This document shows, piece after piece, positions 1 through 64,000 of a DNA stretch of 64,000 bases (its first letter is position 1; each line of letters opens with the position of its first letter). The stretch lies in IMG/VR virus record IMGVR_UViG_3300038465_000158, positions 32,686 to 96,685 of that record. One strand, 5' to 3'. Under the pieces are notes generated by a model that was not told where the DNA came from, did no database searches, and saw only the letters and a program-made list of their open reading frames with translations. Made by a program: the position numbers and the translations under genes. The stretch comes from a virus.

Positions 1-1566
1 ACTTCTCAGTTTGGTCTTTTCCTCACTGAAGGTGCCAACCCCGGCTACAGCGCCCTCGTCGGCGAACTCAACTCCTTGCTGTCTTCCGAACTTGGAAAGA
101 ACATCACGTTGTCGAGTCCGTTGTCGTCCGGCTTTGTTCCGTTCGACCTCGTTGCGCCGTCGCGACTCATCTACCCGGTGTACTCGCCTCTCCGCAACAA
201 GGTTCCGCGTGTCGCTGGTCAGGGTACTTCGCACCGTGCGAAGCTGGTCACCGGCGTTTCCGGTTCGCAGACTGGTGTTGCGACCCAACGTATCTCGATT
301 TCTGAGATTCCGAACGGTCAAAGCATCAACGGCAACTGGCCGCTGAACCTTCCGGCTGCTGGCGCTCAGCAAGCCGTCGACATGAACATTCCTTACAAGT
401 TCTTCGGTCTGAGTGAGTCGCTGTCTTGGCTCGCGCAGTTTGCCGGTCAGGGCTTCGAGGACATCTCTGCACTCGCCAACTTGGTGTTGCTGCAGGAGTT
501 CATGCTCGGCGAGGAGTACACCTTGCTGTCGGGTACGAGCGCCGCTTTGACGGCGCCTGCCACACCGACGCTTGCCAAGCGAACTGCAACTTCGGGTGAG
601 GTCGCGCTTTCCGGCCTCGGTTCGAATGACCTGTTCGTTCTTGTCACCGCTCTCAACTACTTTGGTGAGACCACGGTGACCGGTACGGCTGCGTTGGTCG
701 CCTCTGCCAATGGTGACGTCGTTGACGTTACCATTGCTCCAGTCAACGGCGCGTACAACTACAACATCTACATCGGTCAAGCTGCTTCAGTGCAGCCCGC
801 GAACACGGCCTTCTGGCTGATGGCCGCCGGTGTCGGTGCCACGACGTTTACGCTTCAGGGTGCAGTTCCGACTTCTGGAACCAACCCTCCCGTTGCTGAC
901 ACGGGCACCTCTTCGGCCAACGACTACGAGGGCTGGCTCTCGATTGTTGACGGTCACGCAGGTGGTAAGGCTGGTGGCGCAAGCGTTTACCCAACCGGTT
1001 TCACTGGTTCGTACATCAACAAGTCCGTTGGCGCGACCCTTTCTCACACTGTTCTCTTCAACGCGTTGTCTGCGATGTGGAACGGTAAGGGAACTGGTAA
1101 CTCGTCGACGACTGGTGGATTCCGTGCGGACCCAGCGGAATTGGTCGTGGAAGGTTCGGACAGCTCACGTCTGGCTGAGGAAGTCATCGCAGCCGGTGGA
1201 GCAACGAACTACCGCTTGTTCCTGACTCAGAATGACATCGGTAGCATCACGACCGGTGGCGCAGTTTCTGAGATTCAGAACCCCATCACCCGCAGCATCG
1301 TCCGCATCGTCGTTCACCCCTGGTTGACTCAGGGCACGGCGTTCCTGAACTCCTACACGCTCCCGATGTCTTGGTCGAATGTGACCAACGTCTGGGAGAA
1401 CGTGATGGTTCAGGACTACCTGTCCATCAACTGGCCGGTGATTGACGCGTCGTTCCGTTACAGCATCTACATGTACGGAGCGCTCGTCAACTACGCCCCG
1501 CAGTACAACGGCGTTCTTCAGGGTCTTCAGCAGACTGTTGCTGGTACCACGGGGACGAACTCCTAG
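1..1566 (+). CDS. major capsid protein, 5' end cut by window edge
   Basis: HK97-type major capsid protein, the subunit of the phage head. The frame is open from base 1 with no start codon, so the gene begins left of the window and 521 residues are visible. Roughly residues 185-300 of the visible part are Thr/Gly/Val-rich with strands such as YNYNIYIG and look like an Ig/fibronectin-type domain inserted into the coat fold, as in many actinophage capsid proteins. The C-terminal third has the hydrophobic strand pattern usual for coat proteins (for example IVRIVVHPWL). Third codon positions are rich in C, unlike the later tail genes, which fits very high expression. A strong hairpin terminator follows. 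Assigned by position, length and pattern. Confidence 0.85.
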   Translation, partial: TSQFGLFLTEGANPGYSALVGELNSLLSSELGKNITLSSPLSSGFVPFDLVAPSRLIYPVYSPLRNKVPRVAGQGTSHRAKLVTGVSGSQTGVATQRISISEIPNGQSINGNWPLNLPAAGAQQAVDMNIPYKFFGLSESLSWLAQFAGQGFEDISALANLVLLQEFMLGEEYTLLSGTSAALTAPATPTLAKRTATSGEVALSGLGSNDLFVLVTALNYFGETTVTGTAALVASANGDVVDVTIAPVNGAYNYNIYIGQAASVQPANTAFWLMAAGVGATTFTLQGAVPTSGTNPPVADTGTSSANDYEGWLSIVDGHAGGKAGGASVYPTGFTGSYINKSVGATLSHTVLFNALSAMWNGKGTGNSSTTGGFRADPAELVVEGSDSSRLAEEVIAAGGATNYRLFLTQNDIGSITTGGAVSEIQNPITRSIVRIVVHPWLTQGTAFLNSYTLPMSWSNVTNVWENVMVQDYLSINWPVIDASFRYSIYMYGALVNYAPQYNGVLQGLQQTVAGTTGTNS

Positions 1567-1587
1567 TACCCCCTAGGAAACAATGGA

Positions 1588-1620
1588 ATGGCGCTGACGA
1601 AAGTCAGCGCCATTTCCTTT
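1588..1620 (+). terminator. hairpin terminator after capsid gene
   Basis: An 11-bp perfect stem (arms 1588-1598 and 1603-1613) closed by a GAAA tetraloop is followed by a pyrimidine tract, TTCCTTT. It sits 22 bases after the capsid stop codon. It probably ends or attenuates the very abundant capsid transcript before a new promoter just downstream. Confidence 0.8.
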
Positions 1621-1621
1621 G

Positions 1622-1627
1622 TATAAT
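1622..1627 (+). promoter_or_regulatory. TATAAT -10 box for a leaderless gene
   Basis: A perfect TATAAT ends six bases before the ATG at 1634, so transcription starting at the usual distance would begin at or next to the start codon. TG precedes it directly. There is no convincing -35 box, because that region is the terminator hairpin. No Shine-Dalgarno sequence precedes the ATG, which supports leaderless translation. Confidence 0.55.
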
Positions 1628-1633
1628 TGCACT

Positions 1634-1918
1634 ATGAGTTCCATCACTGTCCCACCGGGTTGCATGGGAGTCGAACTTCCTAACGGCAAAAAGTTGGACG
1701 CGACGAGAAGCGGTACTGTCGTATTGGACAGTCCTGCAGAGGAACGAGCAGCGATGAAGTCGTCTCTAGCGACGGCAGGAGTCATCACTCGCCAAACGCT
1801 TGGCTTCAGCCACATTAAAGAAGGGACCGCAATTTGCACCAAATGTCCTTTTACTGGCTGGTCATGGCAAAAGGTCTGCCCTAAATGCGGCGGAAAAATG
1901 ACAACGGAGACACAATGA
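1634..1918 (+). CDS. small zinc-ribbon protein
   Basis: A 94-residue protein of unknown role. Its C terminus has a zinc ribbon of form C-x2-C-x10-C-x2-C (Cys68, 71, 82, 85). The ATG at 1634 is chosen over an upstream TTG at 1619 because the TATAAT box and the protein pattern fit it; translation is probably leaderless. It lies between the capsid and the head-tail connectors, where phages often keep small morphogenesis or unknown genes. The next gene overlaps it by ATGA. Function not recognised. Confidence 0.7.
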   Translation: MSSITVPPGCMGVELPNGKKLDATRSGTVVLDSPAEERAAMKSSLATAGVITRQTLGFSHIKEGTAICTKCPFTGWSWQKVCPKCGGKMTTETQ

Positions 1919-2238
1919 CGGTATACGGACAGAGTGACGTAAACGAAGTGACAGTTGGTGGCGCTGGCCATTCGCATGTCAGGGCGAAGAACGAAGCTCA
2001 CATGAAGGTCGATTGCGCGGTTTGTGAACCCAAACTTCGCGAGATGGGTTGGGTCGGTGACCCACGGCAAATTCCTCTCACGTACGATGAAAGACTCGAT
2101 GCTGAAAACGCGGAACGCGAGATGAATCAGTACACGCGAGAAGAAGTTGTAGCACGAGCACGCGAAGCTGCTGCGGCAGTTCGTTCACCAGGACGTCCGG
2201 CTAGGGGCAAGGGCGCGCAAGGTGGGGCAGCCGGGTAA
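1915..2238 (+). CDS. hypothetical protein with N-terminal metal-site residues
   Basis: A 107-residue protein. The ATG at 1915 overlaps the previous stop (ATGA) and is preceded by GGAG. His19, His21, His29, Cys34 and Cys37 could form a zinc site. The C-terminal half is charged and helical (EEVVARAREAAAAVR) and ends in a basic Gly/Ala/Arg-rich tail. Its position between capsid and connector genes suggests a virion-assembly or nucleic-acid-contacting role, but the family is not recognised. Confidence 0.65.
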   Translation: MTVYGQSDVNEVTVGGAGHSHVRAKNEAHMKVDCAVCEPKLREMGWVGDPRQIPLTYDERLDAENAEREMNQYTREEVVARAREAAAAVRSPGRPARGKGAQGGAAG

Positions 2239-2434
2239 GAAGTGCACGGCTTGTTCCAAGCCGGGCAGATTTGTTACAGGATACTGCGGTTCCTGCAACG
2301 CTGCATGTTGTGAAAAGCATTTGAAATGGTCGACTGAAGAAGCAGAGTGGCGTTGTCCACGGTGCTTACGAGATGAGAAGACGCGAAAGAAGCAAGTGAG
2401 CACAGGGATAGGTTTATCGCCACACCTTACGTAA
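2222..2434 (+). CDS. Cys-rich zinc-finger protein
   Basis: A 70-residue protein starting at GTG and overlapping the previous gene by 17 bases. It has Cys8, 11, 22, 25, 29 and 30, His33, and Cys45 and 48, a spacing suggesting a double zinc-binding (treble-clef or B-box-like) module. Its last codons overlap the start region of the head-tail adaptor in another frame. Function unknown; it is one of several small zinc proteins in this genome. Confidence 0.6.
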   Translation: MGQPGKKCTACSKPGRFVTGYCGSCNAACCEKHLKWSTEEAEWRCPRCLRDEKTRKKQVSTGIGLSPHLT

Positions 2435-3330
2435 CTCCAGAGATTCTCATCAATGCTCCAACTGGAATCTCCTGGAGCACAATCCCTGATTTCGATTCGG
2501 ACCCTGATGCGCAACTAGCAGAACAAACAAATATGTGTTGGCGTGCATCGATGTGGATTGACGGTTATTGCAACCAACCGTTGAGGTCGACAATTGATAC
2601 TGAGGAATTTCTTGCTCCGAACTATCGAGTGACAATCGACAATAACGGTCTCGTTCGAGTACTTGTCTCGCGGTGGCCAGTCACGCAAATCATCGGAGCG
2701 CAGTACACTTCGTCACTCTCTGCTGGGCCGACTTGGTCGCCTATTCCTCTCAATGCAATGTACATAGAAGAGGGACTGACAATCTCTGGTGGCATCTCAA
2801 TCGAGTCCGCGGCTGGTTCTGCCGCAATTGACATCACTCCTGGTTACATTTCGTGGTTCAATGGGCGTCGCGGCATTCGACTTCAACTCACGTACGTCAA
2901 CGGTTGGAGTCATGCTGGTATCGTCAACTCGGTTGACATCGGAGCGACGTCGTTACTTGTCGATGACTGCACTGGCATGACGTCTGCTGACGCTGGTCGA
3001 GGCATGTGGATTTATGACGGCAACGCAACTGAATTCGTTGCTGTCACCGCAGTGAGTGAAACATCTGGGCCTGGAACTGCGACACTCGCTTCTCCAGGAA
3101 CTGTCTATCCGCACAATGGAAATGCATCTCAGCCAATTGTCATCTCTGCTCTCCCCGCTTCAATTCAGCAGGCAGCAATTCTCCATTGCTCGATGCAAGC
3201 ACTTGTTCGTGGAGCTACAGCGACGACCGTTCAGAATCAACCTGGTTCGACGCAAAACACTGGTGACCCTGGTACAGGAATTCTCAAAGACATCAAAGAC
3301 ATTTTGATGCCGTACCGTCGAGTCATCTAG
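2416..3330 (+). CDS. head-tail adaptor with apparent AUC start
   Basis: Head-tail connector (gp6-like adaptor) that would sit below the portal. The N-terminal segment TPEILINAPTGISWSTIPDF followed by CNQPLRSTIDTEE is typical of actinophage adaptors and must be translated. The first canonical start in frame is ATG 2533, which would remove about 39 residues of it. A GG-rich Shine-Dalgarno-like sequence (2404-2412) lies three bases before ATC 2416, and no AUG, GUG or UUG occurs between the in-frame stop at 2374 and 2533. I therefore place the start at ATC 2416, giving 304 residues beginning (M)ATPYVTP. The central part, residues about 130-220, is beta-rich. Confidence 0.7.
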   Translation: MATPYVTPEILINAPTGISWSTIPDFDSDPDAQLAEQTNMCWRASMWIDGYCNQPLRSTIDTEEFLAPNYRVTIDNNGLVRVLVSRWPVTQIIGAQYTSSLSAGPTWSPIPLNAMYIEEGLTISGGISIESAAGSAAIDITPGYISWFNGRRGIRLQLTYVNGWSHAGIVNSVDIGATSLLVDDCTGMTSADAGRGMWIYDGNATEFVAVTAVSETSGPGTATLASPGTVYPHNGNASQPIVISALPASIQQAAILHCSMQALVRGATATTVQNQPGSTQNTGDPGTGILKDIKDILMPYRRVI

Positions 3331-3809
3331 TGGGAGTCAATACTGTCCAACTGAAGGCACAAAGTCTTATTGACGGACTTGAAGCACCGTTGAACAAATC
3401 GCCGCTAGTAGTCTACATCTCTCCGCCGAATCCAGGTGAACTCAAAGGGCCAGCAGCGTACATTTGGGCGACTATCGGTGATAACCAACGGCGGACTGCT
3501 TCACGAGGCCCAGGATTCCGCAAGACGATATGGACAGTGTCCACATGGTTGATGTCACCAGGAAGCGCGACGAGTAAAGACCGCGACCAAGCATTTGCTT
3601 GTCTTATTGATGCTGTCATCGAAGCATGGGTGACCGCAGAGATGCCAGTGACTGTGATTGATCCGCAGACTGGTAGAAAAATTCAGCAAGTGGCTATCGG
3701 TGAGAAGTTCACCGTCAATCAGTCGCCTGTCCATGCGCTTCAAGACCAACGACTTTTTCTTTACGAATGTCTTCTTGAATTTCAAATCGAAGAATCGTCG
3801 ACACCATAA
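3330..3809 (+). CDS. head-tail completion/neck protein
   Basis: A 159-residue protein starting at GTG, overlapping the adaptor stop by one base. Order and size (adaptor, this gene, gp10-like gene, tail tube) match the neck or head-closure proteins of siphoviruses. Segments such as RKTIWTVSTWLMSP and QRLFLYECLLEFQIEE suggest a beta-sandwich. The assignment rests mainly on synteny. Confidence 0.6.
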   Translation: MGVNTVQLKAQSLIDGLEAPLNKSPLVVYISPPNPGELKGPAAYIWATIGDNQRRTASRGPGFRKTIWTVSTWLMSPGSATSKDRDQAFACLIDAVIEAWVTAEMPVTVIDPQTGRKIQQVAIGEKFTVNQSPVHALQDQRLFLYECLLEFQIEESSTP

Positions 3810-4273
3810 TGGCGAATGTCGGCGACACGTTCAATACTCGTGTCGAGGGGGTCGAACGTATACGGTTCGAGTGGCAAGTTACTCAACGACGCGCTGCCGC
3901 AAAAATCATTCCGATTGCGCTACTCGAACTGAAGCGAGCAGCGCCAGTTAGCAGCACAAAACCTGACGCTGGACGGTTCAAGCACTCAATTGGATTTCGA
4001 GTGATGTCCCTTGGTGGATTGTTCAGTCTCAATTTCGTCTCTACAGCCCCGTACGCAAAGTATGTTCTCGAACCAACAGCAGGAGGCGCGAACATCGAAC
4101 CGCAGAATACTTTAGCATTGCGCTGGAAGAATGGAGTCGGCGATTACGTTTTTGCTAGTTCTGTCATTCGCGGCTCGACTCGAGGGAATGATTTCAATAA
4201 GCGAGTCGCGGCAAAATTGGAACCAGTGATTATGGAAGCTTTCAAAAGTTCAATCACAATCATCACAACCTAA
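3809..4273 (+). CDS. HK97 gp10-like tail completion protein
   Basis: A 154-residue protein. The central segment STAPYAKYVLEPTAGG is the hallmark of the HK97 gp10-like/minor-tail family that joins head and tail, preceded by a substrate-like GRFKHSIGFRV strand. The ATG overlaps the previous TAA. It belongs to the continuous neck operon. Confidence 0.7.
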   Translation: MANVGDTFNTRVEGVERIRFEWQVTQRRAAAKIIPIALLELKRAAPVSSTKPDAGRFKHSIGFRVMSLGGLFSLNFVSTAPYAKYVLEPTAGGANIEPQNTLALRWKNGVGDYVFASSVIRGSTRGNDFNKRVAAKLEPVIMEAFKSSITIITT

Positions 4274-4278
4274 TGAGG

Positions 4279-4284
4279 TAATAT
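4279..4284 (+). promoter_or_regulatory. possible -10 box (TAATAT), leaderless spacing
   Basis: TAATAT ends six bases before ATG 4291, the same spacing as the TATAAT boxes at 1622 and 54569. The only Shine-Dalgarno-like GAGG is 12 bases from the ATG, which is too far. It may be chance, since the region is inside an operon. Confidence 0.25.
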
Positions 4285-4290
4285 CTACAC

Positions 4291-4575
4291 ATGGCTCAAC
4301 TTCGCTACATAGGGAGTGTCGATAAGACACTGATTGATGTTGCGGCACTCACGAACGGAAAAGTCTTTGAAATTGACGATGCAACAGCAGCACGTCTTCT
4401 CAATGCTTTTCCAAATGAGTACGAAACAGTTGATGGAACCTCGGTCAAAACCAAGGCGCCGCAAAAAGAAGAAGCAACTACGCCGCCTCCTGCCAACACT
4501 TCACCAGAGGACAACGCTTCAAAGTCAACCAACGAGGATTCTGCGGATGCAACCGTCGAATCTCCAACAACGTAA
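4291..4575 (+). CDS. small neck/tail-region protein with acidic tail
   Basis: A 94-residue protein. Residues 1-50 are a compact domain (RYIGSVDKTLIDVAALTN); residues 55-94 are a low-complexity Thr/Glu/Pro/Ser tail that should be disordered. Small proteins with a similar N-terminal fold often lie directly before tail-tube genes in actinophages. Specific function unknown. Confidence 0.65.
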   Translation: MAQLRYIGSVDKTLIDVAALTNGKVFEIDDATAARLLNAFPNEYETVDGTSVKTKAPQKEEATTPPPANTSPEDNASKSTNEDSADATVESPTT

Positions 4576-4588
4576 CTAAGAGAGGTTT

Positions 4589-5563
4589 CTGCCCACAACC
4601 ATCGTTGAACAGTACGGTTCGCTATCTGCAGTAGGTGTAGCAACGGAGGCCACGTTTGGCACTCCAGTCGTTCCTACATCATTTGTCCCGTTCACCGATG
4701 TCACCCTGGAAAGGGATCCTGGTGTCTTCTTTCCTCAAATCATCATGGGTGTTCGAGACGTCAATGTCTTCTCCCTTCGCGGTGAGTTTAAGAACGCAGG
4801 CGACGTCAGTGCTCCGTTCTTTCCAACCAATGGTCTGGAAATCTTGGCCGCGGCTATCGGCACAGATGTTGTCACTGGAACGAGTCCGCATTACCACCAC
4901 ACGTTCAGTCCAGCGAACGTTCTCAATTCGCTGACGGTTGAGAAAAACCTCGGTGGTTACCAGTCGCTCCAGTTCACTGGAACACGAGTCGGTAAGTACA
5001 GCATCAAGGCAACGACTGGCGACACGGAAACTGAGTTCACTGCTTCGTTCATCGGCAAGGATGCCAACGTCCTCGATACTCCTTCTTCGCCAATTACAAT
5101 CGTCAACGAGAATCCATTCGTTTTTGCTGAGGCCTCGATTACGTTATTCGGCAACCTCACGGCGCAAGTCACTGCAATCAACATCGACATCGATAACGGT
5201 TTGAAGCCGACGTATACGTTCAACCAGTCGCATGACCTTGAATTTCTGTCGCCTCTCACAAGGCACATCACTGGTTCGTTGACCGTGGTCTTTGACAGTT
5301 TGGATGATACCGACTGGGGCTACTACACCAAGATGATTGACGGTACGTACGGTGCTCTTGTCGCAGATTGGACGCATGCTGATACTGGTGCTGAGTTGAC
5401 CGTCACATTGCCAAAGATTTTCCTGACGAAGTACGCCGATGACGTGAAGATGGACAGTATCATTATGTCGACACTGGACTTTGAAGCGGTGTACGACTTG
5501 ACTGCATCTCCGCCTCACTCGATTTCGGTCCTCGTCATCAACGCAATTGCAACTGCTTACTAG
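4589..5563 (+). CDS. major tail tube protein with apparent CUG start
   Basis: Tail tube subunit, normally among the most abundant virion proteins. The frame opens after a stop at 4577-4579 and contains no AUG, GUG or UUG until ATG 4745, which would delete about 52 residues. These residues (TTIVEQYGSLSAVGVATEAT and onward) are typical of the tube N terminus. AGAGG at 4581-4585 is followed by TTT and CTG, so I place the start at CTG 4589, giving 324 residues beginning (M)PTTIVEQYG. The remainder is beta-rich (for example HYHHTFSPANVLNSLTVEK) and ends just before the chaperone genes, the usual order. Confidence 0.75.
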   Translation: MPTTIVEQYGSLSAVGVATEATFGTPVVPTSFVPFTDVTLERDPGVFFPQIIMGVRDVNVFSLRGEFKNAGDVSAPFFPTNGLEILAAAIGTDVVTGTSPHYHHTFSPANVLNSLTVEKNLGGYQSLQFTGTRVGKYSIKATTGDTETEFTASFIGKDANVLDTPSSPITIVNENPFVFAEASITLFGNLTAQVTAINIDIDNGLKPTYTFNQSHDLEFLSPLTRHITGSLTVVFDSLDDTDWGYYTKMIDGTYGALVADWTHADTGAELTVTLPKIFLTKYADDVKMDSIIMSTLDFEAVYDLTASPPHSISVLVINAIATAY

Positions 5564-5595
5564 GACGCAAACGATATAAAGACAGAGGAAGAATC

Positions 5596-6060
5596 ATGGC
5601 AGGAAAAGGTTTCTTAGCACTATTTAACACGCCTGACCGCATTGAGGTCACGGATGACGGTGCTTTTTGGATTGACATCAAAACATCACTTACCGCGGAT
5701 GACTACGAGCATGCTCAGCGAGTTCTTTTCGGCAAGATGGCAATGAAAGGCGGCGACCTTTCAGCGACGCCAGACACAATTTCATATCAGCATGAACTCG
5801 TGTTCCGTGCGGTTGTTGACTGGAACTTGACCGACGAGGACGGCGACTTGCTTCCGCTCGAACCAGAAAAGGCCAAGCATGATTCAATCCGTCGAATCCC
5901 ACAATCGATTTTCATCGACTTGTACAACCGAGTCAATAAAGCGTCTTCGGCGCGCTCAAGTGGTGATGAGCTCCAGTTTCGTGATGACGGTTCAACAGAG
6001 TCTCCGGGGGACGAAAGTTCAACTGGAGAAGTACCCGTCGCTCCAGAAGTTTCTGATTGA
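5596..6060 (+). CDS. tail assembly chaperone, short (G) product
   Basis: A 154-residue protein acting as chaperone for tape-measure and tube assembly, equivalent to lambda gpG. It lies between tube and tape measure genes as in nearly all siphoviruses. The N-terminal part is a small domain; residues 115-154 are Ser/Gly/Glu-rich. It has a Shine-Dalgarno sequence (GAGG) seven bases before ATG. The 3' end overlaps a second frame encoding the T domain, reached by frameshifting. Confidence 0.8.
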   Translation: MAGKGFLALFNTPDRIEVTDDGAFWIDIKTSLTADDYEHAQRVLFGKMAMKGGDLSATPDTISYQHELVFRAVVDWNLTDEDGDLLPLEPEKAKHDSIRRIPQSIFIDLYNRVNKASSARSSGDELQFRDDGSTESPGDESSTGEVPVAPEVSD

Positions 6061-6217
6061 GAGCGCTCTCTACGAGCACGTCGGCTTAAACTTTGAGACT
6101 CTCAAATCTAGGCCTTTCACAGAGGTTCTTGACTACGTCACAATTGCTGATCTGATCGCGAAAGAACGAATCTATCAACAGAAGAAGCATGCTGCTGAGG
6201 CGGCGCGGAAGAAATAA
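5596..6217 (+). CDS. tail assembly chaperone G-T fusion made by frameshift
   Basis: The frame offset +1 from the G gene encodes a conserved-looking C-terminal domain (KYPSLQKFLIESALYEHVG through AKERIYQQKKHAAEAARKK) with no good start of its own. Ribosomes can reach it at CCG-GGG-GAC (6004-6012): the glycine codon GGG at 6007-6009 can slip forward one base to GGG 6008-6010 and then read ACG AAA GTT. A -2 slip gives the same frame. The fusion is about 206 residues and ends on the base where the tape-measure ATG begins. Frameshifted G/GT pairs are near-universal in siphoviruses. Confidence 0.7.
6004..6010 (+). promoter_or_regulatory. programmed frameshift site CCGGGGG
   Basis: A run of five G in the overlap of the two chaperone frames. 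A +1 shift re-pairs the glycine tRNA perfectly (GGG to GGG); a -2 shift, as known from phage Mu, would also enter the T frame. The more common -1 heptamer is not the solution here, because T is in the +1 frame. Confidence 0.55.
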
Positions 6218-9200
6218 TGGCACTTCAAGACCTTACTCTTCTTATGGGTATCGAAGCCCGGGAAAATGTTGTTGGCGTTTGCCAGAGAATTTCTGATGAG
6301 GTCGAACGTGTAACTGGCCTGTTTAAGGACATGGGAGGCACCGCATCTGAGGCTGGTGACCTTATGACGACAGCCATGAGCGATCCAGAGACAACCGCTG
6401 GCATTCTCCAAGCAAGAATGACTGAACTCGCTGGAGCAACTGAACGTCTAACAATCGCAGAGAAAGAGTTTAGAGACGCGACACTCGCGGCGTCGGATAT
6501 GAGTGATGTCGACGCCACTGCACTCGATCGCCAAGCAGCCGCAACAAAAGAGTACGAGGGTGCACTTGTTGTAGCGACAAAAGCGCAACATGATGCTCGA
6601 GATGCGACTGAAAAGAATATGGCGGCGCAAGATCTTGCGAACAAGTCAACTGATGAGTCCGCCGGTTTTCTTGCAGCGGCAGGAACTAAGTTAGACAAGA
6701 TCGGTCCCGCAGCCGCTGTGGCCACTGCCGGAATCATTGGAATTGCGTATGAATCAGCTAAAGCTGCTTCTAAATTCAATGATGACATCATCACGGTTGC
6801 GAATAGCGCAAACATCTCAATGAAGGCTGCAAATAACATTGGTCAAGCATTTCTTGACATGTCGACAAAATCAATATTCACGGCGAGTGACATCACGCAG
6901 TCGTTCGGAAAAGTAGCCGGCCAACTCACCCAAGTTGCTGGTCATGCTTTGACGGTAAAGCAATCAGTTGCGTTCATGAATGTCGCAATGCAAGCGGCTG
7001 CTGCATCTGGGCAACCGCTCTCGACTATCACATCAAACCTCGCAAAGATCATGCAGCAGTACCACATCAGTTTGAAGCAAGCAGCCGCTGGCGAAACCGC
7101 GCTCTACAACGAAGGTCGACTCACTGGCCAAAACATGAATATGGTAACCCAGCAAATCACTCGTTTGAAGGGTCAGTTGGGCATTCTTGCTCCGAACATT
7201 GAGCAAACTGCCTCGTTCATGCTTGACTTGACAGATCACGGTATGAATGCTCGCCGAGCATCTCAAGCCTTGAGCAGTTCGCTGAACACGCTTTTGAAGA
7301 CGAGCCACTTGACAGTGCCGACGATGAGTGAGATGGACGCAGCGCTGAAGAAGCTTCCGCCAGATTTGCAGCAGTACGGTAAAGCACTTCTTGACGGCAA
7401 AGAGAAAGTTTCCGCATTTGACCAACAAATGAAGAATTTTGGCAAAGGTGAACTTCATGGCACCGTCATGGCGAGTTATTTGAAGTCGTTCGAGGGTCTT
7501 GCTACTCAAGCAAAGTCAAGCATCGGCACAATCAACGCGCTGAAACTCTCGCCTGTTCAAGAGGAGTTGTCGCATCTCGGAGTAAGTGTCTTCAACAGTA
7601 AGGGCAACTTCATTGGTTTGGCTGGCGTGCTCGCGAAGGTTGGTCCGAAGCTTAATGATATGCATAACAAGTCGAAAGAACTGACTGCTGCTACGATTCT
7701 GTTTGGCACTCAAGCCAAAGCACTTCTCCCGACTATTCTCGCCGGTGGAGTTGGTTACGAAAAAGCAGCAAAGGCGATCAACGATCAACGAGCAATGACA
7801 GAAGCATCACGGCGAGCGCAGAATAACTATGAAGCCGACATGAAGAAAGTCGACCATGCAATCGAGATGGTCCGCATCGAACTCGGCCAAGCATTCCTGC
7901 CTATTCTCGAAAAAGTCATGAAAGAGTTCGTCAAGATCGTCACACCGATTGCTGACTGGATTCAGAAGAACAAGAAGCTTACAGCCGAAATTCTGGTTGT
8001 CGTTGGCGGAATCACTGGTCTTATTACCGTACTTTGGGCGACGCACAAAGTGATGAGCGTCGTGAGCAACACGTTCGTTAACTTTGGAAAAGATGTTCAG
8101 AAGGCATGGACTGCCGGAGGAAAACTCGTCTCTGGCATCAAGGACATAATCACGAAGATGACCGGTCTGAAGGCGGCAAACGAAGAAGCTGCCGGAACAC
8201 AGGATGCCTTGGCTGGCTCAACTGAAGGTCTTGCTGTCGCACAAGGAGAGGGCGCCGCTGCAACAGAAGCACTCGGCGATGCATCGCTTGCCGCTGCTCC
8301 AGAAATTGATGCCGCTGGCGCTCCAGTTCTCGCAATCGTTGCTGCCATCGCACTTCTTGCGATCGCCATCTATGAGCTGGTGAAGCACTGGAAGACGGTT
8401 TGGGGCGCGATTAAAGATGTCGCAACAGCAGTATGGGATGCATTGAAGACGGCATGGAATGACTTCTGGGGCTTTCTCAAAGCAGCATGGGATACGCTCC
8501 TTAGCGTCGGTAAAGACATCTTTCATACGTTGGGTATCGGCATACTCGTCGTTCTCGGACCCATTGGCCTTATCATCATTGCAGTCAAAGAACTCGTCAC
8601 TCACTGGACGACGATCTGGCATACAGTTCTTTCAGTCTTTGACACGGTCGCATCTGGCATTTCGAAAGGCGTTCACGACATCATCAGCTTCTTCACTGGT
8701 ATGCCGTCGAAGATACTCGGTTCAATTAGCAAACTTGGGAGCATGCTTCTCAACTTTGGCGAAACGTCTGTCAAGGATATGGGCAAAGGCATTGTCGCTG
8801 GCGCAAAAGCAATTTGGGACTTCTTCACAGCACTTCCTGGCAAAATTCTCTCGCTCGCTGACGGCGTGCTCGATGATATGCTTCACTTTGGTGAGAACAT
8901 CGTGAAGCGAATTATCAGCGGCATCGAGAACCTGGCGAGCGGAATTGGTAAGGCAGTCATGGATGCCATCAAACACATTCCTGGCATTGGTGGACTTCTC
9001 GCTAAGGGACTTGGTTATGCAGGTGATGTCGTGCACGGAGCGGGTGTAGTTATCGGCGGTATAGGGCACGGAATCTCTAGTTTGTTTCATCATGACGGTG
9101 GAATCATCAACGGAACTCCTGGGTCTGACGTTCCAGCGATTCTACAAGCTGGAGAAGGGGTCTTTACACGAGGGCAGATGCGAGCGCTTGGTGGCATGGT

Positions 9201-9366
9201 GAATGCACCGAGATTCGTTATGGGCACGAGCGGAGGCGGTGACACTCACGTTCATGTTCACGTTCAAGGTGCCGTTTATGGTTCACTTGACAAGTTCGCT
9301 GGAGAACTCGGTCGGCATATCACTGGAACACTGTTGCCGCAGGCCGGCGTCAAACTGGATCACTAA
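6217..9366 (+). CDS. tail tape measure protein
   Basis: A 1049-residue tape measure protein that sets tail length and is ejected with the DNA. The N-terminal ~160 residues are coiled-coil-like (Ala/Glu/Lys-rich). The middle is helical, and hydrophobic segments lie near residues 591-612, 703-720 and 770-792. Trp-rich repeats such as VWDALKTAWNDFWGFLKAAW follow the second of these. The C terminus has the frequent motif HHDGGIINGTPGSDVPAIL. By the usual 0.15 nm per residue this predicts a tail of roughly 155 nm. The ATG overlaps the TAA of the chaperone fusion. Confidence 0.92.
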   Translation: MALQDLTLLMGIEARENVVGVCQRISDEVERVTGLFKDMGGTASEAGDLMTTAMSDPETTAGILQARMTELAGATERLTIAEKEFRDATLAASDMSDVDATALDRQAAATKEYEGALVVATKAQHDARDATEKNMAAQDLANKSTDESAGFLAAAGTKLDKIGPAAAVATAGIIGIAYESAKAASKFNDDIITVANSANISMKAANNIGQAFLDMSTKSIFTASDITQSFGKVAGQLTQVAGHALTVKQSVAFMNVAMQAAAASGQPLSTITSNLAKIMQQYHISLKQAAAGETALYNEGRLTGQNMNMVTQQITRLKGQLGILAPNIEQTASFMLDLTDHGMNARRASQALSSSLNTLLKTSHLTVPTMSEMDAALKKLPPDLQQYGKALLDGKEKVSAFDQQMKNFGKGELHGTVMASYLKSFEGLATQAKSSIGTINALKLSPVQEELSHLGVSVFNSKGNFIGLAGVLAKVGPKLNDMHNKSKELTAATILFGTQAKALLPTILAGGVGYEKAAKAINDQRAMTEASRRAQNNYEADMKKVDHAIEMVRIELGQAFLPILEKVMKEFVKIVTPIADWIQKNKKLTAEILVVVGGITGLITVLWATHKVMSVVSNTFVNFGKDVQKAWTAGGKLVSGIKDIITKMTGLKAANEEAAGTQDALAGSTEGLAVAQGEGAAATEALGDASLAAAPEIDAAGAPVLAIVAAIALLAIAIYELVKHWKTVWGAIKDVATAVWDALKTAWNDFWGFLKAAWDTLLSVGKDIFHTLGIGILVVLGPIGLIIIAVKELVTHWTTIWHTVLSVFDTVASGISKGVHDIISFFTGMPSKILGSISKLGSMLLNFGETSVKDMGKGIVAGAKAIWDFFTALPGKILSLADGVLDDMLHFGENIVKRIISGIENLASGIGKAVMDAIKHIPGIGGLLAKGLGYAGDVVHGAGVVIGGIGHGISSLFHHDGGIINGTPGSDVPAILQAGEGVFTRGQMRALGGMVNAPRFVMGTSGGGDTHVHVHVQGAVYGSLDKFAGELGRHITGTLLPQAGVKLDH

Positions 9367-10871
9367 TGCCTGTTACACCAGATCTCGCCCCGCAAATAGC
9401 ATGTTACATTACGCCGCCACATAAGCCGACAGTAAACTACGGAAACAAACTCGCATACAGTGGAGGAAACAACCAGATCTCAGTGACGCAAAACTTTGGT
9501 CGGCAAGGCGATACGGCGACGTTTGACTTGATTGACGGCAATTACGCAAGTGGCGAACCGCCAAACTTGGTTGTGCACCCGACATTCGTTATCCCCGCGT
9601 TCTCTGTTGTGAAACTCATCGACACGGCAGCATTAACGTACTATGGAGACGATGACCGAGCATCCATTTTTTACGGATATGTCGCTCACCCTCAGTTGTC
9701 TTTGAACGGTGTGAGTGAGATGGACTGGTATCTGTCATGCGTTGACCCTGGCGGCTACGCGAATGCATCAGTCGTGCAAGCAGTGTATGAAGGTATTCCT
9801 ATGGGAGACGCGATTGTTGACGTTGTTCGGAAATCGAATTGCGGCGTGCAAGCCAACACGATCGTCAATGGTGGTTTCGTCGAAAAGGGACCGACACTTA
9901 ATAGAACCGTCATTCACTACACAAATCTGACAAAAGCACTTCAGAAGATTTCGAAGATGGCATCATCTCAAAGTGCATACGGTTGGTACATCGATTCGAC
10001 AATGAATCTTCATTTCTATGATCAGCAGCAAGCACCAGATTCTGGCGTAACGGTCACTGATACACCGACTGCTGCTGGACTTCTTTCGTACACGGAATGC
10101 CACATGGACCTAAACCAGAAGATTACGTACGACTTTGACGGTTCATCTCTCTACAATCGAGCACTTGTTGTTGGAGCTTCTAAGACGATCACGACGACTG
10201 TGAAAGAGAAGCCGCTAGACACTTTTGTTGGAGACGGTAGCACGACTGAGTTCAAGATGTCATACGTGCCAGATACAACGGTCCAGTCTGCTTCGACAGC
10301 AAAAGCGACAAAGACAACGCTACCAGTCGTCACTGTCAATGGCGTACAACAGACTATCACAATCTACGACGGCACGACCGCAGTTACTAACCAGTGGACA
10401 ATACAACAAAATCCGAATGGTTCATGGGTTCTTGCAGTCACTCCAAACTTTGGAGTGACCCCAGGGGCTGGAGCAAAAATCTCCTTGTGGTATAGGTACA
10501 AATTGACGATAACTGCCCAGGTGGACCTCAAGCAGTCACAGAATGCAATCGGTGGGCCAAACCGTGGTGTATTTGCGACAGTAGTGAGCGCAACATCTCT
10601 TGACTCAACGGCTGCGGCTCATCAACGCGGCGCAAGAGAACTTGCTGAGTACGGACATCCGCAAGAAAAGATCCAATTTTACACGTCGCCAGAATGGATT
10701 GGCGTTTGGCGAGCTGGTATGACGTTCATTCTTGATAGCCAATTTCTTCTTGATTCGCAACGAGGATTTGCTCCTGGTCTTCATGCAAAGTTCATGATCA
10801 CTCAACAGACGGTGACGTTCACTCAGGGTGGATTCCGTCAATGGCAAGTAACGGCGGTGCGAGTCCAATGA
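9366..10871 (+). CDS. tail hub / tail-associated protein
   Basis: A 501-residue protein directly after the tape measure, where the distal-tail or hub (Tal/gp27-like) protein is encoded. Residues 1-280 are a beta-rich fold with a typical hub-like SLYNRALVVGA strand; residues about 285-380 contain TFVGDGSTTEFKM, a short beta domain often inserted in phage tail proteins, and the hub fold resumes to the end. It overlaps the next gene by ATGA. Confidence 0.7.
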   Translation: MPVTPDLAPQIACYITPPHKPTVNYGNKLAYSGGNNQISVTQNFGRQGDTATFDLIDGNYASGEPPNLVVHPTFVIPAFSVVKLIDTAALTYYGDDDRASIFYGYVAHPQLSLNGVSEMDWYLSCVDPGGYANASVVQAVYEGIPMGDAIVDVVRKSNCGVQANTIVNGGFVEKGPTLNRTVIHYTNLTKALQKISKMASSQSAYGWYIDSTMNLHFYDQQQAPDSGVTVTDTPTAAGLLSYTECHMDLNQKITYDFDGSSLYNRALVVGASKTITTTVKEKPLDTFVGDGSTTEFKMSYVPDTTVQSASTAKATKTTLPVVTVNGVQQTITIYDGTTAVTNQWTIQQNPNGSWVLAVTPNFGVTPGAGAKISLWYRYKLTITAQVDLKQSQNAIGGPNRGVFATVVSATSLDSTAAAHQRGARELAEYGHPQEKIQFYTSPEWIGVWRAGMTFILDSQFLLDSQRGFAPGLHAKFMITQQTVTFTQGGFRQWQVTAVRVQ

Positions 10872-11191
10872 CCGACATCAATGCAACACTGTCAATCACA
10901 TTTTCAACCACTGGATTCAATGCAGTTCAACCGTCGTCTCCTCAACAGTACTACAGTCCAGCAACTGGGCAACGAGCGTACACCGTTCAAGATGCTCTTG
11001 GAGCGCTAAACGATGCCATATTTTCAAACACTGATCCGACGTCTACTGGTGGAGATACTCCTGACGTTCTCTATAACTTCGTCACTTCTTCCGATGGTAT
11101 GATTCTCGTAGATAATGCGTTCACTGCATTTGATTTGAATGATTTAATCTACGACGGCGGATTCATTTATGCGCAAGGTGCTTGGCAATGA
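10868..11191 (+). CDS. small tail-tip region protein
   Basis: A 107-residue protein; ATG 10868 is chosen because it overlaps the hub stop (ATGA), while the upstream ATG at 10841 would lie within the hub gene. Residues 30-60 contain QRAYTVQDALGALNDAIF, a helix, and the rest is beta-like. No family recognised. Its place in the operon suggests a tail-tip or baseplate part. Confidence 0.6.
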   Translation: MTDINATLSITFSTTGFNAVQPSSPQQYYSPATGQRAYTVQDALGALNDAIFSNTDPTSTGGDTPDVLYNFVTSSDGMILVDNAFTAFDLNDLIYDGGFIYAQGAWQ

Positions 11192-11721
11192 GGGTAGGAC
11201 TTGACATCAAAGGTAGGTTCACTCTTGAGACCTTCGACGGCAACAATCGTACTGCTAGATGGGAAACCGATAACACAGTTTGCATCGCTGGACTCACTGA
11301 CGTTGCTGGAGCTCTTTCGTACCTTGGAGTGCAGGATATTGCAGACGAAATTGGGACCTCTCCTTACGTCATCACACCGATTTACGGAGCTCTAGGCACA
11401 GGTGATGTCACGACAAATCCTCCTTCAGTCTCAGATATTCAATTAGTCAACGAGATCACTCGAACAACGGCAACAGCATCTGGATTCGTTCCTGCTCTTG
11501 GAGCTAATCCCGGTCAAGCAGTATGGCAATTCCAATTTCCTATCAACAATTCTGGCGCGGATTACGTTCTAACAGAAGCTGGAGTTTTCACATTAGCTGA
11601 AGACATCACGAATAACGGTGATCTGCTTGATCATGCTGCGTTCAACCCGCTAGCGACGTGGCCAGCCGGTCAAAGTCTTATTCTCTCGCTGCAACTTTCT
11701 CTTTATGCGGTGTCCTGGTAA
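11188..11721 (+). CDS. tail/baseplate protein
   Basis: A 177-residue protein starting at ATG 11188 within ATGA. The pattern (WETDNTVCIAGLTDVAGALSY, later EAGVFTLAEDITNNGDLLDH) resembles phage tail-collar or fibre-attachment proteins in which a trimerising beta domain is followed by AGVF and FNP strands. Such proteins anchor fibres. Assignment by pattern and context only. Confidence 0.55.
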   Translation: MRVGLDIKGRFTLETFDGNNRTARWETDNTVCIAGLTDVAGALSYLGVQDIADEIGTSPYVITPIYGALGTGDVTTNPPSVSDIQLVNEITRTTATASGFVPALGANPGQAVWQFQFPINNSGADYVLTEAGVFTLAEDITNNGDLLDHAAFNPLATWPAGQSLILSLQLSLYAVSW

Positions 11722-13061
11722 TGACGACTCCAAAATGGTCCGCGGCTACTCCAGGTCAACCGATGCTGGCTGGTCAAGTCAATCAGTTTCTTGCTCTTCA
11801 TTCTGCTGATTTTACATACCAAGGCACACAGTTCAACACAGTGACCCCGGCTGGGTCTGTAGATGGTATTGGAGATAACGGGCAATTAGCATTTCGATTT
11901 GAATCACCAAGTAGTCCAACAACTTTGGGTTGGATAGCACCTGCCGCAGGAATAGACAATGCAGGATGCGATGTTTTTCTCACGTTGCAGACTGACAGTG
12001 GAGCTGGTCCAACTGGAAATATTCTTGCTTCATGCTACATTCCAGCAGAATGGATGCCAGGAAGTTATCCTACGGATGTTTCAACATGGGGATTTCCTCT
12101 TCCATATGACATGACTGCATCAACGTTTTACAATATCGTGTTCTCTCCGCTATCTGTTATTAGTGGAGGTCCTCCAGGATCTCTTTTTCCGAGTATAAAT
12201 GATTTCAAGCTGTTGCATTCAACTGATGTGACTGGCGCGTACACATTTAATGGGACAGCATGGGTTGGGCAATCATATGGCTACGCAATTGCGCTCTACT
12301 CAGCGGCACAAACTTCGTCAGCTAGCACACAAAATCTTGTGAACGTCACTGAAGATGTCTTCAATGCAGGAAATCTTCTCGGCCCTCAGTTGCACAAAAA
12401 CTACCAGTACAATTTTGACAATCTCATTGTCTACGCGCAAGAATGGGCGCAAAAAGCAGCATCTGGACCGTTCAATATGCTTTGTCGAGACGACGCAAGT
12501 TTTGGCGCTTCACTTGGTTCATTTTCGCTTGGCCCTCCAGTGAATTGCACAGTCATTCAAGCAACTGGAATCGCTCTTGTCGGCGGCCATTCGATGCAAA
12601 TGCAAGCAACTGGCTCTGTTTCATCAATGTCAGTTTCAACACTAGCGTTGCCTGACCCTGCAGGATTGAACGAGTACATTGCAGTAAATTACAGCAGTAG
12701 TTATTCGGCTGTTATTGCGATAGCACCTGCATCATCTTTGCAAGAAATCAGTGTTGACATTTCATGGTACACAGGCACACCGACTTTTATTTCGACTACA
12801 GTTGGAGTTCCTGTTGTGCAAACCGCAATTGATGAGTTCACGTTTGCGTACAACGTGAACGCGATCGCGCCGATTAACGCCGCAATAGCTCAATTGACGA
12901 TAAATGTCACAGGAAGTCTTACTGGTGGAGACAACCATTACGTCGGTCTCGTCGGCATGTTCGCAAATTCCAACACGATTTGGTCGCCGCCTGCGCTTGG
13001 TATTTCATCTGCGAGAACACTCTCGTATAACCCAGCGGATGCGCCAGTCTATGTCTACTAG
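11721..13061 (+). CDS. minor tail / fibre protein
   Basis: A 446-residue beta-rich protein, Ser/Thr/Gly-rich. The start is ATG 11721 (TAATG overlap). The N-terminal half (residues 35-190) resembles a jelly-roll carbohydrate-binding domain with spaced aromatic residues (TFYNIVFSPLSV); the second half is another beta sandwich. Probably part of the receptor-binding or decoration apparatus. Confidence 0.6.
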   Translation: MTTPKWSAATPGQPMLAGQVNQFLALHSADFTYQGTQFNTVTPAGSVDGIGDNGQLAFRFESPSSPTTLGWIAPAAGIDNAGCDVFLTLQTDSGAGPTGNILASCYIPAEWMPGSYPTDVSTWGFPLPYDMTASTFYNIVFSPLSVISGGPPGSLFPSINDFKLLHSTDVTGAYTFNGTAWVGQSYGYAIALYSAAQTSSASTQNLVNVTEDVFNAGNLLGPQLHKNYQYNFDNLIVYAQEWAQKAASGPFNMLCRDDASFGASLGSFSLGPPVNCTVIQATGIALVGGHSMQMQATGSVSSMSVSTLALPDPAGLNEYIAVNYSSSYSAVIAIAPASSLQEISVDISWYTGTPTFISTTVGVPVVQTAIDEFTFAYNVNAIAPINAAIAQLTINVTGSLTGGDNHYVGLVGMFANSNTIWSPPALGISSARTLSYNPADAPVYVY

Positions 13062-13070
13062 GAAGGAATT

Positions 13071-14144
13071 ATGGTTGATGATTTAGCAGACTTCGCTGCC
13101 TCTACCGTCGCGGTTGCGCCATCGCCACAAATAACGGGTAGGTCACTTGTTGTGCAAAGTGGAGAAGGTGCATACTATCCTACGCCTCCGTTTGACGTGA
13201 CAATGTCGCCCCCTGGCGTCAAGTCCACATGGTCGAATTCGGAACTCGGCGTATGCACGAACGTGTCTGGTGACACATTAACGATTACTCGAGGGGCATA
13301 CGGTTCAAATCTACAAGTAATAGCAGTTGGTTGGACCGTGGAGAACAACATCACAAAGAATTTGCTTATGCAGATTCTCGCAGCTGTTGCTCCGCTTGCT
13401 ACAAGTGTTGTTGGACCAGATTCGTTTGGGGCTTCACCAGTTGTCGGCACTTCTTCATCAGTTGCTCGTGAAGACCACAACCACGGTCTTCCTGATGCAG
13501 CACTTCCACCATGGTATCAAATCGGGACTGGAAGTCCAGTCGGTGTCGTCGTTCCTTATGCGATCTATGCTCTTTATCGTGATGATGCAACTGACGGTAC
13601 TTTCATCGCAACTGGAACCACTGATGCTGATTGGCTAAGTCTCGGCGGCAATAATGGTGCCAACGGCGGTTTGTCATTTATCACTGGCGGTGCTGGATTT
13701 GCTTCAGTCATATTAGCAGCTCTTGGCGCAGGCGAACAAGCACAATTGCTTTCTGGCGTTGCTAGCGGGTTTACTGTGACAGATAACTACATCACTGTGA
13801 CTATTACTGGGATGGGTTCATTCAATCTTTTCATTTCTGCTGGTGATCCGAACACGACATCTATTTCCGCGATCGCGGCTGGTGACTGGTGTGTCGATGT
13901 GACAAACTTTGCACAGTGGGTCGCGCAATCTTCGGGGACTGGCGACTGGTCTCTTGCATCCGGTTGGAAAGGATTGAATGCGTTCTACGCAGGTAGTACT
14001 GGTGCCGCAGGAGTCTTTTTACCGATGCAGCATGCAACATCTGGCGCCCCAGCATACGTAGAGGGCGGTATGTACTACGACACCACTTTGCATAAACTTC
14101 GTATCGGTGGTCTGTCTGCCTGGGAAACTGTCACGAGCGTCTAA
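13071..14144 (+). CDS. tail fibre protein, member 1 of a duplicated fibre pair
   Basis: A 357-residue protein. Residues 10-105 form a domain (LVVQSGEGAYYPTPPFDV to VGWTVENNITKNLLMQ) that recurs in the protein at 26665-27981. The motif REDHNHGLPDA near residue 140 is common in phage fibres just after the shaft-attachment domain. AAGGA precedes the ATG by three bases after subtracting the core, a spacing usual in this genome. It is directly followed by a protein whose N terminus also recurs downstream (27985), so a two-gene module is duplicated. Confidence 0.65.
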   Translation: MVDDLADFAASTVAVAPSPQITGRSLVVQSGEGAYYPTPPFDVTMSPPGVKSTWSNSELGVCTNVSGDTLTITRGAYGSNLQVIAVGWTVENNITKNLLMQILAAVAPLATSVVGPDSFGASPVVGTSSSVAREDHNHGLPDAALPPWYQIGTGSPVGVVVPYAIYALYRDDATDGTFIATGTTDADWLSLGGNNGANGGLSFITGGAGFASVILAALGAGEQAQLLSGVASGFTVTDNYITVTITGMGSFNLFISAGDPNTTSISAIAAGDWCVDVTNFAQWVAQSSGTGDWSLASGWKGLNAFYAGSTGAAGVFLPMQHATSGAPAYVEGGMYYDTTLHKLRIGGLSAWETVTSV

Positions 14145-16499
14145 ATGCCATTAGGAACCGACTATCTTGGAGATTCCTATCTCGGCAGCAGCGATCCAGA
14201 TTCATTTCCTGCTCCTCCAATTCCAGACAGCGGTGCAATCGAAAATTCGACGTGGCATTCGATTTCTCAAGGGAATGAAGTAAGTTCCGCGGACATCGAT
14301 CAGCATCTTGTTGTCCATGCTTCGAGTGCGTCTTATGCTGACGGTACTCTCGCTGGATTTGATGTTGGAGCGACAAACGCACTTCCAATGACATTCGGTG
14401 GGCCATACGGTTCATCGGCATCTATGGGATGGATCGGTGTTGACGGCACGAACGTATTTGCTGTGGCTCAAGCTTTGACAGACGGCACAACTTCATTTGG
14501 CGGTGGAACTCGTCTTCGTCTTCCAATTTCGTATTCGCAACTCACGCAGAACAGTAATGTTGATATGCAACAATATTCGTCAGCATGTGATCTTGTTGTC
14601 TCATTCCAGGGTTATGAACCTCTTTTTGGTACTTCTACATATGCGCCAGACGGCAATGACTCTTTTTCAATTTTGATCCCGAAAGAGTTCATCAATTCGT
14701 TGCAATCTAGTGCGTGGCCAGACGCAAATGAATTCATGCCGAGTGACTTCTATACTCTTCCAACGTCGTTCGTTCCTGTGACAACTCTCACTACTGCTAC
14801 GACGACTGATGTCACACTTTCTTCTAGTTTTGTAGACCAACTAATTGGTGTGATGGACAACACTAGTTTTCCAGTAAGTGGTGGAACTATCGTTCTCACA
14901 TCGGGAATTTCTATCGCTACATTGTCGTATACTGGAGTTGATTTGAGCAACAACTTGCTTGGATGCAGTGTTGAGTTTGGTGATATCGCTGACCCGTCTG
15001 GAACACTGTATTCTGCCGGTGCGACCGTGGCAATCTCTGCATCGCTCCAAACTCAATACATCAGCGCTGGTATTTATGTTGTCGCGCAGAACACTCTTAC
15101 ATCAGACACAACAACGGCGATAAATGCGGCTTCAGTGAATGGTGCCGCAACAAGTCTTAACACGACGTATTACGCGACGTACTTGGCTGGAAGCATCGGT
15201 CCTTGGACGACTGGAGATTCACTTCCTGAATATAACTGTGCTCTTGTCTACGCTCCAGCCAGTGAAACTCTCTACGCAATAGGACCGTCTGGCACATTGT
15301 ATTCCGCATCGCTTCCGCAAGACGGAACAGTCATGGGCACTTGGGGGATTGTCCAACCGACTGTGCCGACTGATGTGACGTTCAATTTTCCAGCATACAA
15401 TCTACTACCGCAAGATGCGCTACCGTCGCTTGCTGTTTGCACACTTGACTCAATTGACTATGTTTTCATCATTGGTGGAATTTCAAACGGTGTTCAGCAA
15501 TTCACTTGCTATTACACATACATCGCGACAACAACAGGAGCACTTGTCGATTTCGTCCAGACAGCACCGATTCCATTTGCTACGAGCCAAGGTACCGCAA
15601 ACACATCGGCAGGGATGTACAGTTTCTGCCAGAATAGTTGCATCTATGCTCGAGACACGACAAATCTTACGTACTTGACGCTTTATAGCATTCCAGTGTG
15701 GATTGATAGCGCTGGCGATATCAATACTGGTAACTGGACATGTGTAATTTCGCAATATCACAATCCAGTTTTCTCTTCTGTCGGCAACCAATTGATTCTC
15801 GGTGTTGGCTACAACAATGTCGTGACGAATACGTCAGTTATTGGACTTACACCGGATGGATTCGGTATCAGTGACAACATCAATTCACTTCCTACGTTCT
15901 ACAGTGGTATTCTTGCGTATGATGCTCTAGTGAACGCAGCAGTATTTGAAAATGATGACGGCACGTGCTCAGTTCTCTCAAGTTATGGATTTGCAGCATG
16001 GCTCTATCCGACAACGTGGCTCGACATTCCTATGCCACCGATTGCGTCAAATACGTTTCTCGTCATCACAGCAGCGGGAACTCCACGAACGAATTTCGGT
16101 GTGAACATTGGTCTTCAAAACATCAATATGTACACGCCAGACACCGATTTAGCGCCGATTCTCAACTACCAATTTCCACCGATGGTTGTTAAAACTCCGA
16201 ACGGATGGTCAAACATATTTAAGAGTGGCGACGCAATGCTAGACTTCACATATTATGCATCGTCTCACATTGCATATCCGAGTTTCATCGGTCTATTTGA
16301 AGATGGCACCGATACTCAGTGGACAATTGCGAAGTACAGTTCACCGAATGACTTGCTTCTTTACGTTGCTGATGTCACGTATGATCCACTCGGAATCAAC
16401 AATACAGTTTCTGTCGCTGCGCTGGAATACGACGGTTTGAGCGGATTCAATAATCAACCACAAGCAATTGTCTCATCGATACAAGAGTTGGCATCATGA
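14145..16499 (+). CDS. large fibre/receptor-binding protein, beta-propeller-like
   Basis: A 784-residue beta-rich protein. It begins MPLGTDYLGDSYLGSSD, the same N-terminal tag as the repeat protein at 27985 (MPLGSNYLGQAYLGQG), probably a virion-attachment peptide. Residues 330-620 have repeated strand patterns with Gly-Trp elements (for example SETLYAIGPSGTLYSASL) suggesting a kelch-like or YVTN-like propeller. The C terminus is another beta domain. It probably binds host surface glycans. It follows the fibre protein without any gap. Confidence 0.55.
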   Translation: MPLGTDYLGDSYLGSSDPDSFPAPPIPDSGAIENSTWHSISQGNEVSSADIDQHLVVHASSASYADGTLAGFDVGATNALPMTFGGPYGSSASMGWIGVDGTNVFAVAQALTDGTTSFGGGTRLRLPISYSQLTQNSNVDMQQYSSACDLVVSFQGYEPLFGTSTYAPDGNDSFSILIPKEFINSLQSSAWPDANEFMPSDFYTLPTSFVPVTTLTTATTTDVTLSSSFVDQLIGVMDNTSFPVSGGTIVLTSGISIATLSYTGVDLSNNLLGCSVEFGDIADPSGTLYSAGATVAISASLQTQYISAGIYVVAQNTLTSDTTTAINAASVNGAATSLNTTYYATYLAGSIGPWTTGDSLPEYNCALVYAPASETLYAIGPSGTLYSASLPQDGTVMGTWGIVQPTVPTDVTFNFPAYNLLPQDALPSLAVCTLDSIDYVFIIGGISNGVQQFTCYYTYIATTTGALVDFVQTAPIPFATSQGTANTSAGMYSFCQNSCIYARDTTNLTYLTLYSIPVWIDSAGDINTGNWTCVISQYHNPVFSSVGNQLILGVGYNNVVTNTSVIGLTPDGFGISDNINSLPTFYSGILAYDALVNAAVFENDDGTCSVLSSYGFAAWLYPTTWLDIPMPPIASNTFLVITAAGTPRTNFGVNIGLQNINMYTPDTDLAPILNYQFPPMVVKTPNGWSNIFKSGDAMLDFTYYASSHIAYPSFIGLFEDGTDTQWTIAKYSSPNDLLLYVADVTYDPLGINNTVSVAALEYDGLSGFNNQPQAIVSSIQELAS

Positions 16500-16996
16500 A
16501 TTCAAAACTTCTCTACTTAATTTCGCAGACGACTGTAGTAGGGAATCCGATTGGACGTATATCGCAGAATGTCACTAACCAACTCGTTACGACAGCATCC
16601 TCAACCGTGCCAGTCATTTGGGACACATTTGATTTCGCAATCAACAACATGGTCTCCGGACCGGCAGGTTTCACTGTGCCGTTGCAAGGGTACTACTTAG
16701 TGAATGCGACTATGACGTTTGGAAGTGCTAGTACTGGGTACACCGACCCACTTGCAAACACAATGGGAATTATTAGTGTCTTAGTCGACGGTATTTTGAC
16801 AAGTCGCGGCAGTGAAATGTACTACGTTGACACAACAAGTGCCGGCCCGTATGCTAGTGTGGTATCTGACGTTCTCTACATTGATCAAGGTGGAACTGTC
16901 AGTGCAGAGGCATTCGGTAGCATTCCATCTGGTTCACTTTATTCATATGCAAATGATCATGAGACGTTCTTCTCTTTGGCGTACATATGTGCTTAG
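16496..16996 (+). CDS. C1q/TNF-like jelly-roll protein 1
   Basis: A 166-residue protein with the C1q-like pattern: VPLQGYYLVNATMTF, then VLVDGILTSRGSE and SDVLYIDQGGTVSAEAFG, strands of a small trimeric jelly roll. The N terminus MNSKLLYL matches two further neighbours (17009 and 19234), so the three form a paralogous group, likely alternative fibre tips or capsid/tail decorations. Confidence 0.65.
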   Translation: MNSKLLYLISQTTVVGNPIGRISQNVTNQLVTTASSTVPVIWDTFDFAINNMVSGPAGFTVPLQGYYLVNATMTFGSASTGYTDPLANTMGIISVLVDGILTSRGSEMYYVDTTSAGPYASVVSDVLYIDQGGTVSAEAFGSIPSGSLYSYANDHETFFSLAYICA

Positions 16997-17008
16997 AATG
17001 GATTTCAA

Positions 17009-19234
17009 ATGGACGCTGAACTCGAATATTTTCTTGCAATAGCGAATCGAAAGAGAATTCCAGTTGCTCGTATCGGAATCAGTGGCGAGTTTCTTGTCAC
17101 TGAAAGCCAAACTAATATTGGAATAGCAAACATAGATGCAGCTCTCGGCTCTTCAACAGCGCTCGTGACAACAGTTGCTCCGCATGGAATCGCAGTTGGT
17201 GAGATTATGACTATTGAGAACAATCTCACTGAGTCTGCAATCACGACGATCACTGGTGATGGAACGACGGCAACAGTTGCATGCGCTCAACCGCATGCTC
17301 TTGTCGACCAAGGAACTGTTGTCATCGCGAACAACACTGCAGTATTCACTGATGCTGACGCAACTGGCGACGGTTCAACTGCGACAATTGTCACAACTGA
17401 ACCGCATGGATTCGCGGATAGTGCGAGTATCGACATCGGATACACTGTTGCTGGTGTGCCTTCTTCCATCACTGTTGGTATCTCGTCTGTCACTGCTGAC
17501 GGCACAACTGCGACCGTTGTGACGACTTCTCCGCATACGTTCATCGATGGTCAAAATGTAACTATCAGTGTTCCGGCTGGTGACGGTTCGATTGCTCAAA
17601 TTTACTCGAATTCGCCGACGAGCGGAAACTCTGAAGTGTACTCTCCGAACTTGCCGAACATCGGAGATTCAGTCACGATTACTGGCAATGGATTCGATGC
17701 AAGTCTTCTTTCGCCGACGTTGCATGCCGCAATAGTTACTGGTAACGGAACAACCGCGACAGCTATTACTTCATACGGAACGCTTCCTCCAGAGTTTACT
17801 TCTGGAACAAACATTGAACTCACTGGACTTCGCGCGCACGGCACGATGGTTCAAATTGCTTCGTCTGGGACAACAGTTTCAGTTCTTACATTTACAGCGC
17901 ATAGTCTTGCTGTCGGCAGCAGCGTCACACTTCATGGAATCACTGGCCCAACATCGCAGACACGATTCAACGGCACGTGGACTGTTGCTTCAGTTCCGAA
18001 TCCTGGCGAATTTACGTTCACTGCGCCATTCAGTTCATCAATCACGTTCAATCCTTCGCCAGCGACATGGAACGGGGTTTCTGGTTTTAATGGTTCGTGG
18101 GTGATTTCTAGCATTGGGTCAATCACTGTTAGTTCACACGTCTATAAAACAGTTTCATTCGCAAATAGCGTCAATGTGACTACAGCTGGAACGCCAACGT
18201 ATGGGACTGGCGGTGTTATTACCGCAGTTTCTTCCTACAATACGTCATTTACCGTTAGTGCTCTCGGTGCCGGTTACTTTGTCATTCCGTACGCGTCAGG
18301 CGCTGGAGTATCGATCTTTTATGGTGGCCAGTGGGAGACTGGGGCAGGTCTTGGAGGAGTTCAAGTCATCACTGCAATCGACGATAGTTTGACATTTGAA
18401 TATGCCACTATCGTCACGTCTTCGTCTACGAGCGGCTACGCAACAGGAACGTCAGGTTTTGACCAGACTGGTGTGACAATCACGTATCAAGATGCGAACA
18501 CGTTCACGTACTCATGTGCTTCAGATACTGCCGGTGTCGCTGTTGCTGGCTACAACGGCTCTGGTCTTTCTGGATTCAATGGCACTCAGATTCCAATTAC
18601 TTACATTGACGGTCTAACTTTCTCGTTTCTTAGCGGAACGCAAGCAGTCATCACAGGCGGAAATCTCAATGGCACAAGTGGATTCAATGCATCACCAGTA
18701 ACTGTGTTGACGGTGCCATCATCGACGACCTTCACGTACAAGAATCAACTTGCTGGAGTCGGAGGAACAGCACTTCCGTACGTCTATGGACTTACTTCTG
18801 CATCTGGTACCATCATCACATTTGACTTGTCGTACGCTGGAGTGACTAAAACGCAATTGTACTGGGACCAACCTGCAGTTTTTTCAACAAACGGCATGGT
18901 GGCAAGTTCTAGCGGAATCACTGTCCCAATTGCTGGGTACTACAGAATCATCTGTCGTGTTGAACTAAGTGGCGCCGTAAATACGGCATACGCATTCGCA
19001 GACATCCTTGTAGATGGCGTTCTTACTGCAAGAAGTACGTGCATCAACATGCAAAACCCACCGTCTGAATATTGGAGTGTTCTTGTCTCTGACCTCGTGT
19101 ACTTAACAGCAAATCAGACCATTAGCATCTTGGTTACCGCGTTCGCGCCATTGAATAGCGGTCAAATTTATGCATTCGGCTCGGGGTACAGTTTTACGTA
19201 TTTGGCCGCAATTTACATGAGCGCAGGAGCGTAG
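17009..19234 (+). CDS. multidomain fibre with repeated beta modules and C1q-like tip
   Basis: A 741-residue protein. After an N terminus shared with its neighbours (MDAELEYFLAIANR), residues 45-600 contain many modules of the form GDGTTATVxTxxPHGxxxG, alternating with NGTWxV-like strands, resembling the small beta modules seen in E1-like FCCH domains of phage fibres. Residues about 605-741 are a C1q-like domain (AGYYRIICRVEL, ILVDGVLTARST). It overlaps the next gene by one base. It probably projects its C1q-like end for adhesion. Confidence 0.65.
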   Translation: MDAELEYFLAIANRKRIPVARIGISGEFLVTESQTNIGIANIDAALGSSTALVTTVAPHGIAVGEIMTIENNLTESAITTITGDGTTATVACAQPHALVDQGTVVIANNTAVFTDADATGDGSTATIVTTEPHGFADSASIDIGYTVAGVPSSITVGISSVTADGTTATVVTTSPHTFIDGQNVTISVPAGDGSIAQIYSNSPTSGNSEVYSPNLPNIGDSVTITGNGFDASLLSPTLHAAIVTGNGTTATAITSYGTLPPEFTSGTNIELTGLRAHGTMVQIASSGTTVSVLTFTAHSLAVGSSVTLHGITGPTSQTRFNGTWTVASVPNPGEFTFTAPFSSSITFNPSPATWNGVSGFNGSWVISSIGSITVSSHVYKTVSFANSVNVTTAGTPTYGTGGVITAVSSYNTSFTVSALGAGYFVIPYASGAGVSIFYGGQWETGAGLGGVQVITAIDDSLTFEYATIVTSSSTSGYATGTSGFDQTGVTITYQDANTFTYSCASDTAGVAVAGYNGSGLSGFNGTQIPITYIDGLTFSFLSGTQAVITGGNLNGTSGFNASPVTVLTVPSSTTFTYKNQLAGVGGTALPYVYGLTSASGTIITFDLSYAGVTKTQLYWDQPAVFSTNGMVASSSGITVPIAGYYRIICRVELSGAVNTAYAFADILVDGVLTARSTCINMQNPPSEYWSVLVSDLVYLTANQTISILVTAFAPLNSGQIYAFGSGYSFTYLAAIYMSAGA

Positions 19235-19734
19235 TGGATAGCGAACTTCTCTATCTTTTTTCTAAAGTACCGAAGGGACCGCAAACTCTTGCACACCTTT
19301 CATGCACGACAGGTTCGACTCTAGCAAATACTTTCGTTCCATGGGACAATTTCCAAACGCAAAATGTTATCAGCGTAGGATCATATGGAGTAGCAGTAGA
19401 AGCTAGTGGCTACTATGAAATTAGTAGCATCGTAACATTCAGCGAATCGTTAACTGCCCCGTATGTAAGTCCAACACCACCGACAAATGTACGCCTTTCA
19501 ATCGCTGTCAATAGCACCGTCGTCTCATCTGGACTTGCTGTGACAGCGACTGAAGCGCAATACACTTTAGCTGCAATTGTGACAGACATCATCTATTTGA
19601 ACTCTGGTGACATCGTCACGATCAAAGCTGCATATGCAAGCCCTGGCAATGTCTATATCTGGGGAATTCAAGATCCAACAGCAATCACAGGTCTTTTCAT
19701 GACTTATATGTCAGTTGTCTATCTAGGAACGTAA
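19234..19734 (+). CDS. C1q/TNF-like jelly-roll protein 2
   Basis: A 166-residue protein starting with GTG on the last base of the previous stop codon. It has the same size and N terminus (MDSELLYLFSKV) as the protein at 16496. The C1q-like strands are ASGYYEISSIVTF and VTDIIYLNSGDIVTIKA. Third member of the paralogous group. Confidence 0.65.
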   Translation: MDSELLYLFSKVPKGPQTLAHLSCTTGSTLANTFVPWDNFQTQNVISVGSYGVAVEASGYYEISSIVTFSESLTAPYVSPTPPTNVRLSIAVNSTVVSSGLAVTATEAQYTLAAIVTDIIYLNSGDIVTIKAAYASPGNVYIWGIQDPTAITGLFMTYMSVVYLGT

Positions 19735-20222
19735 TGACCACGACATCACTCAGCAAGATTCCGAAGACCGAGCAACGCGGCTTGTTCGCTTCATCTAGCG
19801 GAAACGATGACGAGGTTGTCTGGCAACCTGCAGGAATTGGCGTTGGCGGATTCACTTTGGCTCTTCCTTTGCTGTGGGCAGACACAGGAGATCCGCCACG
19901 ATACTTACTCTCGTTGTTTGGACCAGCGCCAGTTTCCGTGCCAGTCGGGCCAGGAACTCATGTCCAACTCAGTGAAGTTGTTGCTTGGTCGAAAGATGGC
20001 GGAACGCCAGAGTACACGATTAACATCACCCAGAATGGCATCGCAGTGCCCGGTCTTACAAGTATCATTGTTGCGTCTTACAACTCACCAGTTTTCGTAC
20101 CAATTACACCTGTCAATGTCGACAATAATGATGAATTCAATATTGAAATGCTGTACAACAGCAGCGGTGGTTCTCATCATTCGATTATCGTCACTCTCTA
20201 TCTGACAGTGAGTACGGCATGA
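19734..20222 (+). CDS. IPKT-QRG paralogue 1
   Basis: A 162-residue beta-rich protein, first of three tandem paralogues that share the N-terminal motif KIPKTxQRG then GNDxEV, and the later segments INITQNG and NNDEFNIE. The conserved N terminus is probably a virion-attachment peptide and the variable beta domain a ligand-binding tip. TAATG overlap with the upstream gene. Function inferred from context. Confidence 0.6.
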   Translation: MTTTSLSKIPKTEQRGLFASSSGNDDEVVWQPAGIGVGGFTLALPLLWADTGDPPRYLLSLFGPAPVSVPVGPGTHVQLSEVVAWSKDGGTPEYTINITQNGIAVPGLTSIIVASYNSPVFVPITPVNVDNNDEFNIEMLYNSSGGSHHSIIVTLYLTVSTA

Positions 20223-20725
20223 GCGAAAGCAAAATCCCGAAAACTGGCCAACGTGGCTATCTTGCGATGACGACTGGAAATGATGATGAAGTTGCGTGGG
20301 TGCCAGCAAGTCTTCCTAGCAGCGGATTCATAACCCCACTTCCTGTCATATGGGCTGAACTGGATAGTAGCGTCGGAACTGGTGGCCCAGTTTCAGCCTT
20401 TGGATACACACCAAGTTTCATGCCCGTTGGCGCGCAAACTACAGCGCAACTAGTCGAAGCAGTTTGTTGGGCAAAAGATACAGCCACTGACTACTACAAT
20501 TCGTATGAACTTAACATCACGCAGAATGGTACTGCGATTCCAGCACTGACTAATCTTTGGGTTAGTTACAGCACATCACCAGTTATTACTATTCTTTCGC
20601 CGCCAGTAGATGTAGCAAATAATGATGAATTCAATATTGAAGTGACTCGTAACTGGTTCGGTGGAGGATCGCCGTACACTCCAATTATAGCAACTCTGTA
20701 CATCAAACTATCGGCAGTGACATGA
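20219..20725 (+). CDS. IPKT-QRG paralogue 2
   Basis: A 168-residue second tandem copy, ATGA overlap upstream. It keeps SKIPKTGQRGYLAMTTGNDD, ELNITQNGTAIPALTNL and ANNDEFNIEVT. The loops between conserved strands differ from both neighbours, consistent with duplication followed by diversification. Confidence 0.6.
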   Translation: MSESKIPKTGQRGYLAMTTGNDDEVAWVPASLPSSGFITPLPVIWAELDSSVGTGGPVSAFGYTPSFMPVGAQTTAQLVEAVCWAKDTATDYYNSYELNITQNGTAIPALTNLWVSYSTSPVITILSPPVDVANNDEFNIEVTRNWFGGGSPYTPIIATLYIKLSAVT

Positions 20726-21234
20726 GCAGAAGCAATATCCCAAAAACTACTCAACGTGGTCTTTTTGTGATGTCCACTGGCAATGACAATGAGGTTGCGC
20801 TTGTCCCTGGCAGTCCAGTTGCTGGCGGAGCGACAATAGCAGTGCCAATTACGTGGGTGCATCCACCAAAATTCGGTGCAGGTCCGTATTCGAACTTTGG
20901 ACCAACACCAATTTTCATGCCAGTTGACCCAACAACGAATGTGCAACTTATTGGCGGAATGTTTTGGGCATTAGAGACACTTAGCAGCGGCATTGGAATT
21001 CTTGGAACTGAATACAATCTCAACATTGATAAAAATGGTAGCGCAATAGCAGGTATGACAAATATTTACGTCACGTATTCAACATCTCCAGTTTTTGCAT
21101 CAATCGCTCCAATTGATACTGCAAATGATGATCAATTTGATATTGAACTAATTGACATGAATGCGCCTGGCACCAACCTGTACGGTGCAACAGTTTCTTG
21201 CACTCTTTTCTTCGCTGTGACAGCATTGACGTAA
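20722..21234 (+). CDS. IPKT-QRG paralogue 3
   Basis: A 170-residue third tandem copy. It keeps SNIPKTTQRGLFVMSTGND, NLNIDKNGSAIAGMTNI and ANDDQFDIEL. Overlaps its neighbours at both ends by ATGA and TAATG. Likely a decoration or fibre tip. Confidence 0.6.
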   Translation: MSRSNIPKTTQRGLFVMSTGNDNEVALVPGSPVAGGATIAVPITWVHPPKFGAGPYSNFGPTPIFMPVDPTTNVQLIGGMFWALETLSSGIGILGTEYNLNIDKNGSAIAGMTNIYVTYSTSPVFASIAPIDTANDDQFDIELIDMNAPGTNLYGATVSCTLFFAVTALT

Positions 21235-21983
21235 TGGAAATTATCGACACCTTTCATTTCAACAATGAAATTGAACTTCTGGATTTGAGAGTTCACATTC
21301 TAGAAGACATCGTCGATAAATTCATTGTCAAAGAGGCAGATGAAACGTTCACGAGAAACCCTAAGAAGTGTTTGGCGGCTCTTTACGATCATCCAAAGGT
21401 ATTCACACATAAAGTCGAATTACCGGATGGCACACCGTGGGAGAGAGACACGTATCAGAAAACAGCAAAAGTCAATCTCGATGAGTTCGGCATTTCGTCT
21501 GACGCTCTCATCATGATGAGCGATGTCGATGAGATGCCGAGTGTCGAAGCAATTCATCGAATGACAACGGAACTTAAATATGGAATGCTCTGCAGATTTA
21601 TGCAGCGACCATTTCAACGGTTTCTCAATGTCGAACAAATTGGGCAACCGTGGAGTGGCACACGAGTTTGTCTCGCTTCCACATATCATTTGCTCAATGA
21701 CGGTAATTTCTCGCATCATATGCCGGCGTATTCAATCGGTAAGGGCGGTTGGCATTGGTCATTTCTCGGCGATACTGAAATGATTATTGACAAGATCAAG
21801 TCATATGGCCACACTCAATTCAATACACCAGAGACAATTCGACTTATCGACGAACGAGTAGCGAACAGTCAAGATGTTCTCGGTCGCACATTCCGATTTC
21901 GTACAGTTGACATTGATGAAACCTACCCAGTGTATATACGTGAAAACCAGGATAAATTGCGCCACTTGATCAAGTTAAAATGA
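21234..21983 (+). CDS. GT17-like glycosyltransferase
   Basis: A 249-residue protein resembling family GT17 (N-acetylglucosaminyltransferase type). It starts EIIDTFHFNNEIELLDLR, followed by VDKFIVKEADETF, and has the nucleotide-sugar/metal motif SDVDEMPS near residue 98, all typical of the family. It probably transfers a sugar to a virion fibre protein or to the host surface. It is embedded in the fibre operon, immediately before the lysin. The ATG at 21234 is chosen by the TAATG overlap. Confidence 0.75.
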   Translation: MEIIDTFHFNNEIELLDLRVHILEDIVDKFIVKEADETFTRNPKKCLAALYDHPKVFTHKVELPDGTPWERDTYQKTAKVNLDEFGISSDALIMMSDVDEMPSVEAIHRMTTELKYGMLCRFMQRPFQRFLNVEQIGQPWSGTRVCLASTYHLLNDGNFSHHMPAYSIGKGGWHWSFLGDTEMIIDKIKSYGHTQFNTPETIRLIDERVANSQDVLGRTFRFRTVDIDETYPVYIRENQDKLRHLIKLK

Positions 21984-22004
21984 TTCCATGACCTGAGGAG
22001 GTTT

Positions 22005-23411
22005 ATAGCGACATTCGATCGGAAGACGGCAGGTGTAGGTGCATTAAATTGGGCAAAACTTCAGAACGGCAAACCGTACATCTGGGGAGGCACCGGACCA
22101 GAAGGTTTTGATTGCTCTGGTCTTACGGAAGAGGCATATCTTCATGTAAATGTCCAACTTCCTCGCACCACGTACGAACAATGCAAATTGTACGTTCTTC
22201 CGAAGGACGCAAAGCTCGAACCTGGAGATTTGCTCTTCATTGCGGGCTCTGACGGCACGGTGGCTGAACCTGGCCATGTAATGATTTTCATCGAAGACGG
22301 TTGGGTCTTCCAAGCGCCGTTTACCGGCGAAGATGTTGGTAAGTACGCGTACGACACGACTCAGTACGACGTCGCAACACGACCAGCTCTTGCGCTGCCT
22401 CTACCAGTTGTTCCACCAACGGTTGAGCAATTGGCCGCGGCAAAAATGGTGCTTCTTCCAAATCAAGCTGCCGCATTTCTCGCACGGCGAAATGGATGGA
22501 CTGTTCGCTACTGGATTCATCAACAGTTCCTTGCGGCGCCTCCAGGATTTCCAACTACTGGTCTGGCGGAATATGCGAACATTCACTATGAGAGTCCTCG
22601 TCCGGCACGGCAAGCTGGGAAGCGCGGAGTTCGCATCAATGAACTTCATCTTCCGGACCTCGAACTTCACAAATTCAAATCGACTGCACCACTCCCGCCA
22701 TTACCAACAAGCGGCGATGTCCGTTGCAGTCTCGAAAACATCGGGATGCTCGGCAATGATGAGTTTGGCGACTGTGGTCCAGCCGCTACCGAGCACATTC
22801 GCATGATGCAAGCAGCAATTTCGACTATTAACGGTCAAACGACGTGGGTTCCTGGGTTCCGAATTCCTCACACCGCGTACACTGAAGGCCTCTATTTTGC
22901 GTACGGTCGAGCGATGGGAGAAGGCGGTCTTCATCCCGACCAGGGAGTTGCAAATGCAACTTGGTTGCTTTGGCTGTACCAGCACAAAATCATCGAAGGA
23001 TTTGCTGAAGTCAACGTCAATGCATCGTCTGGTCTCATCAATGGCGACAATGCTGCTGCTCGAGCTCATCGTGCGATGATTGAGTTCCAAGGATGTCTCG
23101 TTGCCGTCAGTCTCACCGATGACGCTGAACAACTGTTCCAGGAAGGTCTTCCTTGGACGACGGCAAACGGCGAAACTCCAGATCCGCAAGAAGGTCATGA
23201 CATTGCTCTCGGTGCGTACAGTCCGACAGGAGATACGTTCGGGACTTGGGGCGCATGGGAAGAGTCAACTATTGACTGGGACAACGAATGCATCGGCGAA
23301 TGCTGGGTCATCGTCACCAAGGAACTTGCTGAGCGAAGTGGTTACAATTTCGCTGCTATGACTGCTGTGCTGGATACTCTCGTGGACGCGCATCTTCCGG
23401 CTGCGGCGTAA
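22005..23411 (+). CDS. NlpC/P60 lysin with second cysteine-peptidase-like domain; apparent AUA start
   Basis: Cell-wall hydrolase of 468 residues. Residues 1-110 are NlpC/P60: YIWGGTGPEGFDCSGL with catalytic Cys37 and PGHVMIF with His91. Residues about 245-450 look like a second papain-like fold: GNDEFGDCGPAATEH (Cys257) and EGHDIALGAY (His398). The NlpC domain starts far upstream of any AUG, GUG or UUG. AGGAGG at 21996-22001 is followed by TTT and ATA 22005, giving (M)ATFDRKTAGVGALNWAKL. The frame is also continuous with the previous gene apart from its TGA. It may be a tail-borne lysin or the endolysin. Confidence 0.75.
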   Translation: MATFDRKTAGVGALNWAKLQNGKPYIWGGTGPEGFDCSGLTEEAYLHVNVQLPRTTYEQCKLYVLPKDAKLEPGDLLFIAGSDGTVAEPGHVMIFIEDGWVFQAPFTGEDVGKYAYDTTQYDVATRPALALPLPVVPPTVEQLAAAKMVLLPNQAAAFLARRNGWTVRYWIHQQFLAAPPGFPTTGLAEYANIHYESPRPARQAGKRGVRINELHLPDLELHKFKSTAPLPPLPTSGDVRCSLENIGMLGNDEFGDCGPAATEHIRMMQAAISTINGQTTWVPGFRIPHTAYTEGLYFAYGRAMGEGGLHPDQGVANATWLLWLYQHKIIEGFAEVNVNASSGLINGDNAAARAHRAMIEFQGCLVAVSLTDDAEQLFQEGLPWTTANGETPDPQEGHDIALGAYSPTGDTFGTWGAWEESTIDWDNECIGECWVIVTKELAERSGYNFAAMTAVLDTLVDAHLPAAA

Positions 23412-23420
23412 GGCGCATCC

Positions 23421-23735
23421 ATGCTCTCAGTTGTCGGACATAATCCTTTCACCAATTGGATTACGTATCTTTCAGCCGTCGTCGGTCTCCTTCTCGGCGT
23501 CGGTACACTTTACATTCGTGTCATTTACCCAAGAGCTCTAGCGCACAAAGAGCACGAGGCTGAACGTGAAGGCATGCGGAAAGAACTTGATGCGAAGGAC
23601 GAATTTCATAACGGATTTCTAGATGGTGTAGACGAAGTGCCGGGTATGACACTTGCTGTGCCGCCTGCCGCAGTACGAATCAAAGCGCTTGAAGACATGA
23701 TGCAAACCCTACTCAAACCCGGACAGGAGATTTAG
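23421..23735 (+). CDS. holin-like membrane protein 1
   Basis: A 104-residue protein with one membrane helix (residues about 12-35, ITYLSAVVGLLLGVGTLYI) followed by a charged Glu/Arg helix. The C-terminal segment FLDGVDEVPGMTLAVPPAAV is similar to the next protein. Located directly after the lysin, so a holin or a lysis accessory is likely. It lacks the multiple membrane spans of many holins. Confidence 0.55.
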   Translation: MLSVVGHNPFTNWITYLSAVVGLLLGVGTLYIRVIYPRALAHKEHEAEREGMRKELDAKDEFHNGFLDGVDEVPGMTLAVPPAAVRIKALEDMMQTLLKPGQEI

Positions 23736-24229
23736 TGCTTTTGCATTTAGCGCTTCAAAACAGCAAGATACCAGTTTTCAACTCGGTCCATTTCTGGCAA
23801 GGTGTAGTCGGAACAGTCGCTGTGTTAACTTTCATTGCAGCGTTCCTCGCCAAGCCAATTAAAAGGTGGTACGATAAGAGAAGTCTCGAACGGCAAAGAC
23901 ATGAACTGTTCCTAGACGGCATGCCTGGTGTAGAAGGATTCACAAAGCCTATTCCACCGGCGTATGAGCGAATGGGGAATCTCGAAACTGGAATGACAAA
24001 AGCGAATTCAACACTCGAGAATCACGGTGAAATTCTCGAGACTATCGTCAACACACTCATTGGTGTCGCAAGAGCTATTGAAGATGTTGACAGCAAAGTC
24101 ACGCCGAACGGTGGAGATACGAACAATCCTGGCGACGTGTTGCAGCGACTCGCAAAAGCAACTGGCGTCTGGGTTGAAGAAAAGAAGATCCCAATAACAC
24201 GTATCAAAAATGAAAACAAAAAATCGTGA
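23735..24229 (+). CDS. holin-like membrane protein 2
   Basis: A 164-residue protein, GTG start on the last base of the previous TAG, AGGAG five bases upstream. One membrane helix at residues 20-42 (WQGVVGTVAVLTFIAAFLA), then a basic stretch and FLDGMPGVEGFTKPIPPAYE, a motif shared with the upstream protein. The C terminus is helical and charged. Together the two look like a diverged duplicated holin or a membrane anchor pair. Confidence 0.55.
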   Translation: MLLHLALQNSKIPVFNSVHFWQGVVGTVAVLTFIAAFLAKPIKRWYDKRSLERQRHELFLDGMPGVEGFTKPIPPAYERMGNLETGMTKANSTLENHGEILETIVNTLIGVARAIEDVDSKVTPNGGDTNNPGDVLQRLAKATGVWVEEKKIPITRIKNENKKS

Positions 24230-24822
24230 GAAAGCAAGCTGTAGTCCCTGAAGCGACCGTTGCAATTTATGACTTTGGCGAGCATTGTGAAACAACTGAA
24301 GCCGGGGACATGATTCTTGTCAAGCATGCGCATATCTCCGCGAAATTGATTCGCTTCGGACAACGAATCAAATATTGGATGCTTCGTGTCATCATGCGGC
24401 GAAAGGAGTACGACAAAGCGTACTGCGAAACGAATCATGCGATGATTGTCGTCGTTGGCGGGAAGGACGCTCTCGTCTCCCAGATGCAACCGTCTGGCGG
24501 CGGAGTCATCGTTGGTCTTCGTCGCTATGCTGATTTGCGATACGCCGTCGTACACCCGACAAAAGCGAATGTTGAACAGCGAGCAAATGCGGCAGCATTC
24601 GGTAGATGGGCAGTTGGTAACAAATATGGCTGGCTCTCAATCGCAACTATGATTGTCGGTGTGTTCATCCCATTTTTCGAAGTCGCGATGAGTATCGGCA
24701 ACAGCATGGTTTGTTCGACTGCGTCAACCCTCGCGCACCGCTGCATGGGGTTGATTCCTGACGAGGCAGACACTGGAGTGTTTCCTGCAGATGATGCTCG
24801 CTACTACGATGTAAGGTTGTAA
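24226..24822 (+). CDS. YiiX-like permuted papain-fold protein
   Basis: A 198-residue protein. The pattern AGDMILVKHA, then NHAMIVV (His) and SMVCSTAST (Cys near residue 165) fits the permuted NlpC/P60-like (YiiX/YaeF) amidase superfamily. A hydrophobic segment (WLSIATMIVGVFIPFFEVA) precedes the cysteine. It could hydrolyse a lipid- or peptidoglycan-linked bond during lysis or entry. GTGA overlap with the upstream gene places it in the lysis-like cassette. Confidence 0.6.
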   Translation: MRKQAVVPEATVAIYDFGEHCETTEAGDMILVKHAHISAKLIRFGQRIKYWMLRVIMRRKEYDKAYCETNHAMIVVVGGKDALVSQMQPSGGGVIVGLRRYADLRYAVVHPTKANVEQRANAAAFGRWAVGNKYGWLSIATMIVGVFIPFFEVAMSIGNSMVCSTASTLAHRCMGLIPDEADTGVFPADDARYYDVRL

Positions 24823-24825
24823 TCG

Positions 24826-25467
24826 ATGTCACCACTCACTTACGAAGGCGAGACTGCAGTCGCCTATCCAGCAGTATTCGGTGGAGTCGCTGCTCCAGCA
24901 ATATACTACGTCGGGCTGCAGACAAGTGAGATCTATCCTGGAGCAAGTCAAAGCATCGCGAATGGCGCAGTAATTATCCCAACAGCATTTGACACATTTA
25001 GCGAACCAGGAACTGGCACTAATAGAATTTTTGTCTGTTCAACAGCAGGGACAACCGATGTAGCTGAGCCAAATTGGGACGCTGTCGTATCTGGTGGAAC
25101 GATACTTGACGGCAGTGTCATCTGGCAAGATGTTGCGTCAACAACATCACCGTTTTGGCTGAGTTCTACGCCAGTCTTTAACGAAGTTTCTGCATCAGAA
25201 TATGCACGAGTTGAGTATGACAACAATCAAACAAATTTTCCTTCGCCAAGCGGTTCAAACCCGACCGTAGGCACAAATGCGAATATCATCGGGTTTGCGA
25301 CATCATATGTTGCATGGGGTACTCTTGCCGCAGTCACATTTCATGACGCGTACAGCGGCGGCAATGTAATCTCATTTGCGTACCTTTCAAAGCATTTGAC
25401 AATTAGCGGCGCTGGAATCACACCAAGTATCCCAGCGCTAACGGGACTTACGCTTACTGTCTCATAA
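24826..25467 (+). CDS. structural protein, beta-rich
   Basis: A 213-residue protein rich in Ser, Thr, Gly and Ala, with strands such as NRIFVCSTAGTTDVAEPNWD and GSVIWQDVA; the AEPNWD element resembles repeats found in phage tail and fibre proteins. It lies between lysis-like genes and the next fibre gene. Family not recognised. Confidence 0.55.
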   Translation: MSPLTYEGETAVAYPAVFGGVAAPAIYYVGLQTSEIYPGASQSIANGAVIIPTAFDTFSEPGTGTNRIFVCSTAGTTDVAEPNWDAVVSGGTILDGSVIWQDVASTTSPFWLSSTPVFNEVSASEYARVEYDNNQTNFPSPSGSNPTVGTNANIIGFATSYVAWGTLAAVTFHDAYSGGNVISFAYLSKHLTISGAGITPSIPALTGLTLTVS

Positions 25468-25484
25468 AAATACAGTGCTTCGGA

Positions 25485-25493
25485 TGTTAATAT
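25485..25493 (+). promoter_or_regulatory. possible extended -10 element TGTTAATAT
   Basis: TGTTAATAT preceded by TGC six bases upstream, an arrangement like the element at 40257. It lies 38 bases before the apparent ATT start at 25531. A weaker match than the other members. Confidence 0.3.
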
Positions 25494-25530
25494 TCAAAGT
25501 AATGGTTGTTGTCCACCGCATAGGAGATTT

Positions 25531-26661
25531 ATTTTCGTAGAACTCGGTAACAAGTCCGCAGCCTTCCGGGATGAGAAGACTGGAGAAATGGTTTCGCATC
25601 TTGACCGGCTTGGTGGAGCACCTACGGTCACGTATGCCACTGTTGGCCATGTGAATGCTGGACTCCATGACAGTGGCATTGAAATTCCGAAGTTCAAGAC
25701 ACACTTGTACGAATCTGTCATTATGAACAAGGGCGTCACGAACTTTGACGGTGCTGGCGTTACTGAAGGAGCTGGCGCTGCCGCCCTTTGCGACTTGGTG
25801 CACCCAGACGGTTCGTGGATGGCGAACTCAACGGACGCACGTCCGACGTGGGTATGGTCCGACGATCCAGACTTCGGTAAGTTGCTTTCTGCTTACTACG
25901 AAGTTCCTTACGGTCGACCAGATGACTTGTTCTTAACGCATCACACGCAGTTTGGCCCTCCTGGGTCGACTCCTCCTTCAGTTTCGCCAGCAGTCGCTCT
26001 TATCAAGGACATCACGAATCTCTTGGTCAACACTGGCCGAGACATGTGGGCCCAGGGCCAGGGTCGTTCGCAAGTAGTTCTTGCGCAGCAAACAGCAACT
26101 GCGGCTGGTACAACGTCGATTACTGGAACGGGCACACCGTTCACCGCATCTGCGTACATCGGAATGATCGTGGTGGACAACTCGACTGGAGTTTGGGGAA
26201 ACATCCAGTCGAACACAACTTCAGTCTTGACTGTCGACCGTTGGTACAACCCCGCCACTCCTGGTGGTGCTGCTGCCACCACACCTGGCGCAACTGACAA
26301 GTTTACGATTGTTCAGGCTGTCTCACCGGCGCAGTTCATGGGAATCACCGCGAACGCGACAGCGGCAGGAGCCACAGACACTCAGTTGCCATCAGAAATC
26401 GTTACTGGTGGCGGTGGACTTGTTCGAGCCGTCACCACGTACGCGCACTCGGCCGGCACGAACACGTACACGTCGGCCAACACATTTACTGCGAACGGTT
26501 CTGACTCACTTCCAGTCACCATTGCGAAGATGGGTCTGTTCAACTCAATGGTGGTCGCTTCGACGATCAATATGTGGTTTGAGACGTTGCTGAATGCAAC
26601 AGCGACTCTTACCATTTCCGGCGACGCACTCACGATCACGGACACCGTCACAGGGTCTTAG
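25531..26661 (+). CDS. minor structural protein with apparent AUU start
   Basis: A 376-residue protein. The in-frame sequence before ATG 25588 (FVELGNKSAAFRDEKTGE) is open and coding-like, but holds no AUG, GUG or UUG. AGGAG at 22 to 26 bases past 25500 is followed by ATTT and ATT 25531, so the start is placed there. Residues 175-260 form a beta module (TTSITGTGTPFTASAYIGM) usual in fibre and tail proteins, and the C terminus is also beta-rich. Probably a tail or capsid decoration protein. Confidence 0.6.
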   Translation: MFVELGNKSAAFRDEKTGEMVSHLDRLGGAPTVTYATVGHVNAGLHDSGIEIPKFKTHLYESVIMNKGVTNFDGAGVTEGAGAAALCDLVHPDGSWMANSTDARPTWVWSDDPDFGKLLSAYYEVPYGRPDDLFLTHHTQFGPPGSTPPSVSPAVALIKDITNLLVNTGRDMWAQGQGRSQVVLAQQTATAAGTTSITGTGTPFTASAYIGMIVVDNSTGVWGNIQSNTTSVLTVDRWYNPATPGGAAATTPGATDKFTIVQAVSPAQFMGITANATAAGATDTQLPSEIVTGGGGLVRAVTTYAHSAGTNTYTSANTFTANGSDSLPVTIAKMGLFNSMVVASTINMWFETLLNATATLTISGDALTITDTVTGS

Positions 26662-26664
26662 TCG

Positions 26665-27981
26665 ATGGACACCCTCGTCAATGGGGGCTATTCGACGGTA
26701 GCCACGGCACCTTCACCAGCGACGTCAGGACTTACGTTGGTAGTTGCAGCGGGTGACGGCGCGAAGTTCCCGGCGACTGGTTCATTCGACGTCGTACTCT
26801 GCCCGGTCGGTCAATTGCCGTTATTCTTCGGTACGAATAAGAATGCGGAGATTGCTCGTTGTACGCTCGTCTCGACTGACACGCTAACGATTGTTCGCGC
26901 GCAGTACGGGACGACCGCGCAGACAGTTGCTGTCGGTTGGGCAGTGGACAATGCGGTCACGGCGAACCTACTATCCCAACTAGTCGCTGTCTCCAACGCC
27001 TCCTACGCGGGCAAGAACGCCATCATCAATGGCGGGATGGAGATAGCCCAGCGCGGGACTTCGTTCTCGGGTTCAGGTTCAACGACCTACGGACTCGACC
27101 GCTGGTGCTTCCAGTCCTCGGGGAGCAACACGACATTCGCTCAATCGTCGTCGTCACCGCCTGCGCAATTCCGTTACTTTCAGTCGGTGACAGAAACGAG
27201 TGCCACCAGTTCGACGTGGTATCTCGCCCAGTCGATTGAGACCAATAACGTCATTCCATTTCAGAATCAGGTCGTCACGCTCTCATTCCTGTATAAGATG
27301 CCAGTGAACTTCACGAATGCCGTCACGGTGTCACTTCGCTACTCCACTGGGACCGACGCAAATCTCTTGAACGCCGGGACTGCCATCACGATCACCGCAG
27401 GGTTGAACGTCAATACTTCGACTGGTGCCATAACGAACGAATCCGCCTGGACGCAAGGAACCGCTACCTTCACCGTCCCCTCCACCGCGACGTCGTTGGC
27501 CGTTCAATTCTCATCGGCAACGGACATAGTCAGCACCGGACAGTTCAACGTGACCGGAGTACAACTCGAACTCGGTTCCGTCATGACACCGTTTTCCAGG
27601 TCCGGGGGAAGCATCGAGGGAGAGTTGGCGTTGTGCCAACGTTACTATTATGAAGCCAATAGTGCGCAGGCCAGTGACGTTTATAACGTCTATGGAGCGG
27701 GTCAGTGCATAGCCGTTACAAATGCAGTCTGTTATATCAATTTCCCGGTGACTATGAGAGCCGCACCAGCGACGTTCACCTCATCAACTGCATCGGGGTT
27801 TGCGATTGATTCAGCGAACGGAACTGGTACGTCGGTGACTGCTATTGCTATGAATAGAAGTACACCCGCTAATGCAGACATTGCAATCACCGTTGCTTCC
27901 GGAATGGTTGCAGGTAACGCAACTACTTTGCATTCAAATGCAAACCAAACTTCATGGCTTGGGCTTAGCGCGGAGTTGTAA
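26665..27981 (+). CDS. tail fibre with carbohydrate-binding-like domain
   Basis: A 438-residue protein. Residues 8-105 repeat the N-terminal domain of the fibre at 13071 (TLVVAAGDGAKF to AVDNAVTANLLSQL). Residues about 112-310 match the common phage pattern NAIINGGMEIAQRGTSF followed by YGLDRWCF, a jelly-roll glycan-binding domain. The tail (residues 320-438) is another beta domain. The first two thirds are richer in G and C and use different codons from both flanks, suggesting recent acquisition of the receptor-binding part. Confidence 0.7.
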   Translation: MDTLVNGGYSTVATAPSPATSGLTLVVAAGDGAKFPATGSFDVVLCPVGQLPLFFGTNKNAEIARCTLVSTDTLTIVRAQYGTTAQTVAVGWAVDNAVTANLLSQLVAVSNASYAGKNAIINGGMEIAQRGTSFSGSGSTTYGLDRWCFQSSGSNTTFAQSSSSPPAQFRYFQSVTETSATSSTWYLAQSIETNNVIPFQNQVVTLSFLYKMPVNFTNAVTVSLRYSTGTDANLLNAGTAITITAGLNVNTSTGAITNESAWTQGTATFTVPSTATSLAVQFSSATDIVSTGQFNVTGVQLELGSVMTPFSRSGGSIEGELALCQRYYYEANSAQASDVYNVYGAGQCIAVTNAVCYINFPVTMRAAPATFTSSTASGFAIDSANGTGTSVTAIAMNRSTPANADIAITVASGMVAGNATTLHSNANQTSWLGLSAEL

Positions 27982-27984
27982 TAC

Positions 27985-30900
27985 ATGCCCCTCGGCTCCA
28001 ATTACCTAGGGCAGGCGTATCTCGGGCAAGGTCGCGCGCCGCAGCGATTCACTAGGACCGCGACCGATTCGAGTGTCAACACTGATGCGGTAGTCCGCAC
28101 CTACGGTCCGACAAGATTTGCTACTGATTTTTCACTTAACACTGATGCTGCAACTCGTACATTTGCTCAAATTCGTACAACTACGGACAGTTCCGTCAAT
28201 ACTGATGCTACTACTCGAACTACTCAAACACTTATTCGTACGACCACGGACAATTCCGTCAACACCGATGCCATTATTCGCGCAATTCAAGTCTTCACTA
28301 GAACAGCAACGGATTCTAGCATCAATACTGATGCAGTAACTCGCATCCAAGGACGAACACGTTCGGCAACTGATGCTTCAGTGAATACAGATGCAATCAT
28401 TAGATCAGTTCAAACATTAGTCAGAGCCGCGTCAGATTCGAGTGCCAATACTGATGTCGTAACGGCTACCAAAGTCTTTATTCGTGCTGCTAGTGATTCA
28501 AGTATCAACACGGATGCAGTCGTACGAGCAGTTCAAATTTTCATCCGCGTAGCGACAGATAGTTCCGTCAATACAGATGTAGCTGCAAGAACGATTTCGC
28601 GTGTCAGAACTACTACTGATTCGTCAATAAACACGGATTCTGTATCGCGCAACGTTCAAATATTTAGTCGCGCCACAACGGATACCTCAACTAACACGGA
28701 TTCTGTCACTAGAGGGCCTCTGATATTTACTAGAACGGCTACAGACACTTCTCTCAACGCAGATGCTGCAGTTCGAATTGTCGCGATTACTCAAACGGCA
28801 ACTGATTCATCAATCAACACTGATGCAGCCGTTAGAAGTGTTCAAATCTTCATCCGCACCGCAACAGACGCAAGTTTGAATACTGATTCCGTAGTTCGTT
28901 CGTTCGTCAAACTTCGAACTACTACTGATTCATCAATCAATACGGATGTCGTTACTCGAGCAACAATTATCTTCATTCGCACAACAGCCGATTCATCAGT
29001 GAACACGGACAATGCTGCACATTCGTTCATAATAGCAAGGACTGCAACTGATTCATCGGTCAATACCGATGTAGTCGTCCGTTCGGTCTTAGCACTTGCC
29101 AGAAGCGCAAGCGATTCGAGTATCAACACAGACATCGTTATTCGTACGATGCAGATATTTGTACGCACAGTAACGGATGCAAGCATCAATACCGATGCTG
29201 TTGCACGTACTTTCATTTTTGCTCGGTCTGTAGCAGATTCTTCAGTCAACGCAGATGTTGCAACAACACCGCTGGTAAACCGAACAGCATCAGACGCATC
29301 TGTCAATACGGATACTGTGCTTCGTACGTTCATCTGGATTCGAGTTGCTAGTGACAGTTCTGTCAATACGGATGCAGCTATACGAGCGGCGCAAACGCTC
29401 GTTCGTACGGCGACGGACAACTCAATCAACACAGATTCTGCTGCGCGGTCGAGTCAAATCTTTGCAAGAAGTGCAACTGACGCATCTGTCAACACTGACA
29501 ATGCTATACGATCTTTGACCGTAATCCGCGTCGCAACCGATACATCAATCAATACGGATGCAGTTATTAGAAGTGTTCAAACGTTCATCAGAACGATAAG
29601 TGATTCTAGCACCAACACTGATGTAGCAGTAAGAATTCGTTCCGCTGTCCGTGCAGCGATTGATTCGAGCATCAACACGGACGCGATAGTTCGTGCCGTG
29701 CAAACGTTCATTCGAAGTGCCACAGATGCAGCACTGAACACTGATGCTGTGGTTCGATCGTTCGTTGAGATTCGAACGATAACTGATACGTCTCTTACTG
29801 CCGACACGGTTATTCGAACTCAAACGTTCGTCAGAACAGTAACTGACGCGTCAGTCAATACAGATAGTGTCATTCGGCAACTGACGTTTGCACGAACATG
29901 CTCTGATGTATCTATCAATACTGATTCTGCTTCTCGCACAAGATTGATCATTCGGACTACTGCTGATGCATCAATCAACACGGATGCTGTTGTTCGATCA
30001 ATTCAAGTTTTCGTACGATCAACGAATGATTCTTCTGTTAACACAGATTCAGTAGTCAGTACATTGACAATTGTTCGAAGTAGTGCAGATTCATCGCTCA
30101 ATACGGATATGATATCCAGAGCGATTCAAGCATTTATTCGTTCCGCGGTAGACGCAAGTATCAACACTGACAGCGCATCACAAAGTCAAATAGCAATTCG
30201 AATAGCGGCAGACTCATCAGTCAATACTGATGTTACGACTCGCGGGACCCAAGTTTTTGCTAGAACTGCTGGCGATAACTCAATCAATACAGACACTGCT
30301 ATTCGAGCAAGAACAATAAGTAGAACTGCTGCTGATGCTTCAGTAAACACCGATGCTGTAGCACGAACTATTCAAATATTCATTCGAAGTAACACAGATT
30401 CGTCACTTAATACTGATGCGACGGTAAGGTCGACGCATATATTCGTCAGAAGCGCCGCGGAATCAAGTCTCAATACAGATGCAGTCACTCGGTCAATCAT
30501 CATCTTTATTCGCAACGCAGTTGACTCATCAGTGAACGCAGATGCTATTACTCGAACTCAAGCAATTTCTCGTTCAACTTCTGACACGAGCCTCAACACT
30601 GATACGGTCGTACGAACGTTCATACGAATTCGAACGACGAATGATTCTAGTCTCAACACAGATTCTGTTCAACGGTCATTCATGCAAATTCGAACAAGCA
30701 CGGATGCTTCTGTCAATACTGATATCGCAACTCAATCAGAATCTCTACACAGAGTTGTCACTGATTCATCGCTTAACACTGATGTGACAATTCGAGCGGC
30801 GCAGTTGTTTATTCGAGGCATAACGGATTCGAGTCTCAATACTGATAATGCTGGCATCTCCAACGCAATTCTTCGTTTTGCTTCAGACACCTCAATTGAC

Positions 30901-31971
30901 ACAGATGCAGTAGCAAGAACGCAAGCAGTATTTATTCGTTCTACTACTGATTCTTCTACAAACGTAGATGCAGTTACACGAGTAGAGACTGAAAATCGAA
31001 ATGCAATAGACAACAGCAATAACGCTGACACAACAACTCGTTCTGCCGCGTTCGTTCGCTCTGTTTCAGACACTTCACTCAACTCTGACATTGCTACTAG
31101 ATCAACAACCGCGGTTCGTGCAGCGGCAGATTCTTCAATCAACAATGACAATGCTACAAAATCAACAATGTACTTCAGAATTTGCGCGGATGCAAGTACA
31201 AATGCAGATTCTGCTTCACGGTCGGCGACGTTCGCTAGCCGAAATGCGATTGACTCATCGCTCAATGTAGACGCTACCATTCGCAGTCAAGTCTTCGTAC
31301 GATCTATTGCTGATGCGTCAACAAATACTGATGTTGCTGTCAATTCCAGCGGTCTTCCAACTAGATTTGCGAATGATTCTTCAGTCGACAATGACAACGC
31401 CACGAGAACGCATTCTGCAACACGGTCAACATCCGATTCGAGCATCAATACGGATAATGCTTCTGGCTCGCGGTCAACAAGCCATTCCGCAACAGATTCT
31501 TCTCTCAATACAGATACTGTCGCTGCGTTGACAATAATGACTCGAACGATAACCGATGCAAGTCATAATGCGGATTCCATCAACCAGTACATTACGTTCA
31601 CTCGAACTACTACAGATCTTTCGATAAATGTAGATGTCGCTACACGCGCAACTGGACTTTACCGAGGAATTGCTGACCAGTCATTCAATACTGACATCAC
31701 AACTCGCCGATTCATTGTTACCCGAAGCACCGTCGATACTTCTCTTAACACAGACGTTGCAGTCGGTACCTCCACGTCAAAGAGCAACATTGTCATCACA
31801 TCTGCGACTGTAGGCATTCTCACTAGCGTCACAAATGCACTCGGAATCTCAACTTCAACAAGTAATTCAACAACAATAGAAGCTTCGGTAGACGTTTCAA
31901 TCGATGTTGCGACTACTGTTGATAGTGATATTCAAGATGCAGACACAGTCTCAACGAATGTACGAGTGTAA
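27985..31971 (+). CDS. 1328-residue protein with 61 tandem 20-21-residue repeats
   Basis: After a short N terminus MPLGSNYLGQAYLGQGRA, shared with the fibre at 14145, the protein consists of 61 consecutive units of consensus xTDSSxNTDAxxRxxxxFxR, mostly 20 or 21 residues (a few 19). The last ~75 residues are Ser/Thr/Val-rich and non-repetitive. The strict ATD-SS-NTD core with alternating hydrophobic residues suggests a beta-solenoid or long fibrous stalk; at one turn per unit it would be a very long rod. The DNA repeats have diverged at silent sites, so the array is old and maintained by selection. No known repeat family recognised. Confidence 0.8.
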   Translation: MPLGSNYLGQAYLGQGRAPQRFTRTATDSSVNTDAVVRTYGPTRFATDFSLNTDAATRTFAQIRTTTDSSVNTDATTRTTQTLIRTTTDNSVNTDAIIRAIQVFTRTATDSSINTDAVTRIQGRTRSATDASVNTDAIIRSVQTLVRAASDSSANTDVVTATKVFIRAASDSSINTDAVVRAVQIFIRVATDSSVNTDVAARTISRVRTTTDSSINTDSVSRNVQIFSRATTDTSTNTDSVTRGPLIFTRTATDTSLNADAAVRIVAITQTATDSSINTDAAVRSVQIFIRTATDASLNTDSVVRSFVKLRTTTDSSINTDVVTRATIIFIRTTADSSVNTDNAAHSFIIARTATDSSVNTDVVVRSVLALARSASDSSINTDIVIRTMQIFVRTVTDASINTDAVARTFIFARSVADSSVNADVATTPLVNRTASDASVNTDTVLRTFIWIRVASDSSVNTDAAIRAAQTLVRTATDNSINTDSAARSSQIFARSATDASVNTDNAIRSLTVIRVATDTSINTDAVIRSVQTFIRTISDSSTNTDVAVRIRSAVRAAIDSSINTDAIVRAVQTFIRSATDAALNTDAVVRSFVEIRTITDTSLTADTVIRTQTFVRTVTDASVNTDSVIRQLTFARTCSDVSINTDSASRTRLIIRTTADASINTDAVVRSIQVFVRSTNDSSVNTDSVVSTLTIVRSSADSSLNTDMISRAIQAFIRSAVDASINTDSASQSQIAIRIAADSSVNTDVTTRGTQVFARTAGDNSINTDTAIRARTISRTAADASVNTDAVARTIQIFIRSNTDSSLNTDATVRSTHIFVRSAAESSLNTDAVTRSIIIFIRNAVDSSVNADAITRTQAISRSTSDTSLNTDTVVRTFIRIRTTNDSSLNTDSVQRSFMQIRTSTDASVNTDIATQSESLHRVVTDSSLNTDVTIRAAQLFIRGITDSSLNTDNAGISNAILRFASDTSIDTDAVARTQAVFIRSTTDSSTNVDAVTRVETENRNAIDNSNNADTTTRSAAFVRSVSDTSLNSDIATRSTTAVRAAADSSINNDNATKSTMYFRICADASTNADSASRSATFASRNAIDSSLNVDATIRSQVFVRSIADASTNTDVAVNSSGLPTRFANDSSVDNDNATRTHSATRSTSDSSINTDNASGSRSTSHSATDSSLNTDTVAALTIMTRTITDASHNADSINQYITFTRTTTDLSINVDVATRATGLYRGIADQSFNTDITTRRFIVTRSTVDTSLNTDVAVGTSTSKSNIVITSATVGILTSVTNALGISTSTSNSTTIEASVDVSIDVATTVDSDIQDADTVSTNVRV
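28057..31770 (+). repeat. 61-unit in-frame 60-63 bp tandem repeat
   Basis: Coding repeat with core codons for D-S-S-x-N-T-D. Units are clearly alike in protein but use different synonymous codons (aat/aac, acg/aca/act, gat/gac). Repeat length alternates without a strict higher-order period. Units 48-60 are the most degenerate. Confidence 0.85.
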
Positions 31972-32001
31972 TTAAATAGAATTGAATCGAGCAAGGAGTT
32001 G

Positions 32002-32325
32002 ATGGCAGCGACGTTAACGCAACCAGATACATTTGATGAAGGTAATGTACTCGTCTTCACATCAACATGGGTTGATGAATTAACGCAAGAACCCACGAAT
32101 CCAGGAGCAGTTGCGTTCGGCTATCGAGTGAACGGTGGCATAGTACAACCGTTTATTTTTGGCTCAAGTAGCATGACAAATCCAATTACTGGCACGTTCA
32201 CAATTAGTATTCCTTCGCGCGGATTTCCTGGAGTGTGGAAATGGCAATGGGAATCTACTGGTAGCGGTGAAGGCCAGAAGAACGGCGCAATCACGGTTGT
32301 GCCGATGCCGATGTCACTATTATGA
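32002..32325 (+). CDS. small beta-sandwich structural protein
   Basis: A 107-residue protein. ATG 32002 lies three bases after AAGGAG. The composition and strand pattern (NVLVFTSTWVDE, FTISIPSRGFPGVWKWQWES) suggest a single Ig-like or jelly-roll domain. It follows the repeat protein and closes the structural operon. Function unknown. Confidence 0.6.
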   Translation: MAATLTQPDTFDEGNVLVFTSTWVDELTQEPTNPGAVAFGYRVNGGIVQPFIFGSSSMTNPITGTFTISIPSRGFPGVWKWQWESTGSGEGQKNGAITVVPMPMSLL

Positions 32326-32960
32326 CCGACGATTCTCGTCTCGAATCACTTGGACAATTCACGCCAGAAGGAGTTCTCACTCCTGGCTACGGCGACCATT
32401 ACTTATTCCTGGTCGGTCGAGATGATTGCCACGGTATTCTTCACTACCTCATCCCGAAAGAGCGGTTATTCTTCAAATTCAACATGTTCGGATTTGACGA
32501 TGACATCTTGAATGCCGACATCATGGCGCTTTTCCAAGACCCTGGAGTTCGAGTCCAGGCATCGCTTGACCGTTCTCAAGCTGGCGGAGTTCACGAAAAG
32601 AAAATCATCGCCTTGGATGAGCAGAATGACGCGACGGACTTCAGCAACAGTTTTGTAATCTTGGAATCAGCAACTCATCAAATCAGTCATACGAAGGGCG
32701 GTGTGCTGGTCGGCCAAGGTCTCGGCTTTGAAGGGTCGATGAACTGGAGCAACTCTGGAGAAGGAACTGGCATCAGCCTCAAAGCAGATGTAAAGAATCC
32801 TTCAGGTTTCAAAGCACAGAACAATACTCTTCTTGTCTCGGTGAATCCAATTTTCCTGGCGCGATTCTCTGCCCAACTCGATGCTGAACATCAGATTGGA
32901 ATTGCTCAAAATGCAGCGAAGAGTACGGCGGTGAAAGACAATTTCACGCCAGGAACGTAG
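32322..32960 (+). CDS. phospholipase-D-like (HxK) protein
   Basis: A 212-residue protein. VRVQASLDRSQAGG followed by SHTKGGVLVG and FEGSMNWSNSG matches one half of a PLD-family active site (H-x-K ... G-S-x-N). The Asp normally four residues after Lys is not obvious. Single-motif PLD proteins act as dimers and include endonucleases such as Nuc. It could cut DNA or phospholipid, or be a catalytically weak structural derivative. ATGA overlap with the previous gene. Confidence 0.55.
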   Translation: MTDDSRLESLGQFTPEGVLTPGYGDHYLFLVGRDDCHGILHYLIPKERLFFKFNMFGFDDDILNADIMALFQDPGVRVQASLDRSQAGGVHEKKIIALDEQNDATDFSNSFVILESATHQISHTKGGVLVGQGLGFEGSMNWSNSGEGTGISLKADVKNPSGFKAQNNTLLVSVNPIFLARFSAQLDAEHQIGIAQNAAKSTAVKDNFTPGT

Positions 32961-32988
32961 TGTAAGATTTACCTAGCGCGGTACGAGG

Positions 32989-33483
32989 ATGCAAGATGAG
33001 CCAACTATGATGGACCCCCAGTTTTACAGCCTCTTTGACAAAGGGCGTCAACTTGACTTCGAAGGCTACCTTCTTGCGAGCGCGACCTCGTACACGAATA
33101 AAAAGCCTCGATGGTTCGTTGTCAGCATCTACAAGACTCTCGGCGGAAAGTACATCGTTTCTGGAATGGGTCGAAGTGACATTGTTCACCGCCCGGACTG
33201 CTCCCAAATGAAGGACAATAATCCCCTTCTTCGACTACCGGAGACTCGGTCGGTGCAATGCGACACGTGTAGACCGAATCTTCATGAGAAAGTCGTCCAT
33301 GAAGTCAACCGTGAATGGGCTCAAGTCTCTGATGACCCGAAAGCAATTATTGAACGTCTTCGACTCAAAGACAGCGACGGCGTCTGGTACATACCGACAA
33401 CATCTTTGACGGCGCTTCTTGAGGCAGCCGAAAAAGATGAAGGAATTAAGTTCGCGTTCTACACACCGCAACACATTGAATGA
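32989..33483 (+). CDS. hypothetical protein with Cys/His site
   Basis: A 164-residue protein, or 158 if it starts at ATG 33007 (MMDPQF). It contains HRPDCSQM and VQCDTCRPN, a possible zinc site of one His and three Cys, and a C-terminal helical part. A TGTAAGAT sequence at 32961 could be its promoter. It precedes the nucleotide-metabolism genes. No family recognised. Confidence 0.6.
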   Translation: MQDEPTMMDPQFYSLFDKGRQLDFEGYLLASATSYTNKKPRWFVVSIYKTLGGKYIVSGMGRSDIVHRPDCSQMKDNNPLLRLPETRSVQCDTCRPNLHEKVVHEVNREWAQVSDDPKAIIERLRLKDSDGVWYIPTTSLTALLEAAEKDEGIKFAFYTPQHIE

Positions 33484-33489
33484 TATAGT
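33481..33489 (+). promoter_or_regulatory. extended -10 promoter element TGATATAGT
   Basis: Identical to the element at 63807 and close to those at 47901 and 54566. It overlaps the stop codon of the previous gene and lies 31 bases before the GTG start of the kinase at 33520. Confidence 0.5.
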
Positions 33490-33519
33490 TATAACACGAG
33501 TAGTCAAGGACGGTAAGAT

Positions 33520-34356
33520 GTGCTGATATTTTTGGAAGGCGCTGACGGAACGGGGAAGACCACCCTCGCAAATGAGTTGCTAGAATTTTTGGGTGGACCG
33601 GAACATGCTGAAATCCTTCATCGAGGCGTGCCAGTCAGTCACATTCTTGACGAGTACGAACTTCCTCTTTATAACTACCACACGTTCGAGACAAAGTCAA
33701 TCATCTGCGACCGCTGGCATATCGGTGCTGATGTGTACGGACCACTCAAACGAAATGACGGTGGCATCGACCCAGTCATTGGCTGGCACATGGACTCGTT
33801 TTTCAAAGCCAAAGGCGCGTATCTTGTCTACACCGAGATGCCGTTGACCGAACTCGCTGCTCGAGTCATTGAACGCGGTGATGACTACATTGACCCAATT
33901 GAGATTCCAGCCATTATCGCTCGATATCGAGAAGCAATTTCGATGACGACACTTCCTCTCTATGGTTCGACAACTGGATTTCATAATGCTGAAGCCGTGG
34001 CAATTCTTGCTAGTTCCATGGAAATTGGAGCAGCTCAAATCGGCATGTTCAAATCGTACGTCGGTCCACGTCGACCAGTGAAGTTATATGTCGGCAAATC
34101 TCCGACTCCTATCGCGTTCATGCCGTATGAGAATACACCGTCGTATGACATCATCAAGACTCTCGGTGCTCTAAATCCAGTTCATGCCGGATTTATTGAT
34201 TGCCGAGAAGATTTAGCGAGAGCATGGGACGCTCTCTACAACCCGTTCGTCATTGCACTCGATGAAGATGCAGACGCCGCATGTCACAGTGCCCAGATAC
34301 CATTTAACAAGTCAAAGGACGAAGACCCATGGAAATTCACAACAACCATCTCCTAA
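33520..34356 (+). CDS. deoxynucleoside monophosphate kinase with extra C-terminal domain
   Basis: A 278-residue protein starting at GTG after AAGGACGG. Residues 1-165 are thymidylate-kinase-like: Walker A GADGTGKTT, DRWHIGADVYGP (the DR motif contacting the base) and ARVIERGDDY (lid). It should phosphorylate a dNMP, perhaps the modified dCMP made by the next gene. Residues 185-278 (VKLYVGKSPTPIAFMPYENT) form a separate domain not usual in dTMP kinases. Overlaps the next gene by 28 bases. Confidence 0.75.
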   Translation: MLIFLEGADGTGKTTLANELLEFLGGPEHAEILHRGVPVSHILDEYELPLYNYHTFETKSIICDRWHIGADVYGPLKRNDGGIDPVIGWHMDSFFKAKGAYLVYTEMPLTELAARVIERGDDYIDPIEIPAIIARYREAISMTTLPLYGSTTGFHNAEAVAILASSMEIGAAQIGMFKSYVGPRRPVKLYVGKSPTPIAFMPYENTPSYDIIKTLGALNPVHAGFIDCREDLARAWDALYNPFVIALDEDADAACHSAQIPFNKSKDEDPWKFTTTIS

Positions 34357-35204
34357 TTGAAGATGTTCGCTGGGACTATCCTGAGCTATTGAAGATGCTT
34401 CGGGACCACGGAGAGGAGACAAGTCCTCGCGGCCAACCGACTCGAGAAATCATCGACGTAGTCATGAAACTTGACCCTCACTCTGCTATCGTCCATGGAA
34501 TCAATCGTCGACTGAGCATGAAACTCATCAGCATGGAATCACTCACTCTTATCACTGGCACCTCATATCCACAACGGCTCATCAAAGCTGCTCCTAACAT
34601 GGCACGATACTTGGACGGTGAAGTGTTTCACGGACATTATGGAGTACGAATTGGCGCTCAACTTGCTGGAGTCATCAATCGTCTAAAGGCGGACAAAGAT
34701 ACTCGCCAAGCACTCATCACAATTTGGGACCCAATTCTTGACTTGTTCAACGGAGTCCAACCAAAGGACGTTCCATGCACCACAATTCTTCAGTTCTTGA
34801 TTCGCAAAGACCAACTCGTACTTCATGTCACGATGCGAAGCAATGACGTATGGTGGGGCACTCCCCATGACTGGGGTCAATTCTCGCAACTCCAACTCGC
34901 AATCGCCAATGTTCTCGGTATCGAGGCTGGACCGTACTACCACCACGCTGTCTCGTTTCATCTCTACGAAAAAGACTTCGACAAAATTGATTTACTCACG
35001 CAACCGATTCAAGTACTTGAACGACATGACGGTCTTGGTTGGGAGAACATCAGTCTCGAAGATTTGAAGACGGTTGCAGAGACACTCATTGAATGTCCGA
35101 TAGTCGTATCCCCCAATGGATTCACAGAAGAGTGGCATAAAAAGCAACAAATAGCAATCGATGTAATGGATGAGAGGTCTGATGCAACGCATATCTTGGG
35201 ATGA
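34329..35204 (+). CDS. thymidylate-synthase homologue, probable dCMP hydroxymethylase
   Basis: A 291-residue member of the thymidylate synthase/dCMP hydroxymethylase family. Catalytic Cys150 lies in DVPCTTILQF; Arg170-Ser171 and Asp173 lie in MRSNDVWWG; His211 and Tyr213 lie in FHLYEKD. Aligned without gaps to E. coli ThyA, the pyrimidine-reading Asn177 is Asp181 here (TPHDWGQ instead of LPFNIAS). Asp at this place is the known signature of T4 dCMP hydroxymethylase, so the likely product is 5-hydroxymethyl-dCMP rather than dTMP. It sits between a dNMP kinase and a dCMP deaminase. Confidence 0.75.
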   Translation: MEIHNNHLLIEDVRWDYPELLKMLRDHGEETSPRGQPTREIIDVVMKLDPHSAIVHGINRRLSMKLISMESLTLITGTSYPQRLIKAAPNMARYLDGEVFHGHYGVRIGAQLAGVINRLKADKDTRQALITIWDPILDLFNGVQPKDVPCTTILQFLIRKDQLVLHVTMRSNDVWWGTPHDWGQFSQLQLAIANVLGIEAGPYYHHAVSFHLYEKDFDKIDLLTQPIQVLERHDGLGWENISLEDLKTVAETLIECPIVVSPNGFTEEWHKKQQIAIDVMDERSDATHILG

Positions 35205-35670
35205 GCTCTGGATGGGAACGGCGAAGTTGGTCGGTCAACGAAGTCTTTGCTCTCGTGCTCAATACGGCGCCGTCATCGTTTCCGAAGACAACAGGATTCT
35301 GTCAGTCGGCTACAACGGTCCACCAGCAAATGCTGGTTACATCTCTGGATGCGAGAATTGGTGCGTTCGAGCAATGAATGCAAGAGAACTTGGTGAAGAC
35401 CATGTCGATCCACATCACGGTGATTGTCATGCTATTCACGCTGAGATGAACTCAGTTCTTCGAGCAGGAAATCTTTGGCTTGAAAAGGCACCGACACTCT
35501 ACGTCAATGCAGTCACGTGCCTTCGCTGCGCTCTCATGACATCGAATTCTGGCGTTCGTCGCATCGTCATGCTTGTCACGCCGTATGAGGAAAAGCGTGA
35601 CCCGATAGCAACGGAAGCGCTGTTCAAGCAGTACGACATCAAGGTCACCGTCATCAAGGAGCAAGATTGA
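35182..35670 (+). CDS. dCMP deaminase
   Basis: A 162-residue zinc deaminase of the dCMP deaminase family. Motifs: YGAVIVSEDNRILSVGYNG, HAIHAEMNSVL (His and catalytic Glu) and VTCLRCALM (the two zinc cysteines). It converts dCMP to dUMP and would lower unmodified dCMP in the cell. ATG 35182 has GAGAGG four bases upstream and is preferred to ATG 35170. It overlaps both neighbours. Confidence 0.85.
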   Translation: MQRISWDELWMGTAKLVGQRSLCSRAQYGAVIVSEDNRILSVGYNGPPANAGYISGCENWCVRAMNARELGEDHVDPHHGDCHAIHAEMNSVLRAGNLWLEKAPTLYVNAVTCLRCALMTSNSGVRRIVMLVTPYEEKRDPIATEALFKQYDIKVTVIKEQD

Positions 35671-37451
35671 GTCTCGGAAACCCCAACCTAGAAATTGTCA
35701 ACTCAGTAGAGTCCGCCGGTAAATTCATGACATGGTTAGGAGAACGGCGAGACGTTCTAGGATTTGACACAGAAACCACCGGACTTGACCCTAACATTGA
35801 CAAACTTCGTCTTGTGCAATTCGGCGACCTCGGCACCGGCTGGGCGATTCCTTGGAGCCAATGGGGCGGAGTTTCATTAGAAGCAATTTCTAAGTACCGA
35901 GACAAGCCTATGGTCGGTCACAACGCGAAATTCGATGTGAGATTCCTCGAGTTCCACGGTAATATTCGTATGCCCCGTGAGAACATCCATGACACTCGAT
36001 TGATGTGCCATATTCTTAATCCCGCTGGTTCGACGGCATTGAAGAGCAACGCGGCACGATTGGTCGACCCGACGGCGGCATACGCCAGCAAGCAACTTGA
36101 TGAGGTCATGAGTCAGCAGCACTGGACGTGGGCGACTGTCCCGGTCGACTTCCAGCTTTACTGGTGCTACGGTGCGCTTGATACTGTGTTGACGGCGCAT
36201 CTTTACGACAAACTCAAGCCGCAAATTGACCAAGGTTACAAGGACGTCTACGACCTCGAACAGGCAGTCCAATGGGTTCTTGCCGATATGGAGGCCAGGG
36301 GCTCTAGAATCGATCTGGAGTACACTCGTGACAAATCAGCACAACTCGCCGCATATGCAGATTCAATTGAAGATTGGTGCAAAACTACGTACGGCTTTGG
36401 GCCTGGTCAAAACACGAAAGTCGCGCAGCAACTCAATGCTCTCGGCGCGGACCTCGGCCGTCGTACGACGACTGGTGCATTCAAGTTAGACGAGTCAGTT
36501 CTTGAAGAAGTTCTCGGTTGCGAGTTCGAAGACGCAAAAACGAGGACCGACTTCACAGAAGCGCAGGAATTGGCGTATCGAGTACTCGGTCGACGAAAAG
36601 CTGAGAAGATTCGGTCGACGTATCTCGACCCATTCCTCGATTTTGTCGATGCAGACGGCTTTGTCCATCCTCGTATGAATCAAGTCGGGGCGCGTACGGG
36701 CCGCATGTCAATGGAACGACCAGCACTTCAAACTCTTCCGCGAGGACGAGTCGTTCGTGACTGCTTCATTCCTCGAGATGGGAACGGTCTTCTCAGCGCA
36801 GACTTCGACGGCATTGAGATGCGATGCCTTGCTCATTACGCTCAAGACCCCGCTCTCATTGACGCTATCAACTCCGGTGATATTCACCTTGCCACCGCTC
36901 GTCAAGTCTACAAAGACAACACGATTGAAAAGAAAGACATTCGACGGCAAATCGCAAAGAGCGTCGGGTTCGCCAAGATTTACGGCGCAGGCCCTGAGAA
37001 AATTGCGTGGACGGCTGGAATCTCACTTGACGATGCAAAACGCTTTCTTGCTCAGTACGACGTAATGTTTCCTGGAGTCAAGACGTTCCAGAATACCGTC
37101 GCTCAAGTTGTCAAGCAGCGCAAACAAGAGACAGGAATCGCGTCGGTCCATACACCGATTGGTCGACTTGAACTCGCGCCAGATGACCGTGACTATGCTC
37201 TCGTCAACGCTCTCATTCAGGGTATGGCAGCAGACGTCTTCAAGGAAGCGCTTGTCCGACTTGACAATTCAGAGGCTGGGCAATTTCTCATGCTGCCGGT
37301 CCATGACGAAATCATTGCTGATGTACCATTGGAACTAATGGATGACGTTAAAGTCACAATTCAACGAACCATGTCGGACGACAGATGGGCAGTGCCATTG
37401 ACAGTTGGCATTGATGGTCCGCTCGAACGCTGGGGTGCAAAATATCATTAA
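35667..37451 (+). CDS. DNA polymerase I (family A) with 3'-5' exonuclease
   Basis: A 594-residue replicative polymerase. Residues 25-190 are a DEDD exonuclease (LGFDTETTGLD, NAKFDVRFLE, CYGALDTVLT). The polymerase domain has motif A SADFDGIEMRCLAHY, the O-helix region RRQIAKSVGFAKIYGAG and motif C PVHDEIIADV. There is no 5'-3' exonuclease domain, as usual for phage enzymes. The start is TTG 35667 with AAGGAG upstream, overlapping the deaminase stop. Its end overlaps a homing-endonuclease gene. Confidence 0.93.
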   Translation: MSLGNPNLEIVNSVESAGKFMTWLGERRDVLGFDTETTGLDPNIDKLRLVQFGDLGTGWAIPWSQWGGVSLEAISKYRDKPMVGHNAKFDVRFLEFHGNIRMPRENIHDTRLMCHILNPAGSTALKSNAARLVDPTAAYASKQLDEVMSQQHWTWATVPVDFQLYWCYGALDTVLTAHLYDKLKPQIDQGYKDVYDLEQAVQWVLADMEARGSRIDLEYTRDKSAQLAAYADSIEDWCKTTYGFGPGQNTKVAQQLNALGADLGRRTTTGAFKLDESVLEEVLGCEFEDAKTRTDFTEAQELAYRVLGRRKAEKIRSTYLDPFLDFVDADGFVHPRMNQVGARTGRMSMERPALQTLPRGRVVRDCFIPRDGNGLLSADFDGIEMRCLAHYAQDPALIDAINSGDIHLATARQVYKDNTIEKKDIRRQIAKSVGFAKIYGAGPEKIAWTAGISLDDAKRFLAQYDVMFPGVKTFQNTVAQVVKQRKQETGIASVHTPIGRLELAPDDRDYALVNALIQGMAADVFKEALVRLDNSEAGQFLMLPVHDEIIADVPLELMDDVKVTIQRTMSDDRWAVPLTVGIDGPLERWGAKYH

Positions 37452-38004
37452 GAAATACGTTGTTTACGGTCTAGTTGACCCAAGGACAAACGAAATTCGC
37501 TACGTCGGCAAAACTCGACAGTTGCTTAAAAATCGGCTTAAGAAGCATTATGAAGACGCAAGTAATCCTCAAAATATTCGTCATAAGGCACAATGGTTTA
37601 GAGTTTTAAAGCAAAATGGGTTAAGACCCTCTGTAAAAATTCTACAAAAATGCGCAGATAACGAAAAAGCATGCGCTGCAGAAATTTGGTGGATTAGTCA
37701 CTTAAAATCAACTGGTGTGGATTTAACTAATCTCACGTCTGGCGGAGACGCAGGCGACGGTTGGCATCACACAGAAGAAGTAAAAAAGAAAATGAGTTTG
37801 CTAAGCACTGGTAGAAAACGTTCTCAAAAGTCTATTGAAGCAACTGCCGCAGCACATCGCGGTAGAAAACGTTCTGAAGAAACGCGGCAAAAAATTAGTG
37901 TAGCACTTCGTGGCAAAAATTTATCGCAACAAACTCGGCAAAAAATGAGCGAAACACATCTAGCAAGAAATCAAAAACTTCGTGAAAATGGTTTATCAAA
38001 GTAG
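37435..38004 (+). CDS. GIY-YIG homing endonuclease with NUMOD3-type repeats
   Basis: A 189-residue endonuclease: YVVYGLVDPRTNEIRYVGKT (GIY-YIG motif), then three copies of a NUMOD3-like DNA-binding motif (for example GRKRSQKS, GRKRSEET, GKNLSQQT). Start GTG 37435 overlaps the polymerase stop by 17 bases. The gene is visibly richer in A and T than its neighbours and prefers TTA and AAA codons, a mark of transfer. It is free-standing, inserted precisely between polymerase and resolvase genes; no intron boundaries are seen. Confidence 0.85.
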   Translation: MQNIIKKYVVYGLVDPRTNEIRYVGKTRQLLKNRLKKHYEDASNPQNIRHKAQWFRVLKQNGLRPSVKILQKCADNEKACAAEIWWISHLKSTGVDLTNLTSGGDAGDGWHHTEEVKKKMSLLSTGRKRSQKSIEATAAAHRGRKRSEETRQKISVALRGKNLSQQTRQKMSETHLARNQKLRENGLSK

Positions 38005-38417
38005 TGGCTGTTGACCCTGGTGGCATCACTGGTTATGTTATTTGGACAGACGGTGAACGCGTAGAAAATGAGCTTAAAGCGAATGAGTTTGTGCAATTTA
38101 TCGCTGATTTAGTTGAGCAAAATAAAATTGATTGCATTGTATGCGAACGTTTTATAGTAACTTCTCAAACTGGCAAGTTTTCACAAGCAAATTGGTCACT
38201 CGAACAAATTGGTGTTCTTAAATTTTTAAGTGCACGATTTCATATTTCGTTTGTTCTTCAAAATGTAAGTGATGCGAAACGGTTTGCGTCAGACGAACGA
38301 TTGAATAGTGTCGGATGGACAAAACCAAAAGGAGCAGGGCACGCAAGAGATGCGCAACGGCATTTACTTTTATATCTAGTCAATCAAAAACTTTTGGATT
38401 TGAAATTACTCATATGA
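38004..38417 (+). CDS. RuvC-like Holliday junction resolvase
   Basis: A 137-residue RuvC/RNase-H-fold nuclease. Acidic residues are in VDPGGITGYV, IVCERFIV and GHARDAQRHLL, the expected D-E-D set. Only two residues precede the VDPGG strand, slightly shorter than usual; the homing-endonuclease insertion just upstream may have trimmed its N terminus. Start GTG is on the last base of the previous stop. It is AT-rich like the homing endonuclease. Probably resolves replication and recombination junctions before packaging. Confidence 0.8.
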   Translation: MAVDPGGITGYVIWTDGERVENELKANEFVQFIADLVEQNKIDCIVCERFIVTSQTGKFSQANWSLEQIGVLKFLSARFHISFVLQNVSDAKRFASDERLNSVGWTKPKGAGHARDAQRHLLLYLVNQKLLDLKLLI

Positions 38418-38428
38418 ATGCATAAATA

Positions 38429-38437
38429 TGTTATAAT
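38429..38437 (+). promoter_or_regulatory. extended -10 promoter element TGTTATAAT
   Basis: TGTTATAAT in the gap before the helicase gene; it shares the wider context AATGCA-N5-TGTTATWAT with the element at 49048. The gene start at 38464 has GGAG three bases upstream. Confidence 0.55.
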
Positions 38438-38463
38438 GTCTGTAGAGCACAAGGACGGAGAAG

Positions 38464-40245
38464 ATGCCACTCGCAGAAGTTATTGATGGTGTGATTGATG
38501 TTCACACTGAGTATCGCGACCGATATGCAATCAAAAGTATTCCTGGCTCTCGCTATGACACTCCTGGTCATGCAGAACACTGGACACTTCCGCTAAGTTG
38601 GGCAAGTTGCGTTGCGCTTCGTGGCATTTTCCAGGAACGACTTGAAATCGGAATGCAACTCTGGGAATGGGCTGCGAAAGAAAAAGCAGAGCGCGTTGAC
38701 CTCTCAATGAAACTTCGAGATGCAATTACACCAATTGAAGGCGGATTTGCCGCTAACGACGATAGGTTGTTTCCTCCGCAGCGCGCTGGAGTCCAGTGGC
38801 TTCAAACCACGAAACGAGGTCTTCTCGGTGACCCGATGGGAACTGGTAAGACTCGCCAACTTCTTCTTGCTATTCCTGATGACGGATGGCCGGCTTTGGT
38901 AGTCACACCCAACGGAGTTCGTTCTGCTTGGCGAGACGAAGCCGCGGCGTTGAATCTGCATTGCGACGTTGTCATTCTAGACGGCGGGACAGCGAACCGC
39001 AAGAAACAACTCGAAGGAATCGAAGACGGTCAACGAGTACTCGTTGTCGTCAACTGGGAAGGTCTTCGCTCACTTTCTCGTCTAGCGCCGTACGGCTCAG
39101 TCGCGCTGACGAAATGTGTCGAGCACGGCGGAGAAAATCCAGGTGTCTCAGATACTCGTTGTGAAGTTCATATTAAGCCGCTCAACATGATTACGTGGCG
39201 AACAGTTATTCGTGACGAAGCTCACCGTGGCAAAGACCCGATGAGCAAACAAACTCGAGCGTCGTGGTATCTTCAACATGCTGACGGCGTCCGCTACTGC
39301 TGGGACGCCTCTGGTACTCCAGTTGCTACTCACCTCGGTGACCTTTGGGCTATCATGCACGGCAACTCACCAGATGAGTTTCCTCGCAAAGGTCAGTTCA
39401 TTGAACGCTATGCTCTGTCTCAATGGAACACGTGGGGCGGACTCGACATCGGTGGAGTGAATCCACTCACGTCTGCTGAACTTTTCTCATTCCTGGACCC
39501 AAGATTCCGTCGTGTACCCAAGGAAATTTTGCTTCCATTCTTGCCAGCCAAGGTCTTCGAAGAACGAGTCTGCACGATGTCGAAGAAGCAGAAGGACGCG
39601 TACAACGACATGGCGATGACGATGATTGCCGAATTGGAAACTGGCGTCGTCGTCACAACGAATCCTCTAGCACAGTACACTAGAATGCTTCAGTTCGCTG
39701 GCGCGTACGCTGAAGTTCGTGACGACGGTGAAGTCGGTCTTCTCATGCCGTCATGCAAAGTCGACGCAATGTCAGAAGTTCTCGGAGACATTGGCGGAGA
39801 CCCATGTGCTGTAAGTATGATTTCACGTCAACTTCTTAGCCTCTGTGAAGAGCGACTCACCAAGGACGGTATTTCGTTCACAAGCATTCACGGTGGTCAA
39901 ACTCTTGACCAGCGAGCAGCCATCGTTCGAGACTTTCAAGAACGACGAGTTCAAGTCATCTTGTTGATGGCTCAATCTGGTGGAATTGGAATTACGCTCA
40001 CAACCAGTCCGTACCTCGTTCGTCTTCAACGGTCGTGGTCAATCATCGACAATCAGCAGACAGAAGACCGAGTCCACCGTATCGGCTCCGAACAGCACAA
40101 GCAAGTCACAATCATTGACATTTTCACTGAAGGCACGCTTGAAATGGCGCGCCAGAATGAAAGACTCCGCGAAAAAGAAGGTAATCTTGCCGACATTCTT
40201 CGAGACAAAGAAGCTCTAAAAAAGTTCCTCTTCGGCAAGGTCTAG
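38464..40245 (+). CDS. SNF2-like DNA helicase/translocase
   Basis: A 593-residue superfamily 2 helicase of the SNF2-like group common in phages. Motif I is GDPMGTGKTRQ (near residue 123), motif II VIRDEAHRGKDP, and motifs V/VI are QSGGIGITLTTSPYLV and QTEDRVHRIGSEQ. The first 100 residues are a phage-specific N-terminal domain. Likely remodels or unwinds DNA in replication or recombination. Confidence 0.88.
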   Translation: MPLAEVIDGVIDVHTEYRDRYAIKSIPGSRYDTPGHAEHWTLPLSWASCVALRGIFQERLEIGMQLWEWAAKEKAERVDLSMKLRDAITPIEGGFAANDDRLFPPQRAGVQWLQTTKRGLLGDPMGTGKTRQLLLAIPDDGWPALVVTPNGVRSAWRDEAAALNLHCDVVILDGGTANRKKQLEGIEDGQRVLVVVNWEGLRSLSRLAPYGSVALTKCVEHGGENPGVSDTRCEVHIKPLNMITWRTVIRDEAHRGKDPMSKQTRASWYLQHADGVRYCWDASGTPVATHLGDLWAIMHGNSPDEFPRKGQFIERYALSQWNTWGGLDIGGVNPLTSAELFSFLDPRFRRVPKEILLPFLPAKVFEERVCTMSKKQKDAYNDMAMTMIAELETGVVVTTNPLAQYTRMLQFAGAYAEVRDDGEVGLLMPSCKVDAMSEVLGDIGGDPCAVSMISRQLLSLCEERLTKDGISFTSIHGGQTLDQRAAIVRDFQERRVQVILLMAQSGGIGITLTTSPYLVRLQRSWSIIDNQQTEDRVHRIGSEQHKQVTIIDIFTEGTLEMARQNERLREKEGNLADILRDKEALKKFLFGKV

Positions 40246-40256
40246 TCTGCTAAACG

Positions 40257-40265
40257 TGTTATTAT
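40257..40265 (+). promoter_or_regulatory. extended -10 promoter element TGTTATTAT
   Basis: TGTTATTAT 23 bases before the ATG at 40289, in the short gap after the helicase gene. Same form as the elements at 38429 and 49048. Confidence 0.5.
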
Positions 40266-40288
40266 CGTCTTTATGACGAAGGGACGAA

Positions 40289-41212
40289 ATGCACATTAGC
40301 AACTCTGAAATTTCAACTTTCAGACGCTGTCGCCGCAAATGGTGGCTGGGCAACTATCGCAAACTTCGTAAGAAGGAAGAGCGGATAACAGGTCCGCTTA
40401 AGCTCGGTACTAGGATTCACAAAGCCCTTGAAGTTAAATACTCTCTTACGCCAGGAGACCCGGTTGCAGCAATTCGAGCAGAGTATGAGAAGGCTCGAAA
40501 TGAGGTCGGTCAAGACGACGCGACAACTCGAGATGAACTCAACAAAGAAGCAGACTTAGCTCTCATCATGATTGAAGGCTACGTCGAATGGGTCTACGAT
40601 ACTGGAATTGACGACGATATTGAAGTCATCGCCGTCGAGCAAGAACTTGCGGCGGATTTTGAGGGTCTTCGCGTTCCAGTCCAAATCATCGGCAAACTCG
40701 ACACTCGCGTTCGCAGGAAGACTGACGGACGATTGTTCTCGATGGACCACAAAACGTGCGCTTCATTTGACGGTCTCACGAAGACGTTAGAAATCAATGA
40801 GCAGCCAAAGATGTACCAATTGCTCGAACGTTTGACTCTTCCGGAAGACCAGTATGTGACTGGCGGCATGCTCAACATGCTTCGCAAAGTCAAGCGAACT
40901 GCTTCTGCCAAGCCTCCGTTCTACTCACGAGAAGCAATTCACCATACCGATGTCGGACTCCGCAACTACTGGTACCGTCTTCTCGGTATTCTTTCTGACA
41001 TGATTGATGTTGTTGAAGCGCTCGACAACGGCACCGACCCAAACATCGTTGCATATCCGAATCCGACTCGAGACTGCGCATGGGATTGCGAGTTCCGCGC
41101 CGTGTGCCCGATGTTTGATGACGGTTCGCACGCTGAAGGAGTTTTGGAATCAGCGTACGTGATTCACAATCCACTCGCGCGATACTCATCGGAAGCAGAG
41201 GTCTCCCTCTAA
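40289..41212 (+). CDS. PD-(D/E)XK exonuclease (RecB/Cas4-like)
   Basis: A 307-residue nuclease. N-terminal SEISTFRRCRRKWWLGNYRK and GTRIHKALE are typical of Cas4/RecB-family enzymes; the active site is IGKLDTR ... FSMDHKT (Asp and D-x-K). C-terminal cysteines in DCAWDCEFRAVCP with Cys of the first motif could bind a 4Fe-4S cluster. Paired with the ATPase and SSB-like protein downstream, it probably serves phage single-strand-annealing recombination. Confidence 0.85.
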   Translation: MHISNSEISTFRRCRRKWWLGNYRKLRKKEERITGPLKLGTRIHKALEVKYSLTPGDPVAAIRAEYEKARNEVGQDDATTRDELNKEADLALIMIEGYVEWVYDTGIDDDIEVIAVEQELAADFEGLRVPVQIIGKLDTRVRRKTDGRLFSMDHKTCASFDGLTKTLEINEQPKMYQLLERLTLPEDQYVTGGMLNMLRKVKRTASAKPPFYSREAIHHTDVGLRNYWYRLLGILSDMIDVVEALDNGTDPNIVAYPNPTRDCAWDCEFRAVCPMFDDGSHAEGVLESAYVIHNPLARYSSEAEVSL

Positions 41213-41916
41213 TGCAGCAAGGTGTAAGTTTTCTCATTCACGGCCACAGTAAGACAGGAAAGTCAACTCTTTCCGACACGAGTCCAGCACCACGACTCGT
41301 TCTCGATGCTGAAGGCGGCGCAAGCACCAGATTCACTAAATCTCGCAAGGTGCAATGGAATCCTATGATGGAAGCGCCTCCTGTCCCAGACGGGACCTGG
41401 GAGACCGCTGTTGTCCATGTGAGGTCCTTCCAAGACGTTCAACGAGCGTATGACTGGCTGAACTCCGGCCAGCATCACTTCAAGTCTGTCTCCGTTGACT
41501 CGCTTTCAGAGACGCAGCAACGATGCGTTGACGCCATCGCCGGAACAGAGGCAATGCGAACGCAAGACTGGGGTGAACTTCTCCGCAAGATGTCGTCACT
41601 CGTTCGTCAATACCGCGACCTCATCATTCACCCAACGAACCCTCTTGAAGTAGTCACGTTCATCGCCATGACACGTGACTACGAAGGCACGAAGCGACCG
41701 TATGTTCAAGGCGCTCTTGCCAGCACTCTCCCGTATTACGTCGACGTCTGTGGCTACATGTGGACAGAAGCTGATGCGACATCGGGAGAAATTCGGCACC
41801 GCCTCTTGTGTGGTCAGGTTGGACCATTTGAAGCAGGTGACCGAACCGGAAAACTCGGCACGGTAGTAGAGAACCCGAACATCATGGAGATGCTCGCGAA
41901 AATCTACGCCGACTGA
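41212..41916 (+). CDS. Sak4-like RecA-fold ATPase
   Basis: A 234-residue single-domain RecA-fold ATPase. Walker A is GHSKTGKST (residues 11-19) and Walker B is in SVSVDSLSE. The family (Sak4/AAA_24-type) promotes strand annealing together with an SSB. It lies between a PD-(D/E)XK nuclease and an SSB-like protein, the usual recombination module. Confidence 0.8.
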   Translation: MQQGVSFLIHGHSKTGKSTLSDTSPAPRLVLDAEGGASTRFTKSRKVQWNPMMEAPPVPDGTWETAVVHVRSFQDVQRAYDWLNSGQHHFKSVSVDSLSETQQRCVDAIAGTEAMRTQDWGELLRKMSSLVRQYRDLIIHPTNPLEVVTFIAMTRDYEGTKRPYVQGALASTLPYYVDVCGYMWTEADATSGEIRHRLLCGQVGPFEAGDRTGKLGTVVENPNIMEMLAKIYAD

Positions 41917-41936
41917 GTCTAGAGAAAAGAGAAGAA

Positions 41937-42650
41937 GTGGCTCCATCCTGGAATGACTTAATCGAAGAAGCAAAGAATTCTGGTACTGGTTTTGACCCGT
42001 TGCCAGTTGGAAGGTACGACGTCAAGATTGCGAAGTCGGCTCACAAGACGTCGCAAACTGGCAAGTCGATGTACGAAGTTGAGATGACCATCATCAACGG
42101 TCCGCATGCGAACCGGAAGTGCTGGGACCGATACGTCGTTACTCCCGACAACGGAAAGGCTCTTGCATTCTTCTTTCAGAAGATGAAGATTCTCGGCCTT
42201 GGACCAGAATACTTTGCTGGAAATCCTTCAGACGATGCAGTAGCAGCCGCTCTCGTCGACCGGATATGCACCGTCGAACTTGGACAAACCGAATACAACG
42301 GTGCCACACGCAATGAAGTACGGAAGCTTCTGCCTTTGACAGGAGCAGCAACTGGTGCTCCTCCAGTTCCGGCAGCAACTGCAGCAGGCGCTCCGCCTGT
42401 TCCAGCTGCTCCACCTGTGGCAGCAGCAGTCGTTCCACCAGTGACAACACCTCCGGTTGCAGCAGCGCCAGTCGTACCAGCGCCCGCAGTAGCGGCAGAA
42501 GTCCCTGTCGTTCCTGTAGTTCCTGCGCCAGTCGTGGCAACTCCGGAAGTCGTTGTCGTCGAAGTTGTGCCAGTCGCTGTCGAGACAGCGGTAGTCGCAG
42601 AAGTTGCAGCGGTTCCTGCCGCTCCAGTCCCTCCGGCACCACCGTTCTAA
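41937..42650 (+). CDS. DUF669-like ssDNA-binding protein with Pro/Ala/Val tail
   Basis: A 237-residue protein starting at GTG. Residues 1-130 resemble phage DUF669/SSB-like proteins (PLPVGRYDVKIAKSAHKTS, VEMTIINGPHANRKCWDRYV). Residues 135-237 are almost only Pro, Ala, Val, Thr and Glu with APPVPAA repeats, unlike the acidic tails of bacterial SSBs, and end in APVPPAPPF. The tail is probably a flexible tether for replication partners. Confidence 0.7.
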   Translation: MAPSWNDLIEEAKNSGTGFDPLPVGRYDVKIAKSAHKTSQTGKSMYEVEMTIINGPHANRKCWDRYVVTPDNGKALAFFFQKMKILGLGPEYFAGNPSDDAVAAALVDRICTVELGQTEYNGATRNEVRKLLPLTGAATGAPPVPAATAAGAPPVPAAPPVAAAVVPPVTTPPVAAAPVVPAPAVAAEVPVVPVVPAPVVATPEVVVVEVVPVAVETAVVAEVAAVPAAPVPPAPPF

Positions 42651-43259
42651 ATGCGAATCGTCTTCGACTTTGATGGCGGAGTGGCGAACACCATGCCTCT
42701 TATTGCCGATGCTGCTTCTGGCATCGTCAATAAGAGGTTTGGCACGCCAATAGAAATCGCTGAAGAGTGGTACTGGCGGACTGCTGGTCTTCCATTCGCG
42801 GAACAACTCGCCGTGCTCGATAATCAAATGAATTACGACATGACGACAAAGCAACTCATGGAGAGCACAATTGAACTTCATGGATTCGTGAACATGATTT
42901 ATGACGTCGCTGAACCATGGCCCGACGCACATCCAGCGTTTGAAGCACTCGATTACGGCATGCATCTTGTGAGTGCGACTAGTTCACAACTCGTGAGCAG
43001 ATTCGTCTATAAATGGTTTCCAGAAGCTTTAGAGTCTGTCGAACCAGAAAGCAAACTCTACGCGCTGCAGCGGATTGTCTCGACATCAAAAAGCACAAAG
43101 AAGGTGTTGTACATCGGGGACATGCCGAATGACAAGAAGGTTGCTGACATTGTCGGCGCTGATTTCATCGGAATCGACAGAGGCAGAGATTTGCCTTGGA
43201 CGGAATCGACGAAAGTCGCCGCAGGATTGATGGAAGCATTGGAGATGGCAAGTGTCTAA
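42651..43259 (+). CDS. HAD-family phosphatase
   Basis: A 202-residue haloacid-dehalogenase phosphohydrolase. Motif I is VFDFDGGVANT, motif II VSATSSQ, motif III in SKSTKKVLYI and motif IV IGDMPNDKKVA. A helical cap (residues 20-95) follows motif I. Substrate unknown; in this position a modified deoxynucleotide or a phosphorylated intermediate of base modification is possible. It overlaps the next gene by eight bases. Confidence 0.8.
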   Translation: MRIVFDFDGGVANTMPLIADAASGIVNKRFGTPIEIAEEWYWRTAGLPFAEQLAVLDNQMNYDMTTKQLMESTIELHGFVNMIYDVAEPWPDAHPAFEALDYGMHLVSATSSQLVSRFVYKWFPEALESVEPESKLYALQRIVSTSKSTKKVLYIGDMPNDKKVADIVGADFIGIDRGRDLPWTESTKVAAGLMEALEMASV

Positions 43260-44172
43260 ACCTCGCTACACACTCGCTAAAGATGAAGACCAAGCACGAG
43301 AATATCGTCGTCAATTCATCGAATTTTCAAAGGCTGAACTTCTTACAGGTGGACCAGACCAGTCAATCACTGTCATAGGAGAACTTGCTCGACGGTACGT
43401 CACTCGTCCTGACTGGCTCGTTGGATGCTTTATGGCACCGTACACGACGCCAGGAGCTCTCGCAATCTACGATGCATGGTCAGACGCTGAGCACGCTCTC
43501 GATATTGCCGATGAACAGGATATTGCAGTCTGGTTCCAAGACAATTGGGAAGGACTGCCTGTCCGCAAAGAACGTCGTCCCTGCCGAAGTCCGAAGAAGA
43601 TGGCAGAGTATCTTGCATCATATGCTCGATGGTCAACGAACTTCTTGCCAAAAGCGAAGGACGCAGACTATGAAACGCTCTGGCGCTCGTTGGATGGCAT
43701 CAAGTACATCGGACGATATGCTGGCATGAAGTTGCTTGAGTCTCTTCGACGTGGTGGAATCATCACCGCTGAGATGCCAGACATTCGTGCTGGTAAAGGC
43801 GGTGACTGGTCACCTCGACTTGCGTTCTCCTATCTCTATCCTGAATTCGACTTGATGCTGAACCGAGATTCGTCACAAGCGACAGCCGCATCTATCAATC
43901 GTATTGCAGGTGACATCTACCCAATGTACAAGACAGCCGCTGGAATCCCAGACATGTACACATTTGAAGTTCTGCTTTGCGATTTTGCTCAGCATCTTAA
44001 AGGAACGTATCCGCCTGGAAAACCATTGAATTCAGAATGGAATCACTTGCAAAAAGTTGAATCCTGGTTAGGATTTTCATTAGTTGATACCGACCCAATT
44101 TGGCGCCTACGTAGTGAACTTTTTCCTCACGAATATCTTCGTGAGATTAGCGGATGGGTACCACCAGAATGA
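43252..44172 (+). CDS. glycosylase-like aGPT-Pplase/ADDT-type protein, candidate base-hypermodification enzyme
   Basis: A 306-residue protein starting at GTG. The central segment LDGIKYIGRYAGMKLLESLR is a helix-hairpin-helix-like element, followed by GGDWSPRLAFSYLYPEFDL. This resembles, from memory, the alpha-glutamyl/putrescinyl-thymine pyrophosphorylase (ADDT) families, DNA-glycosylase-fold proteins that take part in attaching groups to phosphorylated hydroxymethylpyrimidines in phage DNA. A P-loop kinase of the type that works with these enzymes lies 1 kb downstream. The family call needs a profile search; a plain HhH glycosylase relative is the alternative. Confidence 0.5.
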   Translation: MSKPRYTLAKDEDQAREYRRQFIEFSKAELLTGGPDQSITVIGELARRYVTRPDWLVGCFMAPYTTPGALAIYDAWSDAEHALDIADEQDIAVWFQDNWEGLPVRKERRPCRSPKKMAEYLASYARWSTNFLPKAKDADYETLWRSLDGIKYIGRYAGMKLLESLRRGGIITAEMPDIRAGKGGDWSPRLAFSYLYPEFDLMLNRDSSQATAASINRIAGDIYPMYKTAAGIPDMYTFEVLLCDFAQHLKGTYPPGKPLNSEWNHLQKVESWLGFSLVDTDPIWRLRSELFPHEYLREISGWVPPE

Positions 44173-44606
44173 TTGAAGTTTCACCGGGACTCTGGATTCG
44201 TGGGCAATTGAATGAAAAACGAGGCCAAGGGGAAGCAATTGCATATTTGCAACAACTCGGTATTCATTCAGTTATGTCAGTTCATCCGCGAGGAGAACCG
44301 ATGCTAATTGGCCAAAGTGCGATTGCGTATCGTCATGAGTCATTGTCGGACGGTAAAAAGATTTCATCTCGAGTGCAAGACATTGCGGACTGGGTATGGG
44401 AGCACGTTCTCGGCGGAGTACTTGTGACGTGTCATGCTGGAAGAAATCGAAGTGGTCTCATCGTTGCTCTTACGCTAATGCGTCTCTACACTCTTAGCGG
44501 CGAAGAAGCATTACTAATGCTTCGAAGCCAACGACCTCGAGCAGTAGCAAATCCTGCATTTGAAGAGTACTTGAAAGGACTCCCAAAGTATGACTATCGA
44601 AGTTGA
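44169..44606 (+). CDS. dual-specificity phosphatase
   Basis: A 145-residue cysteine phosphatase. The P-loop is VTCHAGRNRSGL (C-x5-R), and the general-acid Asp may be in SLSDGKK. ATG 44169 within ATGA is chosen. Such enzymes act on phosphoproteins, nucleotides or RNA caps; here it is embedded among putative base-modification genes and might remove a phosphate from an intermediate. Confidence 0.75.
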   Translation: MIEVSPGLWIRGQLNEKRGQGEAIAYLQQLGIHSVMSVHPRGEPMLIGQSAIAYRHESLSDGKKISSRVQDIADWVWEHVLGGVLVTCHAGRNRSGLIVALTLMRLYTLSGEEALLMLRSQRPRAVANPAFEEYLKGLPKYDYRS

Positions 44607-45249
44607 CGAAAAGACAGGATTGTTCTACCGTACTCATGCGGACGATTCCATGATTATCGGAGAACGTCGGCTCTATAAGAAGTTGCTTGAAGTTGCGCGA
44701 CCAACTGACAGATTTCTTGACCTCGGTGCGCACATCGGAGTCGTTGCGACGATGTTCGGACCGCACGTTGCGCAAGTTATCGCACTTGAGCCAGACGAAG
44801 ACAATCTCACTCTTCTTCGCAAAAACGTCGAAAAATTCAATCTTCAGGGTAAGGTATCTATCATCCCCGAAGCAGTCGCTGACGAGACGGGCACCAGAAG
44901 TTTCTACTTGAACACCAAAAGGGGCATGTGCTCGCATACACTTGTCAAGAAGCGTGGACGAGTTGAAGTGCAAGTTCCAGTGGTTGCGTTCCACGAACTT
45001 CTCGACACATACAATCCTGACCTCATCAAGATGGACATTGAAGGCGGCGAGTACGAACTCATTGGTGACCTTCGCTATCTCCCGCTCAGCGTGAGAGGAA
45101 TCTCCATCGAACTTCACATGAATCGGAAGGAATGGCGAGAGGATTTGGCGCCGAAGATTCATCGAATTCTGAGCGAGCAATTCACTGTAGTTCTTCCACC
45201 AAAATTTGGACCAGGAGGTTGGGGAACTACTCCTCTTTATCTACGATGA
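44590..45249 (+). CDS. FkbM-family SAM methyltransferase
   Basis: A 219-residue class I methyltransferase. SAM motif I is FLDLGAHIGVVA, the acidic residue is in ALEPDEDN, and IKMDIEGGEYEL is the FkbM signature. FkbM enzymes usually O-methylate sugars or other hydroxyls. In this cluster the target could be a hydroxyl or an added group on the modified base. It overlaps both neighbours (17 and 4 bases). Confidence 0.8.
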   Translation: MTIEVDEKTGLFYRTHADDSMIIGERRLYKKLLEVARPTDRFLDLGAHIGVVATMFGPHVAQVIALEPDEDNLTLLRKNVEKFNLQGKVSIIPEAVADETGTRSFYLNTKRGMCSHTLVKKRGRVEVQVPVVAFHELLDTYNPDLIKMDIEGGEYELIGDLRYLPLSVRGISIELHMNRKEWREDLAPKIHRILSEQFTVVLPPKFGPGGWGTTPLYLR

Positions 45250-45812
45250 CAGTACTCAATCTTCGAGGGGGCAACGGAAGTGGAAAGACCTTCGTTCACC
45301 ATTGGCTCATCGACAATCATGAGTCGGTGCCGCTTTTCACACCCAATTTCTTCTCTGACACGGAGAAGAAACCAAATGCATGGATGCTCCCTGGTGGTCT
45401 CTTCATCATCGGCAAATACACTGGTGGAGCAGACAGCATTTTGTTCCAAGACCTTTATGCTCAAGTACAAGCGTTTGCTCAAGAAGGCCACGTGTTCTTT
45501 GAGAACATTCTCGTCTCTGGGTCGAAGCAAGCTTGGTTGAGTAAACGACGGACGATTTCCAGTGATTGGATTTGGGCGACACTTGACACTCCGCCTGAGC
45601 TTTGTCTTGAACGAATCTACGAGCGCAACGGTGGTAAGCCAATCCAAGAGAACACGATTCGAGATTTTAACCAACGGATTCGTACTCTCGCAACGTGGCT
45701 TTACAATCAAGGCGAGACATCAGTCCGCGTTGACCACACAGATTCGGTACGGATAGTTCATCAACTTCTAACGGACGGGGGGTGGGAGTGTGGAACTACA
45801 CATGAGTACTGA
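45246..45812 (+). CDS. P-loop kinase resembling 5-hydroxymethylpyrimidine DNA kinase
   Basis: A 188-residue P-loop protein. Walker A is RGGNGSGKTFV (Lys14), followed by GKYTGGADSI, then GHVFFENILVSG and ATLDTPPELCLERIYERNGG (base/lid region). From memory, this order (GGxGSGKT, YxGGxDxI, LxTPxxxCxxRxxxRN) is that of phage hydroxymethyluracil DNA kinases, which phosphorylate the hydroxymethyl group in DNA before further modification. Given the dCMP-hydroxymethylase signature upstream, the substrate may be hydroxymethylcytosine. Confidence 0.55.
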   Translation: MTVLNLRGGNGSGKTFVHHWLIDNHESVPLFTPNFFSDTEKKPNAWMLPGGLFIIGKYTGGADSILFQDLYAQVQAFAQEGHVFFENILVSGSKQAWLSKRRTISSDWIWATLDTPPELCLERIYERNGGKPIQENTIRDFNQRIRTLATWLYNQGETSVRVDHTDSVRIVHQLLTDGGWECGTTHEY

Positions 45813-46227
45813 GCTTCGCTACCGCGCTGAGGATTTTGCTATTCGTACCGACCTTATGCGATGTGCGCATCTGAAAAAAGCAAAACAGCAGTTTTGGGCT
45901 ACGTTGCATGGACCGGCTGAAATCACATGTCGAGACTGCGCAGTACCGAAGCTGCAATTCTGCACTCAATGTGGTGAACCAGCGACGTTCTTCTACGTGC
46001 TTGACTATCTTCGTGGCGAAAGTGGAAATGACCCGAATTACTTCATTGCTGCATCATGCGGTAAATGCAATTATGACACAGGTTTTATGAACTTCGGTGT
46101 AAAGTTGCTCAAGATGAAGGATGCGGACAACAAGAAGTACTTCATGGCAGTGCGATTGAGCACATGCAATGACATTCCAGTCGCAGGAATACCGAAGGTC
46201 AAAAAGACGAAGGAGACGGATGAGTAA
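45802..46227 (+). CDS. zinc-finger protein
   Basis: A 141-residue protein; ATG 45802 (MSTELRYRA) is chosen, with GTG 45790 possible. It has four Cys pairs or near-pairs: CRDC, CTQC, and CGKC plus single Cys at residue 21, suggesting two zinc ribbons. Role unknown; it sits inside the modification cluster and may be a DNA-contacting accessory. Confidence 0.6.
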   Translation: MSTELRYRAEDFAIRTDLMRCAHLKKAKQQFWATLHGPAEITCRDCAVPKLQFCTQCGEPATFFYVLDYLRGESGNDPNYFIAASCGKCNYDTGFMNFGVKLLKMKDADNKKYFMAVRLSTCNDIPVAGIPKVKKTKETDE

Positions 46228-46645
46228 TTGGAACTGGCTTGAAGAAACGCTCGACCTTCAACGGACAGCATTTAAGATTGACCCTCCAGCGTTGGAAGGC
46301 GATGAGTTCGCTGACTACGTCATTTGGAATCACACTGCTGCTGTCGCTGAACTCACTGAGTTTCTCGAAGAAAATAATTGGAAACCATGGAGTTCGATTC
46401 GTGGTCGAGGCGACCGAGATGCTGCAATTGGTGAACTCATCGATGTGCAGCATTTCATCGCGAATCTTCTCGTTGCTCTCGATTGCACTGATGAAGAGTA
46501 CGAGGTCCGCTACCAGATGAAAATGCAAGTGAATCGCAACCGACAAAAAGACGGATATGACGGCCAAAATAAGTGTCCACGATGCCGAAGAGCATTAGAC
46601 GATGCTGGTGTGCTTTGCACACCGACAAATTGCTATGGAGGTTAA
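46220..46645 (+). CDS. MazG/dimeric-dUTPase-like pyrophosphatase, possible dCTPase
   Basis: A 141-residue all-alpha NTP pyrophosphatase relative. Helix 1 has AVAELTEFLEE, helix 2 AAIGELIDVQHFIANLLVAL (E-x3-D metal site), and the tail DEEYEVRYQMKMQVNRNRQ is typical of phage dUTPase/dCTPase-like proteins. A C-terminal CPRC and two further Cys form a small zinc knuckle. T4 gp56, which destroys dCTP and dUTP so that hydroxymethylcytosine replaces cytosine, belongs to the same superfamily. AAGGAG precedes the ATG. Confidence 0.7.
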   Translation: MSNWNWLEETLDLQRTAFKIDPPALEGDEFADYVIWNHTAAVAELTEFLEENNWKPWSSIRGRGDRDAAIGELIDVQHFIANLLVALDCTDEEYEVRYQMKMQVNRNRQKDGYDGQNKCPRCRRALDDAGVLCTPTNCYGG

Positions 46646-47865
46646 TGTCAATCCGTTTCGTTGATGCTCATTGTTTTGCGGGAGGACTCGCTTTAGGAAT
46701 CAAGCAAAGCGGTGATTTCGAGTTGGTTGGCAAGAAAGAATCTCAAGGCGGCTTCGGTTCACTGAACATGGAAGCAAATCGTCATATCATGGGCGAAAAT
46801 TGGGAGACGCAAAGCGCAGCATACCAAGATTGGGAACCAATTGATGCTCAACTCGTAGCGGCAAATCCTCCTTGCTCTGCATTCTCACTTCTCTCGTCGC
46901 GTTCAGTTCGCGGTATGGACTCGAAAATCAATGCATGCATGTGGGGAGTCGCCGAATACGCCGCTCGCGTGAAGCCAGACATTTTCATGATGGAGTCTGT
47001 TCAAGGCGCGTACACTCAAGGCAAAGATTTAATGGTGCGATTACGCGCTCGTCTTGAAGAACTGAGCGGCGAGCAATACGAGCTCACTCACGTTCTTCAC
47101 TCTGCTCGCTCGATGGGCTCTCCTCAACTACGCCGTCGCTATATGATGGTCTGCCATAAAATTCCGTTCGGCGTCGAACCTCCAGACCCGCAGGAATTGC
47201 CAACTGTGCGAGACTGTATTGATGACCTTCGTGATTTGAAGATTCAATGGGGACCACAGCCGTACAAGCGGATGCCTCTCTCGATGTGGGCAGCGACCAA
47301 GAGGAGTTTTGACGGCCTTATAGATGGTCATGTCTACATGCAGAATCTCAGTCAGAAGCGCATGGAGTTCCTGATGAAGACTGGCAAGTGGACACCGGGC
47401 AAGCAATACAGCGATTTGATGAGGGAGCTCTATGAGAGCAATATCGAATTGGACAGAGACATGTTCAAGCCATATTCATCGATGGTCGAACAAGATTTCC
47501 AATTTGGATGGCGTAGTCCGTACGTCATTCGTCCTGATTGGACTTGTCCTGTTATTACTGGCAACGGTGGCGGTGGAATTGGTCATTATGCTGAACATCG
47601 CATCTTGACCCAGCGAGAAGTTGCTCGTCTCATGGGTTTTCCTGACAACTGGCTAATTGAGCCAAACCAGCGCTACAAGTACCTCAACTCTGGTTGGGGA
47701 AAGGGAGTCACTGTCGATGTTGGCCGTTATTTTGGCACTTGGGCTGGCCGTTCAATCAATGGAGAACCAGGGTCAGTAACTGGTGAGCTCATTGGTGAGC
47801 GCGAACGTCTCATCAACTACACCCAGCACTTCCGAAACTTCGCTGGAGCGCAAAAAGCCGCATAA
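46645..47865 (+). CDS. DNA cytosine-5 methyltransferase
   Basis: A 406-residue C5-cytosine methyltransferase. Motif I is DAHCFAGGLALGIKQSG, motif IV ANPPCSAFS with catalytic Cys77, motif VI MMESVQGA, motif VIII SPQLRRRYM, and motifs IX-X LTQREVARLMGFPDNW and GKGVTVDVGRYFG. The target-recognition region lies at about residues 190-310. GGAGG is three bases before ATG. It may protect DNA against host restriction; its role alongside a predicted dCMP hydroxymethylase is puzzling. Confidence 0.85.
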   Translation: MSIRFVDAHCFAGGLALGIKQSGDFELVGKKESQGGFGSLNMEANRHIMGENWETQSAAYQDWEPIDAQLVAANPPCSAFSLLSSRSVRGMDSKINACMWGVAEYAARVKPDIFMMESVQGAYTQGKDLMVRLRARLEELSGEQYELTHVLHSARSMGSPQLRRRYMMVCHKIPFGVEPPDPQELPTVRDCIDDLRDLKIQWGPQPYKRMPLSMWAATKRSFDGLIDGHVYMQNLSQKRMEFLMKTGKWTPGKQYSDLMRELYESNIELDRDMFKPYSSMVEQDFQFGWRSPYVIRPDWTCPVITGNGGGGIGHYAEHRILTQREVARLMGFPDNWLIEPNQRYKYLNSGWGKGVTVDVGRYFGTWAGRSINGEPGSVTGELIGERERLINYTQHFRNFAGAQKAA

Positions 47866-47884
47866 AGTTTTTCAAGTATTGTAC

Positions 47885-47909
47885 TCATCTTGTAAAAAGA
47901 TGATATAAT
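47885..47909 (+). promoter_or_regulatory. inverted repeat overlapping extended -10 element TGATATAAT
   Basis: TGATATAAT (47901-47909) is preceded by the inverted repeat TCATCTT-GTAAA-AAGATGA (47885-47903), whose right arm overlaps the TG of the promoter. The layout suggests an operator. The context AAAGATGATATAATC recurs at 54561. A 12-codon ORF beginning ATG 47914, six to seven bases past the -10, could be a leaderless leader peptide before the GTG at 47954. Confidence 0.5.
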
Positions 47910-47953
47910 CTATATGTGGAAGTTTTCCAAGGACAAAGGACAGAGGAGTTAAA

Positions 47954-48781
47954 GTGACCATATTCTATGGTGGCCGGACCTCGTATGCTGCGTCTCCACG
48001 GCAACTGAACTACGCGAGAAAATTGGCATTTGCCAAGACACTTGACGGAGTTGAGTGGGTGGAAGAAGTGCGCTTGAAGTTCAACACGAACTGCGCTCAC
48101 TTCGATGCAGACATCGTCGACCGCTTGCTTCAAGCGCAAAGAGACGGAGCTCGCGCTCGTCGTCTTGCCGAACCTGCAACAGACAACCAAGTCGACTACG
48201 CTACCAAGCTTCTTGCAGAGCGAGTCGAGGCTGGCATGCTGCCTCAGGAGATGGTCGTCTCGGCCGGAATCACCAAGGGTGAAGTTTCCGAGCTCATAGA
48301 CGGCTTGCTCAAGATGAAGGTTCCTTACAAGGTCGTGGACAAGGACACAGGTGAGGTCACTCGCACTGTCTCCATACCTCTTGGGACGTACACTGTGGTC
48401 CTTGGTGATGAGAGTGATTACGTCACTCTTCGCGTGGAGAACGCCTCGTTCATAAAGGACGCAAAGAAAGTCATGGTCTCGTACCTCTGTGGCTCGGACA
48501 ATGACTACTCGTACAAGGGATTCGCGTTCGTCAATCCTTCTGGCTTGGCGGTCTGGAAGAAGTTCAAGGAGAATTCTCGGGTGACCAAGGCCGCTCAAGT
48601 TCTCTGGGCACTGGCTCAGACGGACGCCGGACTTGGTGAGGCTCATGAGGAGTTTCTCAAGCAAGCAGAAGCGTACGCTCTTCGAAGCGGAAACTGCATG
48701 CGGTGTCACAAGACACTCACAGTTCCTGCTTCACTTCACCGCGGACTCGGGCCTGTTTGCGCCGGTTTGGAGGCATGGTGA
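47954..48781 (+). CDS. DUF6011-like protein
   Basis: A 275-residue protein starting at GTG five bases after GAGGAG. The C terminus CMRCHKTLTVPASLHRGLG followed by PVC matches the DUF6011 zinc-like domain of actinophages. Two helical segments with NYARKLA and DNQVDYATKLLAER precede it and look like an internal duplication. Central beta strands surround TYTVVLGDESDYVTLRV. Function unknown. Confidence 0.65.
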   Translation: MTIFYGGRTSYAASPRQLNYARKLAFAKTLDGVEWVEEVRLKFNTNCAHFDADIVDRLLQAQRDGARARRLAEPATDNQVDYATKLLAERVEAGMLPQEMVVSAGITKGEVSELIDGLLKMKVPYKVVDKDTGEVTRTVSIPLGTYTVVLGDESDYVTLRVENASFIKDAKKVMVSYLCGSDNDYSYKGFAFVNPSGLAVWKKFKENSRVTKAAQVLWALAQTDAGLGEAHEEFLKQAEAYALRSGNCMRCHKTLTVPASLHRGLGPVCAGLEAW

Positions 48782-48873
48782 TTGAATTCGTCATTGGAAT
48801 GGTTGGAGGTTCGTTGTTTGTACTATTCGCGCTGATTCCTTGGCTTGAACGACACGGATGGTGGCCAAAGTGA
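48778..48873 (+). CDS. 31-residue membrane peptide
   Basis: Starts GTG in a GTGA overlap. One membrane helix (FVIGMVGGSLFVLFALIPWL) followed by a short basic end. GGAGG is not at standard distance but translational coupling is possible. Supported by exact overlaps at both ends. Confidence 0.5.
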   Translation: MIEFVIGMVGGSLFVLFALIPWLERHGWWPK

Positions 48874-49037
48874 TGGTTCACGTCGCGTCTGTGCTTATTG
48901 GAGACGTCACTCCGTTCGGAGTTGTTGAGTCTGTAGTGAGTACACGTAACAACATCAAGACAACGATCACGTTCGTCGGAGGCAAGAAAAAGCGATTTCC
49001 TCGCTTTGCAGAAATAGAAGTTGAAGTTTCAGAGTAA
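48873..49037 (+). CDS. 54-residue hypothetical protein
   Basis: ATG overlaps the previous TGA by one base (TGATG). Beta-like pattern with a basic loop GGKKKRFPRF and acidic end EIEVEVSE. No family recognised; coupling to the neighbours supports it. Confidence 0.5.
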   Translation: MVHVASVLIGDVTPFGVVESVVSTRNNIKTTITFVGGKKKRFPRFAEIEVEVSE

Positions 49038-49047
49038 TGCACATTTG

Positions 49048-49056
49048 TGTTATTAT
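49048..49056 (+). promoter_or_regulatory. extended -10 promoter element TGTTATTAT
   Basis: TGTTATTAT 17 bases before ATG 49074. Its upstream context (AATGCA, seven bases, then the element) matches the promoter at 38429. Confidence 0.5.
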
Positions 49057-49073
49057 TGACTTATGAGGACGGA

Positions 49074-49340
49074 ATGATGATTGAAGTTTGGAAGTGCTGG
49101 AAGGGTCTCCAACCGGGAGATGTTTTCAAAGTCCAAGAGACTCGTGGAGATTTCGAGTTTATTGAAGCTAAAGTGGAGGACCACAAAGTTACTGGAATTC
49201 TTGCTCGTGGCGGTCGTAAAGGTTATGAGAAGATGCGAATCCTCTGGCCAGATCGGGTGATTATTCCGACGGAAAAAGAACTGCAAAAGCAGCGAAAAGC
49301 AAAAAAGATAAAGGACAAGGAAAATGCTAGCAACGCTTGA
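49074..49340 (+). CDS. small basic hypothetical protein
   Basis: An 88-residue protein. Residues 1-60 form a small beta domain (EVWKCWKGLQPGDVFKVQET); residues 65-88 are a Lys-rich tail. ATG 49074 follows GAGGACGGA. Overlaps the next gene by 17 bases. Function unknown. Confidence 0.6.
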   Translation: MMIEVWKCWKGLQPGDVFKVQETRGDFEFIEAKVEDHKVTGILARGGRKGYEKMRILWPDRVIIPTEKELQKQRKAKKIKDKENASNA

Positions 49341-50223
49341 AAAGCTTGGCAATGATGCCAAGAACATCAATTCTGTCGAGGATGCACTTCGACAGTTCAA
49401 CATGGACTGGGCTGTTGAAGTCCGTCCGACGTACTTCACTCGAAACGACGGAAGCAAGGCCGAAATGCCTCGCTGCTTCGCCACGGTGCGGTCCGACAAC
49501 GAGACAATGCTTGGTCGAGTCGGCGCAGACTATGTACCGATGAGCAACGCCAAGTCATTGAGTCACGTCGACAGCTTGATTCAGTCAGGCGCGGCGACCT
49601 TGGACTCTGTCTTCGAATTGAAGAACGGACGCCAAGTCGGAGCATCACTTCGGCTCAACGACAAAATCTCAATCGCGGGTGAAGACCCCATTGAGATGTA
49701 CATCGTTGTCGCGACCAGTCACGACGGTACTCGGGCGGACAAGACGGCAATTGTTCCAATTCGAATGTGGTGCTTGAACCAGATGGCACTCATCAGTCGA
49801 AAAGCTGTCCAGTCGTGGTCTGTTCGCCACTTGTCAACCATGGAAGCGAACTTGAAGTTCGTCGAAGAGGAGCTCAAGATGGTGGCCAATTACAGCGAGT
49901 GGTTTCAGAAGACTTGCGACGACTTGGTTGCTCAAGCTCTTAACGAGATTGAGTTGAGTGCCATGGTCCTCGACGCGCTGAAGGACTTCCGTGCTGAAGA
50001 CAAGGCGAAGAAGATGACGGAGGAAATCGTCGACTTGTTCAAGTACAGTAACCTCATTGGAGACGACTTCCACGGCACTGCTTGGGGCGGACTCAACGCA
50101 GTCACGGAGTACTTCGACCACCACAAGACGTACCGCACGCCGCAGGCACGGTACAACTCAATCACCAACGGATTCGGCGCTCATATGCGGAATTCGGTGG
50201 CAAGCCGGCTCATTAACGCGTGA
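49324..50223 (+). CDS. DUF932 (phage/plasmid TIGR03299-type) protein
   Basis: A 299-residue DUF932 protein: TVRSDNETMLGRVGADYVPM, then NGRQVGASLRL and the helical C-terminal half with AWGGLNAVTEYFDHHKTYR. DUF932 proteins are frequent on phages and plasmids; a role in DNA metabolism or recombination is suspected. AAGGA precedes ATG. Confidence 0.8.
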   Translation: MLATLEKLGNDAKNINSVEDALRQFNMDWAVEVRPTYFTRNDGSKAEMPRCFATVRSDNETMLGRVGADYVPMSNAKSLSHVDSLIQSGAATLDSVFELKNGRQVGASLRLNDKISIAGEDPIEMYIVVATSHDGTRADKTAIVPIRMWCLNQMALISRKAVQSWSVRHLSTMEANLKFVEEELKMVANYSEWFQKTCDDLVAQALNEIELSAMVLDALKDFRAEDKAKKMTEEIVDLFKYSNLIGDDFHGTAWGGLNAVTEYFDHHKTYRTPQARYNSITNGFGAHMRNSVASRLINA

Positions 50224-50657
50224 GCACACCGCTTGACTTTTTGTTTGAGGGCTCTCCAGAGGGCCCTCAAACATTAGTTGAAATCAAACGAGCGTACGAC
50301 GACACGGGAAAACCGTTTGGGGAATTCGTCAAATGGAGACAACTTCGTGCTGGCATTTGGGCGATGACCGTCGAGGCTCTTGCGCACAATCGTCCAAAAA
50401 TCGTCTTCATTCTTGCGACGCAACAAACTGGAGACAATGACGTACTTGACACAATTAAAGACGTCTCAATAAACTCGCTACCGTTGTATATTGACCATCG
50501 CTCACCAGATGCGCGACAAGCGCAGATGCAACGCAGTTGCGTTGACGTTTGCGACAGAGTATTCGTCATCAACATCGGCGAAATTGACAATCAAACACAA
50601 CTCATCATCGATTATGCAGAACAAATTGGGAGACAAGTCGTCTACCTTCGCTATTAG
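50220..50657 (+). CDS. Rossmann-like protein, deoxyribosyltransferase/DUF4406-like
   Basis: A 145-residue protein, GTG start in a GTGA overlap. The C terminus SCVDVCDRVFVINIGEIDNQ followed by AEQIGRQVVYL resembles phage nucleoside-deoxyribosyltransferase-like proteins whose last strand-helix units bear this pattern. The catalytic GxTG-type motifs are not evident, so the activity is uncertain. Its 5' coding region contains a perfect 11-bp hairpin. Confidence 0.5.
   Translation: MSTPLDFLFEGSPEGPQTLVEIKRAYDDTGKPFGEFVKWRQLRAGIWAMTVEALAHNRPKIVFILATQQTGDNDVLDTIKDVSINSLPLYIDHRSPDARQAQMQRSCVDVCDRVFVINIGEIDNQTQLIIDYAEQIGRQVVYLRY
50242..50273. other. 11-bp hairpin within coding region
   Basis: Arms 50242-50252 and 50263-50273 are perfectly complementary (TGTTTGAGGGC and its complement) with a 10-base loop that itself contains CTCT/AGAG. 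It lies seven codons into the gene and has no T tract, so it is more likely an mRNA-stability or translation element than a terminator, or chance. Confidence 0.45.
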
Positions 50658-50665
50658 GGAGAGAA

Positions 50666-51019
50666 ATGCCAGCCGCAAAGAAGCCAGTAAAGAAAGCAGC
50701 AGTCAAAAAAGAAGCAAGTCCGCAAGTGAAGAGTGCATTGGAAAAAGCACTTGAACGAGCGAACGAAAATCCTGCTGTCAAGCAAGACGAAACATCGATT
50801 CCTGAAGAACATCAGATGACGTGGCCTCTCCCGGTGTATCCACTTGTCGCAAAATTCGATGTTCAAGTTGTAGAATTAGAGGATACTCAAGCAATTGTCC
50901 TCGCGATTTACACTGGAGCAGGAGCGACGTTCGGGCTTCTGTCTCGAGAAGGAACCATTGCTCTTGCGCAAAAGCTCAAGAAAGCTGGCAATACGATGAC
51001 ACCTGGTCCGGTGAAATGA
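50666..51019 (+). CDS. Lys/Ala-tailed hypothetical protein
   Basis: A 117-residue protein. Residues 1-40 are histone-like (PAAKKPVKKAAVKKEA); residues 50-117 form a compact alpha/beta domain (FDVQVVELEDTQAIVLAIYT). The basic tail suggests DNA or RNA binding. Overlaps the next gene by ATGA. Confidence 0.6.
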   Translation: MPAAKKPVKKAAVKKEASPQVKSALEKALERANENPAVKQDETSIPEEHQMTWPLPVYPLVAKFDVQVVELEDTQAIVLAIYTGAGATFGLLSREGTIALAQKLKKAGNTMTPGPVK

Positions 51020-51204
51020 GCGGCGAGAACGAGCCAGAGAATCCTCTTAGTGAACAAACCGCAGGTGCAATCTATTTGCACGAGCTCTATCGAAGTTACA
51101 TTCAAGTCGGATTCACAAATGAGCAAGCATTTGCTCTCGTTACGACGACATTGACGACAATGCTTCAACTAGGGATTGCTAGAGGAGGTGGTGCTGATGA
51201 ATAA
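51016..51204 (+). CDS. 62-residue helical hypothetical protein
   Basis: Starts ATG within ATGA. Helical pattern AIYLHELYRSYIQVGFTNEQ then ALVTTTLTTML, a form seen in many small actinophage proteins. No function assigned. Confidence 0.55.
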   Translation: MSGENEPENPLSEQTAGAIYLHELYRSYIQVGFTNEQAFALVTTTLTTMLQLGIARGGGADE

Positions 51205-51246
51205 CACGCAGTGCAATGCGTAACATCCCTCGAAAATCGGAGTCTC

Positions 51247-51744
51247 ATGAAAAGAAGTTTCCTCGTTCTTACCATATGTTTGTCGGTGGTGTTTGGTGCT
51301 GTAGCAGCGACTGCGACCAACGCAACCACAACAACGACCTCAACGTCAGTAGTGCGTATCACAACGACTACGTTCAAACTCATTCCGCCACCGAGGGTGA
51401 AAGCACCTCCCTGGTATAAACCGCTTCTGGCGCTTCCGTCGTCGTGGCAAACTCCAATTCAGTGCATGATGCGAGTCGAGTCACGTTCGACTGAAACGCA
51501 GCCGAATTTAGGTGACGACAACGGCAATGGTGTCAACACAAATCATGGTGAAGGTGAACAGTCTGGTCTGTTTCAAATGAGCAATGGACCGCGTGGCATC
51601 TGGGACATTTACGTATTACCGCGTCTTCATGTTGTCATATGGAAAGCGACTGCGTTTCAGCAAGCTGAGGGACTCGTTTTAGTGCTTAAACTTGATGGTG
51701 GTTTTCACCCTTGGCATGGTGATGGCTGCATCTATCCAAACTAA
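51247..51744 (+). CDS. secreted transglycosylase/lysozyme-like protein
   Basis: A 165-residue protein with a signal peptide (KRSFLVLTICLSVVFGAVA) and a Thr-rich linker, then a lysozyme-like core: CMMRVESRS (catalytic Glu), SGLFQMSNGP and CIYPN end, similar to Rpf-like or SLT domains. It should cleave peptidoglycan outside the membrane. The ATG at 51247 has GGAG four bases upstream. A membrane protein follows, so this is a second lysis-like cassette. Confidence 0.7.
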   Translation: MKRSFLVLTICLSVVFGAVAATATNATTTTTSTSVVRITTTTFKLIPPPRVKAPPWYKPLLALPSSWQTPIQCMMRVESRSTETQPNLGDDNGNGVNTNHGEGEQSGLFQMSNGPRGIWDIYVLPRLHVVIWKATAFQQAEGLVLVLKLDGGFHPWHGDGCIYPN

Positions 51745-51778
51745 AACGTAGTTAGAATGAAACCGACAATAGGAGTTA

Positions 51779-52159
51779 ATGACCGACGAATTCGAAGAAG
51801 TTGAAAAGAAATACGGTCATCTTCTTGTTGTTGGAACATGCTTTCTTCTCATAGTTGCTACTGTCATCGGTGGTCTCTTTTCGCACTGGTTTGCGATTCG
51901 ATTGCAGCAAGATTTCTGGCCGATTGACGCATCTCGCATCTCTCCTAACATCGTTGCCAGTCTCATCCAAGCAGTGTTCGTCGTTCTCATCATGGCGTTG
52001 TTCTACCCGCCATTTAAGAAAGCACTCGATAAAGCAGCGGCGAAACGAGCACTTGAGATTAAGCAACACGTTACTGCTGGCCTCAATGAACTGCACGGCA
52101 AACTCGATCACATCATCTATCACAGTAAAGACATTCCTGAGTACGAGGAGCCAAAATGA
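51779..52159 (+). CDS. two-helix membrane protein, holin candidate
   Basis: A 126-residue protein with membrane helices at about residues 15-38 (LLVVGTCFLLIVATVIGGLF) and 60-78 (ASLIQAVFVVLIMALFY), then a charged Lys/Ala-rich helix. Its place directly after the secreted transglycosylase suggests a holin. AGGAG is three bases before ATG. Confidence 0.55.
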   Translation: MTDEFEEVEKKYGHLLVVGTCFLLIVATVIGGLFSHWFAIRLQQDFWPIDASRISPNIVASLIQAVFVVLIMALFYPPFKKALDKAAAKRALEIKQHVTAGLNELHGKLDHIIYHSKDIPEYEEPK

Positions 52160-52473
52160 CCGACAAAGAATACATACAACATCTTCGACATCACTCAATG
52201 ATGGGAGGTTCACAAGGAGTTGCTGCGCAACAAGAATTGCGAAAATATTCTGACAATGAAGAACGCGATGACCAAGGCAAATGGACCGGTGGAGGTGATG
52301 TCGGTCCGACTGTAACAAATGTTTCAACAGGGCAGCAAATCGGCCGCGCAGACGCCGCAGCTAGAATGTTTGGTGCTGGTAGTAAACAGCATCTTCAAAT
52401 GATTAAAGAATATGGCGTTGGAGAAATCCATCCAGACGGTACACTTGCACCTGGAAGTCAATTTGCTCGATGA
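52156..52473 (+). CDS. RDDxGRF-module protein 1
   Basis: A 105-residue protein. The segment KYSDNEERDDQGKWTGGG (near residue 30) is the module repeated in the downstream family at 53067, 55178, 55650 and 56279. The N-terminal helical part contains GGSQGVAAQQEL. The C-terminal part is different from all others (HPDGTLAPGSQFAR). Role unknown. Confidence 0.6.
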   Translation: MTDKEYIQHLRHHSMMGGSQGVAAQQELRKYSDNEERDDQGKWTGGGDVGPTVTNVSTGQQIGRADAAARMFGAGSKQHLQMIKEYGVGEIHPDGTLAPGSQFAR

Positions 52474-52865
52474 CAAAGATTGAAGAGTTACCTAAAGATT
52501 TGCTAGGTCGTCCGAACATGTCGTACCTGGGTCACACCAGCGACATCGTCCCAACTCCCTGGCCGTATGAAGGTCGCCGTACCGCTCCAGGAATGCCTCG
52601 CCGTTTCACACGACGCAAAGATGGTCGGACAAAAGCGGAAGACAATGAGCTCAAGCGACTCGCGAAAATCGAGAACCCAGGGAAATGCCAAGGGAGACGC
52701 AATCAATTTGACGGTTGGTGCACATGGCCTTGCTATCCCGGACTCACTGTTTGTTGGCGTCACGGCGGTCGCATTAAGCATATTCGTGCTGTGGGCGACA
52801 AGCGTATGGCTGAGAAGCGAATGATGGAGAAAGCGGGCAAAATCGCTGCCAGAGCGAAGAAGTGA
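52470..52865 (+). CDS. basic zinc-binding protein (Cys/HGG)
   Basis: A 131-residue basic protein with CQGRRNQFDGWCTWPCYPGL and VCWRHGG, a metal-binding knuckle seen in several actinophage proteins of unknown function, and a Lys/Arg/Met-rich C-terminal helix. Possibly nucleic-acid-binding. ATGA overlap with the upstream gene. Confidence 0.55.
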   Translation: MTKIEELPKDLLGRPNMSYLGHTSDIVPTPWPYEGRRTAPGMPRRFTRRKDGRTKAEDNELKRLAKIENPGKCQGRRNQFDGWCTWPCYPGLTVCWRHGGRIKHIRAVGDKRMAEKRMMEKAGKIAARAKK

Positions 52866-53083
52866 GAACTCGCGAGAATTCTGTCGTTGTGTCCATTCGC
52901 ATTGCAAAAGAGTTGAACAAAGAGTTTCATGCTTTGTGCGCAGAACTAGGAGTACAATCATCTCGTATGCTTCTTTCTGCAATGACCTCTCAAGTCCAGC
53001 GAATGCGTGAAGATGCGAACAAACGACGACAACTTCGAGATTACTCGACATGGGAAGACCACTGGCGTGCTAACAAAGATTAA
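52862..53083 (+). CDS. ribbon-helix-helix-like regulator
   Basis: A 73-residue protein starting at GTG. SVVVSIRIAKELNKEFHALC followed by SSRMLLSAMTSQV fits a ribbon-helix-helix (CopG/Arc) DNA-binding fold: one strand then two helices. Could repress the following gene cluster. Confidence 0.55.
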   Translation: MRTRENSVVVSIRIAKELNKEFHALCAELGVQSSRMLLSAMTSQVQRMREDANKRRQLRDYSTWEDHWRANKD

Positions 53084-54584
53084 GTCACTCTCCTCATTCG
53101 CCAAGATTGGTGTCGTCAAATACTCTGCTGATGAGGCGCGAGATGACGATGGTCGATTCGCGTCTGGTGATGCGCCAAAGGCAGACGATTCAACATACGT
53201 CAAAGCGAATTCGAAAGACGATCCTGAGAAATGGTCAAAGCAAATCCTCAAGCAATTGGCAAACGGCGAACATCCATACGTAAAACCGAGTGAAGTCGCG
53301 ACATTGCTCAAGCAAGTCTCGAAATCTGGAGACAAGCGAGCAGCAACTGCCGATATTACGAATCTTCGAGTGAATGGGACTCGACTTATGGGACATGACG
53401 GACTTGGCTACAAACGAAGTGAAATGCCACAAATCAGTGGAGATATGAGACATCAGTATTTCGCTGATTTGCGCGCTCAAGGAATCACTGTAACTCCTTC
53501 AACAGCAAATCCTCTCTTACTTCAGCCATCGCAAAGCGAAATTGGAGTCGGCCGCGCAGCAGAAGTGTACAAAGAACTCAACGGCAAAATTGACGACCAA
53601 AAGCAAATTCTCGTTTCGCGAGACAACTACATCATCGATGGTCATCATCACTGGGCGAGTGCTGTCGCAACTGCACTAAGAGCGAACGGTCCGCAAGAAA
53701 TACCGATTGTTCGACTTGGTGCTTCAGGTGAAGATATGGTACGAATCTCAAAGCAATGGGCAGACGACCATGGATTGAAGTCACGAGCTCTCGGTAAATT
53801 TTTCGCGCCGCGACGATACGAGTACCAAGTCGCAAATCCGCTTGCAAAGTACAACGAAGACCAAGCACGAGATGATGATGGGCGATTTGCTTCTGGAAGC
53901 AATTTGCACGGATATGCTCTTAATGTCGCGCAACGAGTTGTTGCTGAAGCGCAAATGCACGTGGCGAAAATCACAGCAGATGTCACCGCTGCAATCAAAG
54001 CAGGCGACGGAGAACGTGCACGAATGACGTCACCACAAGGCAAAGACACGACAGTGAAGAGTCCAGAACGTCTCGCGCAGAAGCTCGTAGAGCCACTCAA
54101 TTCAACGAATAGATTGAGTAAAGCGGGGATTGCGATGCAAACTCTCCATGCTGGTGATGTAGTTCGTTACACTGGAGTCTACAATCCCTCAACGATGACT
54201 GAGGGCATAGGCAGAACCATCTCGTCTCTTCAAGCAACAGGGTACGAGCCTGTCAAAATCAAGAACTATTTCAACTCTGACCCGCAAAACGGATTCCGTG
54301 GCATCAATTCCGTGTGGGAAGACAAGACAAGTGGTGTCAAGTTTGAATTTCAGTTCCACACTCAAGACAGCATCGATGCTGCTGATAAGTGGCACGGAAT
54401 CTATGAAGAGATTCGCCAACTTCCAATGACATCTGAAGCGTACCAGTCAACGAGAACAGCGATGCTCGCTGGATTCGCTCAAGTGCCGATGCCTCCAGGA
54501 ATTGAAAGCGTTGGAACTCGTTCAGTGAAGAAGCGAATAAAGATTGGACGGCTTGCGCACAAAGATGATATAATCAATATATGA
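53067..54584 (+). CDS. ParB-like / RelA-SpoT-like fusion with two RDDDGRFASG modules
   Basis: About 505 residues from GTG 53067 (a longer start at GTG 53007 is possible). Module one, ARDDDGRFASG, is at residues 24-36. Next is a ParB/Srx-like domain with IIDGHHHWASAVATAL near residue 190. A second copy of the module is at about 266-277. Then comes a RelA/SpoT-synthetase-like domain: GDVVRYTGVY (364), GFRGINSVW (410), KFEFQFHT (426) and HGIYEEIR (443). These match the metal-binding Asp and the Glu of the EIQIRT motif of alarmone synthetases and toxin relatives. It may be a phage effector acting on host nucleotides. Confidence 0.65.
   Translation: MLTKIKSLSSFAKIGVVKYSADEARDDDGRFASGDAPKADDSTYVKANSKDDPEKWSKQILKQLANGEHPYVKPSEVATLLKQVSKSGDKRAATADITNLRVNGTRLMGHDGLGYKRSEMPQISGDMRHQYFADLRAQGITVTPSTANPLLLQPSQSEIGVGRAAEVYKELNGKIDDQKQILVSRDNYIIDGHHHWASAVATALRANGPQEIPIVRLGASGEDMVRISKQWADDHGLKSRALGKFFAPRRYEYQVANPLAKYNEDQARDDDGRFASGSNLHGYALNVAQRVVAEAQMHVAKITADVTAAIKAGDGERARMTSPQGKDTTVKSPERLAQKLVEPLNSTNRLSKAGIAMQTLHAGDVVRYTGVYNPSTMTEGIGRTISSLQATGYEPVKIKNYFNSDPQNGFRGINSVWEDKTSGVKFEFQFHTQDSIDAADKWHGIYEEIRQLPMTSEAYQSTRTAMLAGFAQVPMPPGIESVGTRSVKKRIKIGRLAHKDDIINI
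54566..54574 (+). promoter_or_regulatory. extended -10 TGATATAAT, leaderless gene
   Basis: TGATATAAT ends six bases before ATG 54581, so the transcript should start at or near the A of the start codon. No Shine-Dalgarno sequence precedes this ATG. The 5' context AAAGATGATATAATC is the same as at 47897. Confidence 0.6.
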
Positions 54585-54796
54585 CAGCGTACAAGTACTA
54601 CCAACTAGTGACGCTCGACGGAAAAGAAACACCTCGTTTCTACTATCGACAGGGAGATTCAGGTGACGACATCTGGAATCCGACATCGAATCAATGGGTG
54701 CCTACTCACGATCTTTTGGGAATGATCACAAAGAACGAGACTGCATTAGATAGGATTGATTACGATCCGACAAGTGATCAACAGGAGGTATCATGA
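54581..54796 (+). CDS. small leaderless hypothetical protein
   Basis: A 71-residue protein with many aromatic residues (AYKYYQLVTLDGKETPRFYY). It overlaps the next gene by ATGA. No family known. Its own promoter suggests separate timing or level from the effector gene upstream. Confidence 0.55.
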   Translation: MTAYKYYQLVTLDGKETPRFYYRQGDSGDDIWNPTSNQWVPTHDLLGMITKNETALDRIDYDPTSDQQEVS

Positions 54797-54972
54797 AGAT
54801 TCCATGGGCATTTATTCTCGCAGTTGTCTTCATCGTTTTTGCCGCAATCGCAGCAGGAGTTCCGCGTCTCATTTTCACAATGAACTGGAATTTCTGGGTA
54901 TGCGTCGCGCTTCTCGCATACTGGATTAGTAAGACGCGCTTCGGCACCGTTGATCTAGCGCAAAAGGAGTAA
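54793..54972 (+). CDS. 59-residue two-helix membrane protein
   Basis: AGGAGG lies four bases before ATG. Helices at about residues 4-25 (PWAFILAVVFIVFAAIAAGV) and 30-47 (WNFWVCVALLAYWI). A small holin-type or membrane accessory protein; the function is uncertain. Confidence 0.55.
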   Translation: MKIPWAFILAVVFIVFAAIAAGVPRLIFTMNWNFWVCVALLAYWISKTRFGTVDLAQKE

Positions 54973-54974
54973 CC

Positions 54975-55181
54975 TTGAGCAAAGTACGTGAAAAGGATAC
55001 TGGTCGTTTTGCGGCGCAATCGCGAATAGAAGCGCATCCGAATCTTGACAAATTGGATTTGTCAAAAGAACCGAAGAAACAAATCACTCAGAATTTTCAG
55101 CGAGGCGCACTCGGCGCTGATAAAGGCCGCGCTCGCACTAACGCTCAAATTCGTGATTCAGGACCGACGATACCTCAATGA
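54975..55181 (+). CDS. small basic protein with GRFA motif
   Basis: A 68-residue protein starting at TTG with AAGGAG upstream. REKDTGRFAAQSR resembles the RDDxGRFASG module in reduced form. Basic and probably disordered. ATGA overlap with the next gene. Confidence 0.5.
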   Translation: MSKVREKDTGRFAAQSRIEAHPNLDKLDLSKEPKKQITQNFQRGALGADKGRARTNAQIRDSGPTIPQ

Positions 55182-55657
55182 GCGAAACAATTGCTGACGA
55201 ACTTTCGTACTTGAATCGACGAGCAGAAGAAGGCGGATACGTTGGAGAATCTGCTCGGCAAGCGTTGTTGAAGTACAGCGAAGATGAAGAACGCGATGAC
55301 CATGGAAGATTTGCTGGAGGCGGTGGAACAGCAAATTCATCACGCGAAGATGTGAGTAGCAGACTTGAAGGAACTGCGCGTCTTTTTGCAACACGACAGA
55401 GCGGCAACGGCGCGCAACGTATTGCAATGAGCGGCAAGGCTGATGGTCTTCGCCAAGCTGCGGATATGATTCGCGGAGGTGCACAACAAAGTCATCTTGA
55501 AGAAGAGCGACAAGCGTCGCTTAGTGAAATGACTCGTATCGGAAGCAAACGAAGTGGTGACCTCACAGATGAATGGGCATATCACAACGGTCGTCAATCT
55601 GGTTTTCAAGATGCGCAAACGGCAATGAGTGAAGCTGGACTTTCAGAATATGCCTAA
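55178..55657 (+). CDS. RDDxGRF-module protein 2
   Basis: A 159-residue protein. Helical N terminus (SARQALLKYSEDEERDDHGR) runs into FAGGGG, then a variable, Ser/Arg/Gln-rich helical C terminus (ADGLRQAADMIRGGAQQSHL). The first 50 residues align with the modules of the neighbouring genes. Role unknown. Confidence 0.6.
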   Translation: MSETIADELSYLNRRAEEGGYVGESARQALLKYSEDEERDDHGRFAGGGGTANSSREDVSSRLEGTARLFATRQSGNGAQRIAMSGKADGLRQAADMIRGGAQQSHLEEERQASLSEMTRIGSKRSGDLTDEWAYHNGRQSGFQDAQTAMSEAGLSEYA

Positions 55658-56282
55658 AATAATTGACCCAGAATTTCGTGCATATCTTCAAGCGCAAATT
55701 GCTAAAGGTGGACAAATAGGAGCATCTGCGCAATCTGAACTCTTGAAATATTCAGAAGACCAAGCACGCGACGACAATGGTCGATTTGCTTCTGGTGGAG
55801 GCGGAGGTTCAAGCGGTGGAAGTAAAGACGGAGGAAACGTGAGTGACGAAGGTCGTGGAGGCGACGGCGCGAGAGTGCGTGCTGCTTGTCTCGAAGCAGA
55901 AGCAAAGACAAAAGGCGGAAGTACTGCCGCGTATGCTGCTCTGAAAGATGGAGTGAAAGAGACACTGAGCGACTACATATACCGCGGCAAGCAGTACGGC
56001 GAAGAAGACCCCAAAGGACCTGACAATCCAGGACGTTGGGGTGCTTCTATTCAAGCAGTCACTTCAGGTTCAGGCGCTGGAACTGACTGGCTGAATATTA
56101 CGCAACGGGACAATGCTGAAGACAACGTCGGGGACAAAGGCGTCGTGAGTGACATGATTGACACACTGAAAGAGTCTGGTTACGGTTCGTTCACGGACAT
56201 CATTCCGAACAACAGTGGCACGAGTTTCAGCATGAAGTTCAATGATGCGATGAACACGGACCGATACGCGACGCATTCATGA
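55650..56282 (+). CDS. RDDxGRF-module protein 3
   Basis: A 210-residue protein. It starts MPKIIDPEFRAYLQAQ and carries SEDQARDDNGRFASGG at about residues 35-50, nearly the same at DNA level as the next gene. The remaining 150 residues (a Gly-rich linker, then DGVKETLSDYIYRG and GTDWLNITQRDNAEDNVG) form a different domain without a recognised family. Confidence 0.6.
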   Translation: MPKIIDPEFRAYLQAQIAKGGQIGASAQSELLKYSEDQARDDNGRFASGGGGGSSGGSKDGGNVSDEGRGGDGARVRAACLEAEAKTKGGSTAAYAALKDGVKETLSDYIYRGKQYGEEDPKGPDNPGRWGASIQAVTSGSGAGTDWLNITQRDNAEDNVGDKGVVSDMIDTLKESGYGSFTDIIPNNSGTSFSMKFNDAMNTDRYATHS

Positions 56283-56734
56283 AGAAAATCGACCCAGAAT
56301 TTCGTGCGTATCTTCAAGCGCAAGTTGCTAAAGGTGGGCAGTCTGGCGCATCTGCGCAATCTGAACTCTTGAAATTTTCAGAAGACCAAGCGCGAGATTC
56401 AAATGGTGAATTTGCTTCTGGCGCCGAGAACTCTGCGTACGCTTCTGCTGCAACCGAAGCGCGAAGTGCGTCCGATGCTGCATCTCGAGAAGTCCAAGGA
56501 TACGGTGAAGGCGCTGACCACGAGCATCTTGCTCAAGCGCACGCAGACGCCGCGAATGCTCACGACATCATAGGACGACTTTACACAGGTTCTGGCAAAA
56601 CTGAATCAGCAACTGCGCATTTCGATGCGGCAGGAGCGCATCGAGACGCTGCCGCTGCTCATCTCTCTGGAAGCGAAGATTCGTACGACAAAACGTACGC
56701 CGCGGCAGACATGACGGATGCGCTGCTAAACTAA
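56279..56734 (+). CDS. RDDxGRF-module protein 4
   Basis: A 151-residue protein whose first ~45 residues (KKIDPEFRAYLQAQVAKGGQ to KFSEDQARDSNGEFASG) duplicate those of the previous protein. The C terminus is a His/Ala-rich helical bundle (LAQAHADAANAHDIIGRLY, then HFDAAGAHRDAAAAH), perhaps metal-binding. Only the leader is shared, so C-terminal domains have been exchanged. Confidence 0.6.
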   Translation: MKKIDPEFRAYLQAQVAKGGQSGASAQSELLKFSEDQARDSNGEFASGAENSAYASAATEARSASDAASREVQGYGEGADHEHLAQAHADAANAHDIIGRLYTGSGKTESATAHFDAAGAHRDAAAAHLSGSEDSYDKTYAAADMTDALLN

Positions 56735-57184
56735 ATGGAATGTGCTGCTGGATGTGGCTCTAGGTCGGAGAGCGATCCTCTGGATGGCAATCTAGCACTT
56801 ATACCGCCAGTTCAATGGATTACTGTTGGTGTCGACATTGCGCTTCAAGAACCGCCTTTCCAGCAACGTGATGAACGCTACAGCGGCGTTTGCTGTTCGA
56901 TGGATTGTGTGATCACTTTTCTTCGTCGCAAAAAGCAAAGTATGGAGCTCTCGAAGATTCCAGTCATCGTTGAACATTCGTGGGATTGGACGCCAGAGAC
57001 ACGAAGCGATGTCGCAAAGCGAATCGGATTTCTCGTTCTTGAAGCGGTCACTGATATGGACGACACTGGCAAGATTGTCGTGCTTCCACTCTCTGAAGAT
57101 GTAGAACTTCTCGGTCGAGAAGTCTGCGTAGCGTTATTTCCTGGAATCCCAGAGCTCGAGCCAACGTCGAATCCACTCGATTAG
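56735..57184 (+). CDS. hypothetical protein with N-terminal Cys motif
   Basis: A 149-residue protein starting directly after the previous stop. CAAGCG near the start and CCSMDC near residue 55 could form a zinc site. The second half is alpha/beta (KIVVLPLSEDVELLGREVC). Its end overlaps the convergent leftward gene by about 50 bases. Function unknown. Confidence 0.55.
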   Translation: MECAAGCGSRSESDPLDGNLALIPPVQWITVGVDIALQEPPFQQRDERYSGVCCSMDCVITFLRRKKQSMELSKIPVIVEHSWDWTPETRSDVAKRIGFLVLEAVTDMDDTGKIVVLPLSEDVELLGREVCVALFPGIPELEPTSNPLD

Positions 57185-57631
57185 GAATGGGTCTCGTCGC
57201 CGCGGCGTAGGGTTGGGAATCGCTTTGATTCCTTCATATTGCACATCAGGTTCTGGACCGAACATCTCGCGAATGTGCTCGTAGCTCACGATTTCGGCTT
57301 CGAGCGCTGGCTTGTCAACCATGTCAACAGCGATGGCTGGTACGATTGACGTCTCTGCTCCAATTGGAGTGTACTGTCCTTGGCGATAGATTGTGAAAAT
57401 CGCGCCAAGAGCAAATGCCTTGAGCTGGTTCACATTGCGAGGATCGCACTCAACTCCAGCCAAGTGGTCACGAATCGATGAGCGCATCTGCTCGACAGTT
57501 GCTACCGCGATGATGGGCGGATAGTCGTTGAGGGCAGCAGTGAACATCTCTTTCGCAATTGTCGAGATGTGGTCAAAATCCGGAAACGGATACTCTTCGC
57601 CGTGCTCATCATTCATGATTTCATCATACAC
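57134..57631 (-). CDS. hypothetical protein, end of leftward operon
   Basis: A 165-residue protein. Start ATG at 57631 has AAGGG three to four bases upstream. Residues 25-110 are helical (ATVEQMRSSIRDHLAGVECD, ALGAIFTIYRQG); the C terminus RRRDPFLIEWIRRWLELWD is basic-aromatic. Its 3' end overlaps the convergent rightward gene. No family recognised. Confidence 0.6.
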   Translation of the reverse strand: MYDEIMNDEHGEEYPFPDFDHISTIAKEMFTAALNDYPPIIAVATVEQMRSSIRDHLAGVECDPRNVNQLKAFALGAIFTIYRQGQYTPIGAETSIVPAIAVDMVDKPALEAEIVSYEHIREMFGPEPDVQYEGIKAIPNPTPRRRDPFLIEWIRRWLELWDSRK

Positions 57632-57813
57632 CCTTCTTTTAGCATATCCATCATGTGATTATAGCGAGGATAAGGAAGCCCATGATTTCCGTACATAAGA
57701 AGATTCCATTCAAACTCTGCGAGTCCCTGCATCATTTGCTTGTGCGCGTACTCACGAATGTTGAAGAAGCCGAGCGAATACCAGTCAAATGGAAGTGGAA
57801 CGTCAGGCGTCAT
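57613..57813 (-). CDS. small hypothetical protein
   Basis: A 66-residue protein starting at ATG 57813 (longer versions from 57819 or 57837 possible). Aromatic- and Met-rich (DWYSLGFFNIREYAHKQMMQ, LAEFEWNLLMYG). It overlaps the primase gene upstream and the next gene by 19 bases. Function unknown. Confidence 0.5.
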   Translation of the reverse strand: MTPDVPLPFDWYSLGFFNIREYAHKQMMQGLAEFEWNLLMYGNHGLPYPRYNHMMDMLKEGCMMKS

Positions 57814-59965
57814 AGACATATCGAAGAATATTGCCATCGGCGTCAGTCACTGTCGTGAATTTTCCGTTGTTGACGAGACGTTCAAGACCTTCATCAATCT
57901 CTCTAGCAGAAAGTCCTTTGGCCTCAACCTTGAGTTCTTTCCGCGTGAATCCTTCTGCTCCACCTCGACTGAGCGCAACGATGAGTTTGTCATCAATGAC
58001 TTTGTGTCGATTCTCGTTGACGTGAGTGAGCATCGAATAGTCAACAGAGTCTGGCGTGTCAATGACGATGTCGAGTTTCTCACCAGCCATTGACGGGTAG
58101 AACTTCACAATCGATGCGGTTTCACCTTCACGCCCGATTTCTCCTGCCCTGTCTTTTGCTACGGTGAGTTTGATGAACCCAGGTGTTTGTCGGTCGAATG
58201 GAGCACTTGACTCGACGCCATATGCTGCGTGTAGTCGACCAAGTTTGTCTCCCGCTCCTCTTGCCCATCTACCTCGTCCTTCGCCAGATTTTACGACGTG
58301 GTCGATGATGACCAGAGCTGCTTGTGGTCTCAACCCACGTAATAACCATCGTGCGTGAGCATACCAGGCACCCACTTCCGAGTTGTCCTTCTCGTTCAAT
58401 CCCAACTCCACTAACGCTGGCGCCATTGTATCGACAACAACGAGTGTCGGCTTCCACTGCTTGAGTTGTTGCTTTAGTTTTGCCCATTGTTCTTGGTTCC
58501 TCCCCATGCCTTGCGGGTTGAGATAGCGAAGTCCATGTCGAACCAGAGGAGGAGCGATACCAAGCGAACGTAGACGAAGTGCAATAGACTTGCCCGCGTC
58601 GTCTTCGTCGTAGTCGAGGTACGCGACTGTGTGGCCGAGTTGCAGTTGTTCTCGTACCAAGTGCAACGCGACCCACGTCTTGCCGTGTCCTGGCTCTCCG
58701 TAGATCGAGTGGAATCTTCCGGGGTAGATGAGGAACTTGCCGTCCGTCCTTTCCAGCATCGTTGGTGACTCGCGCTCAAGAATGACGCCCTCCATGAGGT
58801 CGGCAATGTCGAATGGGTCTGTGGGGTCTCTATCGGGTTCATCATCTTCCTCATTTTCTTCTTCGTCTTGAGAGGGTTCGTTCGTTGCCCTCTCAGGCCC
58901 CGAAATACCAGTAATGATAGGATTTACACCACGAGAGGGTACGTTTTTGACTGTTAGAGGTCCAGCGACAGCATTTCGTTCTGCAGTGATTGATGCTCGC
59001 GCGTCAGAACGAAGTGCCCATTGCAACTCGGCTTGAGACAATTCGTCGGGTGCTTCCCACGTCTTGTAGCCTCGTTCAACTTTCTCGTATGCTGTCTCTA
59101 GACGATAGAAGTCTTTGTCAGTCTGGTCAGTTTTCTCCCAGACTGCTTTGGTAATTGCCTTTGCGGTTTCGAGTGAGTCGCCTCTTCCGCGCAGAATTCC
59201 AGCCAGTCTGATGAATCCGTCGTCACGTTCGCCAAAACGAAATCCCTCCTCCATAAGCTGTTGAACTGAGCCTATGGAGGAGGGACCGAGTGAACTTCCT
59301 GGTGTATTTCTCTTCTCTGACAGAACTGCGAGAATGTCATTTGAGACTACACTTAAAACATGTCCGCTTTGCCAATGGTAGAATTTACCTGAGACGTGCT
59401 GTGACGGAGCAGCAACGATGTAGCCTCCGTCTGCTCGAATGTCTACGCCAGGTAGCCAATTTGCTCGAGATGCGATGACTGGCCTTGGGCCAGAAATTGC
59501 TGGAAACGAAAGTAAGATGTGACTTCCGCCTCCACCTGTTTCTTGAACAAGTGAGTCTGGAAAGTCAATTCCTTTTCCAGCGAGCCAATTCTTAAGCTCA
59601 TATTCTCCGTCGATGATGTCATCATCTGTCTCCTTCACATCGAGGTCGAGCACAATCAAGTTTGAGACAGCACCAGTGGCGATTGCCAGATTCATCTTCG
59701 GTGCTTGCGAATACCATTGTGTAATTACGTCTGGGTCATTTGATGCGGATTTCAATCCGTGCGGCGCGAGGTGACCGGCAGGATGCTTGCCTTGACTACG
59801 ACATTCAGCATCTCCGCATGCGCATCGTCCGTTTTCTATCCACCAGATTGGGAGAACTGACCATCCTTTTGAAACGTAGAACAATGCCCAATCTAGGGTA
59901 GTTTCCAACATCGCATTAACCGACTCTCGAGGTGTTTCGTCGGAATGCAAAGGCATCATGCTCAT
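57803..59965 (-). CDS. primase-polymerase / RecA-fold helicase
   Basis: A 720-residue bifunctional replication protein. Residues 20-230 are a prim-pol domain: IVLDLDVKE (metal-binding acids), ETGGGGSHILLSFP and GVDIRADGGYIVAAPS. Residues 245-320 look like a primase C-terminal helical domain. An acidic linker (EEENEEDDEPDRD) leads to a RecA/RepA-type ATPase with Walker A YGEPGHGKTWV and Walker B PTLVVVDTM. The C-terminal ~80 residues suggest a winged helix. Several ATGs lie at the start (59965, 59959, 59956). Likely starts replication and unwinds the fork. Confidence 0.85.
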   Translation of the reverse strand: MSMMPLHSDETPRESVNAMLETTLDWALFYVSKGWSVLPIWWIENGRCACGDAECRSQGKHPAGHLAPHGLKSASNDPDVITQWYSQAPKMNLAIATGAVSNLIVLDLDVKETDDDIIDGEYELKNWLAGKGIDFPDSLVQETGGGGSHILLSFPAISGPRPVIASRANWLPGVDIRADGGYIVAAPSQHVSGKFYHWQSGHVLSVVSNDILAVLSEKRNTPGSSLGPSSIGSVQQLMEEGFRFGERDDGFIRLAGILRGRGDSLETAKAITKAVWEKTDQTDKDFYRLETAYEKVERGYKTWEAPDELSQAELQWALRSDARASITAERNAVAGPLTVKNVPSRGVNPIITGISGPERATNEPSQDEEENEEDDEPDRDPTDPFDIADLMEGVILERESPTMLERTDGKFLIYPGRFHSIYGEPGHGKTWVALHLVREQLQLGHTVAYLDYDEDDAGKSIALRLRSLGIAPPLVRHGLRYLNPQGMGRNQEQWAKLKQQLKQWKPTLVVVDTMAPALVELGLNEKDNSEVGAWYAHARWLLRGLRPQAALVIIDHVVKSGEGRGRWARGAGDKLGRLHAAYGVESSAPFDRQTPGFIKLTVAKDRAGEIGREGETASIVKFYPSMAGEKLDIVIDTPDSVDYSMLTHVNENRHKVIDDKLIVALSRGGAEGFTRKELKVEAKGLSAREIDEGLERLVNNGKFTTVTDADGNILRYVYDA

Positions 59966-59990
59966 CTTTCTTCATGATGGTTGGGGTATC

Positions 59991-59999
59991 ATTTTATCA
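59991..59999 (-). promoter_or_regulatory. possible extended -10 TGATAAAAT
   Basis: On the minus strand TGATAAAAT lies about 25 bases before the primase start, with TTGACA two bases upstream of it (too close for a normal -35). It resembles the TGATATAAT family with one change. It overlaps the stop codon of the WhiB gene. Confidence 0.3.
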
Positions 60000-60320
60000 C
60001 CTGTCAATACCCTTCAGGCGGTTGCGAACTGTTCGAGCGATGCGTCGTTTCAGCATGATGCGATCGTGAATCATCTTGGCTCGTTGTCGCTCGTTAACTC
60101 CTCCAAAAATTCCGTCAGTGCTTTGAATGCTGAGAGCGTAGTCGAGGCATTCTCGTCGAACGACGCAATTGAAGCAGTAATGTCCTGGATTCCCTGGTTC
60201 ATCCTTGACGAGAAATCCTGGGCTGCCTTCAGGAAAGAACACATCGCGATTGACATCTCGACACTTGGCTTGCTCTCGCCAACTTTGGTCAAGTTCGTCA
60301 TCCTCTCCTTGGTAGCTCAC
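59997..60320 (-). CDS. WhiB-family regulator 1
   Basis: A 107-residue WhiB-like protein. Four Cys for a 4Fe-4S cluster are Cys20, 49, 52 and 58 (C-x28-C-x2-C-x5-C), followed by DGIFGGVNERQR, the turn that contacts sigma factor, and a basic C-terminal helix for DNA. WhiB proteins occur only in actinobacteria and their phages, so this marks the host. It may redirect host sigma factor or silence host WhiB-controlled genes. Confidence 0.88.
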   Translation of the reverse strand: MSYQGEDDELDQSWREQAKCRDVNRDVFFPEGSPGFLVKDEPGNPGHYCFNCVVRRECLDYALSIQSTDGIFGGVNERQRAKMIHDRIMLKRRIARTVRNRLKGIDR

Positions 60321-60463
60321 GAATCCTTGTTGGGTACTTTGAGTAATTCACCACAGAATCGACACACCATCCATCGACTGTTGCGTCCCATTCCGATGTT
60401 CATGTCGTGTCCGACAATCATGCACCAGAGTTTCTTGATTCTAGAGTGTAATACTCTTTTCAT
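60317..60463 (-). CDS. small zinc-binding protein
   Basis: A 48-residue protein, start ATG 60463 within ATGA. KLWCMIVGHDMN and VCRFCGELL give a C-x4-5-H ... C-x2-C site like the DUF1660 phage proteins. Overlaps the WhiB gene by 4 bases. Function unknown. Confidence 0.55.
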   Translation of the reverse strand: MKRVLHSRIKKLWCMIVGHDMNIGMGRNSRWMVCRFCGELLKVPNKDS

Positions 60464-60726
60464 CGTTGACCCTCTCGATTTGCCACATATTCGATACACT
60501 CACGTGTGACATCAAGATAGTGTTGAGTCGGGTCTTTGCGAATTTCTTGCCCTGGAGTGTACGCGTTCCACACAGCATCACGCATCTTCTTCGGAAGCAT
60601 ATACCAGTGAGGACGACACATGAACATCTTTTCAGGAACGACGGTCTTGCATTGCTCTGCGTGGCAATGATGCACTTCAAAAAGCAAAGTATGCAATTTG
60701 TCGATTTCTTCTTCAGTGAATTTCAT
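60460..60726 (-). CDS. phage hypothetical protein with Cys/His motif
   Basis: An 88-residue protein. FEVHHCHAEQCKTVV and FMCRPHWYMLP provide a Cys/His metal site; WNAYTPGQEIRKDPTQHYLD is a pattern recurring in phage hypothetical proteins. AGAGGG is four bases before ATG. Function unknown. Confidence 0.65.
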   Translation of the reverse strand: MKFTEEEIDKLHTLLFEVHHCHAEQCKTVVPEKMFMCRPHWYMLPKKMRDAVWNAYTPGQEIRKDPTQHYLDVTRECIEYVANREGQR

Positions 60727-60949
60727 CTAGCCCTCTATCATCCACACCATGCAAAGCATACATGCCGCTCATTTCAATTGGCACAAGCGGAAGAGCAAAC
60801 AACCACCATCCATGCCACGCGATGATGAATGCGAGCATCACGACACCAAATCCCACACCGCCGAGACAGACGAGAAAAAGTGGCATCCCAAGGATTGTGA
60901 GAAGCAAGTCGACAAACAGCGAATGTTTGCTAGGCGCTTGGTATGACAC
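60713..60949 (-). CDS. small membrane protein
   Basis: A 78-residue protein starting at GTG. Two membrane helices (about residues 12-35 and 38-58; MPLFLVCLGGVGFGVVMLAF and HGWWLFALPLVPI) and a short acidic tail. It may sit in the inner membrane early in infection, for example in exclusion. No family known. Confidence 0.55.
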   Translation of the reverse strand: MSYQAPSKHSLFVDLLLTILGMPLFLVCLGGVGFGVVMLAFIIAWHGWWLFALPLVPIEMSGMYALHGVDDRGLDEIH

Positions 60950-61121
60950 TAGTGTGCTCTTTCTCGTGTTTTAGTGCGTATCTATTGGCAATTTGTGCAC
61001 TTTTATGCGCAGAAGTGTAATGAATTGCACCTCCGTGCAATCCGCACGTCACGACGTATTTGTGTCTACCCTCACCAGCACGGACACGTTTGATGTTGAG
61101 AAATCCCCACGGCTTCCTCAT
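60930..61121 (-). CDS. small basic hypothetical protein
   Basis: A 63-residue protein; ATG in ATGA overlap. Basic (FLNIKRVRAGEGRHKYVVTC) with a HGGAIHYTS segment. Could bind nucleic acid. Function unknown. Confidence 0.5.
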   Translation of the reverse strand: MRKPWGFLNIKRVRAGEGRHKYVVTCGLHGGAIHYTSAHKSAQIANRYALKHEKEHTSVIPSA

Positions 61122-61324
61122 GCTTGCATCACATCTAACTTGTCAAATGTGACTTCATATTCAGGGTCGATATTTCCGTACGCAGCGCGAGCAGAGTGCA
61201 TGTTGGCGAACACACCGAAGATGAATCCCTTGTCGTGATGAGAGCCCTTTTTACGTTCTCGTACGACGACGACTGTATTGACTTTTTTCAACTTCACTTC
61301 GCCGAGTATCAAATCCATCACCAT
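61118..61324 (-). CDS. small hypothetical protein
   Basis: A 68-residue protein; AGGAA about eight bases before ATG 61324. Alternating strands (VKLKKVNTVVVVRERKKGS) and a short helix (ANMHSARAAYG). ATGA overlap downstream. Function unknown. Confidence 0.5.
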   Translation of the reverse strand: MVMDLILGEVKLKKVNTVVVVRERKKGSHHDKGFIFGVFANMHSARAAYGNIDPEYEVTFDKLDVMQA

Positions 61325-61337
61325 TGTTGAGTTCCTT

Positions 61338-61655
61338 TCATCGGAGGTTCACTGAGTAGACATTGAGAAGCGGAATTCGTCGTTTGCGTCGTTCTTTGAC
61401 GCGTTCACGTTCTGTCATCCCACCCCAGATGCCGTAACTTTCATATCTCAACGCGTAGTCAAGACACTCTTGTTCGAGCGGACAGGAATGACAGAATTGC
61501 TTGCAGAGGTGAACGTCACCCATCGAGGGAGAGTAGAAATTAAGACCAGAGTTGAAGCAGAGTCCGACAAGTTTGATTTTGTGGAGCATCGCGATTGCGT
61601 GAGAGACTGCTGCTCGCTTTTTGACTGGGAACAATACTTCTAGCGCGTCAGACAC
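61338..61655 (-). CDS. WhiB-family regulator 2, atypical
   Basis: A 105-residue protein from GTG 61655 (GGGAG four bases upstream; overlaps the previous stop by eight bases). Cys33, 55, 58 and 64 fit the cluster spacing, with an extra Cys51 in CKQFCHSCPLEQECLDYA. GYGIWGGMTERERVK-type turn is present (SYGIWGGMTERER). The spacing to the first Cys and the ~30-residue N-terminal extension differ from WhiB 1. It probably acts with or against WhiB 1 at host RNA polymerase. Confidence 0.82.
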   Translation of the reverse strand: MSDALEVLFPVKKRAAVSHAIAMLHKIKLVGLCFNSGLNFYSPSMGDVHLCKQFCHSCPLEQECLDYALRYESYGIWGGMTERERVKERRKRRIPLLNVYSVNLR

Positions 61656-61791
61656 TGTTCTCCCATTCTTCTTTGAGCATGAACTCAAGTTCGAACATGT
61701 GTTGCGCATGTTTAATGGCGATAACGGCCTCGTCTACTTGATTGATTGCGGATTCGTACATCTGCTCGAAGAACGGGTCATTCGCGTTCAT
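61648..61791 (-). CDS. 47-residue helical protein
   Basis: ATG 61791 (MNANDPFFEQMYESAINQVD) to the stop at 61648, acidic and helical. It overlaps the exonuclease gene by 14 bases and the WhiB gene by eight. Supported by coupling and composition only. Confidence 0.5.
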   Translation of the reverse strand: MNANDPFFEQMYESAINQVDEAVIAIKHAQHMFELEFMLKEEWENSV

Positions 61792-62278
61792 ATTGCATCG
61801 CCATCCATGTTGATATTCGACTGCAATAGTCAAAAGCGTCCTTCGTCCAACGAGCATCGTAGAGAGCATGGTGCTCAGTCGTTGTTTGCTCTGGAAGTGC
61901 AAGGTTGCCAAGTGAGAAAGCATATTGCTTCACGTCAAGACAGAATTTTGGCCAGCCAAGTGGTAAATCCATCATCGTCCCAAACAACTGGCACATGACC
62001 ACCCAGCCATAGTCTGAGTAGTACGCCCAGAATTCTGGATACTCACCAACGAATTCACGAATGTCTCGCGCAATCATCTGTTTGTGCATAAGATCTTCGT
62101 CAGTTGCTTTCATCAGTTCAGGGAACACGTTCTCGATGACCCAGTCGTTTGCTTTGTCTAAATCAGCGTCAGCGTTCACTCGATAGAATTCACGACCGTC
62201 TTCCGCAACAATTGCGATAGACAAGAGTTCAATAGTGACACCGTCTTCCATGAATTCTGTATCGAAGAAATACCTCAT
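61778..62278 (-). CDS. DEDDh 3'-5' exoribonuclease-like protein
   Basis: A 166-residue protein. FFDTEFMEDG supplies the D-x-E, WAYYSDYGWVV the second Asp region, and HHALYDARWTKDAF the His and last Asp of a DnaQ/RNase-T-type nuclease, closest in pattern to Rv2179c-like exoribonucleases. It may trim RNA or act in host transcript turnover. Start ATG 62278 chosen by ATGA overlap; the longer upstream extension is low-quality sequence. Confidence 0.75.
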   Translation of the reverse strand: MRYFFDTEFMEDGVTIELLSIAIVAEDGREFYRVNADADLDKANDWVIENVFPELMKATDEDLMHKQMIARDIREFVGEYPEFWAYYSDYGWVVMCQLFGTMMDLPLGWPKFCLDVKQYAFSLGNLALPEQTTTEHHALYDARWTKDAFDYCSRISTWMAMQYERE

Positions 62279-62433
62279 GCTGTGACTACAAGAGCAACGA
62301 GTAGAAGATTGACAATGATTGTCACAATTGCGACCCCATGTGTGAGTGGCTCTCGCTTCTTGCCTATCATGCTGATTGTCGCAAATGTTGAAAATGTGCA
62401 AAATGCAACGAATACCCACTTGTGCCAGTTCAT
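62275..62433 (-). CDS. 52-residue membrane protein
   Basis: Exact ATGA overlaps at both ends support it. Two hydrophobic segments (KWVFVAFCTFSTFATISM; TIIVNLLLVALVVTA) flank a short basic loop. Function unknown. Confidence 0.55.
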   Translation of the reverse strand: MNWHKWVFVAFCTFSTFATISMIGKKREPLTHGVAIVTIIVNLLLVALVVTA

Positions 62434-62708
62434 ACTTCGTCCTCTTTCTTGATGTCATTGAGCATGCCGAGAGCTTCGGCAACTTCCTCTGTTGTGATTC
62501 CGCAATTCGTTGTGTCAACCTTGAGAGTAGGGTCAAAACGACCTGGCCGGTACTCCGCTATTACGTTGAATTTCGTGTTGTTGACATTTTTGAACGCTTT
62601 GACAAGACGACGTTCAAGTCTACGAAGTTTGAAATTCCACCAATGTGACTTCCTGTAGTTGAAGTAGAAATGCGGGTCTTCGTTGATGTTGAATTTGAGT
62701 TCAGCCAT
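62430..62708 (-). CDS. hypothetical protein
   Basis: A 92-residue protein. YRKSHWWNFKLRRLERRLVK is a basic aromatic helix; the C terminus EEVAEALGMLNDIKKEDEV is acidic. It overlaps the upstream gene by eight bases. Function unknown. Confidence 0.55.
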   Translation of the reverse strand: MAELKFNINEDPHFYFNYRKSHWWNFKLRRLERRLVKAFKNVNNTKFNVIAEYRPGRFDPTLKVDTTNCGITTEEVAEALGMLNDIKKEDEV

Positions 62709-63243
62709 ATTTCACTGTCCCGACAGGAATGTGAGCATTGCACAAGACACGTATTTCATGATTGACGATTGCTTCGTCACCGTTACGCCCGCAAATCTCA
62801 CACACGCAGCGACTCCGGCCAGCAGTGACGCGGATAAGCCCGACCATGTGAGGGAGTCGATTCTCGTCTTTCAGCGGAACACGAATCGAGTAGTGGAGAG
62901 CGCCGTTCTCACGTTTGATGTTGAGGATGCGGTAGTCGTAACAGTGTTCACGGAGTTCTTGGTTGAGAAGGGCAATCAGGCCGTACCAGCCTCTCCCTAT
63001 ATTTGTCGCTGGCCAGTACCCGCAGTCCATTCGCGAGAGGATGTCGAGGAAGTCCTCACGGAATTCATTTGCATCTGCGGGGATGAATTGATGCAAGTCA
63101 GTAGCGGAGCGGACGTCGAGTATTTTGCGGTTCGTGATTGTGCGGTCGAAAGCAACAGGAGCATCGGCGGAATTCGTCGGTGTGGGTGTTGATGGAATAG
63201 ACTTCGGGCGATTCTTGCTACCCTTTGGGCGGCCTCGAGGCAT
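62701..63243 (-). CDS. AT-hook-like / zinc-finger protein, first gene of leftward operon
   Basis: A 180-residue protein. The N terminus PRGRPKGSKNRPKS carries an AT-hook-like GRP core; the C terminus CVCEICGRNGDEAI then LCNAH forms a four-residue zinc site. The central part is alpha/beta. As the first gene after the promoter it may be an early DNA-binding regulator. Confidence 0.65.
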   Translation of the reverse strand: MPRGRPKGSKNRPKSIPSTPTPTNSADAPVAFDRTITNRKILDVRSATDLHQFIPADANEFREDFLDILSRMDCGYWPATNIGRGWYGLIALLNQELREHCYDYRILNIKRENGALHYSIRVPLKDENRLPHMVGLIRVTAGRSRCVCEICGRNGDEAIVNHEIRVLCNAHIPVGTVKYG

Positions 63244-63321
63244 CTTTCACTACTCTTTTCGTCGTCGGGGTCTAGAACGGCATGTCACCACATGTTTCAT
63301 CTTTTTTGTGCAACGGATTCA

Positions 63322-63330
63322 AGTATATCA
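63322..63330 (-). promoter_or_regulatory. leftward extended -10 TGATATACT
   Basis: Minus-strand TGATATACT preceded by GA, as in the AGATGATATAAT elements at 47901 and 54566. It lies about 80 bases before the first leftward gene. No clear -35. Confidence 0.5.
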
Positions 63331-63402
63331 TCTCAGGTATAGGAAAGACGGTATTGCCTGTTCATTTCATTGTTCAAAACATGTTCATCTAGTCAGGAGT
63401 AC

Positions 63403-63431
63403 AAGGAGAGCCTCCCCATTGGGCTCTCCTT
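63403..63431. repeat. 10-bp inverted repeat (hairpin)
   Basis: Arms AAGGAGAGCC (63403-63412) and its perfect complement (63422-63431), loop of nine bases. No T tract on either strand. It could be a U-less actinobacterial-type terminator insulating the two promoters. Confidence 0.6.
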
Positions 63432-63474
63432 GCGCTTGCGAGGCATTGAATCTCTATAACAAGTTGGTGACACA

Positions 63475-63540
63475 TGACTTCGTTTGTTAAGATTTTGCTG
63501 CGCGCAAGCGACTGGCGAAATCTTAACAAACGAAAAGTCA
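63475..63540. repeat. long imperfect inverted repeat
   Basis: Arms 63475-63498 and 63515-63540 share TGACTT, CGTTTGTTAAGATTT and GC, differing by a two-base insertion and one mismatch. The spacer is 16 bases. It can form a stem of about 24 bp. Possible origin, replication terminator or regulator site. Confidence 0.7.
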
Positions 63541-63559
63541 CGTTTGTGTTTGCTGTTAA

Positions 63560-63800
63560 AAATAAAGCTTTATTTCTCCAGAAATAAATATCCTGATGAG
63601 GTCTTTTAAAGTTTTTGAAGTTTTTGAAGATGTGAAAAGTGAATAATTTGAGAGTTAATTTCTAAGAAGTGATGAGAAATAAAGGTTTTTCTAATGTAGC
63701 AAAGGGTTTCAGGCTTTATTTCTTGCTTTATTTCTAAGCAAATGATGAAAAATAAAGGCTCTAAGAGAAACAAAGTAGGTCATCATGAAAGAAATAAAGC
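63560..63800. repeat. iteron-like array of AAATAAAGS
   Basis: Seven copies of AAATAAAG(C/G): plus strand at 63560, 63677, 63750, 63792; minus strand at 63567, 63713, 63725. The first two form the 16-bp palindrome AAATAAAGCTTTATTT. Three plus copies share the longer context GATGARAAATAAAGG or close to it. Likely binding sites of an initiator or repressor. Confidence 0.65.
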
Positions 63801-63806
63801 CTAGAG

Positions 63807-63815
63807 TGATATAGT
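63807..63815 (+). promoter_or_regulatory. extended -10 TGATATAGT before a rightward gene
   Basis: TGATATAGT, identical to 33481-33489, ends seven bases before ATG 63823, so the transcript is probably leaderless. The last AAATAAAGC site lies six bases upstream, positioned to control this promoter. Confidence 0.55.
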
Positions 63816-63822
63816 GATTTCC

Positions 63823-64000
63823 ATGATTGATGACGCGCTCTTTCATCGGCAATTGCTCATTCTTGATGTTGTGAGGAGTGCTGAAGAGCCTGTTCGCAAG
63901 AGTGATGTCTTGAAAAGTGTGAATGGAAGCACTCAAAGTCTCGTCTCTGCAATGTCTGAGTGTGTTGCCGAAGGCTGGCTTATTTGCGAGCAAATGAAAG
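63823..64000 (+). CDS. winged-helix-like protein, 3' end cut by window edge
   Basis: The frame is open from ATG 63823 to the window end (59 codons). LLILDVVRSAEEPVRKSDVL, then STQSLVSAMSECVAEGWLIC looks like a winged helix-turn-helix: helix, helix, recognition helix and wing. It could be the regulator or initiator that binds the repeats just upstream. Confidence 0.5.
   Translation, partial: MIDDALFHRQLLILDVVRSAEEPVRKSDVLKSVNGSTQSLVSAMSECVAEGWLICEQMK

Follow-up and report, generated by a model that had tools for sequence, protein, structure and literature searches.

The window, the whole 64,000-nucleotide stretch of viral DNA that was analyzed from a 96.7 kb IMG/VR record, carries at positions 42651 to 47865 a single tight operon whose genes all lie on the plus strand and overlap their neighbors by 1 to 23 bases. 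In order, these genes encode a HAD phosphatase (42651–43259; HAD_2 PF13419, 3.9e-7), an ADDT-like protein that is a predicted 5-phosphomethylcytosine transferase (43252–44172; PF18724, 1e-4, 22.6 bits), a dual-specificity-fold phosphatase (DSP) predicted to act on inositol phosphates (44154–44606; DSPc PF00782, 1.1e-9), an FkbM O-methyltransferase (44590–45249; PF05050, 1.9e-13; TIGR01444, 8e-23), an HMUDK-like DNA kinase predicted to act on 5hmC (45246–45812; HMUDK_HMUD1 PF18748, 9.8e-6, 25.6 bits), a Zn-ribbon-like protein (45790–46227) that has weak Pfam Zn-ribbon matches and is conserved in the relatives L031, L107, and L108, a MazG-type NTP pyrophosphatase that is a predicted dCTPase/dUTPase (46220–46645; dUTPase_2 PF08761, 8.2e-8; phrog_18650, 5e-28), and a C5-cytosine-MTase-like protein with an altered motif I (46645–47865; PF00145, 8e-26). 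An earlier sequence-only reading had named six of these genes, all of which are confirmed by Pfam matches and phage relatives; the Zn-ribbon and C5-MTase-like genes had gone unnamed. The region has no megablast match among cultured phages. A WhiB-like regulator encoded on the minus strand (61338–61709; PF02467, 4.1e-13) marks the host as what appears to be an actinobacterium.

Taken alone, the ADDT-like protein and the kinase fall short of the Pfam cut-offs for their families, which are 26.2 bits for PF18724 and 27 bits for PF18748. Because relatives with the identical gene order exceed these values, at 34.2 (L108), 31.6 (L107), and 30.5 bits (L035) for the former family and at 33.9 bits (L031) for the latter, we regard both sub-threshold matches as real, and the proposed kinship of the two proteins to the aGPT-Pplase and HMUDK families holds. 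Single-sequence scans with the ADDT-like protein gave one distant match in viral contigs and none in genome contigs; alignment queries were required. The kinase has the P-loop GGNGSGKT and matches 401 phage records, among them gp54 of phage M6 (35% over 84%; tblastn, 2e-12). A structure model of the ADDT-like protein (pLDDT 91.9) finds its closest solved counterpart in PUGT (8z2n; Foldseek probability 1.00, TM 0.48/0.51, with a weak E-value of 0.04), a 5-phosphomethyl-deoxyuridine glycinyltransferase that displaces the phosphate from 5-phosphomethyl-dU. The model also resembles helix-hairpin-helix DNA glycosylases.

The group that would replace the phosphate is suggested by the company that ADDT genes keep. 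In the close relatives L031 and L108, a gene for myo-inositol-1-phosphate synthase (MIPS) lies immediately upstream; none is found in the 96.7 kb record. Among loci that are related to one another and were partly picked by MIPS, ADDT, or kinase, an ADDT gene is near 35 of 54 MIPS clusters on viral contigs and is present in every DSP-bearing MIPS cluster (21/21), and MIPS–ADDT pairs are always on the same strand (51/51), with 34 of them no more than 130 bases apart. The cultured Caulobacter phage Cr30 provides an independent case, wherein Tet_JBP, ADDT, and MIPS genes occur inside about 6.5 kb. The window ADDT falls within a 33-member clade (support 99/98), 30 members of which are MIPS-linked, and its sister is the MIPS-linked L031 protein (support 100/100). 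With its DSP and kinase, the window thus matches the MIPS-ADDT-DSP-kinase cassettes, minus MIPS. The adjacency of MIPS and ADDT in relatives and the clade to which the window ADDT belongs suggest that the added group is probably inositol-derived. Lacking MIPS, the window phage would depend on its actinobacterial host for inositol. MIPS could also serve some purpose unrelated to DNA, and we found nothing relevant on inositol in phage DNA in the open-licence literature.

The strongest competing explanation, which we nonetheless consider unlikely, retains the kinase and ADDT reactions on 5hmC and supplies an amino acid as nucleophile in the style of M6 and PaMx11, the MIPS genes of relatives being incidental or confined to another branch. 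PF18724 is named for amino-acid transfer, the nearest solved structure is a glycinyltransferase, and the window itself has no MIPS gene; however, M6-type amino-acid ADDTs fall apart from the MIPS-linked clade that holds the window protein. Moreover, most loci that combine ADDT and kinase without MIPS also lack a DSP, whereas the window has one.

The base on which the cassette would act is indicated by a thymidylate synthase-fold gene located upstream on the same strand (34329–35204; PF00303, 1.1e-17), whose product has the MilA CMP hydroxymethylase as its best PDB match. Hydroxymethylases were classed as Asp-type or Asn-type by the residue at Escherichia coli TS position 177, with the residue following the catalytic Cys as a second site; the residue types of cytosine and thymine enzymes have been described (PMC5175136, PMC8670742). 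Asp181 and Cys150-Thr151 of the window enzyme agree with T4 gp42, in contrast to the Asn found at both positions in the enzymes of M6, Sonora, Adastra, Marshall, and SPO1-like and ViI-like phages. Both residues therefore side with the dCMP specificity that had been proposed for this predicted dCMP hydroxymethylase. An adjoining plus-strand gene encodes a thymidylate-kinase-like (TMPK-like) P-loop protein (33520–34356; phrog_761, 2.2e-13), probably a 5hm-dCMP kinase, and such a kinase adjoins an Asp-type hydroxymethylase in DSL-LC01, L152, and L153 as well. A TET/JBP oxygenase was rejected as the source of 5hmC, as the 96.7 kb record has no match to Tet_JBP (PF12851).

The genes that accompany the DNA kinase also divide by hydroxymethylase type. 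M6 encodes an HMUDK helical domain (gp55; HMUDK_hel, PF18723) as the kinase partner, and no match to this family is present in the 96.7 kb record. Among typed ADDT loci, the helical partner occurs in 25 of 30 Asn-type (thymine) loci and in no Asp-type (cytosine) locus; the C5-MTase-like gene occurs in six of nine Asp-type loci, the others being incomplete, and in no Asn-type locus. Members of this C5-MTase-like family keep the PPC, ESV, and RxR motifs, and the first Gly of the SAM loop is substituted in all 10 aligned members. We considered and dropped the idea that the protein is SAM-independent: the window protein keeps an acidic residue at the position of the HhaI motif II Glu, and our claim is therefore limited to an altered motif I. 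It probably stands in for the thymine-type helical partner by presenting the cytosine base. The Asp/Thr hydroxymethylase and the split between helical partner and C5-MTase-like protein, together with the profile matches and the PUGT fold, lend good sequence-level support to the earlier proposal that kinase and glycosylase-fold logic may operate on 5hmC.

A plus-strand dCMP deaminase gene (35170–35670; PF00383, 9e-16) counts against a cytosine target, as its product could divert 5hm-dCMP to uracil. It fits an alternative that we judge quite unlikely, namely ordinary thymidine hypermodification, wherein deamination turns 5hm-dCMP into 5hm-dUMP or dUMP is the substrate of the TS-like enzyme. The kinase and ADDT families (PF18748 and PF18724) were indeed described for 5hmdU, and MIPS also occurs in some thymine-type cassettes, but both active-site residues that separate the two types match the cytosine enzymes, and a C5-MTase-like gene takes the place of the missing helical partner. 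Syntenic relatives argue in the same direction: DSL-LC01 and Kurnik share the replication backbone, have glycosyltransferase genes in the same slot (with a UDP-galactopyranose mutase in addition in DSL-LC01), and likewise have an Asp-type hydroxymethylase. The kinase/ADDT chemistry seems to have switched targets, between thymine and cytosine, on more than one occasion.

The slot from the SSB-like gene to MazG differs in content among relatives, and HAD, DSP, and FkbM are promiscuous families, but it is very improbable that unrelated accessory genes for nucleotide metabolism, host-signaling phosphatases, and surface-glycan methylation gathered there by chance, because IMG/VR contigs independent of one another repeat the order ADDT-DSP-(FkbM)-kinase-ZnR-MazG-C5MT, ADDT-DSP-kinase order is retained across unrelated backbones together with TS and MIPS, and where the slot is filled differently it holds glycosyltransferases.

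Sequence and structure show which enzyme families are present, that the hydroxymethylase has dCMP-type residues, that the genes form a conserved operon, and that ADDT and MIPS are linked in relatives; together these observations make it reasonably probable that the operon hypermodifies 5hmC in phage DNA through a kinase followed by ADDT-catalyzed displacement, with inositol as the most likely group. On this inositol model, the TS-fold enzyme would make 5hm-dCMP, the TMPK-like kinase would begin converting it to the triphosphate, and competing dCTP/dUTP would be removed by the MazG enzyme. Polymerase would then place 5hmC into DNA, where the HMUDK-like kinase would phosphorylate the 5-hydroxymethyl group of a cytosine probably presented by the C5-MTase-like protein. 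In a fourth step, the ADDT-like enzyme would swap this phosphate for a nucleophile, the likeliest being host-derived myo-inositol or its phosphate. Finally, DSP and HAD would dephosphorylate the inositol, either while it is free or once it is attached, and FkbM would O-methylate it. The resulting DNA would be hidden from restriction and other nucleases. We infer all substrates, the order of the steps from phosphorylation onward, and the use of inositol by this particular phage.

Residues Cys93, Arg99, and Asp66 of the DSP are unchanged in nine relatives; its fold matches generic dual-specificity protein phosphatases, which offer no substrate hint, and its predicted inositol-phosphate role is therefore suggested by co-occurrence with MIPS. 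The HAD gene is found in L107, L108, and L153 and is missing from L031-type relatives, and FkbM is absent from the latter as well. PDB sequence searches with FkbM and HAD gave no matches. Thus, the gene for the proposed methyl addition is present as first described, but both it and HAD are optional members, and methylation would be at most a late decoration.

To our knowledge, phosphorylate-then-displace hypermodification is known for thymine only, and its use on cytosine with inositol would constitute a new class of viral DNA chemical disguise. The tie between widespread viral MIPS and ADDT chemistry would give a probable purpose to an otherwise puzzling phage gene. More broadly, and with slightly less than even confidence, we propose that phages put myo-inositol, self-made or host-derived and O-methylated in some lineages, on hydroxymethylated pyrimidines by means of kinase and ADDT, and that in cytosine lineages the helical partner gives way to a C5-MTase-like protein whose SAM loop has been rebuilt and which flips or activates 5hmC. 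The inositol reading predicts a new class of modified bases, and Cr30 is a cultured phage in which its inositol part is testable. Inositol-5hmC could be mistaken for glucosyl-5hmC by mass because their formulas are identical; the calculated [M+H]+ is 420.161 for both, against 434.177 for the O-methyl-inositol, 500.128 for the inositol phosphate, and 315.130 for the glycine derivative of 5hmC. A kinase and a transferase acting on 5hmC would also serve as 5hmC-labeling tools.

The closest known system is the thymidine hypermodification of Pseudomonas phages M6/YuA and PaMx11, which shares with the window a homologous P-loop kinase, the transferase fold seen in PUGT, and the presence of a TS-fold hydroxymethylase, a dCMP deaminase, and PolI in one genome. 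The window differs in its dCMP-type hydroxymethylase, in having a C5-MTase-like protein in the absence of HMUDK_hel, in the additional DSP, HAD, and FkbM genes, and in the MIPS linkage of its relatives. The T4-type 5hmC pathway, with its dCTPase and DNA glucosyltransferases, likewise combines an Asp-type dCMP hydroxymethylase with an NTP pyrophosphatase; the window cassette has no glycosyltransferase and instead combines a predicted DNA kinase with a transferase that would displace phosphate, and the one Glyco_transf_17 gene (21198–21983) lies amid tail genes. The actinophages Tonitrus, Phelemich, and LittleMunchkin encode an ADDT homolog (25–28%) next to a P-loop kinase, which in Tonitrus belongs to a different family (PF18751) from that of the window; unlike the window, these phages rely on a Tet_JBP oxygenase and lack both TS and C5-MTase. 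In the CmoX/CmoY 5-carboxymethylcytosine system, a C5-MTase fold also readies the cytosine, but the handle is a carboxymethyl group from Cx-SAM, in contrast to the hydroxymethyl handle made on the nucleotide in the window (PMC12783734). Finally, the MetaGPA 5hmC carbamoyltransferase phages pair an Asp177-type TS with an enzyme that tailors 5hmC by carbamoyl transfer (PMC8670742); the Asp-type TS is common to both systems, whereas the kinase and ADDT are particular to the window.

Within the 96,685-base IMG/VR record, of which the window covers positions 32686-96685, the 5-kb cassette (window 42651-47865) is organized as a single plus-strand operon of overlapping genes. Profile matches identify a HAD protein (42651-43259), an ADDT-like protein (amino acid:DNA transferase family; 43252-44172), a dual-specificity phosphatase (DSP; 44154-44606), an FkbM protein (44590-45249), a kinase resembling 5hmdU DNA kinases (HMUDK; 45246-45812), a MazG-type NTPase (46220-46645), a C5-cytosine-MTase-like protein (46645-47865), and, by weak matches, a Zn-ribbon protein (45790-46227). 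The ADDT and HMUDK matches fall just under the Pfam cut-offs in the window phage, whereas relatives that share this gene order score above those thresholds. This complete order recurs in the IMG/VR loci L107 and L108/L109. A further IMG/VR group, that of L031, lacks HAD and FkbM, and IMG/VR locus L035 keeps ADDT-DSP-kinase at another backbone location. Thus, ADDT, DSP, and the kinase are the core of the cassette, and FkbM and HAD are optional.

The window kinase has matches in 401 phage records, including M6 gp54 (35% identity over 84%). A 5hmdU DNA kinase acts on 5hmdU within DNA, phosphorylating its hydroxymethyl group (PMC7653180). A structure model of the ADDT-like protein (24 sequences, pLDDT 91.9) best matches PUGT, a 5-phosphomethyl-dU glycinyltransferase from a Pseudomonas phage (PDB 8z2n/8z2m; probability 1.00, TM 0.48/0.51, E 0.04); helix-hairpin-helix DNA glycosylases rank next. 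Among viral models, its top named matches are amino acid:DNA transferases. The sequence-only reading, which proposed a glycosylase-fold transferase acting with a kinase, is therefore borne out.

The target base is indicated by the hydroxymethylase (34329-35204), whose closest PDB relative is the CMP hydroxymethylase MilA. The residue at E. coli TS position 177 decides which pyrimidine is used (PMC5175136, PMC8670742). The window enzyme carries Asp there and Thr directly after the catalytic Cys, as do T4 gp42 and the enzymes of DSL-LC01, GMA2, Sixama, and ctUtU524, whereas M6, Sonora, one SPO1-like phage, and one ViI-like phage carry Asn at both positions; the two residues covary across typed enzymes. 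ADDT loci whose hydroxymethylase was typed divide accordingly: 25 of the 30 Asn-type loci encode the kinase helical domain and none (0/30) a C5-MTase-like gene, whereas the Asp type has the helical domain in 0/9 and the C5-MTase-like gene in 6/9, the other three contigs stopping before its place. This split is an independent sign that agrees with the hydroxymethylase residues in favoring cytosine as the predicted target. No Tet_JBP is encoded in the window phage's record.

Homologs of the C5-MTase-like protein occur in L010-L013, L031, L035, L107, L108, L152, and L153, and the family is found in glycosyltransferase-type and ADDT-type Asp-TS phages alike. Ten aligned members retain PPC, the ESV-motif Glu, and RxR, and in 10/10 a Phe, Tyr, or Leu occupies the position of the first glycine of the SAM-loop FxGxGG. 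Our guess is that the protein might flip or activate cytosine, substituting for the helical kinase partner.

A candidate for the transferred group comes from myo-inositol-1-phosphate synthase (MIPS), which lies directly upstream of the cassette in L031 and L108 (PF01658, 9e-38; TIGR03450, 3e-163, under that model's equivalog cut-off). We scanned viral contigs for MIPS and typed neighbors with local HMMs, whose labels are local. A MIPS-ADDT-DSP-kinase-TS operon is present in many contigs, and others have the form Tet_JBP-ADDT-MIPS-kinase. ADDT accompanies 35 of 54 MIPS clusters (90% identity) and all DSP-bearing ones (21/21); MIPS-ADDT pairs share a strand in 51/51 cases and lie ≤130 bases apart in 34/51. 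In loci with ADDT and kinase, DSP and MIPS tend to occur together: both are present in 27 cases, neither in 19, MIPS only in 6, and DSP only in 3 (Fisher 8.5e-7, on non-independent loci). The co-occurrence counts throughout draw on mutually related loci that were selected by MIPS, ADDT, or kinase.

In the ADDT tree, the window protein pairs with that of L031 (support 100/100) inside a 33-row clade (99/98) in which 30 rows are MIPS-linked; the others are the window, L107, whose contig ends there, and L035. The clade excludes the M6-type ADDTs as well as those TET-type ADDTs that lack MIPS. The Asp-type locus L152 is nested with full support among Asn-type rows, apart from other Asp-type rows, and the target base therefore probably switched more than once.

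The proposed mechanism draws on enzyme families, key residues, operon conservation, and MIPS-ADDT linkage, all observed at the sequence level; from these we infer the substrates, the order of steps, and inositol use in the window phage. 5hm-dCMP would be synthesized and incorporated into DNA, the resulting 5hmC would be phosphorylated, inositol (or inositol phosphate) would displace the phosphate, DSP/HAD would take off phosphate, and FkbM would perform O-methylation. No MIPS was found in the phage's 96,685-base record, and inositol would come from the pool of its host. That this host is an actinobacterium is indicated by a WhiB gene (PF02467, 4e-13) and by synteny with phages of Micrococcus, Gordonia, and Actinomycetia. 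Actinobacteria produce inositol for mycothiol and phosphatidylinositol.

In cultured Caulobacter phage Cr30 (KF301602.1), a stretch of about 6.5 kb (roughly 6.7-13.2 kb of the locus) encodes Tet_JBP, ADDT (1.3e-52, a strong match), and MIPS. The gene that carries its Tet_JBP domain (9e-23) bears the annotation "putative SNF2 DNA repair protein," and a TAGT-like gene lies near ADDT and the inositol-1-phosphate synthase. Together these genes form a predicted hypermodification cluster that is unremarked in this cultured phage. Separately, in T4-like contigs (L217-L221, L200, L214), a T4-type dCMP hydroxymethylase adjoins MIPS and ADDT is absent, possibly another route to inositol-5hmC. Companions across L219, L200, or L214 include a small HAD-like protein and a conserved GDSH-motif protein; L219 adds an HMUDK_hel-like protein (7e-11) and a C5-MTase-like protein without normal motif I, and L214 has FkbM. 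In Stenotrophomonas phage Moby, MIPS adjoins a 7-deazaguanine gene set (QueC/QueE/TGT/FolE) without ADDT or TS.

Elsewhere in the window, a Glyco_transf_17 gene amid tail genes (21198-21983) could serve tail-protein or, less likely, DNA glycosylation, and a 1328-aa protein with many short SxNTDxVxR repeats (27985-31971) is probably a tail or fiber protein. GIY-YIG/NUMOD3 homing-endonuclease-like genes lie in or near modification and replication genes (window 37405-38004; L107 2659-3270; L152 11046-11600).

Replication genes share one order in the window phage, Actinomycetia phage DSL-LC01, and Micrococcus phage Kurnik, and both of the latter have the C5-MTase-like gene. At the cassette position, DSL-LC01 and Kurnik carry genes annotated as glycosyltransferases, with a UDP-galactopyranose mutase gene in addition in DSL-LC01, and both hydroxymethylases are Asp-type. 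Thus, this slot seems to hold interchangeable 5hmC-tailoring cassettes.
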